A stretch of 64,000 bases of DNA from Alphaproteobacteria bacterium MarineAlpha12_Bin1. GTDB lineage: Bacteria > Pseudomonadota > Alphaproteobacteria > UBA6615. The DNA is taken from assembly GCA_002937505.1 (NCBI GenBank), contig PTJY01000005.1:62001-126000 (forward strand), written 5' to 3'. Below are positions 1-64,000 of this stretch, piece after piece; positions within the stretch are counted from its first letter, which is position 1, and every line of letters starts with the position of its first letter. The position numbers and the translations under genes were made by a program. A model generated the notes under the pieces. It was not told where the DNA came from. It made no database searches and worked only from the letters and a program-made list of their open reading frames with translations.

Positions 1-942
1 TGTGTGATTGGGTGTAGTGGGTTTGTTGGTAGTCATGTAACAGCAAAGTTATTGAAGCGTGGCTACAGCGTTAATGGAACCCTGAGAAATTCCAAAGGCT
101 CTAGCGCCGAATGGTTGATGAGTAGTGTCGCAAGCAAATCGATAAGCGACAACTCTCTAAGATTATTTTCTGCTGACGTGTTTGACAAGGAATCACTTAG
201 GTTAGCAATGGCTGATTGCGCTGGTATGATAGTTTGTGCTGGCTCTCCCGTGATTGCACCTGAAACCATTGATTTGATGGTAGCCGTAGGAAAAAACACA
301 TCCGAAGTTGCTATAGAATCAGGCATAGAGAGGGCAATCTACACCTCTAGTACAGGGTCTACCAATCCTCCTGAAGGAGAGCCTAAACTTAAAAATGAAG
401 AGATTCACTGGTCTGATCCAGTCCAACAGTTTGATGCAGGAAAATTTGCAGCAGTTGGGAAAACTAGGATGGATAGAATAGTTTTGGAAAAGATGCAAAT
501 TACAGAAGGAGATTTCCGTGTCTGTGTTATCAACCCCTCAATGATTGTAGGGCCGGCATACCAAGTTGAACCGGTGACTAGTCTTATTCGCTTTGCTGAT
601 ATTATTAATGGCAAACGTTTTAGGGACAAAATTCCCAACAGTTCCAATTCTATAATTGATGTTCGTGATTTAGCAGAGTTACATATAAATGCCCTAGAAA
701 AAGAAGATTCTAGAGGTAGATATTTTGGCGTTAAGAGGAGCTGGCACTGGCGTGAAATACTAAGAGAGCTCGAGCTCGCGTGTCCTGGTTATACTATGCC
801 AAACATAGACCCTGAAGAGTTCCCCGTAAGGGAAACTCAATTTGATTTTAGCCGTCAAAAATCTCTTGGCGTTTCTATAAGGGGTATAAAAGAAATGTTT
901 AAGGATCTTATTAAAGAACTAAATCGTCGGAAAATGATTTGA
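1..942 (+). CDS. NAD(P)-dependent epimerase/dihydroflavonol-reductase-like protein, 5' partial
   Basis: Extended short-chain dehydrogenase of the dihydroflavonol-reductase type. The visible protein opens inside the Rossmann nucleotide-binding loop (IGCSGFVGSH), which in this family is normally preceded by only a few residues of the first beta strand, so a small part of the N-terminus lies outside the window. A mid-protein segment YTSSTGSTNPP matches the conserved SS/T strand. The active-site YxxxK pattern seems altered: a Lys codon is at 460-462, but the codon four earlier (448-450) is Ala where Tyr is expected. Substrate is unknown. It is convergent with gluQ, 21 bases apart. Confidence 0.75.
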   Translation, partial: CVIGCSGFVGSHVTAKLLKRGYSVNGTLRNSKGSSAEWLMSSVASKSISDNSLRLFSADVFDKESLRLAMADCAGMIVCAGSPVIAPETIDLMVAVGKNTSEVAIESGIERAIYTSSTGSTNPPEGEPKLKNEEIHWSDPVQQFDAGKFAAVGKTRMDRIVLEKMQITEGDFRVCVINPSMIVGPAYQVEPVTSLIRFADIINGKRFRDKIPNSSNSIIDVRDLAELHINALEKEDSRGRYFGVKRSWHWREILRELELACPGYTMPNIDPEEFPVRETQFDFSRQKSLGVSIRGIKEMFKDLIKELNRRKMI

Positions 943-963
943 GAATCACAAATTATAGAAACC

Positions 964-1872
964 CTAACTCTTAAAGTTTGTGTTTTTTACTGAGCTTGTT
1001 GCCAAATTCTGAATTGCTAAACTCCAGATTTCACTTTTTGTGACTCCCTTTTGCCTCAGCTCTCTGAGGGTGGACGCTCCTTCGCTTTTAGAAAGCCTTT
1101 TTCCAAATTCATCTTTTAACAGTGGTGAATGGTGCCATTCAGGGGTTTTGAGACCTAGTAATTTTTGTAGCAGACGATGTATATGAGTGGCATCAAACAG
1201 GTCTGCACCACGATTAATTAGCGATATATCCTGAGCTGAATCATCTATAGTAACCGCTAAATGATAGCTGGTTCCTATGTCTTTTCTTGCAAGTACTACG
1301 TCCCCAACTTTTTCAGATGTGACCTTTTGGTTTCCTTTTAAACGGTCAACCCAATAAAGGTTACCTGTATGCTCTAATGCCTTTTTAAAATCTAACCTCC
1401 AAGCAAACGGGCTTCCTGATAAAAGTTTTGTTTTACGCTGAGAAATGGGTAAGCTTCGACATGTGCCTGGATAAATTTTATATTGAGCGTGGTTTTTTTG
1501 AGGGGCAGCAATAGAGTTGTTTATTTCTTGAATAATTTCCTTTCTTGTACAAAAACACTGATAAATAAGTTGTTTTTCTATTAGACTATCTAGTGCAGAT
1601 TTATAGGCTTGTGCTCTCTCTGATTGACGCATCACAGGTTCGTCCCATTCAATTCCCAGCCACTCCAAGTCTTCAAAAATTTCTTTTTCAAACTGGGCAT
1701 TGCAACGTCCTGTGTCTATATCTTCGATACGTAAGATAAACTTTCCATTGGATCTCTTTGCCAGTTTCCATGCAAAAAGTGCGGTATAGGCGTGGCCAAG
1801 GTGTAGTTGACCAGAGGGCGATGGTGCAAACCGTGTGACAATATTTGTTGAAGTCTGATTATTATTGTTCAC
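964..1872 (-). CDS. gluQ: Glutamyl-Q tRNA(Asp) synthetase
   Basis: Paralogue of the catalytic domain of glutamyl-tRNA synthetase that attaches glutamate to queuosine at the wobble position of tRNA(Asp). The N-terminus carries the HIGH-type signature APSPSGQLHLGHAY and the C-terminal part the KMSKS-type signature GKRLSKSEGAS. The family's zinc-site cysteines appear as CFC near residue 106 and a later TCR. The 302-residue length fits GluQ, which lacks the anticodon-binding domain of true GluRS. The start is a GTG at 1872 with only a weak AGAAAG ribosome site. Transcribed divergently from the glycosylase gene. Confidence 0.93.
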   Translation of the reverse strand: MNNNNQTSTNIVTRFAPSPSGQLHLGHAYTALFAWKLAKRSNGKFILRIEDIDTGRCNAQFEKEIFEDLEWLGIEWDEPVMRQSERAQAYKSALDSLIEKQLIYQCFCTRKEIIQEINNSIAAPQKNHAQYKIYPGTCRSLPISQRKTKLLSGSPFAWRLDFKKALEHTGNLYWVDRLKGNQKVTSEKVGDVVLARKDIGTSYHLAVTIDDSAQDISLINRGADLFDATHIHRLLQKLLGLKTPEWHHSPLLKDEFGKRLSKSEGASTLRELRQKGVTKSEIWSLAIQNLATSSVKNTNFKS

Positions 1873-1939
1873 AATTTCTTTCTAGACGATTTATTATTTT
1901 GGCTTTTAACTTCGCATACAATGATTTAACTATCACGTG

Positions 1940-2554
1940 ATGATTGATCAAGAAAGCATAGAAGAACACTTGTGTGAATTAGCAGCAATAGATGATCGCA
2001 TCAAAAAGCTTTGGGGTTTGGTTGGAACCCCCGAGTTTAATATCAGAGAATCTGGTTGCGCGGCCTTGATAAAGATAATTATTGAACAGCAAGTTTCGAC
2101 AAAAGCAGCAAATGCTATATGGAATAGGTTGGTAGCTGAAGGGTTTATATCTAACCCCTTAAAATTTACTAGTGAAAGCGGCCAGACGTTAAGAGAACTT
2201 GGTCTGAGCAGGCAAAAGGTTTCTTACTGTAGAAATATTGTATCTTTATCTTCGTCTGGTGACTTTAAGTTTGATGATTTGAATAAAATGTCAGATCAAG
2301 ATGCTATAACTACTTTGGTATCACTAAAAGGAATTGGACTCTGGAGTGCAGAAATCTATCTGATTTTTGTTCTAGGTAGACAGGATATAATTCCTGCAGA
2401 TGATTTAGCTCTATTGATTGCAGCAGGTCGATATTTTGATAATGGTGAGCGATGGCCTTCAAAGTTGTTGCGAAGTGAGTCTGAAAAATGGAAGCCTTGG
2501 AGAAGTTTGGTAGCATTACTGTTGTGGCATGGATACGAGAGTGGAAAAATATAA
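1940..2554 (+). CDS. DNA-3-methyladenine glycosylase II-like (HhH-GPD)
   Basis: Base-excision repair glycosylase that removes alkylated purines. The protein has the helix-hairpin-helix signature SLKGIGLWSAEIYLIF around residues 130-145, followed by the loop with the catalytic Asp (IPADDLAL), and a C-terminal W-rich segment typical of AlkA-like enzymes (WKPWRSLVALLLWH). At 204 residues it is the short form lacking AlkA's N-terminal domain. A GTG directly precedes the ATG chosen here (GTG at 1937, ATG at 1940); no clear Shine-Dalgarno separates the options. The esterase gene follows 24 bases downstream, so the two are probably cotranscribed. Confidence 0.88.
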   Translation: MIDQESIEEHLCELAAIDDRIKKLWGLVGTPEFNIRESGCAALIKIIIEQQVSTKAANAIWNRLVAEGFISNPLKFTSESGQTLRELGLSRQKVSYCRNIVSLSSSGDFKFDDLNKMSDQDAITTLVSLKGIGLWSAEIYLIFVLGRQDIIPADDLALLIAAGRYFDNGERWPSKLLRSESEKWKPWRSLVALLLWHGYESGKI

Positions 2555-2578
2555 TTTATACTAAACGGAAAGTTAAAC

Positions 2579-3247
2579 ATGTCTAATGAAACAATCCTTC
2601 AGGGACCAACATTTGGCCCAGCGAATGGAGAAAACGCTAAAAAGTTAGTAATTCTATTGCATGGTTTGGGAGCGAACGGTGCTGATTTGATCGGTCTGGC
2701 GCCTTTTTTATCAGATGTTTTGCCTGAGGTAGAGTTTCTCGCTCCCAATGCACCTCAGGCTTGTGATATGGCACCAGTTGGTTATCAATGGTTTAGTTTA
2801 CAAGATAGAAGTCCTGCAGCGATTGAGGCTGGCGTTCGTGCGGCAGCCCCTTTAGTTATCAATTATATCGAGCACCATCTTGAGAAAAGATCTCTCAAAT
2901 ATAGTGATATCGCTTTATTAGGATTTAGTCAGGGGTGTATGATGTCACTATTCGTGGGTTTTCGCTTGCAAAATAAAATTGCTGCAATTTTGGGTTACTC
3001 TGGTGCTTTAGTGGCTTCCGAAAAACTAGTATCAGAAGCTACTAACAGGCCGCCGGTACTTTTAATTCATGGGGAGAGTGACCCGGTGGTTCCATTTGAT
3101 AGGTTGGAAGAAGCTAGAAAAGGATTGGAGTCTGCAGGGATTGACGTTCAAACGCTGAGTCGACCTGGATTAGGTCATGGCATTGATGAAGAAGGGATTC
3201 GAGCTGGAGCTGAGTTGTTAAAAACCGCTTTGGTTGTTAGCGATTAA
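2579..3247 (+). CDS. Alpha/beta hydrolase, carboxylesterase/phospholipase family
   Basis: Serine hydrolase of the abhydrolase_2 (carboxylesterase/YpfH-like) family. Seen in order: LLHGLGANGADL oxyanion-hole region near the N-terminus, nucleophile elbow GFSQGCMMS, the Asp strand LLIHGESDPVVPF, and the catalytic His in GLGHGIDEEG close to the C-terminus, giving a full Ser-Asp-His triad. Length of 222 residues is normal. No signal peptide, so cytoplasmic. Preceded by a GGAAAG ribosome site. Physiological ester is unknown; the neighbourhood is housekeeping. Confidence 0.9.
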   Translation: MSNETILQGPTFGPANGENAKKLVILLHGLGANGADLIGLAPFLSDVLPEVEFLAPNAPQACDMAPVGYQWFSLQDRSPAAIEAGVRAAAPLVINYIEHHLEKRSLKYSDIALLGFSQGCMMSLFVGFRLQNKIAAILGYSGALVASEKLVSEATNRPPVLLIHGESDPVVPFDRLEEARKGLESAGIDVQTLSRPGLGHGIDEEGIRAGAELLKTALVVSD

Positions 3248-3335
3248 GCTTTGCATTAATTTAAATGTTGTCGACGCGGATTGATCGAATAGAATACAAG
3301 GACAATTTTATTATGAGCAGTATGGAGCAGCAGTA

Positions 3336-3896
3336 ATGTCGGGAGCATTAGGTAGAAGTCCTGCATTGGTGCTGAATGCTGATTTTAGGCCGCTAAGTTA
3401 CTTTCCTTTGTCTACTTGGTCATGGCAAGATGCTGTTAAAGCGACTCTTTTAGGGAGGGTTAACACTGTCGCAGAGTACGACAAAGTGATCCGGTCACCT
3501 AGTTTCGAAATAGCTTTACCTAGTGTTGTGTCACTCAAGCAGTACATTAAACCCTCTGAATATCCTGCTTTTACTCGTTTTAATGTTTTTCTGAGAGATA
3601 AATTTACGTGTCAGTACAGTGGAAGACGTTTACCTGCGAATGAGTTGACCTTTGATCATGTTTTGCCACGATCTCGTGGGGGAAAAACGACTTGGGATAA
3701 TGTGGTCACTGCATCTGCAGAGTATAATCTGAAAAAAGGCAATAGAACGCCAGAGCAAGCGGGTATGCTATTGAAGCAAACCCCAAAACGTCCCAACATA
3801 TGGGAGCTTCTAGAAAATGGTAGATCATTCCCCCCGAATTACTTACATAAAAGCTGGCGTGATTATCTGTATTGGGATGCAGAGCTTGATCAATAA
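3336..3896 (+). CDS. HNH endonuclease family protein
   Basis: Short HNH-fold protein of a type common and chromosomally conserved in alphaproteobacteria. The core reads TCQYSGRRLP, then FDHVLPRSRGGKTTWDN, then ASAEYNLKKGNRTP, giving the His-Asn-His type beta-beta-alpha metal site; the zinc-knuckle CxxC seen in many relatives is here C-x-x-S, so one structural cysteine is absent. The N-terminal region (VLNADFRPLSYFPLSTWSW) is characteristic of the family. GGAG at 3323-3326 supports the ATG start. Biological role is not established; not linked to a methylase here. Confidence 0.87.
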   Translation: MSGALGRSPALVLNADFRPLSYFPLSTWSWQDAVKATLLGRVNTVAEYDKVIRSPSFEIALPSVVSLKQYIKPSEYPAFTRFNVFLRDKFTCQYSGRRLPANELTFDHVLPRSRGGKTTWDNVVTASAEYNLKKGNRTPEQAGMLLKQTPKRPNIWELLENGRSFPPNYLHKSWRDYLYWDAELDQ

Positions 3897-3952
3897 GATC
3901 CATTGATTTTTTCTACCAAAACTTTAGCTAACCCATAACTAATTTCGTCTAT

Positions 3953-4528
3953 TTACAATCGAGAAGATAACCAAATGGCTAGTTTTGACCCTGCTTTTAT
4001 AGCTTTTGACATCAGAGGATAAATATTTTCATCCTGTTCTGCTTCGCTAGACTTATTTAAATTAATAAAATTATTACTAATCGATTTATGTTCAATTTCA
4101 TCAAGTCGAAACTTATCAATTATTATAGACAATTCGGGGTCTTTATCTCCTAGAGTTTCATGCTGTGATTTGTAGTGTTCTTCGATAACCTCCTCTACTG
4201 CTACTGTACATGCCATAGCAGCTTTTTCCCCCATTCTTGCAGTCAAAACACCCAAACTATAGCCTGCCAAACTCCAGATTGGTGAAAGAGCTGTCGGCCT
4301 TATGCGGCGCTCTATGATTAGTTTATCGAAAGTCTCAAGGTGATCTTTTTCTTGATCTGCCATATGTTGGATTGTTTTTCCTACACTACTTTTTGCCAAA
4401 ACGGAAAGCTGTCCCTGATAAATACGTGAAGCACCGAACTCTCCAGCGTGGTTAACTCTAATCATTCTATCGGTAGTTTCTTTAATGTTTCGATCAGAGT
4501 TTTGCTTGCCTATTTTTTCTTTGCTCAT
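3953..4528 (-). CDS. coq7: Demethoxyubiquinone hydroxylase (Coq7/CAT5 family)
   Basis: Di-iron monooxygenase that hydroxylates demethoxyubiquinone late in ubiquinone synthesis, membrane-associated. Iron-ligand motifs are visible: NHAGEFGA near residue 28, EKDHLETFD (ExxH) about 33 residues later, EEVIEEHY, and DEIEHK near the end. The 191-residue length is typical of alphaproteobacterial Coq7. It implies an aerobic, ubiquinone-using organism. Convergent with the HNH gene; the YqaA-like gene lies upstream on the same strand, 26 bases away. Confidence 0.94.
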   Translation of the reverse strand: MSKEKIGKQNSDRNIKETTDRMIRVNHAGEFGASRIYQGQLSVLAKSSVGKTIQHMADQEKDHLETFDKLIIERRIRPTALSPIWSLAGYSLGVLTARMGEKAAMACTVAVEEVIEEHYKSQHETLGDKDPELSIIIDKFRLDEIEHKSISNNFINLNKSSEAEQDENIYPLMSKAIKAGSKLAIWLSSRL

Positions 4529-4554
4529 GTTTTAAACTATCCAATTTGTAGATG

Positions 4555-5145
4555 TTAAAATAATTTTATTAGATAAAAGCTAATTATCACTAATGCACAA
4601 AATAAAAGTATTATCCAACCAAAATAACGCTCAATAAACTTTTGTAATAAAGGACCAAAATACCAAATAATGGTTGCTATGAGAAAGAACCGCAACCCAC
4701 GTGATATGAGTGATGAAGCCCCGAAGATAAATGGATTTAAATCTGTAATACCGCTTGCTATACCTACCAATTTGTATGGAAGAGGGGTTAAACCAAAAAA
4801 ACCAACAATCCATGGCCCCATTTCATTATATTTGTTTGTGAATTGAATGAAGTCATCATTAAGATCGTAAAAGGTAATTATATTTTGGCCTAAATAATCA
4901 TAAAAAAGAGCTCCAAAAATATATGCTAAAAAGCCACCAAGGACAGACATTAAGGTGCAGATACTAGCCAATTTCCAAGCCTGACTGCGTGCTGCCATTA
5001 TCATTGGTATCAGCAGTATGTCTGGGGGAATCGGCCATACTGAACTCTCCAGAAATGCTACTAAAGCCAAAACCCAAAGCGCGTTTTTATGAGCGCTCAT
5101 TCTGAGAAGCTTTTTGTTAATTCCTCTAAACATCACAAACATCAT
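4555..5145 (-). CDS. YqaA-like inner-membrane protein (VTT/DedA-related)
   Basis: Integral membrane protein with about five hydrophobic segments over 196 residues. The stretch FFGLTPLPYKLVGIASGI is the characteristic re-entrant-loop region of the VTT (DedA/SNARE-associated) superfamily, YqaA subgroup. The N-terminal helix region contains SSVWPIPPDILLIPM, another family signature. VTT proteins are thought to act in lipid scrambling or membrane homeostasis; no specific function can be assigned here. It probably shares a transcript with coq7. Confidence 0.85.
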   Translation of the reverse strand: MMFVMFRGINKKLLRMSAHKNALWVLALVAFLESSVWPIPPDILLIPMIMAARSQAWKLASICTLMSVLGGFLAYIFGALFYDYLGQNIITFYDLNDDFIQFTNKYNEMGPWIVGFFGLTPLPYKLVGIASGITDLNPFIFGASSLISRGLRFFLIATIIWYFGPLLQKFIERYFGWIILLFCALVIISFYLIKLF

Positions 5146-5283
5146 AAATTATTTTTTATAACGTACAACGCCCTCTATCAGTCCACTAGCTAATGAGTCT
5201 ATGATTAATTTTTATGCTTGTTTAGTTTTAATCTTCTCATTGACGAAAGTGATCGACAACATTAATTCTTTAATACTCTATAT

Positions 5284-5370
5284 GCGGGCGTGGCGGAATT
5301 GGTAGACGCGCGGGATTCAAAATCCCGTTCTGGCAACAGAGTGAGAGTTCGATTCTCTCCGCCCGCACCA
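5284..5370 (+). tRNA. tRNA-Leu (anticodon CAA)
   Basis: An 87-nt class II tRNA. Acceptor arms GCGGGCG (5284-5290) and CGCCCGC (5360-5366) pair fully, followed by discriminator A and an encoded CCA. The D-arm block TGGCGGAATTGGTAGACGC is the leucine-tRNA consensus. The anticodon stem CGGGA/TCCCG holds loop TTCAAAA, so the anticodon is CAA (reads UUG). The long variable arm forms a CTG-GCAA-CAG hairpin, and the T arm is GAGAG-TTCGATT-CTCTC. Confidence 0.97.
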
Positions 5371-5533
5371 TTTATTTAATTTCTAAAAATAATCTTTCCA
5401 GTATTTGGTTGCGGTTTCATGTCTCAGTTGCGATTTTTTGTTAACGGGTCTAACTTTTATTGTCATTCAACACTTCAATTTTATTGAATTTTTTTAATAT
5501 TACTTTTTATAGAAGCTTTTAGTTGTAAATTTA
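5371..5533. other. Intergenic region after tRNA-Leu
   Basis: This AT-rich spacer and the matching one at 5146-5283 make up the gene-free part around the tRNA. No integrase gene, direct repeat of the tRNA 3' end, or terminator-like hairpin was found, so there is no sign of an integrated element here. A promoter for the cox-like operon is presumably within it, but no convincing -35/-10 pair was recognised. Confidence 0.5.
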
Positions 5534-6136
5534 ATGGAAATAAAAAATACATTTCAGGTTACAGCTGGCTTAGAGAAAGCATGGGTTATTTTACTTGATG
5601 TGCCTCGGATTACACCATGTATGCCTGGCGCTGAGCTGACAGAGATAATCAATGACAAATCCTATAAAGGGAATGCCAAACTACGTGTTGGTCCAGTTCA
5701 GTTAACCTTTTCGGGTCAAGCTGAAATTACTAATTTAGACCAGGAAAACTTTACCGCTACAGTTCATGCAAAAGGCAATGATATTAAGGGCCGAGGTGCG
5801 GCAGAAGCAGATGTGATTTTTGCTTTGTCTGACGAAGCTGGTCAGACACGCGTGGACGTGACAACCAATCTCAATCTCACCGGCTCGGTCGCTCAATACG
5901 GGCGAGCCTCCGGATTAATAGATGCTATAGCGGGCCAAATAATCTCGGATTTTGCTAAAAACCTCGAAATTGAAATGACTGGCGACAGTGAGGTGTCAGA
6001 AGATGAGTCTAATGAGAAATCCGTTAATGAGGAATTAAGCAAACCCATCAATCTTGAAAGCCGTCCTAAGAATTCTTTGTCGGTTATCAGTTTGTTGTTT
6101 CGAGCAATATTATCAATGATCCGCGGCAAGCGGTAG
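5534..6136 (+). CDS. CoxG-like SRPBCC protein
   Basis: CO-dehydrogenase subunit G family protein with the SRPBCC (START-like) ligand-binding fold over residues 1-150 (for example ITPCMPGAELTE and VRVGPVQLTFSG-type strands). The C-terminal tail is acidic and then ends in a hydrophobic, basic segment (SLLFRAILSMIRGKR), which in CoxG is thought to anchor the molybdenum hydroxylase to the membrane. It is the first gene of a G-M-S-L operon, 14 bases ahead of the FAD subunit. In carboxydotrophs CoxG recruits the enzyme to the membrane; here the partner is the non-CODH enzyme encoded downstream. Confidence 0.85.
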   Translation: MEIKNTFQVTAGLEKAWVILLDVPRITPCMPGAELTEIINDKSYKGNAKLRVGPVQLTFSGQAEITNLDQENFTATVHAKGNDIKGRGAAEADVIFALSDEAGQTRVDVTTNLNLTGSVAQYGRASGLIDAIAGQIISDFAKNLEIEMTGDSEVSEDESNEKSVNEELSKPINLESRPKNSLSVISLLFRAILSMIRGKR

Positions 6137-6150
6137 AGAGAGAAAATATT

Positions 6151-7020
6151 ATGAAACCTGCTGCTTTTATTTATCATGACCCTAAGACATCTAAGGAGGT
6201 TATAGAGCTGCTGAGCAAATATGAGGACGCTAAAATACTGGCTGGTGGTCAGTCTTTAATGCCGATGTTAAATATGAGATTTGTTGTTCCGGATCATGTA
6301 ATAGATATAAATGGCGTAAAAGAGTTGGACAGTGTTTTTGATAACGGATCATCCCTCGAAATAGGTGCTATGACCCGCCAAAGTAACCTTAGCAAAAGTC
6401 AGGATGTAAAAACTAAGACACCTATTTTTCTTGAGGCTCTAGGGAATGTAGGTCATTTTCAAACTCGAAATAGAGGAACCATCGGTGGGAGCCTCTGTCA
6501 TCTCGACCCTGCAGCTGAAATACCATGCTTAATGGCAGCTTATGATGCTGTTATGATAGCGGAAGGGCCTAATGGTCTGCGAGAGATACCCTTTTCAGAA
6601 TGGCCCTTGACTTACATGATTCCAAGTTTAGAACCAGACGAGTTGCTGATTAAAGTACGTGTTCCATATTGGAATTCTCATCATGGCTATAGCTTTGTCG
6701 AGTTTGCTCGCCGCCACGGCGATTTTGCAATAATAGCTGTTGCTGTACTCATAGAAATGGATGGAAAAACAATCAGCAGAGCTTCAATATCTGTTGGTGG
6801 CGCTGATATTCGTCCAATTCGCTTGTTTGAAGCTGAAGAAGTCTTAAAAGGAGAAAATTTAGATGTTCGAGTTTTTAAATCGGCTGCAGAAATAGCACGT
6901 AAGGTAGATGCAATGTCGGATGCCTATGTTACGTCCTCATACCGTCAGCGGCTTGCGGCGACACTTGTTGAACGAGCTCTTGTGCAGGCTGCTGAACGCG
7001 TTAGCAGGGGAGAGAACTAA
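6151..7020 (+). CDS. Molybdenum hydroxylase FAD-binding medium subunit (CoxM-like)
   Basis: Medium subunit of a xanthine-oxidase-family enzyme; binds FAD and passes electrons from the iron-sulphur subunit to an acceptor. The two FAD signatures are present: AGGQSLMPMLNMR near residue 33 and TIGGSLCHLDPAAEIP near residue 112. The C-terminal CO-dehydrogenase flavoprotein domain (SVGGADIRPIRL onward) is complete. At 289 residues it is full length. Ribosome site AGAGAGAG precedes the ATG. Its stop overlaps the next start by one base (TAATG), showing translational coupling. Confidence 0.93.
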   Translation: MKPAAFIYHDPKTSKEVIELLSKYEDAKILAGGQSLMPMLNMRFVVPDHVIDINGVKELDSVFDNGSSLEIGAMTRQSNLSKSQDVKTKTPIFLEALGNVGHFQTRNRGTIGGSLCHLDPAAEIPCLMAAYDAVMIAEGPNGLREIPFSEWPLTYMIPSLEPDELLIKVRVPYWNSHHGYSFVEFARRHGDFAIIAVAVLIEMDGKTISRASISVGGADIRPIRLFEAEEVLKGENLDVRVFKSAAEIARKVDAMSDAYVTSSYRQRLAATLVERALVQAAERVSRGEN

Positions 7021-7502
7021 TGCCTGATTACAGAAATATTAACGTTGTTGTGAATGGCGTTAAACATGAGCTCGATGTTGAGACAAGAACTAGTCTCGGA
7101 GATTTTTTGCGTCAGGAAATCAAGTTGACTGGCACTCATTTAGGTTGTGAACATGGCGTTTGTGGCGCTTGTACGGTGTTATTAGATGGAGAGGCAGTGC
7201 GATCTTGCCTAATGTTGGCCGTACAGGCTAATGGACATGAGATTACAACAGTGGAAGGGTTGGCTGAGGAAGATGGGAGTTTGCATCCTCTTCAAGAAGC
7301 CTTCTGGAAACATCACGGTTTACAGTGCGGTTTCTGTACGCCCGGCATGTTGACTTCTCTTGCGGCCTATTTAGGTGATAACCCAGAGCCCAACGAACGT
7401 GATCTACGAGAGGCTATTTCGGGTAACATCTGCAGATGCACCGGTTACCAAAGTATAGTTGATGCAGCCCTAGATGCTGCCAAGAAAATGCGTGGGGAGT
7501 AA
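7020..7502 (+). CDS. Molybdenum hydroxylase [2Fe-2S] small subunit (CoxS-like)
   Basis: Electron-transfer subunit with two [2Fe-2S] clusters. The N-terminal ferredoxin-like domain has the cysteine pattern CEHGVCGACTVLLDG around residue 42, and the C-terminal all-helical domain has CGFCTPGM and GNICRCTGYQ. Length of 160 residues is standard. Coupled to the FAD subunit by a TAATG overlap and followed four bases later by the large subunit, with its own 3' end supplying the GGGGAG ribosome site for that gene. Confidence 0.95.
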   Translation: MPDYRNINVVVNGVKHELDVETRTSLGDFLRQEIKLTGTHLGCEHGVCGACTVLLDGEAVRSCLMLAVQANGHEITTVEGLAEEDGSLHPLQEAFWKHHGLQCGFCTPGMLTSLAAYLGDNPEPNERDLREAISGNICRCTGYQSIVDAALDAAKKMRGE

Positions 7503-7506
7503 GATT

Positions 7507-9837
7507 ATGGGAGTTCGTTATATAGGTGCAGAAGTTCAACGCATGGAAGACCCTAAGTTAATCACTGGACATGGTCGGTATGTTGACGACATCGTTTTTG
7601 ACGGTATGTTACATGCTGCTTTTCTTCGCTCATCTCAGGCACACGCTAAAATTCATTCAATTGACGCAAGTAAAGCTTCGGCTTTATCCGGTGTTAAAAG
7701 GGTTTTTACATTAGCTGATCTTGGCCCTAATTATGAACGAAGGATGAATCAACTATATCCAGCTCCTGTTATAGAGCAGAATAAAACTCAATATCCACTT
7801 GCGAAAGATGAAGTTTGTTATGTTGGCGAAGCTATCGCAGTGGTAGTTGCAGACAGTCGTGCAATTGCTGAAGATGCTCTTGCCCTTATTGTTGTGGATT
7901 ATGAAACGCTTCCAGCGGTGATAGATGTTCGAACAGCACTTGAGGATGGCGCTCAACTGGCACATTCAGATGCAACATCAAATTTAATGGGGAAAATGCG
8001 TTCCAAATTTGGTGATATTAAGGATGCATTTAGCAAGGCCGACCATGTTTTTTCTGCCGGATTTATGCAGCACCGCGGAGGATGTCATTCGATGGAGACG
8101 CGGGGAGTTATAGCTCGTGATGATCCTTGGGGTGATGGACTAACTCTGTGGACGTCAGCACAATCACCTTATTTAATTCGAAGGGCTTTGGCTAATTGGC
8201 TGGGTGAACCAGAAGAAAGAATTCGAGTGATAGCACCAGACGTTGGAGGTGGCTTTGGACCTAAGGCTGGTTTTTATCCTGAAGAGATCGTAATTCCTCT
8301 GGTAGCAAGAATTATGGAGTGCCCAGTCAAATGGATTGAAGATCGACAAGAACATTTTATTTCCACCACAACTCAGCGCGATCAATATTGGGACTTGGAA
8401 GTTGCGTGTGCGTCCGATGGAAAAATACTCGGGTTAAAGGGAAAAGTAACCCACGAAAATGGCGCTTATATTCCCTATGGTATCCTTTTGCCAAATAGTT
8501 CTTTAACCCCTTTGCCGGGCGCATACTCTATCCCTGCAATCGACGTTGGTTTGGATATTGTTTTTACTAATACAGTACCAAACTCACCAGTTCGTGGAGC
8601 AGGACGACCTTGTGGAATATATGCTGTGGAGCGAATGGTTCAAGTAGTTTCACGAAGGCTTGGTATCGACCCAGCTATTGTTCGCCGAAGAAATTTTGTT
8701 AGGCCGGAACAAATGCCATATGAGACAGGAGCTAAACTCCGAGGTGGGGATCCAGTTATTTATGATAGTGGGGACTATGAGGCTCTTTTAGATAAAGCTT
8801 TAGAACTTTCAGATTATAATAGTTTCAAGGCCCGTCAAACTGAAGCTCGAAAGGAAGGTCGTTATCTTGGCATAGGCATATCTTCTTGTATAGAAGATAC
8901 TGGAATGGGGCCTTATGAGGGAACCACTGTGCGGGTAGAGGCCTCAGGCAAAATAGTCGTTAAAACTGGTGCTGCTAGTCAGGGGCAAGGCCATCATACT
9001 ATGATATCAATGATTGTGGCGGAGAACTTAGGAGTAACGCCAGAAGACATTATTTTTGAATCTGCTGATACAGGAAAGTTTCCTCATGGTATTGGGGCAA
9101 TAGGAAGCCGCATAGCAGCTAACGTGGCCCCTTCTGCCTTTGATGCAGCCTCTAAAGTGCGTGAGAAAGCCTTGAAGCTGGCAGCTGAGATTCTTGAAAC
9201 GGCTGAGGCAGACCTCGATATAGAGGCTGGAATCGTTCGTGTAAACGGAGCTCCAGATGTATCTATTTCTCTGGGAGAACTGGCTATAAAATTAACCCCT
9301 CCCTCATCAACTAGAGTTCCCAAAGGATTTGACCCAATATTAGAAGCCACTTCATTTGAGGGATCGTCTGGCTCTCCCATTGCCAGCGGTACAAACGTAG
9401 CAGAGGTTGAGGTTGATATAGGAACAGGAGAAGTCAAGGTATTACGTTATTCTGTTGCCCATGATTGTGGAGTGATGATTAACCCTACTATTGTTCATGG
9501 GCAGATTGTTGGTGGTGTCGTTCACGGAATTGGAAATGCTTTGTTCGAACGAATGATTTATGATGATCAAGGGCAACCATTAACTATGAACTATGGCGAA
9601 TACCTTTTGCCATTAGCAAGCGAGATGCCAAGGATAGATGTGGCTCATATTGAAACTCCGTCGCCCCTGAATTCGCTCGGTGTTAAGGGAGCTGGCGAAG
9701 GGGGTACAATTCCCGCTGCGGCAGCAATAATTGCGGCAATAGAAAATGCATTAGAGGAATTTTCGGTAGAGATTGATTACTATCCTGTAGACCCCCAATA
9801 CTTAACTGGTCTTTTAGAAGCAAGTGTCGCTAGTTAA
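7507..9837 (+). CDS. Molybdopterin-binding large subunit, xanthine oxidase/CoxL superfamily, substrate unknown
   Basis: Catalytic subunit carrying the molybdenum cofactor. Family motifs are VGGGFGPKAGFYPEE (cofactor binding) and the active-site Glu in KGAGEGGTIPAA (Glu731). The segment aligned with the CO-dehydrogenase signature reads SPVRGAGRP (residues 361-368), not AYxCSFR of true form I CoxL, and only partly like the form II AYRGAGR. It is therefore a molybdenum hydroxylase for an unknown substrate, perhaps an aldehyde, purine or N-heterocycle. ATG at 7507 is chosen because GGGGAG lies just upstream; an upstream in-frame extension to 7474 would overlap the small subunit. Length 776 residues is normal. 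Confidence 0.9.
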   Translation: MGVRYIGAEVQRMEDPKLITGHGRYVDDIVFDGMLHAAFLRSSQAHAKIHSIDASKASALSGVKRVFTLADLGPNYERRMNQLYPAPVIEQNKTQYPLAKDEVCYVGEAIAVVVADSRAIAEDALALIVVDYETLPAVIDVRTALEDGAQLAHSDATSNLMGKMRSKFGDIKDAFSKADHVFSAGFMQHRGGCHSMETRGVIARDDPWGDGLTLWTSAQSPYLIRRALANWLGEPEERIRVIAPDVGGGFGPKAGFYPEEIVIPLVARIMECPVKWIEDRQEHFISTTTQRDQYWDLEVACASDGKILGLKGKVTHENGAYIPYGILLPNSSLTPLPGAYSIPAIDVGLDIVFTNTVPNSPVRGAGRPCGIYAVERMVQVVSRRLGIDPAIVRRRNFVRPEQMPYETGAKLRGGDPVIYDSGDYEALLDKALELSDYNSFKARQTEARKEGRYLGIGISSCIEDTGMGPYEGTTVRVEASGKIVVKTGAASQGQGHHTMISMIVAENLGVTPEDIIFESADTGKFPHGIGAIGSRIAANVAPSAFDAASKVREKALKLAAEILETAEADLDIEAGIVRVNGAPDVSISLGELAIKLTPPSSTRVPKGFDPILEATSFEGSSGSPIASGTNVAEVEVDIGTGEVKVLRYSVAHDCGVMINPTIVHGQIVGGVVHGIGNALFERMIYDDQGQPLTMNYGEYLLPLASEMPRIDVAHIETPSPLNSLGVKGAGEGGTIPAAAAIIAAIENALEEFSVEIDYYPVDPQYLTGLLEASVAS

Positions 9838-9844
9838 CCCAAGA

Positions 9845-10900
9845 TTATTTGGTTTCTATTTTTCCATTGCCTGATAGAAGTATAGCCAGGGGGCGTGTTC
9901 GGTCAAAATAGGAAAAAATGATCATTGCTATAACCGTTAGTGGAACGCATAAAAACATGCCCACAATGCCCCATATACTGCCCCAAAGAGCTAAAGAAAG
10001 AATAACTACTAGTGGGCTAATATTTAGGGAACTCCCTGTAAGCCGCGGCTCAATAATGTTTCCAATTAAAAATTGAATTAAGCCAATACTGCCTAAAACT
10101 ATAAAGAAAGGTACTGGGTTAGCAAATTGAATAAGAGTAAGTAGAGCTGGGAATATTATACCAAGAAGAGAACCGACTGTGGGGATATAATTTAATAAGA
10201 ATATTATAAAGCCCCAAAATTCAGCAAAATCGACACCAACGAACAACAAAATTATATAACTAATTAGCCCTGTCATTAAGCTTGTTAGAGTTTTAATTGC
10301 CACGTAAGTTTGTATCTGTTTCTGCATGCGCTTTAATAGGCTTTCAATTTCTTTTCTGCGCGTTTCATCAGGGAAAAGGGCGTGTAGTTTTTTATTAAAG
10401 CCATTTTGCTCGAAAAGAAGAAACAACACATATATCAAAACAATTCCAAAACTTCCCGCAAAGCTAGCTGTAGCGGCAGCAAATTTAGTTGCTAAAAGCC
10501 TCAAATCAATTTGTCCAAAAACGGCAGCAATGTCAGGGGGTTCTTCAAATCCAACCATCTGTGATACTTTCTTAACGAGTAACTCTATGTTGGCCTGGTA
10601 TATTGGAGCGGCAGCGCTTACTTGAGATAAATTATCACTGATTAGCTCCGCTATAAGAGCAACTCCTATCAACACTGTTACTATTGCTAGTGTCATGGAT
10701 GCCCATCCAGGAATTTGAAATTTTTTTAAAGGTAATGAGTTAAATCCCTTGGCTAGCGCGTTTAGCAGGTACCAGATCATTATTGCCACTGCAATAGGGA
10801 TTAATAGGTCTCTCCCTAATATTAGAAGAGAAAAAGTCACTGCAACGACGACAATAGTCGAAGCAAAAGCGATAGTTTTGTTGGTAGCTTCTCCAGTCAC
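9845..10900 (-). CDS. AI-2E family transporter (PerM/TqsA-like)
   Basis: Polytopic inner-membrane protein with seven to eight predicted helices: a paired hairpin at the N-terminus, one helix near residue 70, a long soluble loop, then four closely spaced helices. The C-terminal block NYIPTVGSLLGIIFPALLT is the family hallmark. Members include TqsA (autoinducer-2 export) and Na+/H+ antiporters, so the substrate cannot be inferred. Start is GTG at 10900 with upstream GGGGTGGA. Convergent with the molybdenum hydroxylase operon, 7 bases apart. Confidence 0.9.
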   Translation of the reverse strand: MTGEATNKTIAFASTIVVVAVTFSLLILGRDLLIPIAVAIMIWYLLNALAKGFNSLPLKKFQIPGWASMTLAIVTVLIGVALIAELISDNLSQVSAAAPIYQANIELLVKKVSQMVGFEEPPDIAAVFGQIDLRLLATKFAAATASFAGSFGIVLIYVLFLLFEQNGFNKKLHALFPDETRRKEIESLLKRMQKQIQTYVAIKTLTSLMTGLISYIILLFVGVDFAEFWGFIIFLLNYIPTVGSLLGIIFPALLTLIQFANPVPFFIVLGSIGLIQFLIGNIIEPRLTGSSLNISPLVVILSLALWGSIWGIVGMFLCVPLTVIAMIIFSYFDRTRPLAILLSGNGKIETK

Positions 10901-11049
10901 TAGTCCACCCCATTTTCAAATAAAAATAATATTTAGCACATTTAGTGATGATTTGGCTCTAAAACATTTTAGTTAATTAGATCGTTTATTGACGCAAGTA
11001 GTCAGAAAATGTTTTCCTAAAATAAATTAATTATTTGAGAGGTTATAAT

Positions 11050-11628
11050 ATGACAACCCCATTAGAAGGTTCACGATTAGATCGTGTGGAGAGAGAAGAT
11101 TGCCCGGCAGAGTATCATGATTCTTGGGACGAAATATTAAGAACTCGGGGTATGGACGTTATGCCCAATGTGTTTTCTCTTTTGGCAAATAGCCCAGGAG
11201 CTATGTCAGTAGTGACTCCGGTAGGAGCCCATGTCCGATATAACACCAAATTTGATGACATATTAAGAGAGCTCGTAATAATGACAGTAGCTCAAGAATT
11301 AGGTTGTGAGTACGAATGGAAGCATCATTACAAGGTAGCTGAAAGGGTTGGGGCGACTGAAGAACAGTTACGAAGCATAGGTTCGATAGAGTTAGAAACT
11401 GAACCAGAACCTATTGGCCCTGCAGTCCGATATGCTCGACTATTAACACATAACGAGATAATCGATGATGAGCTCGTTGGTGTTCTTAAACAGAGCTTTG
11501 GACCGGATGGTTTTGTCGACCTCACAATAATGATCGGCTACTATGGAATGTTAGCAAGGTTCATAAATACAGTAGTAATCCCGATGGAATCTGGTTATGA
11601 GGGCATAACATTTAATAAAACAGTATAG
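11050..11628 (+). CDS. Carboxymuconolactone decarboxylase family protein
   Basis: AhpD/CMD-like all-helical protein. The core helix reads MTVAQELGCEYEWKHHYKVAERVGAT, which has the Cys, Glu-Trp and His typical of the CMD branch but not the CxxC redox pair of AhpD peroxidase reductases. A second conserved segment is DLTIMIGYYGMLARFINT. Start taken at the ATG (11050) seven bases after GAGAGG, not the TTG five codons upstream. The LLM monooxygenase gene lies 104 bases downstream; pairing of CMD-like and LLM proteins suggests an oxidative ring or lactone pathway, but the substrate is unknown. Confidence 0.85.
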   Translation: MTTPLEGSRLDRVEREDCPAEYHDSWDEILRTRGMDVMPNVFSLLANSPGAMSVVTPVGAHVRYNTKFDDILRELVIMTVAQELGCEYEWKHHYKVAERVGATEEQLRSIGSIELETEPEPIGPAVRYARLLTHNEIIDDELVGVLKQSFGPDGFVDLTIMIGYYGMLARFINTVVIPMESGYEGITFNKTV

Positions 11629-11732
11629 TTTCTTTAACTAAATGTACAAATGTGAATTTGTTCGTTGGTGTGCAATAAAAAGTGTTGTAGAGTTTTAGCA
11701 AGGATAAATCTCTAGTCTAGGAGGAGGAGCCC

Positions 11733-12980
11733 ATGGTCAAGGTCATGGTACAAATGTATCCAGTTATACGTGCAGAAAGCACAGAGGAACGCAGAAGAAT
11801 GCGTCCTATGGGACGTAATGTAGAACGTTTTCAGGAAGCAATGGCAGGTATGCCAGATATTCTTAAGGCAATGGATGATCTTGGAGTTTGGGGGGTTTCT
11901 TCCATTGAGCATCATTTTCATTCTGAAGGATATGAGGTGGGACCTGCTATAGGAATGAATACAGGTTATTGGGCAGGATTAACAAAGAATGTCAGAGTAG
12001 GCAGCTTAGGTTATGTGATGTCAGTAGATGATCCTATTAGGGTCGCTGAAGAAACCGCAACTCTGGATCATATCACAAAAGGAAGATGTTTTGTTGGATT
12101 TGCTCGAGGTTACCAATCGAGATGGACACAGGTGTTAGGACAAAAAGTTGGGAATGTTGCAACGCTTTCTGATGGCAGTGAAGATGATGAGCGCAACAGA
12201 AAAATATATGAGGAACAAGTTGATTTGGTTCTTAAGGCTTGGACCGAAGAGGCTTTCGATTACAAGAGCGATCTCTGGGAGTATCCTTATCCTCATGATG
12301 AAGGCCTTGAAGGATGGTTTATGGGAGATGTAACCAGGCAATTAGGGGCACCAGGAGAAATGGATGAGGAAGGTAAATTAAGGAAAATTTGTGTTGTTCC
12401 TGCTCCATATAGTGACCCCCATCCTCCCGTTTTTATAGCGAGTAACGCCAGTATTGAGACAGTGGAGTACGCAGGAAAACGTGGGTTTATTCCTGCTTAT
12501 TTTTCTAGTATTGGTCGTTGTGCAAGTTATGGCCCGAGGTATACGGAAGTAGCAAATGAAAATGGGTTTAATTTCAAGCCTGGACAGAATCAGGCGATAG
12601 TCCGTTGGCCTCACATTGGACAGACTAGTGATGAGGGTGCACAAATGGCAATGGATTGGTCTAGTGATATATTTATGAACTTCTATGGACCCTTATTTCC
12701 CGATTGGACTGAGAAAGGTCAAGGTAAGACCTCTCAAGAGGATATTCTTGGGTTGATGGATAAAACGGGGCTATTCCAGTATGGAACAGTGTCAGAAGTT
12801 CGGGACTACTATATTGATCAATGGAAACAACTTCCAGCTGAGTATATAACTTTAATCTATCATTATGCTCAGACACCAAAAGAAGAGATGATTAAACAGT
12901 TAAAAATCTTCATGGAAGAAGTTAAGCCGGCATTAGACGAATTAACAGATTATCCTGATTTAGGACAAGCTGCAGAATAG
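11733..12980 (+). CDS. LLM-class flavin-dependent oxidoreductase
   Basis: Bacterial luciferase-like monooxygenase with a TIM-barrel fold using reduced FMN/F420-type flavin. The N-terminal segment LGVWGVSSIEHHFHSEGYE corresponds to the conserved first strands with the EHHF motif; HITKGRCFVGFARGYQ is the phosphate-binding region; the C-terminus has the helix-bundle ending seen in alkanal-type monooxygenases. Length 415 residues is slightly above the luciferase norm, with an insertion around residues 130-200. A very strong ribosome site (AGGAGGAG at about 11718) suggests high translation. A clear terminator follows. Confidence 0.9.
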   Translation: MVKVMVQMYPVIRAESTEERRRMRPMGRNVERFQEAMAGMPDILKAMDDLGVWGVSSIEHHFHSEGYEVGPAIGMNTGYWAGLTKNVRVGSLGYVMSVDDPIRVAEETATLDHITKGRCFVGFARGYQSRWTQVLGQKVGNVATLSDGSEDDERNRKIYEEQVDLVLKAWTEEAFDYKSDLWEYPYPHDEGLEGWFMGDVTRQLGAPGEMDEEGKLRKICVVPAPYSDPHPPVFIASNASIETVEYAGKRGFIPAYFSSIGRCASYGPRYTEVANENGFNFKPGQNQAIVRWPHIGQTSDEGAQMAMDWSSDIFMNFYGPLFPDWTEKGQGKTSQEDILGLMDKTGLFQYGTVSEVRDYYIDQWKQLPAEYITLIYHYAQTPKEEMIKQLKIFMEEVKPALDELTDYPDLGQAAE

Positions 12981-13002
12981 GTTCTTTAATCTCATCGTGT
13001 AA

Positions 13003-13034
13003 GGGGCGGCAAATATTTAATGCCGCCCTTTTTG
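13003..13034 (+). terminator. Rho-independent terminator after LLM oxidoreductase
   Basis: An 8-bp perfect stem GGGCGGCA (13004-13011) / TGCCGCCC (13021-13028) with a nine-base AT loop, followed directly by TTTTT. It lies 23 bases after the stop of the monooxygenase gene and ends that transcript before the gamma-glutamyltransferase gene. Confidence 0.9.
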
Positions 13035-13141
13035 ATTTTGCATTACGCTCAAGTTTTTTTGAACGAATGAGTATTTGCCAGAACACGTAAATATATTAAT
13101 GCTAAGTCTAACAATTATTATTGTTTACTAGAGAGTTTATT

Positions 13142-14731
13142 ATGCTTCGTTCAACATTTGCGAATAATGGTATGGTTGTTGCTCCTCATCATCTTGCTGC
13201 GGAAACTGGCCGAGATGTTTTAAGAGACGGAGGAAATGCAATTGAAGCTGTAGTAGCGGCGGCAGCAACAATCGCGGTTGTCTATCCGCATATGAATTCC
13301 ATCGGTGGCGATGGTTTTTGGTTGATCAGACCCCCAAACCAAACTCCTTTGGGCATCGATGCTTGTGGAGCCTCAGCAAAATTAGCAACAAGCAAGTATT
13401 ACAAAAGCAAAGGATATAAAAAAATTCCAACGCGGGGACCTGACGCTGCCTTAACAATGGCGGGCACAGTCTCTGGCTGGCAGTCGGCCCTCTCATTATC
13501 AGAAAAACTCGGCGGTCGACTACCTCTTAAACGGCTACTAAATGATGCAATATTATATGCTAAGAAAGGTATGGCGGTTACAGAGGGGCAAAAACGTAAT
13601 ACTGATGAAAAGTATAATGAGTTAATAAAAATTCCTGGATTCGGTGACCATTTTTTAATTGAAGGAAGACAACCGGAGGTTGGGGAAGTATTTAGGCAGG
13701 AAAAATTAGCTGCTACTATTGAGTATCTTTCTGACGCAGGGCTAGATGATTTTTACAAGGGCGATATTGCTAAGTCTATTTCTGAAGATCTTGCGTCAAT
13801 AGGTAGCCCTATTAAACTAGAGGATTTTACCAATCACCAATCAACATTGAAAAACCCTCTCAGCCTAAAAATCAAAGGGGGAACCCTATTTAATTTACCC
13901 CCCCCAACTCAGGGGTTGGCTTCATTGCTAATACTTGGGGCATTTGAAAAACTCTCATGTTCAAGTGCAGAAAGCTTTGAATTCGTCCATTATTTAGTCG
14001 AGACTACAAAACAAGCTTTTTCTATAAGAGATCTGCACATAACTGACCCCAGTTATATGCAAGCTAATCCAGAGACATTTCTTCAAGACTCCATCATATC
14101 TTCTCTCGCGACTGCTGTTGATAAGAGAGTGGCAAGGAATTGGAAACGAGAGGAAGAAACTGGTGATACAGTTTGGTTAGGAGCGATTGATAAAGATGGA
14201 ATGGCTGTAAGTTTTATCCAAAGTATTTATTGGGAATTTGGATCGGGAGTGGTCCTGCCTCACACAGGTATAACCTGGCAAAATAGAGGGGCTAGCTTTT
14301 CGCTTGTTGAAAACAGTCGAAACGAGCTTAAAGTTGGAAGAAAACCATTCCACACTCTTAATCCGGCGATGGCAAGTTTCGATGATGGAAGTGTTTTTTC
14401 ATATGGAACCATGGGAGGAGAAGGTCAGCCGCAAACTCAGGCTGCGATTTTTGCTCGTCATATCTGGTTTGGACAGAATCTACAGCAAGCAATTTCGGCA
14501 CCTAGATGGTTGCTAGGGAGAACTTGGGGAGAAGATAGTAGTAATCTGAAAGTAGAGAGTCGATTTTCTAAAGAACTAATTGACTCACTAATCGAAGCGG
14601 GTCATGACGTGGTTCAAGTCGACCCCTATAGTGATCTAATGGGGCATGCAGGGGGATTAATCTTAAAACCTGGTGGTCTAATAGAAGCAGGAGCTGATCC
14701 ACGAAGTGACGGCCGTGCTTGCGGCTATTAG
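13142..14731 (+). CDS. Gamma-glutamyltransferase family protein
   Basis: N-terminal nucleophile hydrolase of the GGT family, which self-cleaves at a Thr to give two subunits. The N-terminus (VAPHHLAAETGRDVLRDGGNAIEAVVAAAA) matches the family. The expected processing/nucleophile Thr is T343 in ETGDTVWLGAIDKDG. It resembles the YwrD/acylase-like branch more than E. coli GGT, which has TTH at this point. No signal peptide is evident, unlike secreted GGTs, so cytoplasmic action is likely. ATG at 13142 is preferred to the TTG at 13121 because AGAGAG lies before it. Might cleave gamma-glutamyl amides rather than glutathione. Confidence 0.85.
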   Translation: MLRSTFANNGMVVAPHHLAAETGRDVLRDGGNAIEAVVAAAATIAVVYPHMNSIGGDGFWLIRPPNQTPLGIDACGASAKLATSKYYKSKGYKKIPTRGPDAALTMAGTVSGWQSALSLSEKLGGRLPLKRLLNDAILYAKKGMAVTEGQKRNTDEKYNELIKIPGFGDHFLIEGRQPEVGEVFRQEKLAATIEYLSDAGLDDFYKGDIAKSISEDLASIGSPIKLEDFTNHQSTLKNPLSLKIKGGTLFNLPPPTQGLASLLILGAFEKLSCSSAESFEFVHYLVETTKQAFSIRDLHITDPSYMQANPETFLQDSIISSLATAVDKRVARNWKREEETGDTVWLGAIDKDGMAVSFIQSIYWEFGSGVVLPHTGITWQNRGASFSLVENSRNELKVGRKPFHTLNPAMASFDDGSVFSYGTMGGEGQPQTQAAIFARHIWFGQNLQQAISAPRWLLGRTWGEDSSNLKVESRFSKELIDSLIEAGHDVVQVDPYSDLMGHAGGLILKPGGLIEAGADPRSDGRACGY

Positions 14732-14735
14732 TTTT

Positions 14736-15368
14736 ATGCAAGAAGACTTTTCCTTCGAACCTGCACACTTTTATCGTTTTGATGAAGGTAATGATGCGGA
14801 ATTCTACTCTGGCCCACGTCTGGTTAAGCACCTTGATGATGAGGGCATTGAATTACTGACCAATTTTTATCGTCAGATAATACCCAGTGGCGGAGCAATT
14901 CTTGATCTTATGTCTAGTTGGATATCTCATCTACCAGAAGAGTTAATATTTGATTCTATTGTTGGTTTAGGAATGAACGCAATTGAGCTGAATGCCAATA
15001 GTAGACTTGATAAAAGAGCTTTACATGACCTAAACGCGGATCCAGACTTACCTTTTCAAAGTGAGAGTTTTGATGTTTGTTTGATTGCGCTTTCCGTCCA
15101 ATACCTGACGCGTCCCGTTGATGTTTTTAATGAGATTGCAAGAGTTCTTAAACCTGAGGGTAAATGTATTGTAAGCTTTTCAAATCGCTGTTTTCCTACA
15201 AAAGCAATACGTGTTTGGCAGGCTTTAGATGATGAAGGACATATATGGTTAGTAAAAAAATACTTTGAATCAACAGGCTTGTTTAACTTTATATATAAGG
15301 AGACTTTATCTTCAGGGGAGGCCCATAAGGATCCTCTGTTTGCGGTTGTTGCTCAGAAACAGACATAA
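14736..15368 (+). CDS. Class I SAM-dependent methyltransferase (type 11)
   Basis: Small methyltransferase of unknown target. Seen: IPSGGAILDLMSSWISHLP (SAM-binding motif I, in a variant form), LPFQSESFDVCLIALSVQYL (motif IV/post-II), and EIARVLKPEGKCIVSFSNRCFP (motif V/VI). The protein begins with FEPAHFYRFDEGNDAEFYSGPRLVKHLD, a conserved substrate-lid segment of this family. ATG at 14736 is chosen because it directly follows the GGT stop; a GTG at 14706 would overlap that gene by 26 bases. Cotranscribed with the GGT-like gene by spacing. Confidence 0.85.
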   Translation: MQEDFSFEPAHFYRFDEGNDAEFYSGPRLVKHLDDEGIELLTNFYRQIIPSGGAILDLMSSWISHLPEELIFDSIVGLGMNAIELNANSRLDKRALHDLNADPDLPFQSESFDVCLIALSVQYLTRPVDVFNEIARVLKPEGKCIVSFSNRCFPTKAIRVWQALDDEGHIWLVKKYFESTGLFNFIYKETLSSGEAHKDPLFAVVAQKQT

Positions 15369-15441
15369 ACAACAGAGAACTTTATCTGAAGAATTTTAAT
15401 TTTATATGACAGATTATAAAATTTATAAGGAATTATAAAAC

Positions 15442-16245
15442 ATGACTATAGAACTTTATCATACGGCTCATTCAACCTGCAGTCAGAAAGTAAGAATGTG
15501 TCTTGCGGAAAAAGGAATGCCCCATCCGGATAAAGATTGGACAGCTAATGAAATAGATTTGGGGAATTTTGATCATTTAACTCCGGAATATCTAAAGATT
15601 AATCCGAATGGCGTTGTACCGGCTTTTGTGCACGATGGAGTTGTGTTGATCGAATCATCGGCAATTGTTGAGTATCTTGATGAAGTGTTTGTTGAGCCGA
15701 AGTTAACTCCAGAAGACCCTGTTGGGCGAGCAAAGATGAGGGCATGGATGCGTTATATTGAGGAGGTGCCTACGGTTGCGGTAAGAGTTCCTTCCTTTGC
15801 GAATTTATTCGCCCCCATGCGATATACCGACTATTCAGATGAAAAGTTTTCGAAACATGCAGGCCGTCTTCCATTACGAAAGAGATTTTATCAGCGCATG
15901 ACAAAAAGAGGCTTTGGTGCTGATGATATTTCTTATGCTAAAGAACAGATTAGGCAAACATGCGAACGAATTGACCAGGCCATATTAAGTGAAGGAGGAC
16001 CTTGGATTATGGGACAACAGTTTACTTTGGCTGATATTCTGGTTGCTCCTTTAATCGATCGCATGAGTGATATGGGCTATGAGCGTCTGTGGAAAGAAGA
16101 TTTAATAGCTATGACCGCCTGGTTTGATGCCTTAAAAAAGAGACCGTCATTTCAGGCTACTTTTTATCCTGGAAGCCGCATATCTGAACGGTATTCAGAA
16201 CACTTTAAAACTTCAAGAGAACTCGAAAAAATGAGAGGTTATTAA
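15442..16245 (+). CDS. Glutathione S-transferase family protein
   Basis: Two-domain GST: a thioredoxin-like N-terminal domain (residues 1-90; LYHTAHSTCSQKVRMCLAEKG, with the Ser/Cys active-site turn and the ESSAIVEYLDE gamma-glutamyl-binding motif) and an all-helical C-terminal domain with PWIMGQQFTLADILVAPLIDRM. Cytoplasmic. The ribosome site AAGGA lies 12 bases ahead of the ATG. Following a GGT-like enzyme and a methyltransferase, it hints at a glutathione-linked detoxification or catabolic function, but no substrate can be named. Confidence 0.9.
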   Translation: MTIELYHTAHSTCSQKVRMCLAEKGMPHPDKDWTANEIDLGNFDHLTPEYLKINPNGVVPAFVHDGVVLIESSAIVEYLDEVFVEPKLTPEDPVGRAKMRAWMRYIEEVPTVAVRVPSFANLFAPMRYTDYSDEKFSKHAGRLPLRKRFYQRMTKRGFGADDISYAKEQIRQTCERIDQAILSEGGPWIMGQQFTLADILVAPLIDRMSDMGYERLWKEDLIAMTAWFDALKKRPSFQATFYPGSRISERYSEHFKTSRELEKMRGY

Positions 16246-16308
16246 TCTAATGCCAGTAGTTGGATTATGTTTCTATATTAGAACTATTGATAAATTGGAG
16301 AGATAAAA

Positions 16309-16599
16309 TTGGCAGGCATCATCTATACCCTATTAGCCGTTATTTTTGGAGCGTTTGTTTTGTGGATGGTTTGGTCGGTCATAAATCGAGGTTCGAAAAA
16401 CAGAATTGCTTCTCTGAAAGTGGAGGATATAGAAAAGTCTGCTAATGAGTTAATTGAAAAATATGGGAATGATGCATTATCTGAAGCGGACAAACTTGCG
16501 CGAGAATGCCTTGCCATTGGGGATTTTCAAGGGGAGACAATCTGGAAGCTTGTATCAAAAGAAATTAGAAAAATCCAATCGTTAGGGCCACAAAACTAA
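16309..16599 (+). CDS. Small single-pass membrane protein, unknown function
   Basis: A 96-residue protein with one N-terminal transmembrane helix (IIYTLLAVIFGAFVLWMVWSV) and a charged, probably helical cytoplasmic tail (EKSANELIEKYGNDALSEADKLA). The start is TTG at 16309: GGAGAG sits seven bases upstream and no in-frame ATG precedes the helix. Not recognised as a named family. It stands between the GST gene and the convergent SLC13 permease. Confidence 0.7.
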   Translation: MAGIIYTLLAVIFGAFVLWMVWSVINRGSKNRIASLKVEDIEKSANELIEKYGNDALSEADKLARECLAIGDFQGETIWKLVSKEIRKIQSLGPQN

Positions 16600-16656
16600 T
16601 TTTTTCTGACCTCCATTTTGTTCACTGGTAGTAATTTTAAAATTAAACATCAAGAA

Positions 16657-18051
16657 TTATGGGTAAGCTCCTATAAGCTTTCCCCAGAAATACTGCAATG
16701 GCATAAGAACCAATAAGGCTATAACAAAGTAAATTACGAGGATTTTTGCTCCTTCTTTCATTGGTACACCGCCTAATGCCATCGTTATGGCAACTGGAGG
16801 GGCTTGATGGGGAAATGGAAAAATCATAAAACTAGGCACCTCAGCAAGAAGAATTGATTTTATAGGCCAGTTGGTTGACAGCGCAATTGAGTCTGCAAAA
16901 GCCGTCATTATAGGGGCTACTATAGGAGCGGTAGATATCAGGTTGATTAGAGCGCCAATGGCAAAGATTTGATAGAAAGTAACTATTCCACCATTTTCAC
17001 TTAGTGGTAAATTTGATAATAAGAAACTCCCGATCGCTTTACCAAGCCCAGTGTGGCTAGTTATAGCTCCCATACCAATTACGCCAGCTATAAATAGCCA
17101 GGGTCCGTAGTTTATTTCTTCGGTTAATACTTTTGATTTTAAAAGGCCAATGCCTGGCGTAATGCAGACTAGTGCTGCTGCCAGAGCTACCCATGCTGGT
17201 GAGATGCCGTGTAAGGCATCAGACATCCATAAAGCTAGCGCAATAAGCAAGATAGTTAGAAGACGGCGTTCTTCGAAAGACCAATTATATGTGGTTTTTA
17301 TCTCTCTTATTGTGTTTGGTTTGCTCCCAAATATTACTGTTATCAATGCTGTCTGAATTAATAGCCCTGTCATCCCTAATATCGGAAAGTTCAACAGAAG
17401 ATATTCAAAGTAACTAAAAGTGACGCCGTGAAGGCTTTCTGCAACACCAGCGAATGCCATTGTAACCACTGTTGATGGTAAGATTCCAAATGCTGGGATT
17501 GTTGATCCCATGCCGGCGGCAATAATCAGACCAAATCGAGCAGGGGTATTTCTTTTAAACCCCAGATTATCTGATAATGTCATTGCCAAAGGAGCCATTA
17601 ATACGGCTCTTGCTGAGGCAGAAGGCATAATAAATGCCAGTAACACTCCTGCAAAGGCTATTCCTAGGGCCATAGCAAAGTATTTTGCAGGTAAAACTTC
17701 GACCAACGTATTAACTGCTCGGTTAGCTAAGCCAGATTTATTAACTGCGATGGTTATAACCAACCCACCGAAAACTAGCCATGTGGCACTTGCGTGGAAA
17801 CCAGCAAAGACCACATTTGTTGGAGCAATCTCTAATACCGTGGCAGTAAGAAACATTATTAAAGCTGTAACATGCAGAGGAATGGCCCCAGTTGCCCATA
17901 AAACAACAGAAAAAATTACAATGCCTGCTGCTTGAATTAAATCTGGGTCATTCGACCAAAGCGGCGAAGAGACTAACACTATGCCGGTTAAGCTAGCTAA
18001 TACAGCTATTAATTTGGTGGCATCAACAAGTGAAACTAAATTTTGCTTCAT
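16657..18051 (-). CDS. SLC13/DASS-family anion permease
   Basis: Divalent-anion:Na+ symporter family (CitT/SLC13) membrane protein of 464 residues with about 11-12 helices. Family features include the IMPSASARAVLMAPLA segment (the S-A-N/S-A type substrate clamp) near residue 140 and a second inverted-repeat half with INLISTAPIVAPIMTAFAD and FPHQAPPVAITMALGG. Members carry dicarboxylates, citrate or sulphate. The SNT motif in the substrate site of well-studied members is changed to SAS here, so the transported anion is uncertain. Stand-alone gene, divergent from the FadB-like gene. Confidence 0.88.
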   Translation of the reverse strand: MKQNLVSLVDATKLIAVLASLTGIVLVSSPLWSNDPDLIQAAGIVIFSVVLWATGAIPLHVTALIMFLTATVLEIAPTNVVFAGFHASATWLVFGGLVITIAVNKSGLANRAVNTLVEVLPAKYFAMALGIAFAGVLLAFIMPSASARAVLMAPLAMTLSDNLGFKRNTPARFGLIIAAGMGSTIPAFGILPSTVVTMAFAGVAESLHGVTFSYFEYLLLNFPILGMTGLLIQTALITVIFGSKPNTIREIKTTYNWSFEERRLLTILLIALALWMSDALHGISPAWVALAAALVCITPGIGLLKSKVLTEEINYGPWLFIAGVIGMGAITSHTGLGKAIGSFLLSNLPLSENGGIVTFYQIFAIGALINLISTAPIVAPIMTAFADSIALSTNWPIKSILLAEVPSFMIFPFPHQAPPVAITMALGGVPMKEGAKILVIYFVIALLVLMPLQYFWGKLIGAYP

Positions 18052-18219
18052 ATATAATATTTCTTAGTTTGTGATCTTTTGAGGTTAACAGGTGAGCCAG
18101 ATTTAATAGCAGAAAGATCCTATAGCACACGCTCTGCTTATTTGGCACTACGATTAGAAACAAATTTTGCTGCTTGCTTATATGAATGGTATTGATAGGG
18201 AAAAAGAAGGAATGGCGAC

Positions 18220-20352
18220 ATGATAAATAATCAAACTGGGGATAAGGTTTTATTTGAGTCACATGAAAACATAGCAATTTTAATAATAAATAATCCTCCA
18301 GTTAATGCTTTGTCCAAGCATGTGAGATTGGAACTGGCCAGCCATCTTAAGAGGGCAGAGTCCGATCAGAATATAGACGCTGTAATTATATGTGGCGCAG
18401 GAAAAAATCTATGCGGTGGAGCTGATATACGTGAGTTTAATACCCCTGACCGAGAGGTCGAGCCCATGAGTCGCGATTTAGTTAACTTAATTGAAGATTT
18501 CCAAAAGCTAGTTATAGCTGAAATCCGTGGCCCGACTTTTGGTGGCGGATTAGAGTTGGCGCTAGGGTGCCACTACAGGGTTGCCGAAGCAGATTCGTTT
18601 GTTGGACTGCCAGAAGTTTTGCGGGGAGTGATTCCCGGTGCCGGAGGAACTCAGCGTCTCCCAAGATTAATTGGATTGTCACCAGCTCTAGATATAATAA
18701 CAAGTGGAAAATCTTTAAGTGCTGAAAATGCTCTAAAATTGGGCATTATTGATGAGATTCTAGACGTGGGTCTGAGAGTGGACACAATTTCATTTGTACA
18801 GAAGCTGATAGGAGAAGGCGTTGGTCCCCGCCGTATTAAAGATATGGAGGTGGGGGGCAGCTTGGATGAAAATACTGTAATAATAAATAATTTCAGTGAT
18901 AAAATAAAAAAAACGTTACGCGGTGTAAAAGCTCCCCTTCTATGTTTGGAAAGTGTTAGTAATACTTTGTCTTTATCTTTCGAGGAAGGACTAAAAACAG
19001 AAGCCGAGATTAGTAAAAAGGCAATGGCATCAGAGGAATCACGGGCCTTAGTACATGCCTTTTTTTCAGAACGACAGGTTACTAAAATACCCGATATACC
19101 ATCAGATATAAAAGTGCGACCTATAAGAAAAGCGGCAGTAATTGGAGCTGGAACGATGGGTGGTGGCATTGCAATGTCATTTGCTAATGCGGGACTTCCT
19201 GTCACCCTTATAGAGATGTCTCCCGAAAATCTTGAAAAAGGAATGAACAGAATTACTCAAAATTATAGTGCCACGGCCAAGAGGGGTCGTCTGAGTAGTG
19301 AAGAAATGAAAAACCGTCTCAATAATATTAATCCGTCTATCAATTATTCAGATATGAAGGATGCGGATATAGTTATTGAGGCTGTTTTTGAAGAAATGGA
19401 AGTCAAAAGATCAGTTTTTACTCAGATTGATCTTCTTGCAAAAGAAAATGCTGTTCTGGCAACTAACACTTCTACTCTGGATGTGGATGAAATTGCTGGA
19501 GTTACAAATAGACCAGAAGATGTTTTAGGAACGCACTTTTTCAGTCCAGCTAATGTTATGACTTTACTTGAGGTGGTACGTGGAAAAATGACATCCAAAG
19601 ACGTTATCGCTTCTGTTATGGCAATGGCTAAGAAAATAAATAAAGTTGGGGTTGTTGTTGGCGTTTGTGATGGCTTTGTAGGAAATCGTATGTTAGCGCC
19701 TTATTTTAGGCAGGGAGATTTTCTAATTGAAGAAGGGGCAATGCCTCAAGATGTAGATAGGGTGATAGAAGAATTTGGTTTTCGTATGGGGCCGTTTCGA
19801 GTTTCCGATATGGCTGGACTAGATATAAGCTGGGCAATAGAAAAACGACGAGCAGAAACTAGACCAGAAGATGAGAGATATTCACCTCTACTCGACCGTA
19901 TTTGTGAGCTTGGTCGTTATGGACAAAAGACGGGAGCCGGTTGGTATCGATATGAGGGGGATCGCAACGCAATCCCAGATCCTCTAGTAGAAGATTTGAT
20001 AAATTCTAGATCTCGAGAAATGGTTTTAAATCGAAGAACCATCCAAGATGATGAAATTTTCAAAAGATGTCTGTACTCTATGATCAATGAAGGAGCTAAA
20101 ATCCTCGAAGAAGGTCTAGCTATTCGTTCGTCTGACATTGATGTTATTTGGCTCCATGGATACGGTTTTCCTCGGCATCGCGGTGGACCAATGTTTTATG
20201 CGGATTTAATAGGGCTAAGAGAGGTTTGTGATGTCTTACAGCAATACCATAAAGAATGGGGCGATAAGTGGGAGCCAGCATCACTTCTTAGAGAACTAGC
20301 TAATTCTGGTTCTAGTTTTGCGGATTGGGATAATAAACAGATGAAAAGATAA
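18220..20352 (+). CDS. Bifunctional enoyl-CoA hydratase/3-hydroxyacyl-CoA dehydrogenase (MFE1/FadB-like), copy 1
   Basis: Fusion protein performing two beta-oxidation steps. Residues 1-190 form the crotonase domain with oxyanion motif GAGKNLCGGADIREF and both catalytic glutamates (GGGLELALG, GLPEVLRG). Residues 300-480 form the NAD-binding domain (VIGAGTMGGGIAMSFANAG) and the catalytic His of the dehydrogenase in GTHFFSPANVMTLLEVV. Two C-terminal helical domains follow. The 710-residue length matches MFE1-type proteins. It lacks the thiolase partner (FadA) nearby. Start ATG at 18220 with AGAAGG upstream. Convergent with the SDR gene, 6 bases apart. Confidence 0.94.
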   Translation: MINNQTGDKVLFESHENIAILIINNPPVNALSKHVRLELASHLKRAESDQNIDAVIICGAGKNLCGGADIREFNTPDREVEPMSRDLVNLIEDFQKLVIAEIRGPTFGGGLELALGCHYRVAEADSFVGLPEVLRGVIPGAGGTQRLPRLIGLSPALDIITSGKSLSAENALKLGIIDEILDVGLRVDTISFVQKLIGEGVGPRRIKDMEVGGSLDENTVIINNFSDKIKKTLRGVKAPLLCLESVSNTLSLSFEEGLKTEAEISKKAMASEESRALVHAFFSERQVTKIPDIPSDIKVRPIRKAAVIGAGTMGGGIAMSFANAGLPVTLIEMSPENLEKGMNRITQNYSATAKRGRLSSEEMKNRLNNINPSINYSDMKDADIVIEAVFEEMEVKRSVFTQIDLLAKENAVLATNTSTLDVDEIAGVTNRPEDVLGTHFFSPANVMTLLEVVRGKMTSKDVIASVMAMAKKINKVGVVVGVCDGFVGNRMLAPYFRQGDFLIEEGAMPQDVDRVIEEFGFRMGPFRVSDMAGLDISWAIEKRRAETRPEDERYSPLLDRICELGRYGQKTGAGWYRYEGDRNAIPDPLVEDLINSRSREMVLNRRTIQDDEIFKRCLYSMINEGAKILEEGLAIRSSDIDVIWLHGYGFPRHRGGPMFYADLIGLREVCDVLQQYHKEWGDKWEPASLLRELANSGSSFADWDNKQMKR

Positions 20353-20358
20353 TATTCT

Positions 20359-21126
20359 TTAAACGGTAGCTGTAACTCCACCATCAATTACTATGGTTTG
20401 ACCAGTTATCCAGCGTCCAGAACTAGAGGCTAAATAAATAGCTGCTCCGGAAATATCTTCCGGTTCTCCAAATCTTCGTAGGGGAGTGGAAGCTATTCGT
20501 GGTTCAGCATAATCCGGGTCATTCCATAAAGCCCGAGCAAAATCAGTTTTTACAAGTCCAGGCGCAATACAATTGACTCGAATATTAGAGGGTCCGAGTT
20601 CTATTGCTAAGTTACGAGCGAGCTGAATATCAGCTGCTTTTGAGATGCCATATGTGCCAATGACGTCTGATCCGCGAAAGCCACCAATAGATGAAATATA
20701 AATAATCACTCCATCATTTTGCTTTTTCATTAAGGGGCTTACAAGTTGTGCCAGCCATAAATTAGACTGAATATTTGTTTGCATCACTTTGGAAAAGATT
20801 TCATCAGGTATTTCCATTGACGAACCATAATGTGGATTAATTGCGGCATTGCCTACCGCAATATCCACTTTCCCCCACTGAGAAATTGTTTCTTCAACTA
20901 ATTCACTGAGTTGATCTTTATGCCCTACATTGCAAGCAATACCAATTGCGTCATGGCCTTTGTCCTTAATAAAATCTGTTGTTTCTTTCACTCGATCTTT
21001 ATCTCGACTAGAAACAACGACCTTAGCTCCTTGTTCTGCCATTGCTATTGCTATTGCCTTACCGATTCCTTTTGTTGAACCAGTGACTATTGCAACTTTT
21101 CCAGTTAAATCAAAATTATTTGACAT
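20359..21126 (-). CDS. SDR-family oxidoreductase
   Basis: Classical short-chain dehydrogenase of 255 residues. Cofactor motif TGSTKGIGKAIA, the NNAG-type motif is here NAAI, catalytic Ser in YISSIGG and the YxxxK pair in YGISKAADIQLARNLA, followed by IRVNCIAPGLVKT. C-terminal WITGQTIVIDGG closes the Rossmann fold. Likely oxidises or reduces a hydroxy- or oxoacyl-CoA. Divergent from the ACAD10/11-like dehydrogenase, 69 bases apart, suggesting shared regulation. Confidence 0.92.
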   Translation of the reverse strand: MSNNFDLTGKVAIVTGSTKGIGKAIAIAMAEQGAKVVVSSRDKDRVKETTDFIKDKGHDAIGIACNVGHKDQLSELVEETISQWGKVDIAVGNAAINPHYGSSMEIPDEIFSKVMQTNIQSNLWLAQLVSPLMKKQNDGVIIYISSIGGFRGSDVIGTYGISKAADIQLARNLAIELGPSNIRVNCIAPGLVKTDFARALWNDPDYAEPRIASTPLRRFGEPEDISGAAIYLASSSGRWITGQTIVIDGGVTATV

Positions 21127-21195
21127 GATGATTTCTCTTTATGGATAGGTAAATACTGTATAAATAAAAGTTAGAATAGCTAGGAGGCTCTGCCA

Positions 21196-22431
21196 ATGGA
21201 CTTTGAACTATCACCTCGCACCAATGAACTCAAGGCTCAGATTGAAGCCTTTATGGATGAGCATGTCTATCCTAACGAAGAACTGTATGAAAATCAGCTA
21301 AATACTCAGGGTGATAGATGGCAGTTACCTGAAATAGTACAAGATCTGAAAAAAATTGCTTACTCAAAAAACCTTTGGAATCTTTTTCTACCCGATTCCG
21401 AACATGGAGCTGGCTTAAAAAATGTTGAATATGCCCCTTTATGTGAAATTATGGGGCGGGTTCATTGGGCCCCTGAGGTTTTTAATTGTTCGGCACCTGA
21501 TACTGGCAACATGGAGGTGTTGCATATGTACGGGACACCCGATCAGCAAAGGCAGTGGCTTGAGCCATTACTGGCTGGTGAAATTCGTTCTGCTTTTGCG
21601 ATGACTGAACCTGAGGTTGCGTCTTCTGATGCAAGTAATATCGAATGTTCCATAAAACGAGATGGAGAAGAGTATGTCATTAATGGAAGAAAGTGGTGGA
21701 CTTCTGGAATGGGAGATCCGCGTTGTAGAGTAATTATCCTTATGGGCAAGACAGACCCCCAAGCGGATAAATATAATCAACAATCACAAATTCTAGTACC
21801 CACAGACACGCTAGGAGTTGAGGTTAAACGCATGCTACCTGTTATGGGTTATGACGATGCGCCTCATGGTCATGGCGAGGTTTTGTTCAATAACGTTAGA
21901 GTTCCTATTAATAACATCTTACTCGGGGAAGGACGGGGATTTGAAATAGCGCAAGGTAGGCTTGGACCTGGACGAATTCATCACTGTATGAGAGTAATTG
22001 GTGTAGCTGAACGTGCCCTAGAGCTTCTCTGTTCCCGCGCAGCTGAACGGGAAACGTGGGGCCGTTTGTTGGCTGATAGGGGGATAACTCAGGAGCGTAT
22101 AGCTCAATCCCGTATTGATATAGATATGTGCCGTCTTTTAGTTATGAAAGCTGCTTGGATGATGGACAAAGTAGGCAATAAAGAAGCTAGACAGGAAATT
22201 GCTATGATCAAAGTGGCAGCACCGAAAATGGCTCTTGAGGTCATAGATAGGGCGTTGCAAATACACGGCGGGGGGGGGATGACCAACGATTTTCCTATAG
22301 CATATATGTCTGCTCACACAAGAGCCATGCGATTGTTTGATGGACCGGATGAGGTACATCGTCAACAAATTGCGCGTCTCGAGTTGAGGCGGCAGCTTGG
22401 AGGGTATCCTATGCAAAGTAAGGTAAAGTAA
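21196..22431 (+). CDS. Acyl-CoA dehydrogenase, ACAD10/11-like
   Basis: FAD-dependent acyl-CoA dehydrogenase fold (411 residues) closely resembling the dehydrogenase domain of mammalian ACAD10/ACAD11: [53 protein letters not shown] and [20 protein letters not shown]. The position of the usual catalytic Glu (YEGT-type motif) is Asp382 in LFDGPDEVH, as in that subfamily. The related LvaC enzyme of Pseudomonas acts on 4-phosphoacyl-CoA, and ACAD11 fuses this domain to a kinase. Here the kinase is a separate gene at 23742-24824. Strong ribosome site AGGAGG precedes the ATG. Confidence 0.93.
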
Positions 22432-22444
22432 TAAAAGAAATCAG

Positions 22445-23758
22445 TTAGCAGAGTTTTGAGCAGGATCTAGCATTTTCAGTTGGATGCCAATCGACAACTT
22501 CATCGACCCAAAACCATTTTCTATCTTTCATTATATTTTTCCACCATGTATCCATCGATTTTGAGTCCATTGAATCCCAGTCAGGTGTCGACTCGACCAG
22601 GTGGTAACCCAGTGTTCTTCCCATCTCCCAAACTTCAGTTCCAGCAGCACATCGTTCATCGTTCCAGTGTGAAAGTGCAACATCCAAATCTTTATGTTTT
22701 TCAAAAGAGTTAGCCAAAGCTATTGCATCGTCAATTGCTTTTCCTGCACCGCCGCCGATATGAGGTCGTGAAAGGGTAGCCCCGTCACCCATTAAACAAA
22801 TGCGTCCTCGAACGTAACTAGGCACGTTCCAGTCTCTTACAGGTTGAATAAATGGTTGTTTGGTCGCGGTAACAACATCAGAAAAGTAGGTAGGAAAATA
22901 TTTTTGAGCAATTTTATGGCAATAAGCTGCTTGCTCTAATGATGCCTCACCCGGTGCAAGGCCCTTTCTCACAAAACCTTTATCATCAGGCGTTATACCT
23001 GGAATATTCTTATTAGCAATTGTTTCATGAAAGGCCCAGTTAACTCTTCTTTTTCCAACTTCTGCACCATACTTTGGGCTAGGCACATAATAAACAAACC
23101 CATGGCCATAGGGATAACCAAAAAAAGGGATACAGGATTCATACATTGAAGGGATTGGAAGAGTCGACTCATCTATCATACCACGCCAGAGAAAGTATTT
23201 AGCCCCGGAGATTTCTGATTTTGGATAGAGAGTTTTTCTTCCTAGCGATTCATAGCCATCAGCGCAGATTACTAGATCAAAGGTTTGCCAGTTTTTGTTT
23301 TTAATTCTAATGGACACTGTTTGATCATCATTCTCCCGCAAATGAGTCACCTCCGAACCCGCCTGATAGATATTGTCAGGCACTCGTTTTCGAAGACTGC
23401 GATAAAGTACTCCCCAATGGTTGGCGTGAAATGCGATTGGTTGTTTCCAATAATCATTCCATGGTGTGCTGTAAGCTGCTTTAGAAGTATGTTTGCGTCC
23501 GAATGTTCGTTGCCAGACTGGAACACAAGGCATATCCGCATCGATTAGATCTCTTTTAATTGCCTCATTCAATGTAGATATTTTCATTGTAAGGCCGACT
23601 CCTCGGTCCTCTAGGTTTCCTTTTGACCTTTCGAAAATTTTTACGTTTGCACCAGCCCTATGTAGCAATATAGCAATTGCACAAGCAGAAATTGCACCTC
23701 CAACGACACCAATATTGATATTAGCAGCGATTGATTCGGATTTATTTGTCTTGATCAT
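22445..23758 (-). CDS. FAD-dependent aromatic-type monooxygenase
   Basis: Group A flavoprotein hydroxylase of 437 residues. Rossmann segment IGVVGGAISACAIAILLHRAG, the mid-protein DG motif region (LVICADGYES), and the second FAD motif LMGDGATLSRPHIGGGAGKAIDDA are all present. The overall pattern resembles 2,6-dihydroxypyridine or similar hydroxylases; the substrate is not known. Its start overlaps the end of the kinase gene by 17 bases, so it is cotranscribed with the kinase and MaoC gene. Convergent with the ACAD10/11-like gene, 13 bases apart. Confidence 0.88.
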   Translation of the reverse strand: MIKTNKSESIAANINIGVVGGAISACAIAILLHRAGANVKIFERSKGNLEDRGVGLTMKISTLNEAIKRDLIDADMPCVPVWQRTFGRKHTSKAAYSTPWNDYWKQPIAFHANHWGVLYRSLRKRVPDNIYQAGSEVTHLRENDDQTVSIRIKNKNWQTFDLVICADGYESLGRKTLYPKSEISGAKYFLWRGMIDESTLPIPSMYESCIPFFGYPYGHGFVYYVPSPKYGAEVGKRRVNWAFHETIANKNIPGITPDDKGFVRKGLAPGEASLEQAAYCHKIAQKYFPTYFSDVVTATKQPFIQPVRDWNVPSYVRGRICLMGDGATLSRPHIGGGAGKAIDDAIALANSFEKHKDLDVALSHWNDERCAAGTEVWEMGRTLGYHLVESTPDWDSMDSKSMDTWWKNIMKDRKWFWVDEVVDWHPTENARSCSKLC

Positions 23759-24824
23759 CTCGTTCTACGAGTTCCCAAGCTCTTTGTGCCAGTTGGCTTG
23801 CCAGATCGCGTCGTAATAAAGCCTCTGGAGAAGCAGCATTCCCCTTTAACCCTCGATAATAAACGCCTTGAATGATGGCGGCGAGACGGAAAAGAGATAA
23901 AACCAAGTAAAAAGTCCAGTTTTCAATTTGATTACGATTAGTAAGTTTACAATACCTAGTCACATAATCTTCTTCAGAAGGTATTCCTGCCGTTGATGTG
24001 TCCAGTCCCCTCATGTCACCAAAAGATTCTTCAGGCCAATGGTAGGGCAGGCAATTATATGCCAAGTCCGAGAGCGGATGTCCTAGGGTTGAGAGCTCCC
24101 AGTCTAAAACTGCTATCACCTCGGGCTTGCTTGGATGAATAATAAGATTTTCAAGACGAAAATCTCCATGTACTACTGTTGTTTCTGTGTCGTCAGGGAT
24201 ATGATTTGGCAACCAGGCCATTAATCGGTCCATCTCAATCAGTTCATCAGTTTTGCTTGATTGATATTGTTCTGACCAACGACGGACTTGTCGACCAATG
24301 TATCCTCCAATACGACCGTAATCATTAAGTTGTTTAGATGAGTAATTAACCTGATGAAGATAAGCTATAGTATTATTCATCGAATTATATACACAATGAC
24401 GATCTTCAGGAGTTAAATCCGGCAGCGAGGGATCATGGAATATCCGTCCCTCTTTATGTTCCATTAAAAAAAACTCTGTTCCTATCACTGACGTATCGTC
24501 GCAAAAGCATATAGTTTTTACGACTGGCACAGAAGAGTCGTGTAAAGCACTTGTAATCCGGAACTCACGATCTACTGCATGCGCTGATGGCAACAGCTTT
24601 CCAGGAGGTTTTTTACGAAGAACGAACCGATTTTCATTTATATCGGAGATTAAAAAAGTTGGATTCGACATACCCCCCTGAAACTGAAAAATCTGAATTG
24701 GCCCCTTAAAGTCTTTTACTTGATATTCAAGCCAAGCAACAAGAGAGTTAGTCTCAAACTTGTGTTGTTCGAGTACTGGAACCACTTGGTCAGTTCGAGA
24801 GTATGTTCGTTTGGCTGTGCTCAC
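23742..24824 (-). CDS. APH-fold phosphotransferase, ACAD10/11 kinase-domain-like
   Basis: Aminoglycoside-phosphotransferase-fold kinase matching the N-terminal kinase domain of ACAD11: FQGGMSNPTFLI, FVLRKKPPGKLLPSAH, DTSVIGTEFFLMEH, then catalytic VVHGDFRLENLIIHP and VLDWELSTLGHPLSDLAYN with the metal-binding Asp. In the related Pseudomonas Lva system this kinase type phosphorylates the 4-hydroxyl of 4-hydroxyacyl-CoA. GTG start at 24824. Part of the minus-strand MaoC-kinase-monooxygenase run. Small partner protein LvaB is not seen nearby. Confidence 0.93.
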   Translation of the reverse strand: MSTAKRTYSRTDQVVPVLEQHKFETNSLVAWLEYQVKDFKGPIQIFQFQGGMSNPTFLISDINENRFVLRKKPPGKLLPSAHAVDREFRITSALHDSSVPVVKTICFCDDTSVIGTEFFLMEHKEGRIFHDPSLPDLTPEDRHCVYNSMNNTIAYLHQVNYSSKQLNDYGRIGGYIGRQVRRWSEQYQSSKTDELIEMDRLMAWLPNHIPDDTETTVVHGDFRLENLIIHPSKPEVIAVLDWELSTLGHPLSDLAYNCLPYHWPEESFGDMRGLDTSTAGIPSEEDYVTRYCKLTNRNQIENWTFYLVLSLFRLAAIIQGVYYRGLKGNAASPEALLRRDLASQLAQRAWELVERDDQDK

Positions 24825-24848
24825 TAGGGGGTCTACTTATATTTTATA

Positions 24849-25304
24849 TTATGGATAGATTAGACGAATTGTTTCTGCAACTACAGCTGGCCGTTCTGAG
24901 TTTTCAACCTCTAGGATGCCATCTAACACTACGCGGACTCCATCTTGCTTAGACATTTTTGCACTAGCAATAGACTGTCTTAGTCTAACGCGTGAATCAA
25001 CTGGTACCATTGAAGTAAATCTTAGTTTTTCTAACCCATAGTTAAGCGTGTAACTACTATTCTCAACAGTAAAAAATTCATCAGATAAACCGGGAAATAA
25101 AGACAATAGCAAAAATCCATGTGCAATTGTTTTACCTCCAGGCACTTCTGAAGAGGCTCTATCAATATCTACATGAATCCATTGATGATCCCCAGTCGCA
25201 TCTGCAAATTGGTTAATCATCTGCTGATCTATTTTTACCCAGCTACTAACACCTACATCTTCACCTATATGGTTGAGTAAATCGTGTGGATGCGCAAAAA
25301 TCAT
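24849..25304 (-). CDS. MaoC-family dehydratase (R-specific enoyl-CoA hydratase)
   Basis: Hot-dog fold MaoC protein of 151 residues, a likely R-specific enoyl-CoA hydratase. The hydratase motif is INQFADATGDHQWIHVDIDRA (Asp and His catalytic pair), followed by the oxyanion Gly/Ser region TIAHGFLLLSLFPGL. Starts at an ATG shortly upstream of the second FadB-like gene and is transcribed divergently from it. Its stereospecificity complements the S-specific FadB-type hydratases on either side. Confidence 0.92.
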   Translation of the reverse strand: MIFAHPHDLLNHIGEDVGVSSWVKIDQQMINQFADATGDHQWIHVDIDRASSEVPGGKTIAHGFLLLSLFPGLSDEFFTVENSSYTLNYGLEKLRFTSMVPVDSRVRLRQSIASAKMSKQDGVRVVLDGILEVENSERPAVVAETIRLIYP

Positions 25305-25417
25305 AGAAATTCCTTTCGTTTGCTGGCAGTTTGTTTAAATTTATCATAGCTGAATTATAAAGAAGAGAGCAGATCAAACTTTTTTCACAAATGATCTGAT
25401 TCAAGGAGATAGTAATC

Positions 25418-27514
25418 ATGTCTGAAGTAGTCGGTTTTGAATTACGTGGCCGGAACGCCATTATAACAATAGACAATCCGCCGGTTAATGCACTTAGTTT
25501 AGGTGTTAGACAAGGTCTCATGGAGCGAGTAGATCGTGCAGCTATGGATAGTGAGGTCTTGGCAATAATATTAATAGGGCTTGGACGAACATTTCCGGCA
25601 GGGGCTGATATTCGTGAATTCGATAAACCTGTTGAGGAACCACATCTGCTTTCAATAATTGATCACTTCGATTCCATCAAGAAGCCTATAATCGCAGCAA
25701 TTCACGGTACGGCTCTGGGAGGGGGGTTGGAGTTAGCTCTTGGCTGTCATTTTCGCGTTTCCCTATCCACTGCTAGGTTTGGAACTCCTGAAGTTAAGTT
25801 GGGTATTTTTCCAGGAGCAGCCGGGACACAGAGGTTACCAAGAGTTATAGGGCTTGATCGTTCATTGGAATTAATAGTTTTGGGTGAGCCCATAGACGCC
25901 AGAACAGCCTTTGAGTATGGACTTATTGATAAGCTTGTTGAAGGAGACTTACTTGAAGGGGCAATCATTTTTACCAGAAATGTTTTAAATGAGAAACTTG
26001 CAATTCAAACCTCTAGTGAACCTCGAGAGGGTATTGGTTCTCCGGAAGACTTCCAAGAGGTCATTCAGAAGTATAGAGATATAGCTTCAAAGAAAATGAG
26101 AGGGCAGGAATCTCCCCACGAAGCTATTGAAAGTGTTATTGATGGACTAAAACTGCCCTACGATCAGGCGGTTAAAGCTGATAGAAAGCGTTTTCCTCGG
26201 TGTAAAGATAGTGATCAATCCAGGGCCCTTAGGTATTCTTTTTTTGCTGAAAGAGAGGCGTCGAAAATACCCGGTGTTAGTAAAGAAATAACCCCTCGCG
26301 AGATCAAAAAAGGTGCAGTGATTGGGGCTGGAACAATGGGAGGGGGAATACTGATGTGTTTTGCAGATGCTGGTATTCCTGTATTAGCTATAGAAAGTTC
26401 TTCTGAGGCCCTTGAAACGGGAATGGAAACAATTTCTAAAAATTATCAACGGATGGTTGAAAGGGGTCGTATAACAGAAACTGAAAAAGCTAATCGCATA
26501 TCCCTTATTTCAACTAGTTTGAATTTCAACGATTTGTCTGATGCTGATTTAATTATAGAGGCTGCATTTGAAGATCTTGAATTAAAGAAAGAAATATTTT
26601 CTAAATTAAATGAGATTGCAAAAAGTGGTGCGATATTAGCCACAAATACCTCATATATGGATATCAATCAGATTGCCGCTGTTACACAGAGAGCAGAAGA
26701 TATAATAGGGCTCCATTTTTTTGTGCCAGCAAATGTAATGAAAATGTTAGAAGTTGTACGCACATCCTCCTCCTCACCAGAGGCCCTAGCAACAGGTATG
26801 CAGTTAGCCAAACAATTTAAAAAAGTGGGAGGAGTTGCTGGGGTAAGTCATGGGTTCGTTGCTAATCGAAGCCGTGCTCCATTAGTAAGGGAGGCACAGT
26901 TTTTAGTTGAGGAGGGGGCTAGTCCAGCTCAAATAGATGCTGTGCTTAGAGATTTTGGTTTGCCAATGGGGGTTTTGGCAGTAAGTGATATGTCTGGTTT
27001 AGATGTTAGCTGGCGCATGAGAAAATCTTTAGCTCATTTAAGAGATTCTGAGGAGAGGTATCCTCATTTAGCCGATAGGCTATGCGAAATGGGACGTTTT
27101 GGACGAAAAGCGGGATATGGTTATTACAGCTACAGTGAAGGGGGGAATTTGCCGATACCCGACCCTGAAGTAGAAGAAATTGCCTTAAAAGTGGCTGAAG
27201 AGAATGGAATAGAAAGACGTAAAATTAATGATGCTGAGATACTGGATCGTTGTTTATATGCAGCTGTGAACGAAGGTTCAAAAATCGTCGAGGAAGGAAT
27301 AGCCTATAGAGCAAGTGATATTGATATAATGTGGCAGTATGGTTTTGGCTTTCCGCGTTGGAGAGGAGGCATAATGTACCATGCTGATATTATAGGGCTG
27401 TCGGAGGTTCTAGACCGTATAGAGGAATTCCATGAGATTCATGGCAAGTTATGGCAACCGTCTGCCTTGTTAAAAGAGCTTGCCCAATCAGGCGGCTCTT
27501 TTACTCAAAAGTAA
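25418..27514 (+). CDS. Bifunctional enoyl-CoA hydratase/3-hydroxyacyl-CoA dehydrogenase (MFE1/FadB-like), copy 2
   Basis: Paralogue of the protein at 18220-20352 with the same domain order in 698 residues. Crotonase domain has GGGLELALGCHFRV and GTPEVKLG with both glutamates; the dehydrogenase domain has VIGAGTMGGGILMCFADAG and catalytic LHFFVPANVMKMLEVV. Conserved C-terminal AVNEGSKIVEEGIA and GFGFPRWRGGIM. Ribosome site AAGGAGA precedes the ATG. Likely acts on a different acyl-CoA from copy 1. The quinone oxidoreductase follows 7 bases later. Confidence 0.94.
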   Translation: MSEVVGFELRGRNAIITIDNPPVNALSLGVRQGLMERVDRAAMDSEVLAIILIGLGRTFPAGADIREFDKPVEEPHLLSIIDHFDSIKKPIIAAIHGTALGGGLELALGCHFRVSLSTARFGTPEVKLGIFPGAAGTQRLPRVIGLDRSLELIVLGEPIDARTAFEYGLIDKLVEGDLLEGAIIFTRNVLNEKLAIQTSSEPREGIGSPEDFQEVIQKYRDIASKKMRGQESPHEAIESVIDGLKLPYDQAVKADRKRFPRCKDSDQSRALRYSFFAEREASKIPGVSKEITPREIKKGAVIGAGTMGGGILMCFADAGIPVLAIESSSEALETGMETISKNYQRMVERGRITETEKANRISLISTSLNFNDLSDADLIIEAAFEDLELKKEIFSKLNEIAKSGAILATNTSYMDINQIAAVTQRAEDIIGLHFFVPANVMKMLEVVRTSSSSPEALATGMQLAKQFKKVGGVAGVSHGFVANRSRAPLVREAQFLVEEGASPAQIDAVLRDFGLPMGVLAVSDMSGLDVSWRMRKSLAHLRDSEERYPHLADRLCEMGRFGRKAGYGYYSYSEGGNLPIPDPEVEEIALKVAEENGIERRKINDAEILDRCLYAAVNEGSKIVEEGIAYRASDIDIMWQYGFGFPRWRGGIMYHADIIGLSEVLDRIEEFHEIHGKLWQPSALLKELAQSGGSFTQK

Positions 27515-27521
27515 AATAGCA

Positions 27522-28505
27522 ATGCATAAAGTTATCAGATGCCATAAGTATGGAGAGCCCAACGTCTTACAAATAGATGAACTGGAATCACGTGTTCCTG
27601 GACCAGAAGAAATAAGGGTTAGACTACACGCATGTTCTGTTAATTTTCCCGATATTTTGTCTTGTGCGGGAACTTATCAAGATAAGCCAGCGTTTCCATT
27701 TAGTCCCGGTAGAGAGTCTGCAGGGGAAATTATTGAATGTGGAAATTCTGTGAAAAATTTTGTTCTTGGCGACCGAGTGATGTTGTGGTGTGGTTCAGAA
27801 TATGATGGTTATGCAGAAGAGATAACCCTGCCAGCTTCAAGAGCCTTTCCGGTACCCCCAGGAATGGATTATGTGCAGGCTGCAGGATTTATGCTTGTCT
27901 ATGGAACAGCATGGCATGGTTTAATGGATTGTGGAAACCTAGTTTCAGGTGAAACTGTAGTTGTTCATGGAGCTTCTGGTGGTGTGGGCTTGGCGGCGGT
28001 TCAATTGGCTAAGGCAATGGGCGCTATTGTTATAGCTAGCGCAGGCAGCGACGAAAAATTGAAGATTGTTTCATCGCAGGGGGCAGATCACCTAATAAAT
28101 TATAATACTGAAGATACCCGTCAGCGTATGAAAGACTTAACAGAAGGCAAAGGAGCGAATATTGTCTTTGATACTGTTGGAGGAAAAGTCTTTAATGCTT
28201 CTCTGAGCGCTATTGCAAAAGAAGGTCGAATTTTAATCGTAGGCTTTACGAGTGGTGAACATTCAAAAGCTCCTACAAATATTATATTAGTAAAATGGGC
28301 GTCATTAATATCTGTGCGTTTTGGACAATTCTCTCGAATATACCCAGAGCGCACTCGTAAAAACCATGATAATCTGATTACACTCTATGAAGCGGGTCAA
28401 TTGAACCCATATGTGGGAAAGACCTATAAGCTGGTTGATGCGGTAGATGCTCTAGATGCCTTAAAATCTCGACAAATTACTGGAAAAGTAATTCTGGTAA
28501 TATAG
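27522..28505 (+). CDS. NADPH:quinone oxidoreductase family (MDR, zinc-free)
   Basis: Medium-chain reductase of the QOR/enoyl-reductase branch, 327 residues. N-terminal GroES-like domain (RVRLHACSVNFPDILSCAG, FPFSPGRESAGEI) without zinc-binding cysteines; Rossmann domain begins at VVHGASGGVGLAAVQLAKAMG. Likely NADPH-dependent reduction of an enone or enoyl-CoA. ATG at 27522, just after the FadB stop, is chosen; an in-frame start at 27480 would run back into that gene. Probably cotranscribed with FadB copy 2. Confidence 0.9.
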   Translation: MHKVIRCHKYGEPNVLQIDELESRVPGPEEIRVRLHACSVNFPDILSCAGTYQDKPAFPFSPGRESAGEIIECGNSVKNFVLGDRVMLWCGSEYDGYAEEITLPASRAFPVPPGMDYVQAAGFMLVYGTAWHGLMDCGNLVSGETVVVHGASGGVGLAAVQLAKAMGAIVIASAGSDEKLKIVSSQGADHLINYNTEDTRQRMKDLTEGKGANIVFDTVGGKVFNASLSAIAKEGRILIVGFTSGEHSKAPTNIILVKWASLISVRFGQFSRIYPERTRKNHDNLITLYEAGQLNPYVGKTYKLVDAVDALDALKSRQITGKVILVI

Positions 28506-28637
28506 GCGAGAGTACCTTTGTGTTAAAAAACCTACTTTATAAGCTATTTTTTATAAATCCTGTGCTAATGTTTATTGTTAGCTGATAAAATAGAAGACCT
28601 ATAATTATTCTAAAAACTTTAGGGAGAAGTAAGGTTC

Positions 28638-29639
28638 ATGATTAATGTAGCTGTAGTTGGCTTGGGATGGTGGGGTAAGCACGTCTGTAACGCCCTCCAT
28701 GCTAATAGTAGTAGTTTGAAAGTAGTTCGAGGGGTTGAAATTAATTTGGATGCAGTCAAAGATTTAGCCTCGAATATCGGATTTGAACTATCAAAAAATT
28801 ATGAAGATGCTCTGATGGATGAAAATGTTGAGGGGGTTATCTTGACCACTCCTCACTCTACTCATGAGGAACTAGTTCTAAAAGCAGTTGAGGCAGGTAA
28901 ACAGGTTTTTTGCGAGAAACCTCTTTCGTTAACAGCGTCTAGTGCAAAAAAAATGGTGAAAGCATGTAGTGATTCAGGTCTTATTCTTGGATTGGGGCAC
29001 GAACGCCGTTTTGAGCCTGCCATGGAAGAGTTGGCTCGTATGGTAAAAGGTGGAGAGTTGGGCACAATTTTACATGTTGAAGGGCACTATTCTCATGATA
29101 AATTTGCCCCACTTGCCTCAAATAACTGGCGTGGTTCGAAGATCGATGCACCAGCTGCAGGATGGACAGGTATGGGAGTTCACTTAACAGACATGCTAAT
29201 CAGCATGCTGGGGCCAATCAAAGAAATCCGTGCAATTTGTGAAAAGCGTGTACTAGATTTGCCTAGTGGAGATGTTGTTAGCACGCAGTTTTCATTTGGT
29301 GACGGCACGACAGGAACCATTAATGTAGTATCAGCAACACCTTTTTATGGACGTTTTGCCGTCTATGGAGAACAAGGATGGGTAGATATACAGGAAATGG
29401 CTCATCCAGAGGATGTTGGACCCACACATATGACGATTTGCGACAAATCTGGTAAGCGTGATCTTAAAGTTTTTGAATTTACTGATACGGTCACAAAAAA
29501 TTTTGATCATTGGGCTGATGCTGTTCAGGGAAAAGTAAACTACCGGTTTAGTGATACAGAAAGGATTTCTAATGTTGCTGTTCTTGAAGCGTTAGCCAAA
29601 TCAACTTTAACGGGTAATGCTGAGTTGGTAGATAATTAG
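28638..29639 (+). CDS. Gfo/Idh/MocA-family oxidoreductase
   Basis: NAD(P)-dependent dehydrogenase acting on sugars, inositols or related polyols. Rossmann motif VAVVGLGWWGKHV at the N-terminus; the family signature CEKPLSLTASSAKKMV (the EKP motif) lies near residue 95, and the C-terminal alpha/beta domain includes GLGHERRFEPAMEELARMV and GMGVHLTDMLISMLG. Length 333 residues is normal. Ribosome site AGGGAG precedes the ATG. First gene of the plus-strand group leading to the M24 hydrolase and the PEP-kinase/Tm-1/flavoprotein genes. Confidence 0.9.
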   Translation: MINVAVVGLGWWGKHVCNALHANSSSLKVVRGVEINLDAVKDLASNIGFELSKNYEDALMDENVEGVILTTPHSTHEELVLKAVEAGKQVFCEKPLSLTASSAKKMVKACSDSGLILGLGHERRFEPAMEELARMVKGGELGTILHVEGHYSHDKFAPLASNNWRGSKIDAPAAGWTGMGVHLTDMLISMLGPIKEIRAICEKRVLDLPSGDVVSTQFSFGDGTTGTINVVSATPFYGRFAVYGEQGWVDIQEMAHPEDVGPTHMTICDKSGKRDLKVFEFTDTVTKNFDHWADAVQGKVNYRFSDTERISNVAVLEALAKSTLTGNAELVDN

Positions 29640-29783
29640 CAGCCAATTGATATATTTAAATTTATAAAGATCTATTATTTTCCGATGAATTCAGTCATAA
29701 TTTTTACTGTTTTCTGATTTATGTTTAAATTATTCTAGAGTATATATTAAAGTATTAGACAATAAGAATGCAGGAGAATTTTT

Positions 29784-31043
29784 ATGCGATATGGTAGCGC
29801 GAATTTCGGGATAACAGGAGTTGACTGGCAGCAACGTATCAATTTTGAGCGGATGAGAACTTATCGTCTTGAACGTGCGCGTGATATGATGAAAAAAGCA
29901 GGTCTAGGGGCTATGCTTTGCCTATATGATGAAAATGTGCGTTATATCACTGGTACGCTAACTCCTGGCTGGAACCGTCTAAAACCAGGTTTAAGGTATG
30001 CTCTTTTATGTGGCGACGGGCAACCAGTTCTATTCGAACAAGGGGATATTGGTGCTCAGGTAGAACGCCATGCTCCATGGATTCCACCCGAGAATATTAG
30101 GTATTCATATGCCTGGATTAAAGGAGCAGCTGGGCCTGCCTCAACTCAACAGGTAACAAAGTTCACCAATGCAATACAGGAAGAGATGAAACGTCATGGC
30201 GTTGCTGGAGAAAAACTTGGTGTAGACTTTATTGATCTAAATATGATCAACCACTTTAACGATGTAGGCATCGAATGGGTTGATGGTATGTCTCCAATGA
30301 TGGATGCCCGAGCGGTAAAGAATGTGGATGAACAAGAATGTTCTCGTATAGTTGGGGCGATTGGCGATGCGGCACACTGGGAATGCATGAAATTTCTTAA
30401 ACCAGGGATAACTGAAAATCAGGTGACTGCTCACATTATGAAGTTTTTATATGATATTCCTGGCATGGAAGACGTTGAAGATGTGATTGTTTCTTCCGGG
30501 CCTAATACTTGGCCAAACTGGAGAAATTTTGGTGATAGAATAATACAACCAGGCGATATCGTCTTTATGGACTTAGCTGCTTTAACTTGGAATGGTTATA
30601 AGTCTTGCTATTATAGAACTTATTGCGTTGGACGAGAGCCGACCCAAGAGATGAAAGATGTTTATTCGGAGGCTCTGGGTTGGTTATACGACTCTATTGA
30701 AGCAGTCAAAGCAGGAACAACTACCAGAGAGATAGCTCTTAAGTGGCCATCTGCTAAAGAGACTTGGGGGTATGAGGAAGAAGATCAAGCCGCTGCTAAT
30801 TTATGGGGTCATGGCCTTGGTTTAGCCCAGTACGATCCTCCAGTGATTTCTCGTATTTGGTCTCTTGATCATCCAATTGAAATCAAGCCTGGAATGGTTT
30901 TTGCCTTAGAAACACAGCATGGTATTCCGTTTAAATTTGGTGTTCGAATAGAGGAGATGCTGATTGTTCATGAAGATGAAACCGAGATTATAACAAACTT
31001 CCCGGTTAATCAGATTACTGTTGTAGATCCAATGTCTCATTAG
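29784..31043 (+). CDS. M24-family (pita-bread) hydrolase with altered metal site
   Basis: Creatinase/aminopeptidase-P fold protein of 419 residues: N-terminal creatinase-like domain followed by the pita-bread domain. Expected metal ligands are Asp263 (FMDLAALTWNGY), His343 (WGHGLGLAQ), Glu376 (ALETQHG) and Glu390 (VRIEEMLIV). The second Asp of the metal pair, in the usual SDxxRT pattern, is Cys275 (KSCYYRTYCVG). The family includes peptidases, creatinase, ectoine hydrolase and the DMSP lyase DddP, so substrate is open; the Cys argues against ordinary dimetal peptidase activity. Ribosome site CAGGAG before the ATG. Confidence 0.88.
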   Translation: MRYGSANFGITGVDWQQRINFERMRTYRLERARDMMKKAGLGAMLCLYDENVRYITGTLTPGWNRLKPGLRYALLCGDGQPVLFEQGDIGAQVERHAPWIPPENIRYSYAWIKGAAGPASTQQVTKFTNAIQEEMKRHGVAGEKLGVDFIDLNMINHFNDVGIEWVDGMSPMMDARAVKNVDEQECSRIVGAIGDAAHWECMKFLKPGITENQVTAHIMKFLYDIPGMEDVEDVIVSSGPNTWPNWRNFGDRIIQPGDIVFMDLAALTWNGYKSCYYRTYCVGREPTQEMKDVYSEALGWLYDSIEAVKAGTTTREIALKWPSAKETWGYEEEDQAAANLWGHGLGLAQYDPPVISRIWSLDHPIEIKPGMVFALETQHGIPFKFGVRIEEMLIVHEDETEIITNFPVNQITVVDPMSH

Positions 31044-31074
31044 ATCTGCTTAAATTTGTTTAAAAAGCAAATAA

Positions 31075-31103
31075 AACGGCCGGGCGAGAATCGTCCGGCC
31101 GTT
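31075..31103 (+). terminator. Strong 13-bp hairpin between M24 gene and PEP-kinase gene
   Basis: Arms AACGGCCGGGCGA (31075-31087) and TCGTCCGGCCGTT (31091-31103) pair over 13 bp with a single G-T wobble and a GAA loop. It lies 31 bases past the M24 stop and 24 bases before the next ATG. The following bases are TCATATTA, so the U-tract is poor for a classical terminator on the plus strand; on the minus strand the flanking run is TTTTATTTGC. It may be a weak or bidirectional terminator, or an mRNA-stabilising/processing hairpin. Confidence 0.6.
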
Positions 31104-31127
31104 CATATTAGATAGTTGTGAGAAGTG

Positions 31128-32456
31128 ATGACAAAATTTGTTGTAAATCTATCAGACCTGGAGGCAGCGGACCCAAATCGTTTTGGCCCAAAAGCGGCCA
31201 ATCAGGCTTCTTTGGAGCATGCTGGTTTACCAACGCCTGGTGGCTTTTGTTTGGGGGCTGACGCTTATAACCATCAGATTAAATTTTTGAATCTTGAGGA
31301 CGCAGCCACAAAAGCAGTCACTTTGCCATTTATGGAATCAAGAAGTCACGTTGCTGATGTTCGTATAGGGCTATTTTCTAAACCAATAGCTCCTGAAATA
31401 AAATCGGAGTTAATAGAAGCCTACAATCAACTAGTCTCTGCATCTGATTGCCGAATAGCCGTAAGATCATCTTCTTTAATGGAGGATACTGAGGGTTCAT
31501 CATTTGCAGGACAGTTTCAGACATTTCTTGGTATAGATAACGAAGATGATTTTCTTACCGCGTTGAGAGCTTGTTGGGGAGCCCTGTGGTCTCCTAGGGC
31601 TATGAGATATATGGACGATAAAAACATCAGTGCTATCGACACTGCTATGGCAGTTTTGGTCCAGCCATTGGTAGAAGCGAATGCCTCGGGTGGGGGACTT
31701 AGTCAAAAAGCGGATGGAGGTATGTCAATTAGTGCCACTTGGGGATTGGGAGAAGCTTTGGCACAAGGAGAAGTGGTACCTGATCGCTATGATCTTTCTT
31801 CTGAGGGGGAAATTCTTGAAATTGTTGGAGGTCAGGAGTTTCAACACAGTGTCTACTGTAACGTTCACGGTATGCCAAATAATCAAGCCCACCCAAGATC
31901 TCATGACCATCAAATTGAGCATGAAAACAAAAAATCTAAAGTTCGCTGTCTTACAAAGCAGCAAATTGTTGAAATCGCAGGTTATATGAAAACCGCAGAG
32001 AAGATGATGGGACAGGCAGTAGAAGTAGAATGGGCCGCAGGTGATAAAGGTATTAAAATGTTGCAGGCGAGGCCATTACATGTCCGGGAGATTAATATCC
32101 CGGATGAAATTTGGAAAGGTAAACCCTCGATGAGGGGGCATCCTGGTGGAATAGGCTGGGCATCGGGTAGGGCGTGTATCATAAGCTGTGAGTGTGAAGT
32201 TTCACGCATTAACCCTGGAGACGTTTTAGTTACCAAGGTTGCTGGCCCTGCTTTGGCCAGTGTTTTGCCTAGAGTTTCTGGAATAATAGCCGAATTAGGT
32301 GGTAGTACTTCTCATCTTGCGTCATTGGGTCGTGAAAGAGGGATTCCAATGGTCTTAGGTGTACAAAACGCGACACAAAAGATTATAGATGGATCTATGG
32401 TGGCTGTGGATGGTGTTTCAGGGGAAGTACGATGGGTTCCGCCTACTGCCGGGTAA
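31128..32456 (+). CDS. Compact PEP-synthase-like protein: ATP-binding domain plus phosphohistidine domain
   Basis: A 442-residue protein with the ATP-binding domain of PEP synthase/PPDK (residues 1-315: KAANQASLEHAGLPTPGGF, IAVRSSSLMEDTEGSSFAG, GLGEALAQGEVVPDRYDL and E-WAAGDKGIKMLQARPL) joined directly to the mobile swivelling domain with catalytic His396 in GGSTSHLASLGRERGIPM. The PEP/pyruvate TIM barrel of PEP synthase, and the middle domain of rifampicin phosphotransferase, are both absent. It could pass a phosphoryl group to a partner-bound substrate. ATG at 31128 follows a GTG by one codon; GAGAAG precedes. Cotranscribed with the Tm-1-like and flavoprotein genes. Confidence 0.88.
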   Translation: MTKFVVNLSDLEAADPNRFGPKAANQASLEHAGLPTPGGFCLGADAYNHQIKFLNLEDAATKAVTLPFMESRSHVADVRIGLFSKPIAPEIKSELIEAYNQLVSASDCRIAVRSSSLMEDTEGSSFAGQFQTFLGIDNEDDFLTALRACWGALWSPRAMRYMDDKNISAIDTAMAVLVQPLVEANASGGGLSQKADGGMSISATWGLGEALAQGEVVPDRYDLSSEGEILEIVGGQEFQHSVYCNVHGMPNNQAHPRSHDHQIEHENKKSKVRCLTKQQIVEIAGYMKTAEKMMGQAVEVEWAAGDKGIKMLQARPLHVREINIPDEIWKGKPSMRGHPGGIGWASGRACIISCECEVSRINPGDVLVTKVAGPALASVLPRVSGIIAELGGSTSHLASLGRERGIPMVLGVQNATQKIIDGSMVAVDGVSGEVRWVPPTAG

Positions 32457-32495
32457 ACTATTTTTTAACTTAATTATCCCTCGAGGTATTGGAGT

Positions 32496-33737
32496 GTGTC
32501 AGAAAAAAAAGTAGTTGTCTTAGCTACACTGGATAGTAAACCTGATGAGGCTAAATATGTTAGCTCTGTATTAGAGCGAGCCGGCGTGATCCCCTATATA
32601 TGTGACCTATCGCTACGCCCTCATGATATAGATGGTGCTGTTTGCAATGGTAATGATTTTGCTCAAGCCGTTGGTTCTTCCTGGGATGAATTAGCAGATA
32701 TGGATAGGAACCAAGCTGCAGAGTTTATGGTTAAAGGCGCTTCCGTCATACTTAAGAAATGGCTTGAAAATAATAAATTTTCCGGAATTATCGGTTTGGG
32801 TGGAGCAAATGGTACGTCGATGAGCTGCGCAATAATGCGCTCTCTTCCAACGTTAATGCCTAAAGTGATGGTTAGTGCTGTTGCAGCAACAGGAGCGGTT
32901 CAATGGTATGTAGCCGAGAGTAATATTGCAATGTTTCCGTCAATTGGTGATTTTACACTAAACCGTATTACTCGGGGTGTTTTGGATAACGCTGGAAAGG
33001 CCTTAGCAGGAATGGTAATGGTCCATGAGACAGCGGATGAAGCATCCAATGATAGCATACCACTAATCGGCATTTCTTCTTTTGGGGGAACTGCAGGCTG
33101 TGTTAATCGATTAACAGAATCCCTTATGAGTCTAGGTTATGAAGTTATTCATTTTCATGCTTCAGGACCGGGCGGTAAAGCGCTGGAGTCATTAGCACGA
33201 CAGAAAGATTTATCAGCGGTCTTAGATATAACCACACATGAGATAACAGATTACCTTGTTGAAGGAGTTTATAGTGCTGGAGAATCCCGGTTTACTGCAG
33301 CTAGTGAGGTTGGCTTGCCACAAATAGTTGTACCCGGGGCAATTGACCACTCTAATTTCTGGGTTAATGAGGTGCCTGATAAATATTCTGATAGAGAGTT
33401 TTTTCAATATAATGCTCAGAATATTTTAATGCGGACTAATTCCGAAGAATTCGAGGCAATTGGTGATTTGATGGCCGATCGTTTAAACCAATCAAAGGCT
33501 CCATTCGTTGTGCTTATACCTAGTCTTGGTTTTAGTGAGCACACAAAACGTAAAACTTATGATCTTAAGGGAAATGAATACGGTTTTTGGTTAAAGCCAG
33601 AAATTGATGGGGTGTTTACTACTGCTCTTAAAAAGAAATTAAATAAAGGTAGAGTAGTGGAGCTCGATCTGCATATTAATGATCCCAAATTCGCTGATAA
33701 TTGTTTAAGTTGTTTTTTAGAATTAATGAAAAAGTAA
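32496..33737 (+). CDS. Tm-1-like ATP-binding protein (UPF0261)
   Basis: Homologue of the N-terminal ATP-binding half of tomato Tm-1; bacterial members have no proven reaction. Seen: VVLATLDSKPDEAKYVSSVL (N-terminal Rossmann-like half), GIIGLGGANGTSMSCAIMRSLP, GISSFGGTAGCVNRLTESL, HASGPGGKALESLA, and the C-terminal LPQIVVPGAIDHSNFW. Length 413 residues matches a single UPF0261 unit. In many bacteria this gene is next to a PEP-hydrolase-like TIM-barrel gene (the C-terminal half of Tm-1); that partner is not present here. GTG start at 32496 with GAGG upstream. Confidence 0.9.
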   Translation: MSEKKVVVLATLDSKPDEAKYVSSVLERAGVIPYICDLSLRPHDIDGAVCNGNDFAQAVGSSWDELADMDRNQAAEFMVKGASVILKKWLENNKFSGIIGLGGANGTSMSCAIMRSLPTLMPKVMVSAVAATGAVQWYVAESNIAMFPSIGDFTLNRITRGVLDNAGKALAGMVMVHETADEASNDSIPLIGISSFGGTAGCVNRLTESLMSLGYEVIHFHASGPGGKALESLARQKDLSAVLDITTHEITDYLVEGVYSAGESRFTAASEVGLPQIVVPGAIDHSNFWVNEVPDKYSDREFFQYNAQNILMRTNSEEFEAIGDLMADRLNQSKAPFVVLIPSLGFSEHTKRKTYDLKGNEYGFWLKPEIDGVFTTALKKKLNKGRVVELDLHINDPKFADNCLSCFLELMKK

Positions 33738-33762
33738 TTTTTGGAAGCCAGAGGGGGTTATT

Positions 33763-35463
33763 GTGGTACTTCAGATGCCGGTTGAACATTATAAGTCAGA
33801 TGTACTTGTTATAGGAGGTGGCGCTGCAGGCGCGATGGCCTGTTTCGAATGCGCTAATGCTGATGTAAGTGTAATATTAGCCGGCAAGAGTAGACCCCCA
33901 AGCGGAACAACCTCTGTTGCGCGAGGAGGGTTTGCTGCAGCAATGGCTGAAGATGATAGCCCAGAGTTCCATTTATCGGAAATATTAGAACATGGAGGTG
34001 AGTTAATAAATCCGGATCTGGCCAGAGTTTGGTGTGAGGGAATAGTTGAGGTGGTAAATGACCTTCGTCAGTGGGGAGCTGATTTTGTTACCAATGAAGA
34101 GGGGAACCTCGATTTGAAAATGTTTCCCAACCATACTAGGCCAAGAGCAGTTCACCATTATGATACTACAGGTAACATGGTTACTAAAACTCTTGCTAAA
34201 AAGTTGAGACCCGATCAAAGAATTATTCAGCACGCCAATACTGCAATTGTTGATCTAATAAAAGATAGCCAAAATGCTATTGGAGCTTGGGGAGTTAATT
34301 ACAGCAAAGGTACTCTAGTAGCATATTCAGCAAAAGAAATTATTTTATGCACTGGAGGTGGTAGCGGACTATTTTATGTAAATGATAATCCGCCACAAGT
34401 TACAGGAGATGGTTATGTTATGGGGTTTCGAGCAGGTGTAGCTTTACTTGGCTGTGAAATGATCGACTTTCAGGCTATGTGTTGCTCTCCTGAAGAGTTA
34501 TTTGGTTTTGCTCCTCATCCCACAGGTTTCATTAATGCAGGAGCTGTTTTTAGAAATAGCGAGGGGGAGCTTTTTTTAAAGCGCTATTTTCCAAAAACAG
34601 CTGAGAAGAGCACACGAAGTGAAGTTATATTAGCAATGGCCAAAGAAATTCATGCGGGCCGAGCAGGCTTAACTGGGGGGATATTTATGGACGCAACTAA
34701 TGTTCCCCTTGAGGTTATAGAAAAACAAATACCCCATGTTTATAAAACCTGTCTGCATAGAGGCATTGACATTACCAAGACTCCTTTGGAGGTAGCGCCA
34801 GGCAGTCATACCTGGTTAGGTGGGCTCGAGATAGATGTAAATGGAAAAACGCCATTAAACGGATTGTGGGCTGCTGGTGAGACGGGCGGCGGAATTCATG
34901 GTGGAAACCGGATTGGCGGTTCTGCTTTATCCTCAGCTTTAGTATTTGGTAGGCGTGCGGGAAAACAAGCAGCAAGATCAGCAAAAACTAAAAAATTTAA
35001 AGAAGAAAACCTGGATGTACCAAAAGAGGCAAATAACTTTCTTTCAGATCTGATAGAGAGAGATGAAGGTCCTCTTCAGTCTGATGTTCGATTGAGGTGT
35101 CGTATGTTAGCCCATCAAAATCTTGGTTCTATTCGTAGTGCAGAGGGTTGCCAGGAAGCACTAATTGAATATGAGAGAATAGAAAAAGACGAAATACCAA
35201 ATATGCGGTTATCACCTGAAGCAAGATCTTCGGACAGGGTTAGAGGGCAAGAGTTAGAAAGTGCTTTGTCTGTGGCTAATTTAGCTTTACTTGGTCGATT
35301 ACTAGCCAGTGCTTCACTTTCTAGAGAGGAAAGTCGAGGAGCTCATTACAGGACAGACTTTCCTGAAACAGACAATAAGCGCTGGGGTGCTGTAACGCGT
35401 TTAGAACAGGATCTAGAAGGAAATATCCTCGTTAAGAAGGATGCCTTAAAACAGTGTATTTAA
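33763..35463 (+). CDS. FAD-binding protein, fumarate reductase/succinate dehydrogenase flavoprotein-like
   Basis: Soluble flavoprotein of 566 residues in the FrdA/SdhA/NadB superfamily. FAD motif VLVIGGGAAGAMACFECANA, the capping segment SVARGGFAAAMAEDDS, an active-site Arg region (RSEVILAMAKEIHAGRAG), the conserved His in GSHTWLGGLEIDVNG, and GLWAAGETGGGIHGGNRIGGSALSSALVFGRRAG near the end. No adjacent FrdB/SdhB iron-sulphur gene, so it likely works alone on an unknown alpha,beta-unsaturated or hydroxy acid. GTG start at 33763 follows AGAGGGGG; an ATG at 33778 is less well placed. Third gene of the PEP-kinase/Tm-1 run. Confidence 0.88.
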   Translation: MVLQMPVEHYKSDVLVIGGGAAGAMACFECANADVSVILAGKSRPPSGTTSVARGGFAAAMAEDDSPEFHLSEILEHGGELINPDLARVWCEGIVEVVNDLRQWGADFVTNEEGNLDLKMFPNHTRPRAVHHYDTTGNMVTKTLAKKLRPDQRIIQHANTAIVDLIKDSQNAIGAWGVNYSKGTLVAYSAKEIILCTGGGSGLFYVNDNPPQVTGDGYVMGFRAGVALLGCEMIDFQAMCCSPEELFGFAPHPTGFINAGAVFRNSEGELFLKRYFPKTAEKSTRSEVILAMAKEIHAGRAGLTGGIFMDATNVPLEVIEKQIPHVYKTCLHRGIDITKTPLEVAPGSHTWLGGLEIDVNGKTPLNGLWAAGETGGGIHGGNRIGGSALSSALVFGRRAGKQAARSAKTKKFKEENLDVPKEANNFLSDLIERDEGPLQSDVRLRCRMLAHQNLGSIRSAEGCQEALIEYERIEKDEIPNMRLSPEARSSDRVRGQELESALSVANLALLGRLLASASLSREESRGAHYRTDFPETDNKRWGAVTRLEQDLEGNILVKKDALKQCI

Positions 35464-35466
35464 TAT

Positions 35467-36483
35467 TCAAGTGTGGTCCATGATGATTTTCATGCGTTGT
35501 GGGGCATCAGTCCCAACCATCTCCATAGCTTTTCCTAATTGTTCAAGGGGGAGAACGTCACTGATTAAGGGTTTTAGATCAACTGCACCACTACCGACCA
35601 GTTCTAAGCAGCTAACAAAGTCTTTGTCGGTTGCTGCCCGAGCATTGATAAATTGAATTTCTTTAAAATACATATCATAGAAGGGAAGAGAGCCTTCTGT
35701 ATTAGTGTGAATTCCGTATCCGAGAACTCGACCACCTAAGCGAACCAAGTCCATTGCTTGGGCAAGAACTGAGAGCTTTCCTGCTGACTCAACTACTAGG
35801 TCAGCTCCTAATCCATCAGTGGCATCAAGTACTAGATTTTTTGTATTTTCATCGGGGGCTAGTGTAATATCTGCTCCCAAGTTTTCAGCCACTTCTCTTT
35901 TCCATGCGCTGCGAGTTATTCCAATTATCGTTTTTGCTCCAGCTGCTTTGGCAAGCTGAACATGAAGGAGGCCACCAACCCCTAATCCAAGAACTATAAC
36001 GGTTTCTCCAGAAGAGATGGTAGCTAATTGTTGTGCATGCATTACTGTTGTCAAAACTTGTACCAAGGGAGCTTCCTGATCACTTATTGACTTAGGTATT
36101 TCAAAAATATTCTGTGGAGGAGCGGAAGCGAATTCGGCAAATCCTCCATCTTGGTCTCTCCCGATGAGGCCTCCATTCGGACATAATTGGGACTGTCCTA
36201 TTCTGCAGTGGAAACACTCTCCACAATAGAGAACGGGGTCTACGATAACTCTAGTTCCTGATTGAGGACTAGAAGAATTAGCAGGCTCAATTACTTCACC
36301 AATCATCTCATGACCCATTATAAGTGGGTACTCAGCGGGGATCCCTCCCGTGAAAATTTTTAGATCCGTACCACAAACACCTGAATGAGTTACACGAACT
36401 ACACTATTGCCCAGATCTGAATTAGGCATAGAAACATTTTCTAGACCGACTGAGTTAGGGTTATCTAATACCATTGCTTTCAT
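35467..36483 (-). CDS. Zinc-dependent alcohol dehydrogenase (MDR)
   Basis: Medium-chain zinc dehydrogenase of 338 residues, threonine/sorbitol dehydrogenase-like. Catalytic zinc site in HSGVCGTDLKIF and MGHEMIGEV; structural zinc cysteines in CGECFHCRIGQSQLC. Rossmann motif VIVLGLGVGGLLHVQLAKAAGA. It lies convergent to the flavoprotein gene with 3 bases between stops and is first of four minus-strand genes read in reverse order. Probably oxidises a polyol or hydroxy acid in the same pathway. Confidence 0.92.
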   Translation of the reverse strand: MKAMVLDNPNSVGLENVSMPNSDLGNSVVRVTHSGVCGTDLKIFTGGIPAEYPLIMGHEMIGEVIEPANSSSPQSGTRVIVDPVLYCGECFHCRIGQSQLCPNGGLIGRDQDGGFAEFASAPPQNIFEIPKSISDQEAPLVQVLTTVMHAQQLATISSGETVIVLGLGVGGLLHVQLAKAAGAKTIIGITRSAWKREVAENLGADITLAPDENTKNLVLDATDGLGADLVVESAGKLSVLAQAMDLVRLGGRVLGYGIHTNTEGSLPFYDMYFKEIQFINARAATDKDFVSCLELVGSGAVDLKPLISDVLPLEQLGKAMEMVGTDAPQRMKIIMDHT

Positions 36484-36536
36484 TTTCTAACTCCATTAAA
36501 TAAATCTAAAACATAGTTAGCACAAAGAAATTTAAT

Positions 36537-37511
36537 CTATTCCTTCAAAGCTTCTGGATTGACCGGAAACCTTGGTTTTTCTCCCTTAAGAACTGATGCA
36601 ACGTCACTGGCGACAGTGGTTTGTAGGTCTAGTAAAGCATCTTCTGAATAGAATCCTGTGTGAGGTGTCAAAATTACGTCATCACGCCCGAATAAGGGAG
36701 AATTGGGTTCAGGAGGCTCTTGGGGTAGAACGTCAAGTGCAGCTCCTCCAATTTGGCTTTTCTCAAGCGCGATCACGAGCGCATCGATATCAACAAGCGG
36801 CCCTCGAGAGGTGTTTACAAGCAGGGCATCATTTTTCATTTTAGAAAATTCTTCAGTGCTAAACATATTTTTGGTTTCATCAGTAAGTGGTGCATGCACT
36901 GAAATATAGTCCGATTGGCCTAAAAGTTCTTCAAAACTGACTTTTTTTGTGTTCATCTTTGAAAAAACTTCGTCTGAAGCATACGGATCAGAAGCGATCG
37001 TTTTTATTCCAAATGCTTGAGCCTTGCCAACGACGGCCTGGGCGATGTTCCCTAGCCCAACTAGCCCTAATGTTCGACCTTTAAGCCTCCTGATAGGCAC
37101 AACCGCAGGCATTTCCCACCGTCCTTTTTGAACCAAACTATTCGAAAAAGGGATTTTACGAGCTAAAGACAACAAGGTGGTAATTGCGTGGTCAGATACT
37201 TCGTCTAAACAGTAAAGGGGGGCGTATGTAACAACTATCCCAGCCGCAGTAGCAGCTTCGATATCAATATTATCTGTTCCTACCCCAAAACGACCAATCA
37301 CTTTACAATTAGTTAAACCATCAATTACGTCAGATGTTATTTTAGCATATGTAACAAAAAGTGCTTCAGCTGAAGAACCTACTTCAAGAACGTCTTTTGC
37401 TTCTGGAGATTCAGCTCTTACAAGTTCAACGTTTAAATCTTCTAAGACCTTTTCAGCAGGCTTCCAGTCGGGAAAAACCGTGTCTGAGATGGCTACCGAT
37501 ATTTTGCTCAT
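36537..37511 (-). CDS. D-2-hydroxyacid dehydrogenase (C-terminal binding-protein type)
   Basis: D-isomer-specific 2-hydroxyacid dehydrogenase of 324 residues. NAD motif LGLVGLGNIAQAVVGKAQAFG, catalytic Arg in LVNTSRGPLVD, Glu in ALDVLPQEPPEPNSPLF and His in VILTPHTGFYSEDALLDLQ are all visible. CtBP-like members reduce glyoxylate or 2-keto acids. ATG at 37511 is preferred: GAGGA is four bases ahead, whereas a TTG one codon upstream would sit on the ribosome site. Cotranscribed with the zinc dehydrogenase by spacing (53 bases). Confidence 0.91.
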   Translation of the reverse strand: MSKISVAISDTVFPDWKPAEKVLEDLNVELVRAESPEAKDVLEVGSSAEALFVTYAKITSDVIDGLTNCKVIGRFGVGTDNIDIEAATAAGIVVTYAPLYCLDEVSDHAITTLLSLARKIPFSNSLVQKGRWEMPAVVPIRRLKGRTLGLVGLGNIAQAVVGKAQAFGIKTIASDPYASDEVFSKMNTKKVSFEELLGQSDYISVHAPLTDETKNMFSTEEFSKMKNDALLVNTSRGPLVDIDALVIALEKSQIGGAALDVLPQEPPEPNSPLFGRDDVILTPHTGFYSEDALLDLQTTVASDVASVLKGEKPRFPVNPEALKE

Positions 37512-37567
37512 CAATTCCTCATGTTATCTGTTTAGCTAACCTAATAAGGATATAAATCAAAACTATA

Positions 37568-38611
37568 TTAGTTACCATCCTTTGGAAAATTTTTTGTATT
37601 TTTAAAAGCCCAAATACCATTATTGTCAATATTACGAGTTAGCCTACCTTTTGAAACCATATGATTTAAATGAGCCAATGTTTCTGTCAAAGCTAGGCTT
37701 AATTGAAGACTATCGAGATCGGTAGAAAACGCCCTTGTCGTAATAGAAAATGCTGATGAACTTCTGATACATAGATCCGCCATTTCATTAAGCCTTTTTT
37801 TATGGTGCTCGATAAGTTCGTCGAGCCTGTTATGTAGCCCAAAGAAAGGTTCGTTATGAGAAGGAAGAACGAGTGCTGTAGACGGAAGCCGTGATCGAAA
37901 TGAACTTGTCGTTTTTAAAAACCCCCCAAGAGGGTCATCTCCGCTGTCACCAGGAAAAAGTGATACATTTGGTGATATTCTAGGTAAAACCTGATCACCA
38001 GCAATTAAAACGTCCAGTTCGTCTGAGTAAAGAGAAACATGTTCAGGGGCGTGTCCAGTCCCAATTAAAACTCGCCACTTGTGTTTACCAATGCTGAAAA
38101 CCATATCATCCATAAGTCTGGTATGTAAATCGGGTGTCGGGCTCATCCGTTTATTGTACTCAGACCACAGAGAATGTGTCTCATCTATCATTTTTTGTGG
38201 ACACCCTGCGAGTTTAAAAAATTTCAGTACTTCGTCTGACCAGGCTTTTGTTGGCCCTCCTGCCAACAACCGCGTTCTTTCCCATTCTTTTTTGCTCATC
38301 CATAAAAGAGAAGAGAACTTATCTACTAGCCAACCGGCAAGACCGGCATGGTCTGAATGGAAGTGTGTAACAATAATTCGGTTTATTTTCTGTCCGTTAA
38401 GGTGCTTTTCAATGATTAGTGACCAAGCATTTCGCGCTTCTTCCATAGCCATTCCGGTATCAATAAGCGTCCAACCATCAGTATCCTCTATCAGCCATAA
38501 ATTTATATGATTTAGTCTGAAAGGTAATGGCATTCTAATCCAGAAAACTCCAGGAGCTACTTTTTGAACCTCTCCAGGGTTTGGGATGTCGGAAAATGGA
38601 TATTCTATCAT
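37568..38611 (-). CDS. MBL-fold metallohydrolase with C-terminal winged-helix domain
   Basis: Metallo-beta-lactamase fold protein of 347 residues. Metal motif VTHFHSDHAGLAGWL (HxHxDH) near residue 81, third His region in IGTGHAPEHVSLY, and Asp in DVLIAGDQVLPRIS. The C-terminal ~80 residues (after PSHNEPFFGLH) form a helical/winged-helix domain as in glyoxalase II/LACTB2-like proteins. Likely a thioester or hydroxyacyl hydrolase. Start ATG. Located just downstream of a terminator that ends the FAH gene, so it is a separate unit. Confidence 0.9.
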   Translation of the reverse strand: MIEYPFSDIPNPGEVQKVAPGVFWIRMPLPFRLNHINLWLIEDTDGWTLIDTGMAMEEARNAWSLIIEKHLNGQKINRIIVTHFHSDHAGLAGWLVDKFSSLLWMSKKEWERTRLLAGGPTKAWSDEVLKFFKLAGCPQKMIDETHSLWSEYNKRMSPTPDLHTRLMDDMVFSIGKHKWRVLIGTGHAPEHVSLYSDELDVLIAGDQVLPRISPNVSLFPGDSGDDPLGGFLKTTSSFRSRLPSTALVLPSHNEPFFGLHNRLDELIEHHKKRLNEMADLCIRSSSAFSITTRAFSTDLDSLQLSLALTETLAHLNHMVSKGRLTRNIDNNGIWAFKNTKNFPKDGN

Positions 38612-38635
38612 TATTTTTCTAATGCCTTAGATCAA

Positions 38636-38658
38636 GAAAGGGCCGCCAAAGCGGCCCC
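38636..38658 (-). terminator. Rho-independent terminator after fumarylacetoacetate hydrolase gene
   Basis: On the minus strand a 7-bp perfect GC-only stem GGGCCGC/GCGGCCC (38657-38651 and 38646-38640) with a four-base loop is followed by TTTCTTG. It lies about 20 bases after the stop of the 38680-39525 gene and ahead of the MBL-fold gene, so it separates two transcripts. Confidence 0.8.
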
Positions 38659-38679
38659 ATCTCGTAATTCAACTCATGC

Positions 38680-39525
38680 TCATGATTTATATTTCACTAC
38701 TTTACTTCTGTGTTCTCCAAGTTTTTCGACACCACAAGTAACTACATCACCTGGTTTAAGAAATATTTGCGGTTTCATTCCAAGGCCTACTCCAGAAGGT
38801 GTACCGGTGAAAATAACATCTCCTGGATAAAGGGTTATCATCTTACTCATATTACTAATAATTGCTGCGCAATTGAAAATCATGTCTGAGGTATTACTAT
38901 CTTGATAGCGATTTCCGTTTACCTCTAGCCAAAGATTCAATTTTTGAGGATTTCCGACCTCGTCAGAAGTAACCAACCAAGGCCCTATCGGGGCAAATGT
39001 GTCTGGGCTTTTTCCCATAATCCATTGGAGGCCTCCATGTTCAAGTAAAAAGGCTCTTTCGGACACCTCATTTCCTGTTGCGTAACCAGCGACGTAATTT
39101 AATGCATCACGTTTGCTGACGTGCTGAGCCTTTCGTCCTATAACCAGACATAGCTCAACTTCCCAGTCTGATTTTTTGGAACCTTTGGGCAAAATGATCT
39201 GGTCTCGATGACCGGTCAGAGGACAAGTTTTAGTGAATACAAATGGTTCGGGGGGTACTTTTACTCCTGCTTCTTTAGCATGAAGCGCGTAGTTAAGAGC
39301 TATTGCGAAAGTTCTACGAGGCACTATCGGTGGACCTAAACGTTGTCGACCTCCGACTAGAGGCAATTTGTTTTCGTCCATTTTAGATATTTTAGATAAA
39401 CTTCTCGGTGAGAGTGAGTCACCATTAAGGTCGTTTATTATTTTGGATAAATCTCGAATTTTTCCTTTGGAATCCAACATTCCAGGTTTTTCTTTCCCTG
39501 AAGGGCCGTATCGTAATAATTTCAT
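38680..39525 (-). CDS. Fumarylacetoacetate hydrolase family protein
   Basis: FAH-family enzyme of 281 residues, which cleaves C-C bonds or tautomerises acylpyruvates and related beta-diketo acids. Seen: AIALNYALHAKEAGVKVP, the metal motif SDWEVELCLVIGRKA with Glu pair, GYATGNEVSERAFLLEHGG and the C-terminal GDVIFTGTPSGVGLGMKPQ. N-terminal small domain KLLRYGPSGKEKPGMLDSKGKIRDLSKI is typical. Acts in cytoplasm with Mg or Mn. Substrate unknown; fits a sugar-acid or aromatic-acid lower pathway. Confidence 0.93.
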   Translation of the reverse strand: MKLLRYGPSGKEKPGMLDSKGKIRDLSKIINDLNGDSLSPRSLSKISKMDENKLPLVGGRQRLGPPIVPRRTFAIALNYALHAKEAGVKVPPEPFVFTKTCPLTGHRDQIILPKGSKKSDWEVELCLVIGRKAQHVSKRDALNYVAGYATGNEVSERAFLLEHGGLQWIMGKSPDTFAPIGPWLVTSDEVGNPQKLNLWLEVNGNRYQDSNTSDMIFNCAAIISNMSKMITLYPGDVIFTGTPSGVGLGMKPQIFLKPGDVVTCGVEKLGEHRSKVVKYKS

Positions 39526-39642
39526 TATTTATCGCTTTCCTATATCAAATGTAGAATATTAGATATGAGTTTAAATTAACTATTTTAGCACGTTCTAACT
39601 CTAACGAGCTAGTATTGCTAACCATATAGAGTTTAAAATTAA

Positions 39643-39663
39643 TTCTGAAAGAATTTTTCAGAA
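39643..39663 (-). terminator. Possible terminator after DOPA-dioxygenase-like gene
   Basis: A perfect 8-bp inverted repeat TTCTGAAA/TTTCAGAA with a five-base loop lies just after the stop of the 39667-40017 gene on the minus strand, followed by TTAATTTT. It is AT-rich, so stability is modest. Confidence 0.5.
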
Positions 39664-39666
39664 AAA

Positions 39667-40017
39667 TTATGCCTGTTTTGTAAAAGAATCTAATTTCAGT
39701 TTGAGGCTCTCACCAAGCCAGATAGCTGAGTCTGTGTGATCTTTGAGATTATTAGCACTTTGGGGATGTATCAAAATATTCAAATTATTTCTATTGGTTG
39801 ATAGCCACAGGATGAAATCTGAAAATATAGAAGCATCAAAAGTAACTTGATACATATTATTAGGGTGGGGACCAATAGGTTTGTAGTGCCACTTTCCTAT
39901 TTTTACATCAAACTCTTGATTAATCCTTCTACGTAAGCTCTCGGCGACTTTTTTAGTCTGGTTTTCGAAATAAATATGTGCGTGATAACTTGTAAAATCT
40001 GGTGTTGCTTTATTCAT
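39667..40017 (-). CDS. DOPA 4,5-dioxygenase family protein
   Basis: Small (116-residue) metal-dependent dioxygenase-like protein. Family histidines are visible in YHAHIYF near residue 10, GPHPNNMYQV, IHPQS and DHTDSAIWLGE near the C-terminus, matching the DOPA 4,5-dioxygenase family. Bacterial members lack known physiological roles. Stand-alone minus-strand gene, divergent from egtB across a 200-base intergenic region with no obvious regulatory motif. Confidence 0.85.
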   Translation of the reverse strand: MNKATPDFTSYHAHIYFENQTKKVAESLRRRINQEFDVKIGKWHYKPIGPHPNNMYQVTFDASIFSDFILWLSTNRNNLNILIHPQSANNLKDHTDSAIWLGESLKLKLDSFTKQA

Positions 40018-40217
40018 GTTTTATAGGTCTTGTTTATTTTGTATTGAATTATCTGGATAAGTGAAAATGATTTAGCGTTCCTACTGTTGACGTTTACTGC
40101 GTTGAATTGTTTTATTTATCAATACTAAAAAATGAATCTGATTTGACTATTTTAAAACCACCAAAATGTTTTATTCTTTGAAAAAATACAATAAAAGACA
40201 TTAACTGGAGAGTGAGA

Positions 40218-41516
40218 GTGTCTTCTACTTGGCCTTTAACTAAAGCACAAGCAACAAATGATTACGATCGAGATACCCTCGATAACTATTATAGTTTTGT
40301 TCGTAATGAGACAGAACGGTTATCAGGCCCACTTTCTGACGAGGATCAAGTCGTTCAGTCTATGCCGGACGCTAGTCCGACTAAATGGCATAGAGCGCAT
40401 GTTACATGGTTTTTTGAAACAATGATCCTATTGCCCAACGATTCAAGTTATTCACCGTTTAATGAAAAGTATGCATATCTGTACAATTCCTACTATGAAA
40501 GTCTTGGAGCTAGACAACCTAGAGCAGAGAGAGGACTTTTGACCCGTCCCTCTACATCAGATATTTCTGACTATAGAGAATATGTCGATGTTGCTATGTC
40601 AAAATTTATTAGAAATGCTAATGACGAAATTTGGCAAGACTGTCGGCATTTAACTGAGTTGGGAATTAACCACGAGCAGCAACATCAAGAACTAATCCTC
40701 ATGGATATATTACATGCTTTTTCACATAACGATCTATATCCTGCCTATCAGAAGCATAGTCCAATAGAATCAAAAAGCTTATCACCTCTGACTTGGAAAA
40801 ACTATGAAGAAGGGACTTATGAAATAGGTCATGTCGGAGAAGGCTTTTCATTCGACAATGAAGGCCCCCATCATAAAATTATGATTCCATCATTCTCTTT
40901 AGCTTCAAGACCAGTTATTAATTCAGAGTGGAAACAATTTATAGAAGAAGGGGGCTATGAACGCCCTGAGTTGTGGCTGTCGGATGGTTGGTCAACTGTC
41001 AAAGATAGGCATTGGACTAGTCCTCTATATTGGAAGAAGATAGAGGATAAATGGATGATGATGTCCCTATCTGGCCTGCATCCATTAGATATGGACTCTC
41101 CTGTATGTAATATCAGTTACTATGAAGCAGATGCTTATGCTAGATGGGCGAACAAAAGGCTTCCTACTGAATTTGAGTGGGAGATAGCCGCAAAAAATGC
41201 TTCCATTAGTGGTAATTTTTTATGCAGTGGCCTTCTTAGACCTGTTCCTGGTGAAGAGGATGAGACCGAACTACCCCAAAAACTCTTTGGTGATGTCTGG
41301 GAGTGGACCCAGAGTTCCTACTCTGCCTATCCTGGATTTAGACCAGAGGCAGGTGCTGTTGGGGAATACAATGGTAAATTTATGCTTAATCAAATGGTTT
41401 TACGTGGTGGGGCCTGTATAACACCAATGGAGCATATGCGTGTGACATATAGAAATTTCTTTTATCCGCACATGCGTTGGCAATTTGCCGGTATGCGGTT
41501 GGCAGATGATGTATGA
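40218..41516 (+). CDS. egtB: Ergothioneine synthase EgtB-like (iron-dependent sulfoxide synthase)
   Basis: Non-haem iron enzyme joining a thiol (gamma-glutamylcysteine or cysteine) to hercynine. N-terminal DinB_2 domain has the iron ligands in KWHRAHVTW (His61) and NHEQQHQELI; the C-terminal FGE/sulfatase-modifying-like domain shows NISYYEADAYARWANKRLP, DVWEWTQSSYSAYPGF and VLRGGACITP. Length 432 residues. GTG at 40218 is preferred because GGAG at 40207 is seven bases before it; an earlier in-frame GTG at 40212 is too close. Overlaps egtD by ATGA. egtA, egtC and egtE are not adjacent. Confidence 0.92.
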   Translation: MSSTWPLTKAQATNDYDRDTLDNYYSFVRNETERLSGPLSDEDQVVQSMPDASPTKWHRAHVTWFFETMILLPNDSSYSPFNEKYAYLYNSYYESLGARQPRAERGLLTRPSTSDISDYREYVDVAMSKFIRNANDEIWQDCRHLTELGINHEQQHQELILMDILHAFSHNDLYPAYQKHSPIESKSLSPLTWKNYEEGTYEIGHVGEGFSFDNEGPHHKIMIPSFSLASRPVINSEWKQFIEEGGYERPELWLSDGWSTVKDRHWTSPLYWKKIEDKWMMMSLSGLHPLDMDSPVCNISYYEADAYARWANKRLPTEFEWEIAAKNASISGNFLCSGLLRPVPGEEDETELPQKLFGDVWEWTQSSYSAYPGFRPEAGAVGEYNGKFMLNQMVLRGGACITPMEHMRVTYRNFFYPHMRWQFAGMRLADDV

Positions 41517-42496
41517 TTAATAATTCAAAGCTGGATTTGGGTCCTTTGCATGATTTTTATGAATTAGGCCATGCAGAAGCTAATTTTTTGCCTGCTGTAA
41601 TAGAAGGGCTGTCGTTACCTCAAAAGCAATTGTCGAGTAAGTACTTCTATGATCAAAAGGGTTCAGATTTATTTGAACAAATTACCAGGTTACCAGAATA
41701 TTATCCTACGAGAACAGAAATCAGTTTATTAAAAGCTCATGCCAAAGAGTTTGCAGAATTAATTGGACCTGGTGCGAGTTTAATTGAGTTTGGTAGTGGT
41801 TCGAGTAATAAAGTCCGAATAATATTGGATGCTTTGCAGGAACCGTCAGCATACCTACCTATTGATATATCAAAAGATTATTTAATTGAATCAGCTAAAG
41901 ATCTTGCTAGGTCATATCCTGACTTAATTGTGATTCCTATATCTGCTGACTATACTCGCCCTCTTACGCTTCCAGTGCTACCTAGTGAGTTAGTTAGGGT
42001 TGGTTTTTTTCCGGGCTCTACAATTGGAAACTTTTCCCGCGACGAGGCAATCAAGTTTTTGCGAACTGCTTCCATTTATTTAGGTGCTGGAAATGGGTTG
42101 TTAATAGGTGTCGATTTGAAAAAAGACACTGATATGTTGTTTGCGGCTTATGATGATGCGGCGGGTGTTACCGCGAGGTTTAATCTAAATATTTTAAGTC
42201 ACATTAATCGTGAGCTGGGAGCTGATCTAGACCTTGAAGGCTTTAAACATGAAGTTCGATGGGAGGCTGATAAGGGCAGTATAGAAATGCATTTGGTCAG
42301 TAAGTACGATCAAAAGGTGAGCATAAATGGTCACATTTTTCAGTTTGTGGCCGGTGAATCAATTCATACTGAGGATTCCCATAAATATACGATTGAAACA
42401 TTTCAGTCTTTAGCAGAAGAGGCAGGATGGCGTTCACTTTCTCATTGGACGGATTCAGAGGATTTATTCTCAGTCCATTATTTGCAGGTTATATAA
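41513..42496 (+). CDS. egtD: L-histidine N-alpha-methyltransferase
   Basis: SAM-dependent trimethylation of histidine to hercynine, first step of ergothioneine synthesis. Motifs: LSSKYFYDQKGSDLFEQIT, SLIEFGSGSSNKVRIILDAL (SAM site), YLPIDISKDYL, FFPGSTIGNFSRDEA, and C-terminal ESIHTEDSHKYTIE. At 327 residues it is the usual EgtD size. The start overlaps the egtB stop (ATGA), implying coupled translation. Confidence 0.95.
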   Translation: MINNSKLDLGPLHDFYELGHAEANFLPAVIEGLSLPQKQLSSKYFYDQKGSDLFEQITRLPEYYPTRTEISLLKAHAKEFAELIGPGASLIEFGSGSSNKVRIILDALQEPSAYLPIDISKDYLIESAKDLARSYPDLIVIPISADYTRPLTLPVLPSELVRVGFFPGSTIGNFSRDEAIKFLRTASIYLGAGNGLLIGVDLKKDTDMLFAAYDDAAGVTARFNLNILSHINRELGADLDLEGFKHEVRWEADKGSIEMHLVSKYDQKVSINGHIFQFVAGESIHTEDSHKYTIETFQSLAEEAGWRSLSHWTDSEDLFSVHYLQVI

Positions 42497-42534
42497 ATTA
42501 CCGAAGTTGGGTGTGATTTTTAGATAGACTGTAT

Positions 42535-44499
42535 TTAATTTTTTAATTCTATACGATTTTTAAATTCATCTAAGCTTTCAGGATTAATTAAAGACTCGAT
42601 ATTACTTATCTCCTCTCCATTTACTATTTTACGAACGGCGATTTCTGCGATTTTTCCGGTTCTTGTTTTAGGAATTTCATTCACCTGTAATATTTTGCGA
42701 GGAACGTGACGAGGAGATGCGCCGTTTTTAATTTCTGAAGAAATTTTTTGAATTAAAGATTCCGAGAGGTTTTCGTTTTTTTTGAGTAAAACGAATAGAA
42801 CAACTCTTACGTCGTTTTGCCAGTTTTGACCAACTACAACACTTTCTTCTACTTCTTTTAATTTATCTACCTGGCGATAAATCTCGGCTGTCCCGATTCT
42901 GACACCTCCTGGGTTTAGTGTGGCATCTGAACGGCCATAGACTATATATCCTCCACTGAATGATTTCGATTCTGCAAAATCTCCTTGAGTATACATGCCA
43001 GGATTTTTGCTAAAGTAGGTGTTTCTGAATCGTGATCCGTCATCATCACCAAGTAACCCTATAGGTAAGGATGGAAAGGTGGACAAACAGACCAGCTCTC
43101 CTTTTTGGTCTTCTATTTTTTTACCTTCCTCATTCACTACAGCCATATCCATCCCTAGTGCAGGCCCTTGTAATTCTCCTTGATAAACAGCGCCCCATGG
43201 GTTGCTGCCAAGGAGACAGCCCATTATTTCAGTTCCTCCTGACGCTGAAATAAGCTGGACGTCATCAGTTATATTTTTGTAGATATAGCTGAAGCCTTCT
43301 GGGGACAGAACTGATCCGCCAGCGATTATAACTCGGACCTGACTTAGATTCATATTTTTTGATGGAATAAAGTTACTTTTTTTACACGCTTCAATATAGG
43401 AGGATCCTAAACCGAGAATTGTTACTTTTTCATCTACTGCAAGTTGCCACAATTTTTCTTTATGAGGAAAAAATGGTGACCCGTCATAACAGATGATTTT
43501 TGCACCAGTTCCTAGAAAATTTACTAGAAAATTCCACATCATCCATCCCAAAGTAGTAGGAAAAAAAGCCGTGTCTGTTGGTTTTAAGTCAAAGAGTAAT
43601 GAATGCTCACTAACACTCTTGAGCATACTTCCTCCAGCAGTATGGATGATACATTTTGGTTTTCCTGTGGTTCCAGAAGTATAAAGGACAAATAAAGGGT
43701 GATCAAAAGGAAGACGTTTGTAAGTAACAGTCTGTGGTTTGTAAGGATCGAGAAATTGTTCCCATGTAACAGAATTTTTTAATGAGCTTCCTTCTCTGTA
43801 ATTGTTTTGATTAACTATTATTATTTTACGTAAAGATTTTAATTGAGGAACAATATCAGAAATTTTATTCCTAATATCATAGAGGTTTCCCCCAAAGGAA
43901 TAGCCATTAACCGCAAACAAAATTTCTGGATCAGCCTGCGTTAGTCTGTCTAGCATGCCTGATGGGCCAAAGTCAGGGGATACAGAAGTCCATACTCCCC
44001 CCAAAGATGTTACTGCTAGCATAGCCTCTATTGACTCAGGAGTATTTGACATTATTGCCGCAACTCTTGTTCCTGGACGAAGGTCTAGATCAATCAAAGA
44101 TTGCTGGAGCCTGGAAGTTTCTTTTTTTAAATCAGCGAACGTTAAGTCAAGTCTCTCACCATTTTCTTTTAATGAGCTAAGAGCGACTTGTTCATCTGGC
44201 CAATTAAGAATGTTCTCTGCATAATTAAAGTTTATGTTGGGAAACCATTTAGCTTTAAAAAAATCAGATTCATTTAAAAGGCTTGGTTCAAGAGAACCTT
44301 CGTAAATAAAATCTAGAAATTTCCAACATTCGCGCCAAAATAACCCTTTTTCTTTAACCGACCAGCGCCATAACTTTTGGTAATCATGCCCAAAATCGAT
44401 GTTCAAATTATTTCTAAGTTGTCTCACAAAGGCGCTGAGGTTTCGGTTTTCAACCTCTTCTTCACTTGGACGCCATAGTATCGGTGCTTCTTCACTCAT
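42535..44499 (-). CDS. Acetoacetate--CoA ligase
   Basis: Acetoacetyl-CoA synthetase of the AMP-forming acyl-CoA synthetase superfamily, 654 residues, the normal length. P-loop-type signature FVLYTSGTTGKPKCIIHTAGG near residue 275 and the C-terminal catalytic Lys in IPKTRTGKIAEIAVRK. The N-terminal acetyl-CoA-synthetase-like cap (WSVKEKGLFWRECWKFLDF) identifies the AACS branch. Activates acetoacetate for energy or polymer metabolism. Upstream on the same strand are thiolase and HMGCS-like genes, 24 and 1285 bases back, implying a ketone-body or C4 acyl-CoA unit. Confidence 0.93.
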   Translation of the reverse strand: MSEEAPILWRPSEEEVENRNLSAFVRQLRNNLNIDFGHDYQKLWRWSVKEKGLFWRECWKFLDFIYEGSLEPSLLNESDFFKAKWFPNINFNYAENILNWPDEQVALSSLKENGERLDLTFADLKKETSRLQQSLIDLDLRPGTRVAAIMSNTPESIEAMLAVTSLGGVWTSVSPDFGPSGMLDRLTQADPEILFAVNGYSFGGNLYDIRNKISDIVPQLKSLRKIIIVNQNNYREGSSLKNSVTWEQFLDPYKPQTVTYKRLPFDHPLFVLYTSGTTGKPKCIIHTAGGSMLKSVSEHSLLFDLKPTDTAFFPTTLGWMMWNFLVNFLGTGAKIICYDGSPFFPHKEKLWQLAVDEKVTILGLGSSYIEACKKSNFIPSKNMNLSQVRVIIAGGSVLSPEGFSYIYKNITDDVQLISASGGTEIMGCLLGSNPWGAVYQGELQGPALGMDMAVVNEEGKKIEDQKGELVCLSTFPSLPIGLLGDDDGSRFRNTYFSKNPGMYTQGDFAESKSFSGGYIVYGRSDATLNPGGVRIGTAEIYRQVDKLKEVEESVVVGQNWQNDVRVVLFVLLKKNENLSESLIQKISSEIKNGASPRHVPRKILQVNEIPKTRTGKIAEIAVRKIVNGEEISNIESLINPESLDEFKNRIELKN

Positions 44500-44523
44500 C
44501 TAAGACTGGCTTATCATCTGAGC

Positions 44524-45723
44524 TTAGTCGTAACGACCCACTATACACACGGCAGCTACGTTTTCGTGAGGAAAGCCACCCAAGTTGTGTGTTAAACATA
44601 AGTCCACTTTATCTCTTTGCCGTTCTGCTGCTTTTCCCAAAAGCTGTAGATACATTTCGTAGATCATGCGAATTCCTGAGGCACCGATTGGATGTCCAAA
44701 ACATTTGAGGCCTCCATCAATCTGACAAGGTATTGAGCCGTCTGAGTCATAGAAGCCGTCCCTGATATCATTAGGAGCGTTTCCTTCGCTGGAAATATGC
44801 AAATCCTCCATAGTTACTAACTCAGTCACGGAAAAGCAGTCATGGACTTCAATAAGACTTAGGTCCTCACGAGGGTTTTTAACTCCGGCTTCGTCATAAG
44901 CTCGCTGACTTGCCACCCTGGTTGTGAGAAAGTGACTTCCGTCCCACTGGTTATAGGAAGCTTCTGTTCCATTAGATGCTGCAATTTGTAATGCTTTAAT
45001 CGTGATTAATGGGTTTTTACCTAGAGATTTTGCAATTTCAGGAGTGGTAAGAATAGCACAGGCTGCTCCATCGGAGACGCCGCAGCAATCGTAAAGCCCC
45101 AATGGCTCAGCAATAATTGGGGCATTTAATGCATCATCTTCAGTTATTGGACGTCTCAAATGTGCTTTATCATTTAGTGCTCCATTTGCATGACTTTTTA
45201 CTGAAACATGGGCTATAGCTTTTTTAAAATCGTCCTTTCCAATTCCAAACTTGGCACGATAGGCGGAGGCTAATTGTGCAAAACCACCGGGGGCAGTTAT
45301 ATTGGCCCACCACTGACTGTTTAATGGTCCGGGATTCATATTAGGAAGACCACCAAAACCAGTATCTTTCAATTTTTCGACTCCAATAGCTAGCGCTATG
45401 TCGCAGGCGCCAGATGCGACAGCGTAGGCTGCTCCTCGGAAAGCCTCTGATCCGCTGGCACAGTAATTCTCTACTCTGGTTACAGGTATGTTCGGCAGGC
45501 GAAGTGCTTGGGAATAAGGTATAGCGGATTTTCCTACACCCATTTCGTCAAACGTAGTCGATCCCCAAGCTGCTTGAATTTCTGACACATCAATATTGGC
45601 GTCTTTGATGCATTCTTCAAATGCTTCAACCATAAGATCTTCTGCATCTGAATTGTAGCGCTCTCCGAATTTAGCACATCCCATTCCGAGAATTGCGACC
45701 TTATCTTTGATCCCGTTTGCCAT
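44524..45723 (-). CDS. Thiolase, SCP-x/acetyl-CoA acetyltransferase-like
   Basis: Thiolase-fold protein of 399 residues. Active Cys is at 88 (NYCASGSEAF) and the catalytic His at 344 (CFGHPIGASG). HDCFSVTEL, and the end THNLGGFPHENVAAVC, follow the SCP2/nonspecific-lipid-transfer type thiolases (CNHGG-type) rather than the FadA branch, which has a second catalytic Cys in CxGGG near the C-terminus. Fits the thiolase that in archaea and some bacteria pairs with an HMGCS-like and a DUF35/zinc-ribbon protein, here the next gene upstream. Confidence 0.91.
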   Translation of the reverse strand: MANGIKDKVAILGMGCAKFGERYNSDAEDLMVEAFEECIKDANIDVSEIQAAWGSTTFDEMGVGKSAIPYSQALRLPNIPVTRVENYCASGSEAFRGAAYAVASGACDIALAIGVEKLKDTGFGGLPNMNPGPLNSQWWANITAPGGFAQLASAYRAKFGIGKDDFKKAIAHVSVKSHANGALNDKAHLRRPITEDDALNAPIIAEPLGLYDCCGVSDGAACAILTTPEIAKSLGKNPLITIKALQIAASNGTEASYNQWDGSHFLTTRVASQRAYDEAGVKNPREDLSLIEVHDCFSVTELVTMEDLHISSEGNAPNDIRDGFYDSDGSIPCQIDGGLKCFGHPIGASGIRMIYEMYLQLLGKAAERQRDKVDLCLTHNLGGFPHENVAAVCIVGRYD

Positions 45724-45783
45724 TAATTATCTCCGTCAGCTAATGGTTTATTCAAATATAAAACAAGATTACCGTCCAAGTCA

Positions 45784-47241
45784 TTACTTATAAGGTGAAG
45801 CCTTCCAAAAATACCTGACAAACCCCCTCTGTTCGTCAATATCCTTTATACGAAATACCATTCTTACAGGCATATTAGTTTCCATTTCATCCGTATTAAC
45901 ATCTGTAAAATCAACCATCAGGCGTCCACCTCCTTCAAACTCCACCATGCCATAATGGGCAGGAGGATCTATTGAATACGCCAGTTGATCAGCAGTCCAT
46001 GACATAACATTAGCTTTTTTATCAGAAAAACGCTCATCAGTTTGACTATTATGTGCACCGCAATTTGGATTAACACAAATACGTGTCTTAGGAATTTGTG
46101 AAGTGCCACATTTTTGGCAATGTCCACCAATAAAGCCTAATAGCATATCTTTATTTCTGTAAAGAGCACTTAATGCAGTTTGTTTGTCTTGCTCAGCTCT
46201 CATGCCCCTTTCTACTTCTAATAGGCCATTAAAAGTTAAAAACTTTAAATAGTTATTTTCTTCCCTTCGATTCGTTAACGAATCTGACAAACTTTGTCGA
46301 GACTGAAAATCAGATATGGCTTTGGTCGTTTGTAATAAAATAGTGTCAGCTCCTTGTCCAAATCCGCAGACTAAAATTTTCTTTTCTGGTTTTGCCTTTT
46401 CAAGCTCTGAGGCAAGCATAATTAAAGGATGTGCTGTGCCTGTGTCTCCACAATCATTCCATAGATTATCTGAAATTATTTCGGGAGAAATATCTGTCGC
46501 ACTTGCTATTCTTTGCGGCACTCCCCTGCTGCTTAGAGGAACTATGAGATGGTCAATCTGGTTTGCTTTAACGCTACAATTTTCAAGCAACCTATTGATA
46601 GATTCAGGTATTAGCTTCAAATAACCCTCTTCCTTAATCCACCTTTCTTCCCAATAATAACTAAACTTATTTCCTTGAGCTCGGTAATGATCCACAAAAT
46701 CATCTGTTATAGAATGATGTCCTATCAATTCTGCTAAGATTACATTATTAGAGCTATTCCCCAACGTAAGTGCCGCAGCTCCATCACCAAAACTAAGTTC
46801 TTGTAAGCTACCAGCCCGAGCAAGTCGTTTCTCGGCAGCGATACAAAGATGCAAGTCTTTGCTGTCTTTCATTGTTGATTCTAATGCACTAATTAAGCTA
46901 CTCGTCCCGGCCTTCAGAGACCCGGTTAAATCAGCTGAATGAGAGTCGTTAGGTAAGTTTAATGCAGATGAAACAACACCAGAATTTAGCCTGTCAACAA
47001 AAGGGAAGGTTGTTGAGGCAAAAGAAACTTTCTTTACATGGTCTCTATCAATATTGTGTAGACAGTTGCGTGCAGCCTCTACTGCCATTGTTATGGAATC
47101 TTCGTCCCAATTAGCCATGGACCGTTCACCAGTAGACAGATGTGCTATGCTAGGGTTCGCCCATACATTAGCATTCACTATGGCACTCCTTGGCAAACGA
47201 AGCTGAGGTATATAAGCGCCAAATCCGGTTATTCCTAACAT
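45784..47241 (-). CDS. HMG-CoA-synthase-like/zinc-ribbon OB-fold fusion, catalytic Cys missing
   Basis: A 485-residue fusion. Residues 1-335 form a KAS III/HMG-CoA-synthase-like domain (GITGFGAYIPQLRLPRS, LSFGDGAAALTL, GDTGTAHPLIMLASELEKA). The usual C-x-A-G-T nucleophile is Leu109 in GSLKAGTSSL, so it is probably not an active condensing enzyme. Residues 370-485 are a DUF35-like zinc ribbon (Cys375, 378, 389, 394) plus OB fold. In archaea thiolase, HMGCS and DUF35 proteins assemble into one complex; here two of these parts are fused. ATG at 47241 has GGGG upstream; a TTG at 47256 is less likely. Confidence 0.83.
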   Translation of the reverse strand: MLGITGFGAYIPQLRLPRSAIVNANVWANPSIAHLSTGERSMANWDEDSITMAVEAARNCLHNIDRDHVKKVSFASTTFPFVDRLNSGVVSSALNLPNDSHSADLTGSLKAGTSSLISALESTMKDSKDLHLCIAAEKRLARAGSLQELSFGDGAAALTLGNSSNNVILAELIGHHSITDDFVDHYRAQGNKFSYYWEERWIKEEGYLKLIPESINRLLENCSVKANQIDHLIVPLSSRGVPQRIASATDISPEIISDNLWNDCGDTGTAHPLIMLASELEKAKPEKKILVCGFGQGADTILLQTTKAISDFQSRQSLSDSLTNRREENNYLKFLTFNGLLEVERGMRAEQDKQTALSALYRNKDMLLGFIGGHCQKCGTSQIPKTRICVNPNCGAHNSQTDERFSDKKANVMSWTADQLAYSIDPPAHYGMVEFEGGGRLMVDFTDVNTDEMETNMPVRMVFRIKDIDEQRGFVRYFWKASPYK

Positions 47242-47324
47242 TTTGTAAATCCCCAAAATGTGATAAGTTTTTAATTTTTTAAACTAGCAAATAAATCTAA
47301 ATTTTTTAAGCTCTATAGACAAAC

Positions 47325-48401
47325 TTAGTCTATCTTATTTTTACTGCCGATTGCATCTTTGATTGATGAAAAACCATTTGATTCTAGTAGCTTGGCCAAA
47401 TCATTCTTTATGTTAAATATAAGTTTAGGGCCATTGTAAACTAAGGCTGTATATACTTGAACCAGGCTAGCCCCAGCACAGATTTTTTCATAAGCGTCAG
47501 CACCAGAAGAAATCCCCCCCACTCCCACCAGAGGAATATTGCCTCCTGTTATCTTGAATACATATCGTAACATTTCGGTTGAAATTAGGAACAGGGGTTT
47601 ACCCGATAGTCCTCCAACCTCGTTTTTTCTGGGGCTTGTAAGATCTTTGGGCCGTTTGACTGTAGTGTTTGAAATTGTAATTCCATCTATGCCCGCATTT
47701 ACGATTACCTCAACAAGTATATCTAGTTCTCTATATTCAATATCTGGAGATAATTTTACTAATAAAGCGGGAGGTTTTTGTAGGTCTTTTCGATCTCTTA
47801 TTTCAATTAGTTTATTAAGTAAGTTTTTTAGAGGTTTAGGAGACAAAAAGACCAGGCCATTTTTTGAATTAGGACAAGATATGTCCACGGTTAAAAAGTC
47901 AATTTGAGAAGCAAATTTATCTACCAAACCTTCAAAGTCATTGCTTGGGTCTGTGCTATCAGAGTTAGCGGCCAGATTGATGCCTATTGGGGAAGAGTTG
48001 GTGTGTGTAATATTGTGTTGACGTATTCTTGAGAGTAGTTGATCAGACCCAAGATTATTAAATCCTAAGCGATTTATTGCTGCTTTATCTTTTTCAAGTC
48101 TAAATAATCGAGGCTTAGGGTTACCTTTTTGAGCTATTGGTGTAACGCCTCCAACCTCAATAAAGCCTACCCCTAATTTTAAAACGCCTGAGATCGCGAT
48201 CCCATTTTTGTCGAACCCAGCAGATATTGCTACAGGATTCAGAAACGTTCTTTGCCAAATTGTCTGACTTAGACCTTTTGGTTCGTTCGCCTCGCCCTGC
48301 GGTCCCAAGCCATTTGCTAACGCCTTTAGTGCTAACCTATGGCCGGTCTCAGCAGAAAGAAGTGTTAAAGCTCTTGAGCTAATATTATAAAAATCAAACA
48401 A
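47325..48401 (-). CDS. pyrD: Dihydroorotate dehydrogenase (quinone), class 2-like, unusual active site
   Basis: Flavin enzyme oxidising dihydroorotate with ubiquinone, pyrimidine synthesis; 358 residues. Class 2 features: N-terminal membrane-associated helices (ALTLLSAETGHRLALKAL) and NPVAISAGFDKNGIAISG, NPKPRLFRLEKDKAAINRLGFNN. FMN-binding VGVGGISSGADAYEKICAGA. The active-site loop reads VDISCPNSKNG: Cys176 stands where class 2 enzymes have the Ser base (NISSPN), and Asp173 where Asn is usual. Cys is the base in class 1. The start is TTG at 48401 without clear ribosome site, so the N-terminus is uncertain. Confidence 0.9.
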   Translation of the reverse strand: MFDFYNISSRALTLLSAETGHRLALKALANGLGPQGEANEPKGLSQTIWQRTFLNPVAISAGFDKNGIAISGVLKLGVGFIEVGGVTPIAQKGNPKPRLFRLEKDKAAINRLGFNNLGSDQLLSRIRQHNITHTNSSPIGINLAANSDSTDPSNDFEGLVDKFASQIDFLTVDISCPNSKNGLVFLSPKPLKNLLNKLIEIRDRKDLQKPPALLVKLSPDIEYRELDILVEVIVNAGIDGITISNTTVKRPKDLTSPRKNEVGGLSGKPLFLISTEMLRYVFKITGGNIPLVGVGGISSGADAYEKICAGASLVQVYTALVYNGPKLIFNIKNDLAKLLESNGFSSIKDAIGSKNKID

Positions 48402-48498
48402 AGCAATATTAGGCTAAACTAGTGTTAATATACTTGGAAGCCCTAATCTTTTAATATTTGGTATAAAGTAATATTTCCTATGAATTAAGTGTTGTTTT

Positions 48499-49251
48499 CT
48501 AAGGAACCGTATAACCTCCATCAATTAAAAGATCGCTTCCAGTCACGAAAGATGCATCATCACTTGCCAAAAAGGCTGCTCCTGCTGCTATTTCATCAGG
48601 TTTACCAAGCCTATCAAACAAAGTGTTTGAAGTTTTCTGAGCTTCCTCTTGAGAAGAAAAGTTTGTTAGATAACGATTGGTCTCCACTGGTCCGGGTGAT
48701 AAACTATTAACACGAATTTTTTGTGGAGCATGATCCAGCGCCATGGCTTTGGCGAGATTTATTAGTGCTGCTTTTTGTGCGCAATACCACGGTCTTCCGG
48801 GCCTTGCTGTTCGCCCAAGTTGAGAAGCAATATGTATTATGCTACCTCCTCCTCTAATTTCCATTTCAGGTATTGCGTGTTTGGACATTAAGAAAGCGCT
48901 ATTTAGGTTTACGTCCATTGTACGCCTCCAATCATCTAAGGATATTGTGGTTAGAGGTCCCAGAGCTATATCGTAAACGGCATTATTTACTAGTATGTCC
49001 AATCCTCCGTACTCATCTTTAGCTATTTTAACTGCATCGACCGCTGTTTCTTCTAACGATATGTCTGCTACTAATTTATTTGCTTTACCTCCGTTGCGAG
49101 CAATATCTGCAATAGTTGTGTCCAGGGTAGAAGGGTTTATGTCTACGCATATGATAGCTGCACCTTCCTGAGCAAATCTATGGCAAATTGCACTGCCTAT
49201 GCCTCCTCCTGCACCACTAACAATTGCAATTTTATCTTTCAATCTGTCCAT
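48499..49251 (-). CDS. SDR-family oxidoreductase
   Basis: Classical short-chain dehydrogenase of 250 residues: NAD motif SGAGGGIGSAICHRF, NNAVYD (NNAG variant), active-site Ser in HIASQLGRTA and the Tyr in WYCAQKAALINLAKAMA. C-terminal SFVTGSDLLIDGG. Substrate unknown. Same strand as pyrD but separated by 97 bases; divergent from the DUF2786-like gene. Confidence 0.9.
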   Translation of the reverse strand: MDRLKDKIAIVSGAGGGIGSAICHRFAQEGAAIICVDINPSTLDTTIADIARNGGKANKLVADISLEETAVDAVKIAKDEYGGLDILVNNAVYDIALGPLTTISLDDWRRTMDVNLNSAFLMSKHAIPEMEIRGGGSIIHIASQLGRTARPGRPWYCAQKAALINLAKAMALDHAPQKIRVNSLSPGPVETNRYLTNFSSQEEAQKTSNTLFDRLGKPDEIAAGAAFLASDDASFVTGSDLLIDGGYTVP

Positions 49252-49330
49252 TAAATTATTCCTTTGTGTTCAAAAACAAAGCGCAAAACTAATTTCTTAG
49301 GTATATTTAAAACTGTTAGTTACTGTTAAG

Positions 49331-49972
49331 ATGTTTTTATGTAAATGTGTTTTGAAGAAAATTGTAGCATTAGAGCATTTTGTTAATTCTATGAGATTTA
49401 GTTATAAAGCCATGGTTCAGCCTAAAACTGGTTCAAAAAAAACTAAGATAGAATCTAACTCATTTAATGAGGAAGAGCGAATTCGTTTTCATAACCTACT
49501 TAAGTTGGCATCGGAAAGTACTTTTGAAGGAGAAAGGGCTGCTGCGCTGGCTGCGGCTAAGCGTTTGGCTAAAAAAAATGGAATGACACTTGACGAGGCA
49601 GCATCTGGAAATCCTTTACCAAAATCAAATGAAGATAATTTGGATGCTAATAAAGGGTATGTGAGAGAAAAACGTAAAGCACAGGACTTAGCGAGACATG
49701 TTCATATGATGGATAACTGGGTTCAAAGTGATAAGGCCCGCAGAGATGCCGCTTTAGCAGAGGCGTATGAGCGTGGTCTGGATAATCATGGAAAAAAAAG
49801 AAATAACAATCAAACTGCTAGAAGGAAAGCATCAAAAAGGAACCCTAAAAGCCATGCTACCGTCTTACTAAAAGAAACAAACATGCCAATTGATGAGATT
49901 GCCTCATTAACAGGCCTAGATATCTATGAAGTTGTTGGGCTTAAATTAAAAATGCGAAAGTCTGATGAATAA
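49331..49972 (+). CDS. DUF2786-like protein with C-terminal HTH-like segment
   Basis: Protein of up to 213 residues with unknown role. The middle has FNEEERIRFHNLLKLASEST and ERAAALAAAKRLAKKNGMTLDEAA, matching DUF2786-like phage/chromosomal proteins. A basic linker rich in Lys, Arg and Asn follows (HGKKRNNNQTARRKASKRN), then NMPIDEIASLTGLDIYEVVGLKLKMR, a helix-turn-helix-like segment. It might bind nucleic acid. Start is uncertain: ATGs at 49331, 49391 and 49412 are possible, none with a good ribosome site; the conserved part begins after the third. Confidence 0.7.
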   Translation: MFLCKCVLKKIVALEHFVNSMRFSYKAMVQPKTGSKKTKIESNSFNEEERIRFHNLLKLASESTFEGERAAALAAAKRLAKKNGMTLDEAASGNPLPKSNEDNLDANKGYVREKRKAQDLARHVHMMDNWVQSDKARRDAALAEAYERGLDNHGKKRNNNQTARRKASKRNPKSHATVLLKETNMPIDEIASLTGLDIYEVVGLKLKMRKSDE

Positions 49973-50037
49973 TTACAGTAATATTTTTAGAGCTTTAATT
50001 TACTATTTATATAGTGGTTATTAGAAAGGGTAATTTG

Positions 50038-50832
50038 TTGAATTATGATTCCTATAAGACAATATTAGCTGAACGTAAAAATCGAATATTAACATTAACT
50101 CTTAACCGTTCTGAACAAATGAACGCTATTGATGAAGAATTGCATGAAGAGCTTTCACGGATTTTTTACGATGTCTCATCTGATAAAGATACTGATGTTG
50201 TAATTCTAACCGGAGCAGGGAAGGCTTTTTGCGCTGGCGGTGATCTAGAGTGGATCAATAGAATGCATGGGGATCCAAAGGCTTTTGCGAGAACTGTCTG
50301 GGAAGGCAAGAGAATCGTCAATAGTCTACTAGACTTGGAACAACCCATAATTGCCTGCCTACCTGGCCATGCTATTGGTTTGGGCTGCACTCTGGCACTT
50401 TTCTGTGACCTCATATACGCAAGTGAAACTGCAAAGTTAGGAGATCCACACGTTTCGGTAGGTCTAGTTGCTGGGGATGGGGGAGCAGTTATATGGCCGC
50501 AATTAATAGGGTATCCTAAAGCCAAAGAATACTTAATGACGGGTGATCTGCTTTCTGCTTCTCAAGCACAAGAGCTTGGGCTGATCAACTATTCTGTTTC
50601 AGATGAACAGCTTGATATTTGCGTTAATGCTATGGCCCAGAGACTCGCGAATGGAGCTACTAATGCTATAAAATGGACTAAAGTTTCTATTAATCAGGGG
50701 CTCAAACAGGTGGCTAATGCTGTTTTGGATACTGCCTTTAATTTTGAAGCAATGTCGCAAATGACTGAAGATCACAAAATAGCTACTGAGGCTTTTTTAA
50801 ATAAAGAAAAACCTAAATTTGTTGGAAGATAA
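50038..50832 (+). CDS. Enoyl-CoA hydratase/isomerase family protein
   Basis: Crotonase-family protein of 264 residues acting on a CoA ester. Oxyanion-hole motif LTGAGKAFCAGGDLEW, second oxyanion motif ACLPGHAIGLGCTLALFCD. The positions of the two hydratase glutamates are not clearly filled: GDPHVSVGLVAGDGG has Asp-Pro-His in place of a Glu-containing pattern, so hydration is unsure. TTG at 50038 is chosen because AAAGGG lies 7 bases ahead. The acyl-CoA ligase follows 15 bases later. Confidence 0.87.
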   Translation: MNYDSYKTILAERKNRILTLTLNRSEQMNAIDEELHEELSRIFYDVSSDKDTDVVILTGAGKAFCAGGDLEWINRMHGDPKAFARTVWEGKRIVNSLLDLEQPIIACLPGHAIGLGCTLALFCDLIYASETAKLGDPHVSVGLVAGDGGAVIWPQLIGYPKAKEYLMTGDLLSASQAQELGLINYSVSDEQLDICVNAMAQRLANGATNAIKWTKVSINQGLKQVANAVLDTAFNFEAMSQMTEDHKIATEAFLNKEKPKFVGR

Positions 50833-50847
50833 TTTCTGAGAATATCA

Positions 50848-52491
50848 ATGCGTGAAGATATAAGTGGATGGCAGGTCAGACTTACTGATTCTTTGATTAA
50901 AAAAAATTCTAGATCTGGGATTTGGCGAAATAAGACAATCTCTGATCTTCTAGAAATCCAGGCAGTTCAACAGCCAGATAAAATTCTTGTCATTGATGGC
51001 GAGAAGAAAGTTACCGCATCGCAATTGTATGATATGGGAAGGTCTCTAGCCTTTTCATTGAAATCTATGGGACTAAGTGAAGGGGATGTGATTAGTTTCC
51101 AGTTACCTAATTGGTATGAAGTACTTGTAATTGATATGGCTGCATCATTTCTGGGTCTGGTGTGTAATCCGATTATTCCTATTTATAGAGAGGCAGAGGT
51201 TACTTACATTTTAAAAGACGCTGGTACGCGGGTTTTTTTTGTTCCAACGGAATTTCGTGGTTTTGACTATATTACCATGATTGAAAACCATAGGGGTGAG
51301 CTTCCAAACCTTGATTATATTGTAACAGTTAGAGGCAACGCCGAGGAATGTGTTGATTGGAAAGATTTAACCAATATTGGAGAGAGTAACTCACTTAATA
51401 AGTCTATCATTGATCCCAATTCAGTGAAGTTGATTATGTACACATCAGGAACTACCGGCCAACCAAAGGGTGTGCTGCATAGTCACAACACTATAGATAC
51501 AGAAAATCAGGCATTCAGAAAGTTTTTAAATTTAGGTTCCGAGGATGTAATTCTTATGCCCTCCCCTTTAACTCATATCACTGGTTATTTGTATGGAGTT
51601 CAATTACCAATAGTTCTTGGGGTTCCGGTGGTTTTGATGGAAATTTGGGATGCTAAAATAGCTGCAGAACTTATTGATTTACATGGGGTGACCTTCACCA
51701 TTGCGGCTACAGTATTTTTGCAAGAGTTAACAACATTTTCCAGGTCTAATGGATTGGATTTACCCACATTAAGATATTTTCCATGTGGAGGTGCCCCTGT
51801 GCCACCGGAAGTGATTTATAGTGCTCATAATGTCTTTTCTCAATGTGTATGCGCCAGATGTTACGGTTCTACGGAAGCCCCTACGGTGACCCTAGGGGTC
51901 AATAGTAGAGAAAAGGAAGATATTGGAGCATCAACAGAGGGCTTTATAGTCGGCCATGAGGTTTTGATAGTTGATGAAAATGGTGATGAAGTGCCAGACG
52001 GGGTTGAAGGTGAAATAGTTACTCGAGGACCGGAGATGTGTCTTGGTTATGCTGATCCAGAGCATAATTCAGCTTTTGATAAAGATGGTTTTTTTCATAC
52101 TGGCGATTTGGCTGTTAAAACCTCTGAGAATTGCCTCGTAATTACGGGTAGACTCAAAGACTTAATAATTCGAGGTGGTGAAAATTTGAGCCCTAGAGAG
52201 GTTGAAGATGCCCTTCACGAGATCCCCCAGGTATATGAGGCCGCAGTGGTTAGTATGCCTCATCCTCGTTTGGGTGAGACGGGATGTGCATTTGTGGTTT
52301 TACTACCAGAAGCTTCTATGACCTTCGAAGAGATGATAGGTGCTTTGGAAAGCTCTGGAATGGCCAAGCAAAAATATCCTGAACGACTTGAGATAGTTGA
52401 TAGTTTTCCGCGAACTCCTGCAGGGAAAATTCGAAAGAATGTACTGAGAGAGCAGATAAGTGAAACACTGGAGTCAGAAGCTGCTGATTAG
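50848..52491 (+). CDS. AMP-forming acyl-CoA synthetase
   Basis: ANL-superfamily CoA ligase of 547 residues. Signature LIMYTSGTTGQPKGVLHSHNT near residue 200, CARCYGSTEAPTVTLG, hinge and KDLIIRGGENLSPREVEDAL, and C-terminal catalytic Lys in FPRTPAGKIRKNVLRE. Resembles cyclohexanecarboxylate-CoA and related medium carboxylic acid ligases. With the hydratase and TRAP transporter nearby it could activate an imported acid. Cytoplasmic. Confidence 0.91.
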   Translation: MREDISGWQVRLTDSLIKKNSRSGIWRNKTISDLLEIQAVQQPDKILVIDGEKKVTASQLYDMGRSLAFSLKSMGLSEGDVISFQLPNWYEVLVIDMAASFLGLVCNPIIPIYREAEVTYILKDAGTRVFFVPTEFRGFDYITMIENHRGELPNLDYIVTVRGNAEECVDWKDLTNIGESNSLNKSIIDPNSVKLIMYTSGTTGQPKGVLHSHNTIDTENQAFRKFLNLGSEDVILMPSPLTHITGYLYGVQLPIVLGVPVVLMEIWDAKIAAELIDLHGVTFTIAATVFLQELTTFSRSNGLDLPTLRYFPCGGAPVPPEVIYSAHNVFSQCVCARCYGSTEAPTVTLGVNSREKEDIGASTEGFIVGHEVLIVDENGDEVPDGVEGEIVTRGPEMCLGYADPEHNSAFDKDGFFHTGDLAVKTSENCLVITGRLKDLIIRGGENLSPREVEDALHEIPQVYEAAVVSMPHPRLGETGCAFVVLLPEASMTFEEMIGALESSGMAKQKYPERLEIVDSFPRTPAGKIRKNVLREQISETLESEAAD

Positions 52492-52636
52492 GTGGAAAGC
52501 TAAAATGGAAAAGATAGTTTTACAAATTTTTTGCTATTTCTGTTATCAGTTGACATCTCGTGAATGAGCCGACAACCTTCGTCTTGAGTAAAAAGCATTG
52601 TAGTCTTAGTAAGGTGATAGATATTGGGAGGAATCG

Positions 52637-53554
52637 ATGGAGCGAAAAGTAGAGTTTAATAGTTGTGGGGACAAAGTTCGTGGAGTTTTGATAACACCAG
52701 ATAATGCAACTGGGCCTTGTCCATTAGTTATTTTGGCGGGTGGATGGTGTTATGTTAAGGAAATAGTAATGCCTTATTATGCCCAGGCGTTTTCTGACAT
52801 AGGAGTAGCCTGCTTACTTTTTGATTATAGAAATTTTGGAGAAAGCGAGGGAATGCCTCGACAACATATCAATCCGTGGGGTCAAATTGAGGACTATCGA
52901 AATGCGGTTAGTTTCGGACGTACTCTTGATGAAATTGATAATGATAAGATTGGCATTTGGGGAATTTCGTATAGCGGTGGTCATGTGATTATAACTGCGT
53001 CATTAGATCCCCGAGTAAAATTTGCCATATCCACAATACCGGTTGTAGATGGCTTCCCGACTATGAGGCGCTGTCATGGAGAGCGAAAATTTGCATCTTT
53101 AATGGCAACTATATTAGAGGATCGAGAAAGACGTCATGCTGGCGAGCCCGGTGGTATTATGCCTATGTCATCTACTGACCCTGACAACGAGCTCAGTTCT
53201 TGGCCATTCCCTCACGTATGCACTATTTTCGGTGATATAAAGGAACAGGAAGCGCCAAATCATGAACACGTAAATACTATTGAGTCAGTTGAATTATTGC
53301 TCGCTTATCAAGTTAAACCTTATGCAAGCCGAATACATGAAACTCCTGTAATGATGGCTGTTGCGAAGGGAGATAATATAACATCTTCTGATCTTGAAAT
53401 TGAGGCATTTAACTCTATTGAGTCACCTAACAAACATCTCGCTGTAGTTGAAGGCGTAGACCATATGAGCCTCTATTCAAATACTGAGCATCTCGCCAAG
53501 GTGGCTGATGTTCAGGCGGAGTGGCTTAAATCTTTATTATTTAGTGGTAATTAA
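52637..53554 (+). CDS. Alpha/beta hydrolase (X-Pro dipeptidyl-peptidase/dienelactone hydrolase-like)
   Basis: Serine hydrolase of 305 residues. VILAGGWCYVKEIVMPYYAQ, DYRNFGESEGMPRQHINP, the nucleophile elbow GIWGISYSGGHVI, and His in VEGVDHMSLYS complete the triad; Asp is probably within MAVAKGDNITSSDL. No signal peptide. GGGAGGA lies 6 bases before the ATG. Fits with the adjacent CoA-ester/TRAP gene set, but its substrate is unclear. Confidence 0.88.
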   Translation: MERKVEFNSCGDKVRGVLITPDNATGPCPLVILAGGWCYVKEIVMPYYAQAFSDIGVACLLFDYRNFGESEGMPRQHINPWGQIEDYRNAVSFGRTLDEIDNDKIGIWGISYSGGHVIITASLDPRVKFAISTIPVVDGFPTMRRCHGERKFASLMATILEDRERRHAGEPGGIMPMSSTDPDNELSSWPFPHVCTIFGDIKEQEAPNHEHVNTIESVELLLAYQVKPYASRIHETPVMMAVAKGDNITSSDLEIEAFNSIESPNKHLAVVEGVDHMSLYSNTEHLAKVADVQAEWLKSLLFSGN

Positions 53555-53557
53555 ACC

Positions 53558-53605
53558 TTTAATAACCGGCAAAATAAATTGGAAACAAATATTAAGGTTA
53601 TTAAA
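53558..53605. promoter_or_regulatory. Inverted repeat upstream of TRAP operon
   Basis: A perfect 10-bp inverted repeat, TTTAATAACC (53558-53567) and GGTTATTAAA (53596-53605), separated by 28 bases, lies just after the hydrolase stop and about 110 bases ahead of the first TRAP binding-protein gene. The long spacer and the absence of a T-run make it more like a two-site operator than a terminator, but this is not proven. Confidence 0.4.
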
Positions 53606-53630
53606 AAATGCCCGTATATTTATTGATCCA

Positions 53631-54818
53631 TAGGTATTGCCGCATAGGGTTCCTTGCAATAAGCTTTGATCCATAAACTATAGTTGTATGTAATTAATTA
53701 ATTTGGGGGGGATTATGTTGATTAAAAGTATAGTTCGTTACGTTATAGCAATTGGAGCAGTTTCAATATTAGCTCTTGCATCAGTTTTACCCGCATCTGC
53801 GGCTAAGACGATTAATCTAACAGGGATTTCTGGTTATCCACCAGCTGCCACATGGATTGGAGCTTTTGTTGACACATTCATGCCTGGGGTTAACGCTGAG
53901 CTGGCTAAAACTGGTAATTATAAAATTAACTGGAACAAAGGTGTTAGTGGAACCATTGTTAAGCCAAGAGGTGAACTTGAAGGCGTTGAGACTGGATTAG
54001 GAGATGTTGGGGTTATCGTATCTGCTTTTCATGCCGACAAAGTTCCGCTCTATGACGTGGCTTTTAAAACCCCTTTTACAACCAAGGATCTTACGTTAGT
54101 TATTGCTACAACCGGTAAGATGGAATCCATGTTTGATGATTACGGCAAAACATGGGCTAAATTTAATCAAGTAAATCTAGGACCAAGCGGAGCTGTGGAT
54201 AATTATATGCTTTGGTCAAAAACTAAGATTAATAAACTTTCTGATATAAAAGGAAGAAAAGTTGGCGCAGCTGGTCCGAATTTACCTTGGGTTATTGCCG
54301 CAGGAGCAGCTGGAGTACAAACAAACTTGGCTGATGCTTATAACAGTCTAACAACTGGAATTTACGATAACATGATTGTCTGGCGACAAGCCGCTGGAGC
54401 GTTTAAGTTGTGTGAGCCAGCCCCATTTGTGATTGATGCCAATCTAGGCGCAGTGAACGGCTTTTCATTAAATGTTAATAAAGACACTTGGGCAGGGTTA
54501 CCTGGAGAAGTTAAGAACGCTCTTAAGGCAGCGATTCCTGCATGGCAAAAAGACTCAATCGATCGAGTGAATAAAGGCGCTGCTGGTGGACTTGCTCGGT
54601 GTAAAAAGGATTTTGGTACAGTCTACACAAAAATGAGTGACGCTGATATTAAAGCATGGGCTGCGATGTTGCCTCCATTAGCCAAGAACTGGGCGGCTGC
54701 TCAGGACAAGAAAGGGTTGCCTGGTACAGCGATTTTGAAAGCTTGGATGGACAATATGCGAGCAAATAATCAGCCTGTTATGCGCGACTGGGATGTGAAA
54801 TAGTCTAGTAAATTGATT
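53631..54818 (+). repeat. Tandem duplication unit, copy A
   Basis: Leader block, ribosome site, full binding-protein gene and 15-base tail (TAGTCTAGTAAATTGATT) that recur immediately downstream as copy B. The coding parts differ at very few positions while the leaders have drifted and carry a 5-base indel. Confidence 0.95.
53715..54803 (+). CDS. TRAP transporter substrate-binding protein (DctP family), copy 1
   Basis: Periplasmic solute-binding protein, 362 residues. A Sec signal peptide (VIAIGAVSILALASVLPASAA, cleavage near residue 28) precedes the mature domain beginning TINLTGISGYPPAATWIG. DctP features: SDIKGRKVGAAGPNLPWVIAAGAAG, YNSLTTGIYDNMIVWRQAAG and CEPAPFVIDANLG, two-lobed ligand cleft. 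Two Cys residues (CEPAP and ARCKKD) could form a disulphide. ATG at 53715 follows GGGGGG. Delivers an unknown organic acid to the DctQ/DctM pair. Confidence 0.93.
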   Translation: MLIKSIVRYVIAIGAVSILALASVLPASAAKTINLTGISGYPPAATWIGAFVDTFMPGVNAELAKTGNYKINWNKGVSGTIVKPRGELEGVETGLGDVGVIVSAFHADKVPLYDVAFKTPFTTKDLTLVIATTGKMESMFDDYGKTWAKFNQVNLGPSGAVDNYMLWSKTKINKLSDIKGRKVGAAGPNLPWVIAAGAAGVQTNLADAYNSLTTGIYDNMIVWRQAAGAFKLCEPAPFVIDANLGAVNGFSLNVNKDTWAGLPGEVKNALKAAIPAWQKDSIDRVNKGAAGGLARCKKDFGTVYTKMSDADIKAWAAMLPPLAKNWAAAQDKKGLPGTAILKAWMDNMRANNQPVMRDWDVK

Positions 54819-54835
54819 CATTAGGTATTGTCGGT

Positions 54836-54866
54836 TAGGGTTCCTTGCCATAAGCTTGGAGCCCTA
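54836..54866 (+). promoter_or_regulatory. Leader hairpin of the second TRAP binding-protein gene
   Basis: TAGGGTTCC (54836-54844) can pair over 9 bp with GGAGCCCTA (54858-54866), with one G-T wobble and a 13-base loop. It lies 33 bases after the stop of copy 1 and 45 bases before the start of copy 2. No T-run follows, so it is not a standard terminator. The first-copy leader has the same left arm but not the right arm. Confidence 0.55.
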
Positions 54867-54910
54867 GTCGATGTTTTGTGTGTGTTTCATTAATTAATTT
54901 GGGGGGGATT

Positions 54911-55999
54911 ATGTTGATTAAAAGTTTAGTCCGTTACGTTATAGCAATTGGAGCAGTTTCAATATTAGCTCTTGCATCAGTTTTACCCGCATCTGCGGCT
55001 AAGACGATTAATCTAACAGGGATTTCTGGTTATCCACCAGCTGCCACATGGATTGGAGCTTTTGTTGACACATTCATGCCTGGGGTTAACGCTGAGCTGG
55101 CTAAAACTGGTAATTATAAAATTAACTGGAACAAAGGTGTTAGTGGAACCATTGTTAAGCCAAGAGGTGAACTTGAAGGCGTTGAGACTGGATTAGGAGA
55201 TGTTGGGGTTATCGTATCTGCTTTTCATGCCGACAAAGTTCCGCTCTATGACGTGGCTTTTAAAACCCCTTTTACAACCAAGGATCTTACGTTAGTTATT
55301 GCTACAACCGGTAAGATGGAATCCATGTTTGATGATTACGGCAAAACATGGGCTAAATTTAATCAAGTAAATCTAGGACCAAGCGGAGCTGTGGATAATT
55401 ATATGCTTTGGTCAAAAACTAAGATTAATAAACTTTCTGATATAAAAGGAAGAAAAGTTGGCGCAGCTGGTCCGAATTTACCTTGGGTTATTGCCGCAGG
55501 AGCAGCTGGAGTACAAACAAACTTGGCTGATGCTTATAACAGTCTAACAACTGGAATTTACGATAACATGATTGTCTGGCGACAAGCCGCTGGAGCGTTT
55601 AAGTTGTGTGAGCCAGCCCCATTTGTGATTGATGCCAATCTAGGCGCAGTGAACGGCTTTTCATTAAATGTTAATAAAGACACTTGGGCAGGGTTACCTG
55701 GAGAAGTTAAGAACGCTCTTAAGGCAGCGATTCCTGCATGGCAAAAAGACTCAATCGATCGAGTGAATAAAGGCGCTGCTGGTGGACTTGCTCGGTGTAA
55801 AAAGGATTTTGGTACAGTCTACACAAAAATGAGTGACGCTGATATTAAAGCATGGGCTGCGATGTTGCCTCCATTAGCCAAGAACTGGGCGGCTGCTCAG
55901 GACAAGAAAGGGTTGCCTGGTACAGCGATTTTGAAAGCTTGGATGAAAGAGATGCGAGCAAATAATCAGCCTGTTATGCGCGACTGGGATGTGAAATAG
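54911..55999 (+). CDS. TRAP transporter substrate-binding protein (DctP family), copy 2
   Basis: Near-identical twin of the upstream gene, also 362 residues with the same signal peptide and Cys pair. Visible protein differences are Ile to Leu close to the N-terminus and Asp-Asn to Lys-Glu in the C-terminal helix (WMKEMRANN). The ligand-cleft region is unchanged, so both probably bind the same compound. ATG at 54911 with GGGGGG; the longer frame from 54878 has no ribosome site. Confidence 0.93.
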   Translation: MLIKSLVRYVIAIGAVSILALASVLPASAAKTINLTGISGYPPAATWIGAFVDTFMPGVNAELAKTGNYKINWNKGVSGTIVKPRGELEGVETGLGDVGVIVSAFHADKVPLYDVAFKTPFTTKDLTLVIATTGKMESMFDDYGKTWAKFNQVNLGPSGAVDNYMLWSKTKINKLSDIKGRKVGAAGPNLPWVIAAGAAGVQTNLADAYNSLTTGIYDNMIVWRQAAGAFKLCEPAPFVIDANLGAVNGFSLNVNKDTWAGLPGEVKNALKAAIPAWQKDSIDRVNKGAAGGLARCKKDFGTVYTKMSDADIKAWAAMLPPLAKNWAAAQDKKGLPGTAILKAWMKEMRANNQPVMRDWDVK

Positions 56000-56044
56000 T
56001 CTAGTAAATTGATTTATACTTTACTTTTTAATTAATAGTTGAGG

Positions 56045-56066
56045 GGAGCCGCCGTAAGGCGGCTCC
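56045..56066 (+). promoter_or_regulatory. GNRA-loop hairpin between binding protein and DctQ genes
   Basis: GGAGCCGCC (56045-56053) and GGCGGCTCC (56058-56066) form a perfect 9-bp stem capped by a GTAA (GNRA) tetraloop, followed by TATTAA and the dctQ ATG at 56073. The only purine-rich ribosome site, GAGGGGAG, lies at and inside the left arm. No good U-tract. It may reduce translation of the membrane subunits relative to the binding proteins, or stabilise the upstream mRNA after processing. Confidence 0.7.
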
Positions 56067-56072
56067 TATTAA

Positions 56073-56666
56073 ATGTTGTCTTCAATTTTCAAGCTACTTA
56101 ATGGTGCAAGACACTTATTTGACTTGGTTGTGGTCTCAGCGAATGCTGCAGCTTCAAGTTGGATATTTGTATTAATGACTTTAGTAACTGCAGATATAGT
56201 TCTACGGTTTGTTTTCGATTCCCCAATCTCTGGCGTCACAGAAATCGTTGAGATCTCAATTGTCATCGTCTTGTATTTACAATTAACTCATACTCTCAAA
56301 GTTGGACGTATGACTCGTTCAGATGCACTATACTCAGCAATTCTTAGACGCTTTCCGGCAGTAGGAAATATTATGGGTTTCTTCTTCAGCGCAGCTGGAG
56401 TAGGTCTTATGATTGCGATTATAAAAGGTGGGTGGACTAAATGGCTACAGGCATACCATGGTGATTTCTTTGTCGGTAATGTCGGTGTGTTTACCTTCCC
56501 AGAATGGCCTCAGAGATTAGTTCTTGTAATTGGTTGTGCTCTATTAGCGATACAGTTCGCATTGATGGCATTAGACAATATAAGAGCATTATTTGGTAAA
56601 CCGCCATTATCGTCTAGTAAGGTCGATAATGTTCAGAGTCAAGCAGTTGAGGAGAGCGCCAAATGA
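56073..56666 (+). CDS. TRAP transporter small permease (DctQ)
   Basis: Small membrane subunit of 197 residues with four predicted helices: near residues 20-45 (VVVSANAAASSWIFVLMTLVTADIVLRF), 60-75, 95-115 and 145-170. The family pattern PISGVTEIVEISIVIVLYLQLTHTL is present. Partners the DctM channel in the inner membrane. Start ATG at 56073 has no ribosome site outside the hairpin. Its stop overlaps the dctM start (ATGA). Confidence 0.92.
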   Translation: MLSSIFKLLNGARHLFDLVVVSANAAASSWIFVLMTLVTADIVLRFVFDSPISGVTEIVEISIVIVLYLQLTHTLKVGRMTRSDALYSAILRRFPAVGNIMGFFFSAAGVGLMIAIIKGGWTKWLQAYHGDFFVGNVGVFTFPEWPQRLVLVIGCALLAIQFALMALDNIRALFGKPPLSSSKVDNVQSQAVEESAK

Positions 56667-58003
56667 GTGGTCTAGAGGTTGGTGCCGTTTCAATTCTAGC
56701 AATGTTAGTATTGATATATATAGGCATGTATGTGCCTATTGTTTTGGCGTTTATTTCGTTCGTGGGTGTCTGGGTTGTAAAAGGAAATGTCAACATAGCA
56801 GTGAGTCTATTGTGGATTGCTTCGGCTAAGACGGTTGGTAACTTTCTATTCGGTGTGATTCCTTTGTTTGTTCTCATGGGCTTATTAGTGAGCGCCTGCG
56901 GTATGGGACGCGATACATATGACATAGCCCAAAGTTTGGTGAAGAGAATTCGGGGTGGGTTAGGCATGGCCACCGTAGTAGCCAATGCAATTTTTGCTGC
57001 TATAACGGGGGTTTCTATAGCTTCTGCAACAGTTTTTACCCGAATTTCAGTACCAGAGATGTTACGATACGGGTACAAAGGAAGGTTTGCAGTTGGAGTG
57101 GTTGCTGGATCCTCTGTACTAGGAATGCTTATTCCACCAAGTGTTTTGCTAATTATCTATGCTCTAATAGCTGAAGAATCTGTTGGCGATCTGTTTATCG
57201 CGGGAGTAGGGCCAGGGCTTCTTTTAACAGCTGCATTTTGCGGGTTGATAGCATTTATGGCTTATGTTTTTCCCAATTCTGTTGCATCTCCCGAGACATT
57301 TGCGCAAGAAAGTGAAAGCGAGACCCGTATATCTAGAAAAGAGCTCGTGTCTAAATCATGGCCAATTGCAACTCTAATTTTAGTTGTTCTTGGAGGAATT
57401 TATGCTGGGTTTTATACGCCTACAGAGGCTGGTGCTGCCGGAGCTTTTGTAGCATTTCTTTTTGCCTTATCAAGAAGAAGTCTAACTTGGAGATCAACTT
57501 GGGTAATTTTGGTTGAAGCTGGTCATATTTCAGCTACTTTGTTGTTCCTAATTGTTTCAGCCAGTATGTACAGTCGGATGCTAGGTATCACGGGATTACC
57601 TACCCAGTTGGGAACCTGGATAGGGGAAATGGATGCCAGTTTTGGAATGCTTCTATTTCTTTATGTTGTTATAGTTTTAGTATTGGGAACTATAATTGAT
57701 TCAGTTTCGATTATGTTGATATCGGTGCCATTATTTTTAGTGGTTTTGGCTCCATTTAATGTTGATCTGGTTTGGTTTGGTATAGTAACCATTATAGCTA
57801 CAGAGATTGGGCTGCTAACGCCACCTTTAGGCTTGGCTGTATATGTCATCAAGAGCACATTAGATAGAGACGACATTTCTCTTGCAGATATTTTTATAGG
57901 GGCAGCTCCCTTTGCACTGACTATGCTATTCGTCCTAATAGCAATTATTTTAGTGCCTGAAATAAGTTTGTATTTAGTTGAGCTCAGAAGATCCTTCCTT
58001 TAA
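56663..58003 (+). CDS. TRAP transporter large permease (DctM)
   Basis: Main sodium-coupled membrane subunit of 446 residues with about 12 helices. Family sequences: FLFGVIPLFVLMGLLVSACGM, the re-entrant loop SIASATVFTRISVPEMLRYGY, GSSVLGMLIPPSVLLIIYALIAEE and C-terminal LTPPLGLAVYVIKS. Works with the two upstream binding proteins to import an organic acid. Overlaps the convergent thioesterase gene by 4 bases at their 3' ends. Confidence 0.95.
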   Translation: MSGLEVGAVSILAMLVLIYIGMYVPIVLAFISFVGVWVVKGNVNIAVSLLWIASAKTVGNFLFGVIPLFVLMGLLVSACGMGRDTYDIAQSLVKRIRGGLGMATVVANAIFAAITGVSIASATVFTRISVPEMLRYGYKGRFAVGVVAGSSVLGMLIPPSVLLIIYALIAEESVGDLFIAGVGPGLLLTAAFCGLIAFMAYVFPNSVASPETFAQESESETRISRKELVSKSWPIATLILVVLGGIYAGFYTPTEAGAAGAFVAFLFALSRRSLTWRSTWVILVEAGHISATLLFLIVSASMYSRMLGITGLPTQLGTWIGEMDASFGMLLFLYVVIVLVLGTIIDSVSIMLISVPLFLVVLAPFNVDLVWFGIVTIIATEIGLLTPPLGLAVYVIKSTLDRDDISLADIFIGAAPFALTMLFVLIAIILVPEISLYLVELRRSFL

Positions 58004-58413
58004 AGAAGCATCCAGGTTGTCCAAACATTGGCTACGGGGGTATCTGATTTGACTCCGTAAAGTCTAATCTGGCCAAAAATCATTCTTTTGCCGGCTTTTA
58101 CAATCTCGCCTTTAGCAATTATATCAGTTTCATAAGCAGCAGTCATAAAGCTGGTGGTCATGTCGACAGTAGTCATATTTTGATACCCTCCCAAACTAGA
58201 AGATATAACAATAACCATTGCTGCATCTGCAAAAGCTAGCATTGATTGTCCAGAAATTACACCTCCAGTCCTAGCCAGATGATCTCCATATGGCATACGA
58301 AGTGTAGCTCCATTATCTAAGGTTTCTATTACTTGAATATTTAAGTCCTTGACCCAAGGCGCCATTTTTGTGTCGATTATACTTTGTCCTTCGGCAACAG
58401 AGAGTTTTGTCAT
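58000..58413 (-). CDS. PaaI-family thioesterase
   Basis: Hot-dog-fold thioesterase, 137 residues. Motif HLARTGGVISGQSMLAFADAAM is the PaaI/YbgC-type region (the usual catalytic HGG is replaced by TGG), followed by TVDMTTSFMTAAYETDIIAKGEI. Hydrolyses an acyl-CoA to free acid, likely restoring CoA in the surrounding pathway. ATG start; convergent with dctM. Confidence 0.87.
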   Translation of the reverse strand: MTKLSVAEGQSIIDTKMAPWVKDLNIQVIETLDNGATLRMPYGDHLARTGGVISGQSMLAFADAAMVIVISSSLGGYQNMTTVDMTTSFMTAAYETDIIAKGEIVKAGKRMIFGQIRLYGVKSDTPVANVWTTWMLL

Positions 58414-58495
58414 TATTTCCTCATTTTAAATGTAGCTCTTTTTTATTAGTTTTATATTAGAGTAGAAGGATCGTCATCATTTTGGGGGTATTGTT

Positions 58496-59266
58496 ATGCA
58501 AGAATTATTTAATTTAAAGGGTGAAGTGGCACTGATTACCGGTGCTTCAAGTGGATTAGGAGCTCACTTTGCAAAAACTTTAGGCAGAGCGGGTGCAAAA
58601 GTTATAGTTGCTGCCAGGCGAATTGATCGCTTAGAAAGACTAGCTGAAACTCTTTCAGAAGAGAATTTACTTTTGTTTCCTCTTGAGATGGATGTTTTAG
58701 ATGCAGATTCTATAGAAAAAGCAATTAAATACTCTCAAAGCAAGTTAGGGCCAATTACGATCTTAATAAATAATGCTGGAGTGCCATCCTCAGGTCGAGC
58801 TATTGAGATGGATGAGGCGGAATGGGATCGTGTTATTGATACAAACATTAAAGGTGCTTGGCTTGTGGCGAGAGAAGTGGCCCGAGGAATGGTCGAAAAT
58901 AAAATAAGGGGACGACTAATAAATATTGCTTCTATTATTGGAGTAAACACTTCAGCCAAAAGAGTTTTACCCTACTCAGTATCAAAGTCGGGCATGATTA
59001 GTTTAACAAAAACTCTGGCTTTAGAGCTCTCCATGGAGGGTATTTGTGTTAATGCAATTGCTCCTGGATATATTCAAACAGAGCTTAACAGTGATTTTTT
59101 ACAAAGCCCTGCAGGTCAGCGTATTATAACGCGTGTTCCCGTGGGTCGATTTGGAGAGCCTGCAGATTTGGACGGTGTTTTATTGATGTTGGCCGGGCCT
59201 TCTGCTCGGTATATTACTGGATCCGTATTCACAGTTGATGGTGGTTTATCTCTGTCAACTTTATAA
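58496..59266 (+). CDS. SDR-family oxidoreductase (3-oxoacyl-ACP-reductase-like)
   Basis: Classical SDR of 256 residues: TGASSGLGAHFAKTLG cofactor motif, NNAGVPSSG, catalytic Ser in NIASIIGVNTS and YSVSKSGMISLTKTLALE; C-terminal YITGSVFTVDGG. Likely acts on a 3-hydroxy- or 3-oxoacyl-CoA. Cotranscribed with the downstream ACAD10/11-like dehydrogenase (25-base gap). Confidence 0.92.
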   Translation: MQELFNLKGEVALITGASSGLGAHFAKTLGRAGAKVIVAARRIDRLERLAETLSEENLLLFPLEMDVLDADSIEKAIKYSQSKLGPITILINNAGVPSSGRAIEMDEAEWDRVIDTNIKGAWLVAREVARGMVENKIRGRLINIASIIGVNTSAKRVLPYSVSKSGMISLTKTLALELSMEGICVNAIAPGYIQTELNSDFLQSPAGQRIITRVPVGRFGEPADLDGVLLMLAGPSARYITGSVFTVDGGLSLSTL

Positions 59267-59291
59267 AATACTTTTTTGAGGAGGGTTAAAG

Positions 59292-60491
59292 GTGGATTTT
59301 ACTTTATCAGCTGAGTTAGAGGATTTAAGGAAAAGAGTTGGGCTATTCGTTGAAACAGAAGTCATGCCTATTGAGGCCGATCCCAAAAACTTTGATGATC
59401 ATGAGAATATAGCTTTAAAGCCTTTAAAGGAACTGCGTGATAAGGCTAAATCTTTGGGGCTTTGGGCACCCCAGATGCCAATTTCACGCGGTGGTTTAGG
59501 TTTAAACACAGTAGGAATGGCCGTTTTCTATGAAGAGGCAGGGAGGTCCCGATTTGGACCAGTGTGTATGAATTGTGCAGCCCCGGATGATGGTAATATG
59601 ATTTTACTAAACAGATGCGCATCTGAGGAACAAAAGGATAAATGGTTACAGCCTATTATAGATGGTGATTTACGTTCATCAATAATTATGACAGAACCAG
59701 CTCCGGGCGCTGGCTCCGATCCTACTTCTATGCTTACTACCGCAACACCAAAAGGGAACAACAAATGGGCTATAGAGGGTCACAAATGGTTTATAACTGG
59801 GGCAGAAGGCGCCGAACATTTTATTCTTCTAGCTCGCACTTCCGAAGAAAGTAAAAAAAACCTAACTACATTTCTTTTTCATCGTGATGATCCTGGATGG
59901 GAGATTATCCGACGTATTCCTATAATGGGGCCGGAAGAACATGGAGGGCACTGTGAATTACGCTTCAATAATATGGAAATTCCCGATGAGAATCGTTTAA
60001 TGGCCGTTGGTGAGGGCATGAAAGCTGTTCAGATTAGACTTGGTACTGCTCGTTTAACTCATTGTATGCGATGGTTAGGAATGGCCAAAAGAGCAATTGA
60101 GGAGTGTTTAGAATATGTAAATACAAGAAAAAACTTTGGGATGACTCTTTCTGAGCATGAAGGTGTTCAATGGATGCTGGCTGAAGCAGCTATGGATATT
60201 GAAATAGGCAGATTGATGACAATGCGGGCTGCAGCCAAGTTAGATTCTGGGGACCAGGCGCGAAAGGAGGTGTCAATGGCAAAAATCTTTGTATCTGAAG
60301 TTCTCCACAAGGCTATAGCAACATCAATCCAATTGAATGGTGCGCGCGGTTATTCCAAAGATCTACCTTTAGAGTGGATGTATCGATACGCACCGCAGGC
60401 CAAACTAGTGGATGGGGCATCAGAAGTTCATAAAATGGTAATAGCACGAAATCTTTTGTCTAATGGTAAAGACTTTTGGAGTTGGGATTAG
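59292..60491 (+). CDS. Acyl-CoA dehydrogenase, ACAD10/11-like, second copy
   Basis: FAD acyl-CoA dehydrogenase of 399 residues, related to the one at 21196-22431: CAAPDDGNMILLNRC, MTEPAPGAGSDPTSM, GEGMKAVQIRLGTARLTHC, and Asp374 in LVDGASEVH at the usual catalytic Glu position. This Asp and the APDxGNM motif place it near the ACAD10/11 group, though it is more divergent in the MTEPxxASSD segment. GTG start at 59292 with GAGGAGGG. No kinase gene is nearby, unlike the first copy. Confidence 0.91.
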   Translation: MDFTLSAELEDLRKRVGLFVETEVMPIEADPKNFDDHENIALKPLKELRDKAKSLGLWAPQMPISRGGLGLNTVGMAVFYEEAGRSRFGPVCMNCAAPDDGNMILLNRCASEEQKDKWLQPIIDGDLRSSIIMTEPAPGAGSDPTSMLTTATPKGNNKWAIEGHKWFITGAEGAEHFILLARTSEESKKNLTTFLFHRDDPGWEIIRRIPIMGPEEHGGHCELRFNNMEIPDENRLMAVGEGMKAVQIRLGTARLTHCMRWLGMAKRAIEECLEYVNTRKNFGMTLSEHEGVQWMLAEAAMDIEIGRLMTMRAAAKLDSGDQARKEVSMAKIFVSEVLHKAIATSIQLNGARGYSKDLPLEWMYRYAPQAKLVDGASEVHKMVIARNLLSNGKDFWSWD

Positions 60492-60602
60492 GCGTCAAAT
60501 CCTTCAATATTTATAGTATGGGGTAGCCACTTTTGGGATTGGATCGATTAGGTATTAAGGTTATCTTGGTAAAATATGCCTATATTGGCAGCACACATTC
60601 GC

Positions 60603-60620
60603 CTGCAAAGTTATTTGCAG
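60603..60620 (+). terminator. Weak hairpin after ACAD gene
   Basis: CTGCAAA and TTTGCAG form a perfect 7-bp stem with loop GTTA, about 110 bases after the dehydrogenase stop, followed by TTTAAAA. The weak U-tract makes it only a possible terminator. Confidence 0.35.
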
Positions 60621-60668
60621 TTTAAAACCTTTGTAATCAGAATCAATCATGCATAATGGAAAAGCAGA

Positions 60669-61724
60669 CTAGGGAATTAGGACTACTCTTCCAAGGATAC
60701 GACCTTCGTCAAGGTCTTGTAGGGTTTCAGTAACACGTGACATAGATCGCTTTTCGACAGGAATTGGAGTTACCTCTCCCTCTCGAACGAGGTCTAAGAG
60801 TTCATGCATTTCTTTCAGATTACCAACATAAGAGCCTTGTACTGTCATATTACGCACCGGTAGTGTGAGCGTGGGTATGGTGATTTCTCCACCGTATAGC
60901 CCAACGCATATATATTTTCCGCCTTTTCTGACTGCGTCATATCCAAGCCGGCTAGTTTCCGAAGAGCCCACAAAGTCAACAATGGATCCGGGGCCTGTAC
61001 CTGTTAGCTCTTTTAGTTTTTCTAAAGCATCTTCTTCTGCAGAATTAATTGTATGATCTGCTCCGGCTTGGCGTGCTGCAGCTAATTTTTCTCCATCAAT
61101 ATCCACAACTATTAGTTCATGATCAGGAAGGTATGCTCTTGCTATACCAATTCCCGTTAATCCGACCCCGCCTGCTCCAATAATAACCACTTTGTCATCG
61201 TCATAAAGTGGATGAACTTTTGTTAGAGCACTGTAGGATGTAATTCCGGCACAAGCTAAAGTGCAAGCATAGTGCTCAGGTATACCACTTATATCCAGAA
61301 GGTATTTAGAGTGCGCAGCCATTACGTGGTCAGCATATCCTCCTGGGGCTAAAACTCCTAATGTTCTCATTGAAACACAATTGTTGTCATTACCTTCGTT
61401 ACAACGCGGACAATCCCCACAGCCTATCCAAGGAAAAACTAGCCGTTTGTCACCTATCTTAACTCCTGTGGCATCTGGCCCTAAAGCGACAACTTCGCCT
61501 ACAGGTTCGTGACCCATTGTTAGAGGCAACTTAATACCACGCTCTTCTAAGCTAATAATTTTACCACCACCTCCATCATAGCCACCTTGCCAGAAATACA
61601 GATCAGAATGGCAAACTCCACTTGCGGTAATTTTAATAAGTACTTCAGTCCCTTGTGGTTCAGGGTTGTTAGTTTCGATTAGCTGCAATGGTTGATTGGT
61701 TTCTACTAATTGATAACTTTTCAT
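60669..61724 (-). CDS. Zinc-dependent NAD(P) alcohol dehydrogenase
   Basis: Medium-chain zinc dehydrogenase of 351 residues. Catalytic zinc in ASGVCHSDLYFW and MGHEPVGEV; structural zinc cysteines in CGDCPRCNEGNDNNC; Rossmann VVIIGAGGVGLTGIGIARAY. Last gene of a three-gene minus-strand run (esterase, hydratase, dehydrogenase), with 21 bases to the hydratase. Likely acts on an aldehyde or alcohol product of that pathway. Confidence 0.93.
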   Translation of the reverse strand: MKSYQLVETNQPLQLIETNNPEPQGTEVLIKITASGVCHSDLYFWQGGYDGGGGKIISLEERGIKLPLTMGHEPVGEVVALGPDATGVKIGDKRLVFPWIGCGDCPRCNEGNDNNCVSMRTLGVLAPGGYADHVMAAHSKYLLDISGIPEHYACTLACAGITSYSALTKVHPLYDDDKVVIIGAGGVGLTGIGIARAYLPDHELIVVDIDGEKLAAARQAGADHTINSAEEDALEKLKELTGTGPGSIVDFVGSSETSRLGYDAVRKGGKYICVGLYGGEITIPTLTLPVRNMTVQGSYVGNLKEMHELLDLVREGEVTPIPVEKRSMSRVTETLQDLDEGRILGRVVLIP

Positions 61725-61745
61725 TGTTTTCTCTCTCTATGGATA

Positions 61746-62540
61746 TTACTCAAATTTTATCGTAGCACTACCTAGCCCGCTCATATTGACTTCTACTAAA
61801 TCACCCTGAGAAACCCAATTAGTAGCAATCACTGAACCAAGAGTTACAAATTCTCCCTCCTTAAGCTCTCTGCCTCGATCTGCTAATTTGTTGGCTAACC
61901 ATGCCAGAGCCTGCAGAGGGTGCCCCATGATTAGGGACCCTTTACCAGTTCCAACTGATGCACCGTTAACAGTCATCTCGCCATCAACATTGGCGAGATC
62001 AACATCTTGCCACTCACGTAGAGGTTTTCCAAGTACGCAAGCAGCATTAAAAAAATTATCAGCCACCATAGTTGGAGTATCTAGTTCACGATAGTTGAAG
62101 TAACGAGCGTCAACTAATTCTATTGAAGCCATGCAAGATTGAACTGCGTGACGTACACTATTTAAATTAAATGGCGCATCTTTTAATGAAAGATCTTGTC
62201 CAAGTTCTACCGCAATCTCAGCTTCCACCCCTGGTTCCTGATAATCAGAATATTTTAGAACGGCTGTTTCTTCGTAAACTGTATTGTCAAAGACTTCTCC
62301 GTAAGATGGTTCTTGTATATTCATATATTTTTGCATTACTGGTGTCGTGCATCCAATTTTATAACCTGAAGGTTTACCATGTCCATTTTCTATGAGGATT
62401 TGATTAATTTTTTCTTGAACAGTGTAAGCCTCATCAAGGTTCTGTGGTCTAATGTTTTGAGGAAGAAAATTTAGTCTCTTTTTTCCTAACCTATTATTCA
62501 CAATAATTTTGGCAGCCTCTGCAAAATCATTCTTAGTCAT
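61746..62540 (-). CDS. 2-keto-4-pentenoate hydratase-like (MhpD family)
   Basis: FAH-superfamily hydratase/decarboxylase of 264 residues. Visible: GYKIGCTTPVMQKYMNIQEPS, metal-site EPGVEAEIAVELGQDL, IELVDARYFNYRELDTPTMVADN, GKGSLIMGHPLQALAWLANKLA and EFVTLGSVIATNWVSQGD. In meta-cleavage pathways it hydrates 2-hydroxypenta-2,4-dienoate. No extradiol dioxygenase is nearby, so its true substrate may differ. 12 bases after the HSL-type esterase. Confidence 0.92.
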   Translation of the reverse strand: MTKNDFAEAAKIIVNNRLGKKRLNFLPQNIRPQNLDEAYTVQEKINQILIENGHGKPSGYKIGCTTPVMQKYMNIQEPSYGEVFDNTVYEETAVLKYSDYQEPGVEAEIAVELGQDLSLKDAPFNLNSVRHAVQSCMASIELVDARYFNYRELDTPTMVADNFFNAACVLGKPLREWQDVDLANVDGEMTVNGASVGTGKGSLIMGHPLQALAWLANKLADRGRELKEGEFVTLGSVIATNWVSQGDLVEVNMSGLGSATIKFE

Positions 62541-62552
62541 TTTAATACCGTC

Positions 62553-63497
62553 CTAGCTAGAAAAAGCTTTTTTTAAAGATTTTATAACTTCCTTAAGTGA
62601 AGAATCAGCTGCGTCAATAATTTTTCCATAATGAAAAAACCCATGAATCATCCCATCGTAGCAAATATATTTTGCTGGGGAACCTGATTTTCTTAATAAT
62701 ACTGCATAATTTTTTCCGTCGTCTCTCAATGGGTCAAATTCAGCTGTGATTATTAATGCGGGAGGTAGACCGGAGAGGTTTTCAGCTAATGCAGGTCCAA
62801 GCCTTAGGTCTCTGCGATCAATTCCATCAGGTAAAAATTGATTTTGATACCAATCAATCTGACTTCGTGTTAAAAAATATGGCTCATCAAGTAGTTTGTA
62901 AGATGGTAGATCAAGATTAAACAGAAAGTCGGTTGTGGGATATATAAGGACTTGTAAAATAAAATTTTCTGTCTCCGATTTAGCAACATTTTGGCAGATG
63001 AATGCCGCAAGATTTCCTCCAGCGCTATCTCCGCCTATGGCCAGCTTTGCTAGGTTTCCATTTATACTTTGGGCATTATTAATTACCCAGTTCGCTGCAG
63101 TCAGAGAGTCAGCATGTGCGGCAGGAAATTTATTTTCTGGAGCCAATCTATATCGAGGCGCAATAACGATACAGCCAACTTTATTAGCAATTTTTCGAAG
63201 CTGAGGTTCGCGACTTTCAACACTTCCCATCACAAAACCTCCTCCGTGAAAAAACATAAACACTGGAAGTACCTTACTTACTGTATTTTTAGGCCAAAAA
63301 ATTCTCATTGAAATTGGTCCATTTGGGCCATCGATCATTTGATCTTTTACGTTATCAACAGGTTCTAGATTAAAATTTCGTTTTTTTATGAACTTGTCAT
63401 ATGCTAAACGAGCATTTTTAGGTGTCATTTGGTTGAGAGCTGTAGGCGCGGACGTTAGGCTGTCTAATAGTTCTTGTGCTTGTGGGTGGAGGGGCAC
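62553..63497 (-). CDS. Alpha/beta hydrolase, HSL family (lipase/esterase)
   Basis: Hormone-sensitive-lipase-family esterase of 314 residues: FFHGGGFVMGS oxyanion motif, nucleophile GGDSAGGNLAAF, Asp in EFDPLRDDGKNY and His in MIHGFFHYG. No signal peptide. GTG start at 63497 preceded by AGGAG, decisive for the start. First gene of the minus-strand run and divergent from the hydantoinase A gene, 95 bases apart. Confidence 0.92.
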   Translation of the reverse strand: MPLHPQAQELLDSLTSAPTALNQMTPKNARLAYDKFIKKRNFNLEPVDNVKDQMIDGPNGPISMRIFWPKNTVSKVLPVFMFFHGGGFVMGSVESREPQLRKIANKVGCIVIAPRYRLAPENKFPAAHADSLTAANWVINNAQSINGNLAKLAIGGDSAGGNLAAFICQNVAKSETENFILQVLIYPTTDFLFNLDLPSYKLLDEPYFLTRSQIDWYQNQFLPDGIDRRDLRLGPALAENLSGLPPALIITAEFDPLRDDGKNYAVLLRKSGSPAKYICYDGMIHGFFHYGKIIDAADSSLKEVIKSLKKAFSS

Positions 63498-63592
63498 TAA
63501 TTTCTCCTAAACAGTTGTTGTAGTAATCTATCTTTAGCAATCATAATCATTTGAAGATACAGAAAACGAATGTTGGCGAAAGCGAGGGTTTT

Positions 63593-64000
63593 ATGCGATT
63601 TGCATGTGATACAGGTGGAACATTTACTGACCTTGTAATTGAAGACGATACAGGAGGGTTAAAGATTTATAAAGCGGCGACAACGCCGAGTGATCCAGTA
63701 AAGGGCGTAGTCGATGCTCTTAAACTAGCAGCTAGCGATATGGAGTTAACGCTAGAGTCATTTCTTTCAAAAGGTGATATCCTGGTACATGGGACTACTC
63801 ACGCTATTAATGCCATAATTACAAATAATACTGCAAAAACCGCCTTTTTAACTACTGAGGGGCATCCAGATATTTTAGTTTTGAGAGAGGGAGGACGTAT
63901 TGAACCGTTTAATTTCGAGGTACCTTATCCTGAGCCTTATATACCCAGATCTCTAACTTTCGAAGTACCAGAACGAATTGATAGTGCAGGAAAGGTTCAT
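63593..64000 (+). CDS. Hydantoinase/oxoprolinase A subunit (HyuA), 3' partial
   Basis: ATP-dependent hydantoinase/5-oxoprolinase N-terminal domain, cut by the window end after 136 codons. Seen: CDTGGTFTDLVIED at residue 4 (actin-like phosphate-1 motif of the HyuA family), YKAATTPSDPVKGV, and VHGTTHAINAIITNNTAKTAFLTTEGH. The rest, and the usual HyuB partner, lie outside the window. Ribosome site GCGAGGG precedes the ATG. Confidence 0.9.
   Translation, partial: MRFACDTGGTFTDLVIEDDTGGLKIYKAATTPSDPVKGVVDALKLAASDMELTLESFLSKGDILVHGTTHAINAIITNNTAKTAFLTTEGHPDILVLREGGRIEPFNFEVPYPEPYIPRSLTFEVPERIDSAGKVH

Follow-up and report, generated by a model that had tools for sequence, protein, structure and literature searches.

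The window analysed here, a stretch of 64,000 nucleotides from Alphaproteobacteria bacterium MarineAlpha12_Bin1, contains a run of genes on the + strand that opens with a Gfo/Idh/MocA oxidoreductase gene (28638..29639; Pfam GFO_IDH_MocA, 1.9e-25), of a type often located 5' of M24. It is followed by the gene for M24, a creatinase/prolidase-fold protein (29784..31043; Peptidase_M24, 8.3e-36), and, after a hairpin with a 12-bp stem and a 3-nt loop (31076..31102, + strand), by the genes for KIN, a compact PEP-synthase-like kinase with an ATP-grasp and a phosphohistidine swivel domain (31128..32456), TM1, a UPF0261/Tm-1-like protein with both the N- and the C-terminal domain (32496..33737; UPF0261_C 2.7e-66, UPF0261 8.9e-42), and FLAVO, a lone FrdA-like flavoprotein (33763..35463; FAD_binding_2 5.7e-57 plus Succ_DH_flav_C). 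The original prediction had singled out KIN, TM1 and FLAVO, and ORF positions and Pfam matches confirmed its coordinates, its family assignments and the tight co-directional spacing of these three genes, which lie about 25-40 nt apart. Chance alone does not account for the run, as M24 and KIN adjoin each other, and TM1 and FLAVO do the same, throughout the family of the source organism.

The - strand downstream carries genes for a zinc-dependent alcohol dehydrogenase (35467..36483), a D-2-hydroxyacid dehydrogenase (36537..37514; 2-Hacid_dh_C 5.5e-58), homologues of which are often found 3' of KIN elsewhere, an MBL-fold hydrolase (37568..38611) and an FAH-family hydrolase (38680..39525). The alcohol dehydrogenase and the MBL-fold hydrolase are cluster members at the family level. 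The nearest model for the FAH-family protein is 2,4-didehydro-3-deoxy-L-rhamnonate hydrolase, for which it remains below the cut-off (357 bits, cut-off 500). The genes sampled in the window beyond 28-40 kb are fatty-acid/acyl-CoA genes and an ergothioneine-like pair. The latter consists of overlapping egtB-like and egtD-like genes (40212-42496, named from sequence), which are also found near the cluster in several relatives.

KIN comprises 442 aa (443 codons counted from the GTG at 31125) and its only Pfam matches are PPDK_N (residues 18-320) and PEP-utilizers (362-432), so that no third or acceptor domain was recognisable in a Pfam search of the 442-aa protein. Its best matches among solved structures are PEP synthase and rifampin phosphotransferase (RPH), both of which have a fused acceptor domain, whereas KIN is without one. 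K22, R113, E301, Q313, R315 and His396 are conserved in the KIN clade and in full-length relatives. Indeed, KIN displays the features of the PEP synthase/RPH-type dikinase superfamily, namely the ATP-grasp Lys/Arg/Glu/Gln/Arg set and the catalytic His in GGxTSH. It was rejected as a PEP synthase proper, because the C-terminal PEP/pyruvate TIM-barrel domain is absent and the scores of 235-249 bits are far from the PEPS cut-offs of 598 and 740. In a sample of 289 genomes from the class, every other KIN match is a long frame, of roughly 690-1,160 aa. The KIN clade is further marked by its cysteines: C149, C244, C354 and C356 are invariant, and C274 is present in 65 of 66 members. C354 and C356, which form a CEC motif in the swivel domain, are missing from every full-length relative checked, and C244 from all but one, while C274 is found in some. 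We would guess from this sequence pattern that the clade-specific cluster of C244, C274, C354 and C356 might represent a metal or Fe-S site.

To define the gene neighbourhood, M24 was scanned for in one genome per species (GTDB r220), which yielded 128 relatives, and the best 80 of these 128 were taken as loci. In 75 of the 80 loci KIN lies directly 3' of M24 and shares its strand, with a gap of at most 300 nt in 71 of them (median 108). In the five loci without KIN the sequence ends 67-1,014 nt past M24, and in four loci the M24-KIN order is kept across an insertion of 1.0-2.2 kb. TM1 and FLAVO were seen in only 11 and 10 of the same best 80 of 128, respectively, many of which lie on short contigs. 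This contradicts the proposal that KIN, TM1 and FLAVO form a unit to which M24 (29784-31043) is accessory: M24 is the constant partner of KIN, and it is M24 that the kinase regularly accompanies elsewhere. None of the loci was seen to carry a natural fusion of M24 and KIN. In one genome (G010), an ORF of 580 codons is located between TM1 and KIN (L035:7381-9123).

By record title, the loci span the Alpha-, Beta- and Gammaproteobacteria and SAR324; as many carriers are metagenome-assembled genomes, an isolated label that does not fit, such as Acidobacteria, may stem from mistaken binning. In even samples, close M24 and compact KIN occur in identical genomes and nowhere else (3 of 289 in the class, 1 of 398 in the phylum), and close FLAVO marks the same three class genomes of the 289-genome sample. 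Likewise, in a sample of 60 genomes weighted to relatives, close M24 picks out 12, and compact KIN and close TM1 pick out exactly these 12, the order of the M24-KIN and TM1-FLAVO modules being variable among these family genomes. The distance matrices of M24 and KIN correlate (Mantel r = 0.70, p = 0.0005). M24-KIN is a conserved unit, and the pair is rare and patchy. The linkage and co-inheritance point to a shared pathway rather than to physical phosphotransfer. The most probable role of KIN is that of an active phosphohistidine carrier kinase, with the Cys-type M24 protein as its predicted genetic partner.

The M24 protein is well conserved, with identities of 78-99% throughout the M24-KIN loci. 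Its metal-ligand pattern reads D263-C275-H343-E376-E390, with an Asp to Cys replacement at position 275 compared to the canonical D-D-H-E-E. We therefore do not regard it as a canonical M24 metallopeptidase with five D-D-H-E-E ligands, as each of the 86 close homologues with a completely covered site reads D-C-H-E-E (Cys275 in 86/86). The other four canonical ligands are retained, as is the full pita-bread fold in an AF2 model. The M24 fold is common to this protein, DddP, prolidase, creatinase and DoeA, and DddP is the top match both by structure and by sequence. DddP has the metal ligands D295, D297, D307, H371, E406 and E421 and the catalytic residues Tyr366 and Asp377 (PMC4108388). In M24, the positions of DddP Asp297 and Asp307 are taken by Ala265 and Cys275, and Ala338 and Gln349 stand where DddP has Tyr366 and Asp377 (numbering offset to H343). 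Since metal and catalytic residues differ, M24 is not a DddP-type DMSP lyase. Its score of 109 bits lies under the DddP cut-off of 600.

An equivalent of Cys275 is present in eight of nine paralogues of 35-70% identity and six more distant M24 proteins have Asp, which indicates that the Cys is older than the link to KIN. A wider Cys-type M24 subfamily with the motif GYxxCYYRTF is represented, for example, in the source genome (L203:9967-11172, corresponding to G000:C1:216172-217365) and at L202:8001-9230, and includes a protein from a Halorussus plasmid. No KIN gene was located beside the Cys-type paralogues in the two regions viewed (L203 and L202). The subfamily thus also occurs without KIN, and the Cys does not depend on the presence of the kinase. 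One M24 copy contains a single in-frame TAG stop (G001:C12:87157-88413, locus L070), which reflects a sequencing error or else a lesion of recent origin.

The hairpin in the M24-KIN spacer is GC-rich (z = -5.5) and its pattern has a single match in the whole genome. Among nine hairpin sequences from the family, 99% of the pairs are kept and five changes are double-sided, i.e. compensatory. Stems of at least 10 bp are present in 28 of 68 M24-KIN spacers (3.3 expected from shuffles) and stems of at least 15 bp in 9 of these 68 (0 expected). The hairpin sequences of different lineages differ and are unrelated, though they occupy the same spacer, and the Rfam search gave no match to the hairpin near the gathering score. 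As no clear T-run is present at the hairpin in the window, it may set the relative expression of M24 and KIN rather than end transcription.

The surroundings of M24-KIN are dominated by acid-handling genes. Within the best 80 of 128 loci, D-2-hydroxyacid dehydrogenases are found in 44, Gfo/Idh proteins in 31 (at a median of 1.2 kb 5' of M24), SDR proteins in 24, 3-hydroxyisobutyrate-dehydrogenase-like proteins in 22, HisD-like proteins in 16 and cyclase-like proteins in 14, and a LysR gene, frequently divergent, is present in 19. The D-2-hydroxyacid dehydrogenase family is represented in 23 of the 32 loci of at least 18 kb. Recurring transporters are of the TctA/TctC, TRAP and branched-chain-type ABC types. 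These neighbours suggest that organic acids are taken up and degraded, and they support the view, already part of the original prediction, of an undescribed catabolic cluster in which a kinase accompanies acid-handling oxidoreductases. No paper naming an M24 metallopeptidase and a PEP synthase together in one gene cluster was found in a literature search. The M24-KIN pair is apparently undescribed and located in clusters that resemble acid-degradation clusters.

TM1 belongs to UPF0261, with both domains above the gathering cut-off (143.5 and 223.4 bits, cut-off 27), and matches the structures of tomato Tm-1 (3WRY, 7.4e-56) and PDB 9MPY. In bacteria, 97.4% of the genomes with the PEP_hydrolase barrel also carry UPF0261, and the correlated distances of the two indicate co-evolution (PMC5028733). 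This evolutionary study is the only one found in the literature search, which returned no enzyme function for UPF0261 and its partner. The barrel had been described as missing here, which holds for the locus but not for the genome: PF09370 is encoded on another contig (G000:C1:221166-221963, L203:14931-15779; E 1.8e-75, 253.5 bits, cut-off 33.8), roughly 4 kb away from a Cys-type M24 paralogue with 41% identity. The source genome thus resembles the plant Tm-1-like pair of UPF0261 and PEP_hydrolase (TBST) in having TM1 and one barrel gene (PMC5028733), and differs in that the two genes are on separate contigs and an FrdA-like flavoprotein gene follows TM1. The barrel is present in 11 of the 12 family genomes with TM1, the exception being G002, which is 95% complete. 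Two genomes in which no TM1 was found, G011 and G019, have a barrel as well.

Beyond the arrangement in the source genome, one relative (G009, L105/L038) has the order TM1-FLAVO-M24-KIN-barrel, with the barrel directly behind KIN. The adjacent trio, which had been expected in unrelated lineages, is confined to the family of the source organism; in three other Rhodospirillales loci (L154, L155 and L158) a barrel-TM1-FLAVO cassette lies 6-9 kb from M24-KIN. In other families TM1 adjoins the barrel. As the barrel is present in the genome, in the family and beside TM1 elsewhere, KIN has not replaced it, contrary to what had been proposed. The trio proposal thereby fails on both of the counts that had been set for it, as the trio is limited to one lineage and the kinase has a different regular neighbour, M24.

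FLAVO is an FrdA/SdhA/NadB-like protein that reaches 364.8 bits where the cut-off of its best model is 718, which is far under the curated cut-offs of the models listed. Its dicarboxylate site is altered: in every homologue examined, Q or A replaces the substrate His of FHPTG and I or N the Arg of RGEGG, while equivalents of FrdA His355 and Arg390 are kept. A fumarate reductase or succinate dehydrogenase was rejected on account of the replaced dicarboxylate His and catalytic Arg, and neither fumarate nor succinate is likely to be the substrate.

Since M24 and KIN are in the same frame, the read-through protein was modelled with the stops read as Gly. An AlphaFold model based on 54 rows gave good domains (pLDDT 85.8, pTM 0.53) but no confident interface or arrangement of M24 and KIN; an earlier AF2 model from 24 paired rows was of low quality (pLDDT 68, pTM 0.58). 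The M24 part of the AF2 model matches DddP, prolidase and creatinase, and the KIN part RPH and PEP synthase. The HpeHI pair likewise forms no stable complex (PMC12167813), and the model therefore neither supports nor excludes a transient interaction.

The reading that we tentatively prefer, at a probability somewhat below even, is that KIN and M24 function as one unit and constitute a split phosphohistidine dikinase system in acid-catabolism clusters. This is favoured by the M24-KIN linkage, the co-occurrence and correlated distances, the intact ATP site and His396, the hydroxyacid/acid dehydrogenases, LysR regulators and acid transporters in the neighbourhood, and the precedents for split or compact dikinases (HpeHI/CreHI/PpsAB and VadK). 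Counting against it are the roughly threefold faster evolution of KIN relative to M24, the lack of a confident interface in the model and the occurrence of Cys-type M24 proteins away from KIN. In such a system, ATP would bind to the ATP-grasp domain of KIN and the beta-phosphate would be passed to His396 of the swivel domain, with release of AMP and Pi. The phosphate might then be transferred to a small substrate that M24 holds or receives, and the Asp-to-Cys metal site of M24 would carry out the subsequent elimination or hydrolysis. 2-Hydroxyacid, Gfo/Idh and other dehydrogenases, here together with the FAH-type hydrolase, would process the product. In the family of the source organism, a second module composed of the PEP_hydrolase barrel, TM1 and FLAVO would have been added, and its barrel gene moved to a different contig. 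The enzyme activities, the phosphotransfer to an M24-held substrate and the order of the pathway are putative. We consider it unlikely, if conceivable, that the pair represents a new dikinase architecture, in which M24, with its creatinase fold and Cys-substituted metal centre, is the acceptor module for a detached ATP-grasp/phosphohistidine kinase, phosphorylation is coupled to metal-assisted elimination or hydrolysis, and the KIN Cys cluster may bind metal or Fe-S.

HpeHI, CreHI and PpsAB resemble the proposed KIN-M24 system in that ATP-grasp and phosphohistidine swivel domains function in catabolism and a second protein is needed (PMC12167813). However, HpeHI is split into the ATP-grasp domain (HpeI) and the swivel plus acceptor domain (HpeH), whereas ATP-grasp and swivel domains are fused in KIN. 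KIN/M24 was therefore rejected as an HpeHI-type two-component dikinase, the neighbour of KIN having the M24 fold and not an RPH-like acceptor domain.

A rival that we regard as possible, if on the improbable side, is that M24 and KIN are independent enzymes of one catabolic pathway, with M24 hydrolysing or cleaving its substrate and KIN phosphorylating an earlier or later intermediate as its own small substrate. The four retained metal ligands and complete pita-bread fold of M24 and the absence of a confident interface in the model are consistent with this, and operons of sequential enzymes are linked equally tightly. However, KIN has no recognisable acceptor-binding domain, whereas relatives of known function have their own (RPH, PEPS) or share one with a second subunit (HpeH) (PMC12167813, PMC4844700).

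It is improbable that KIN is a kinase with a regulatory or protein-directed role, whose target for phosphorylation or binding would be M24 or a further enzyme of the pathway instead of a small molecule. The model for this is VadK (Rv1127c), a compact protein with the same ATP-binding and phosphohistidine domains and no PEP or acceptor domain, which undergoes autophosphorylation at a His and has metabolic enzymes as interaction partners (PMC13400623). VadK is, however, a PPDK-derived regulator from mycobacteria, and the part of its description covered here mentions no M24 neighbour, whereas KIN is PEPS/RPH-like with its own Cys motif; moreover, the frequently divergent LysR genes in the catabolic clusters around KIN could already provide control. 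That KIN replaces the barrel and acts with TM1 and FLAVO as a trio is very improbable, as the local order KIN-TM1-FLAVO in the source genome and several sister genomes is outweighed by the barrel encoded in trans in this genome and in nearly all TM1-carrying family genomes, the KIN-barrel adjacency in G009, the three barrel-TM1-FLAVO cassettes, the absence of a visible TM1 from most M24-KIN loci and the published co-evolution of UPF0261 with the barrel (PMC5028733).

The trio reading is thereby corrected before TM1 is tested as a partner of the kinase. If M24 and KIN are indeed a functional pair, they would represent a second way to split phosphohistidine dikinases, and the highly conserved Cys-type M24 clade, now likely annotated only as peptidase, would be given a testable role. 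The pair would also mark a so far uncharacterised route by which marine and soil Proteobacteria degrade acids.
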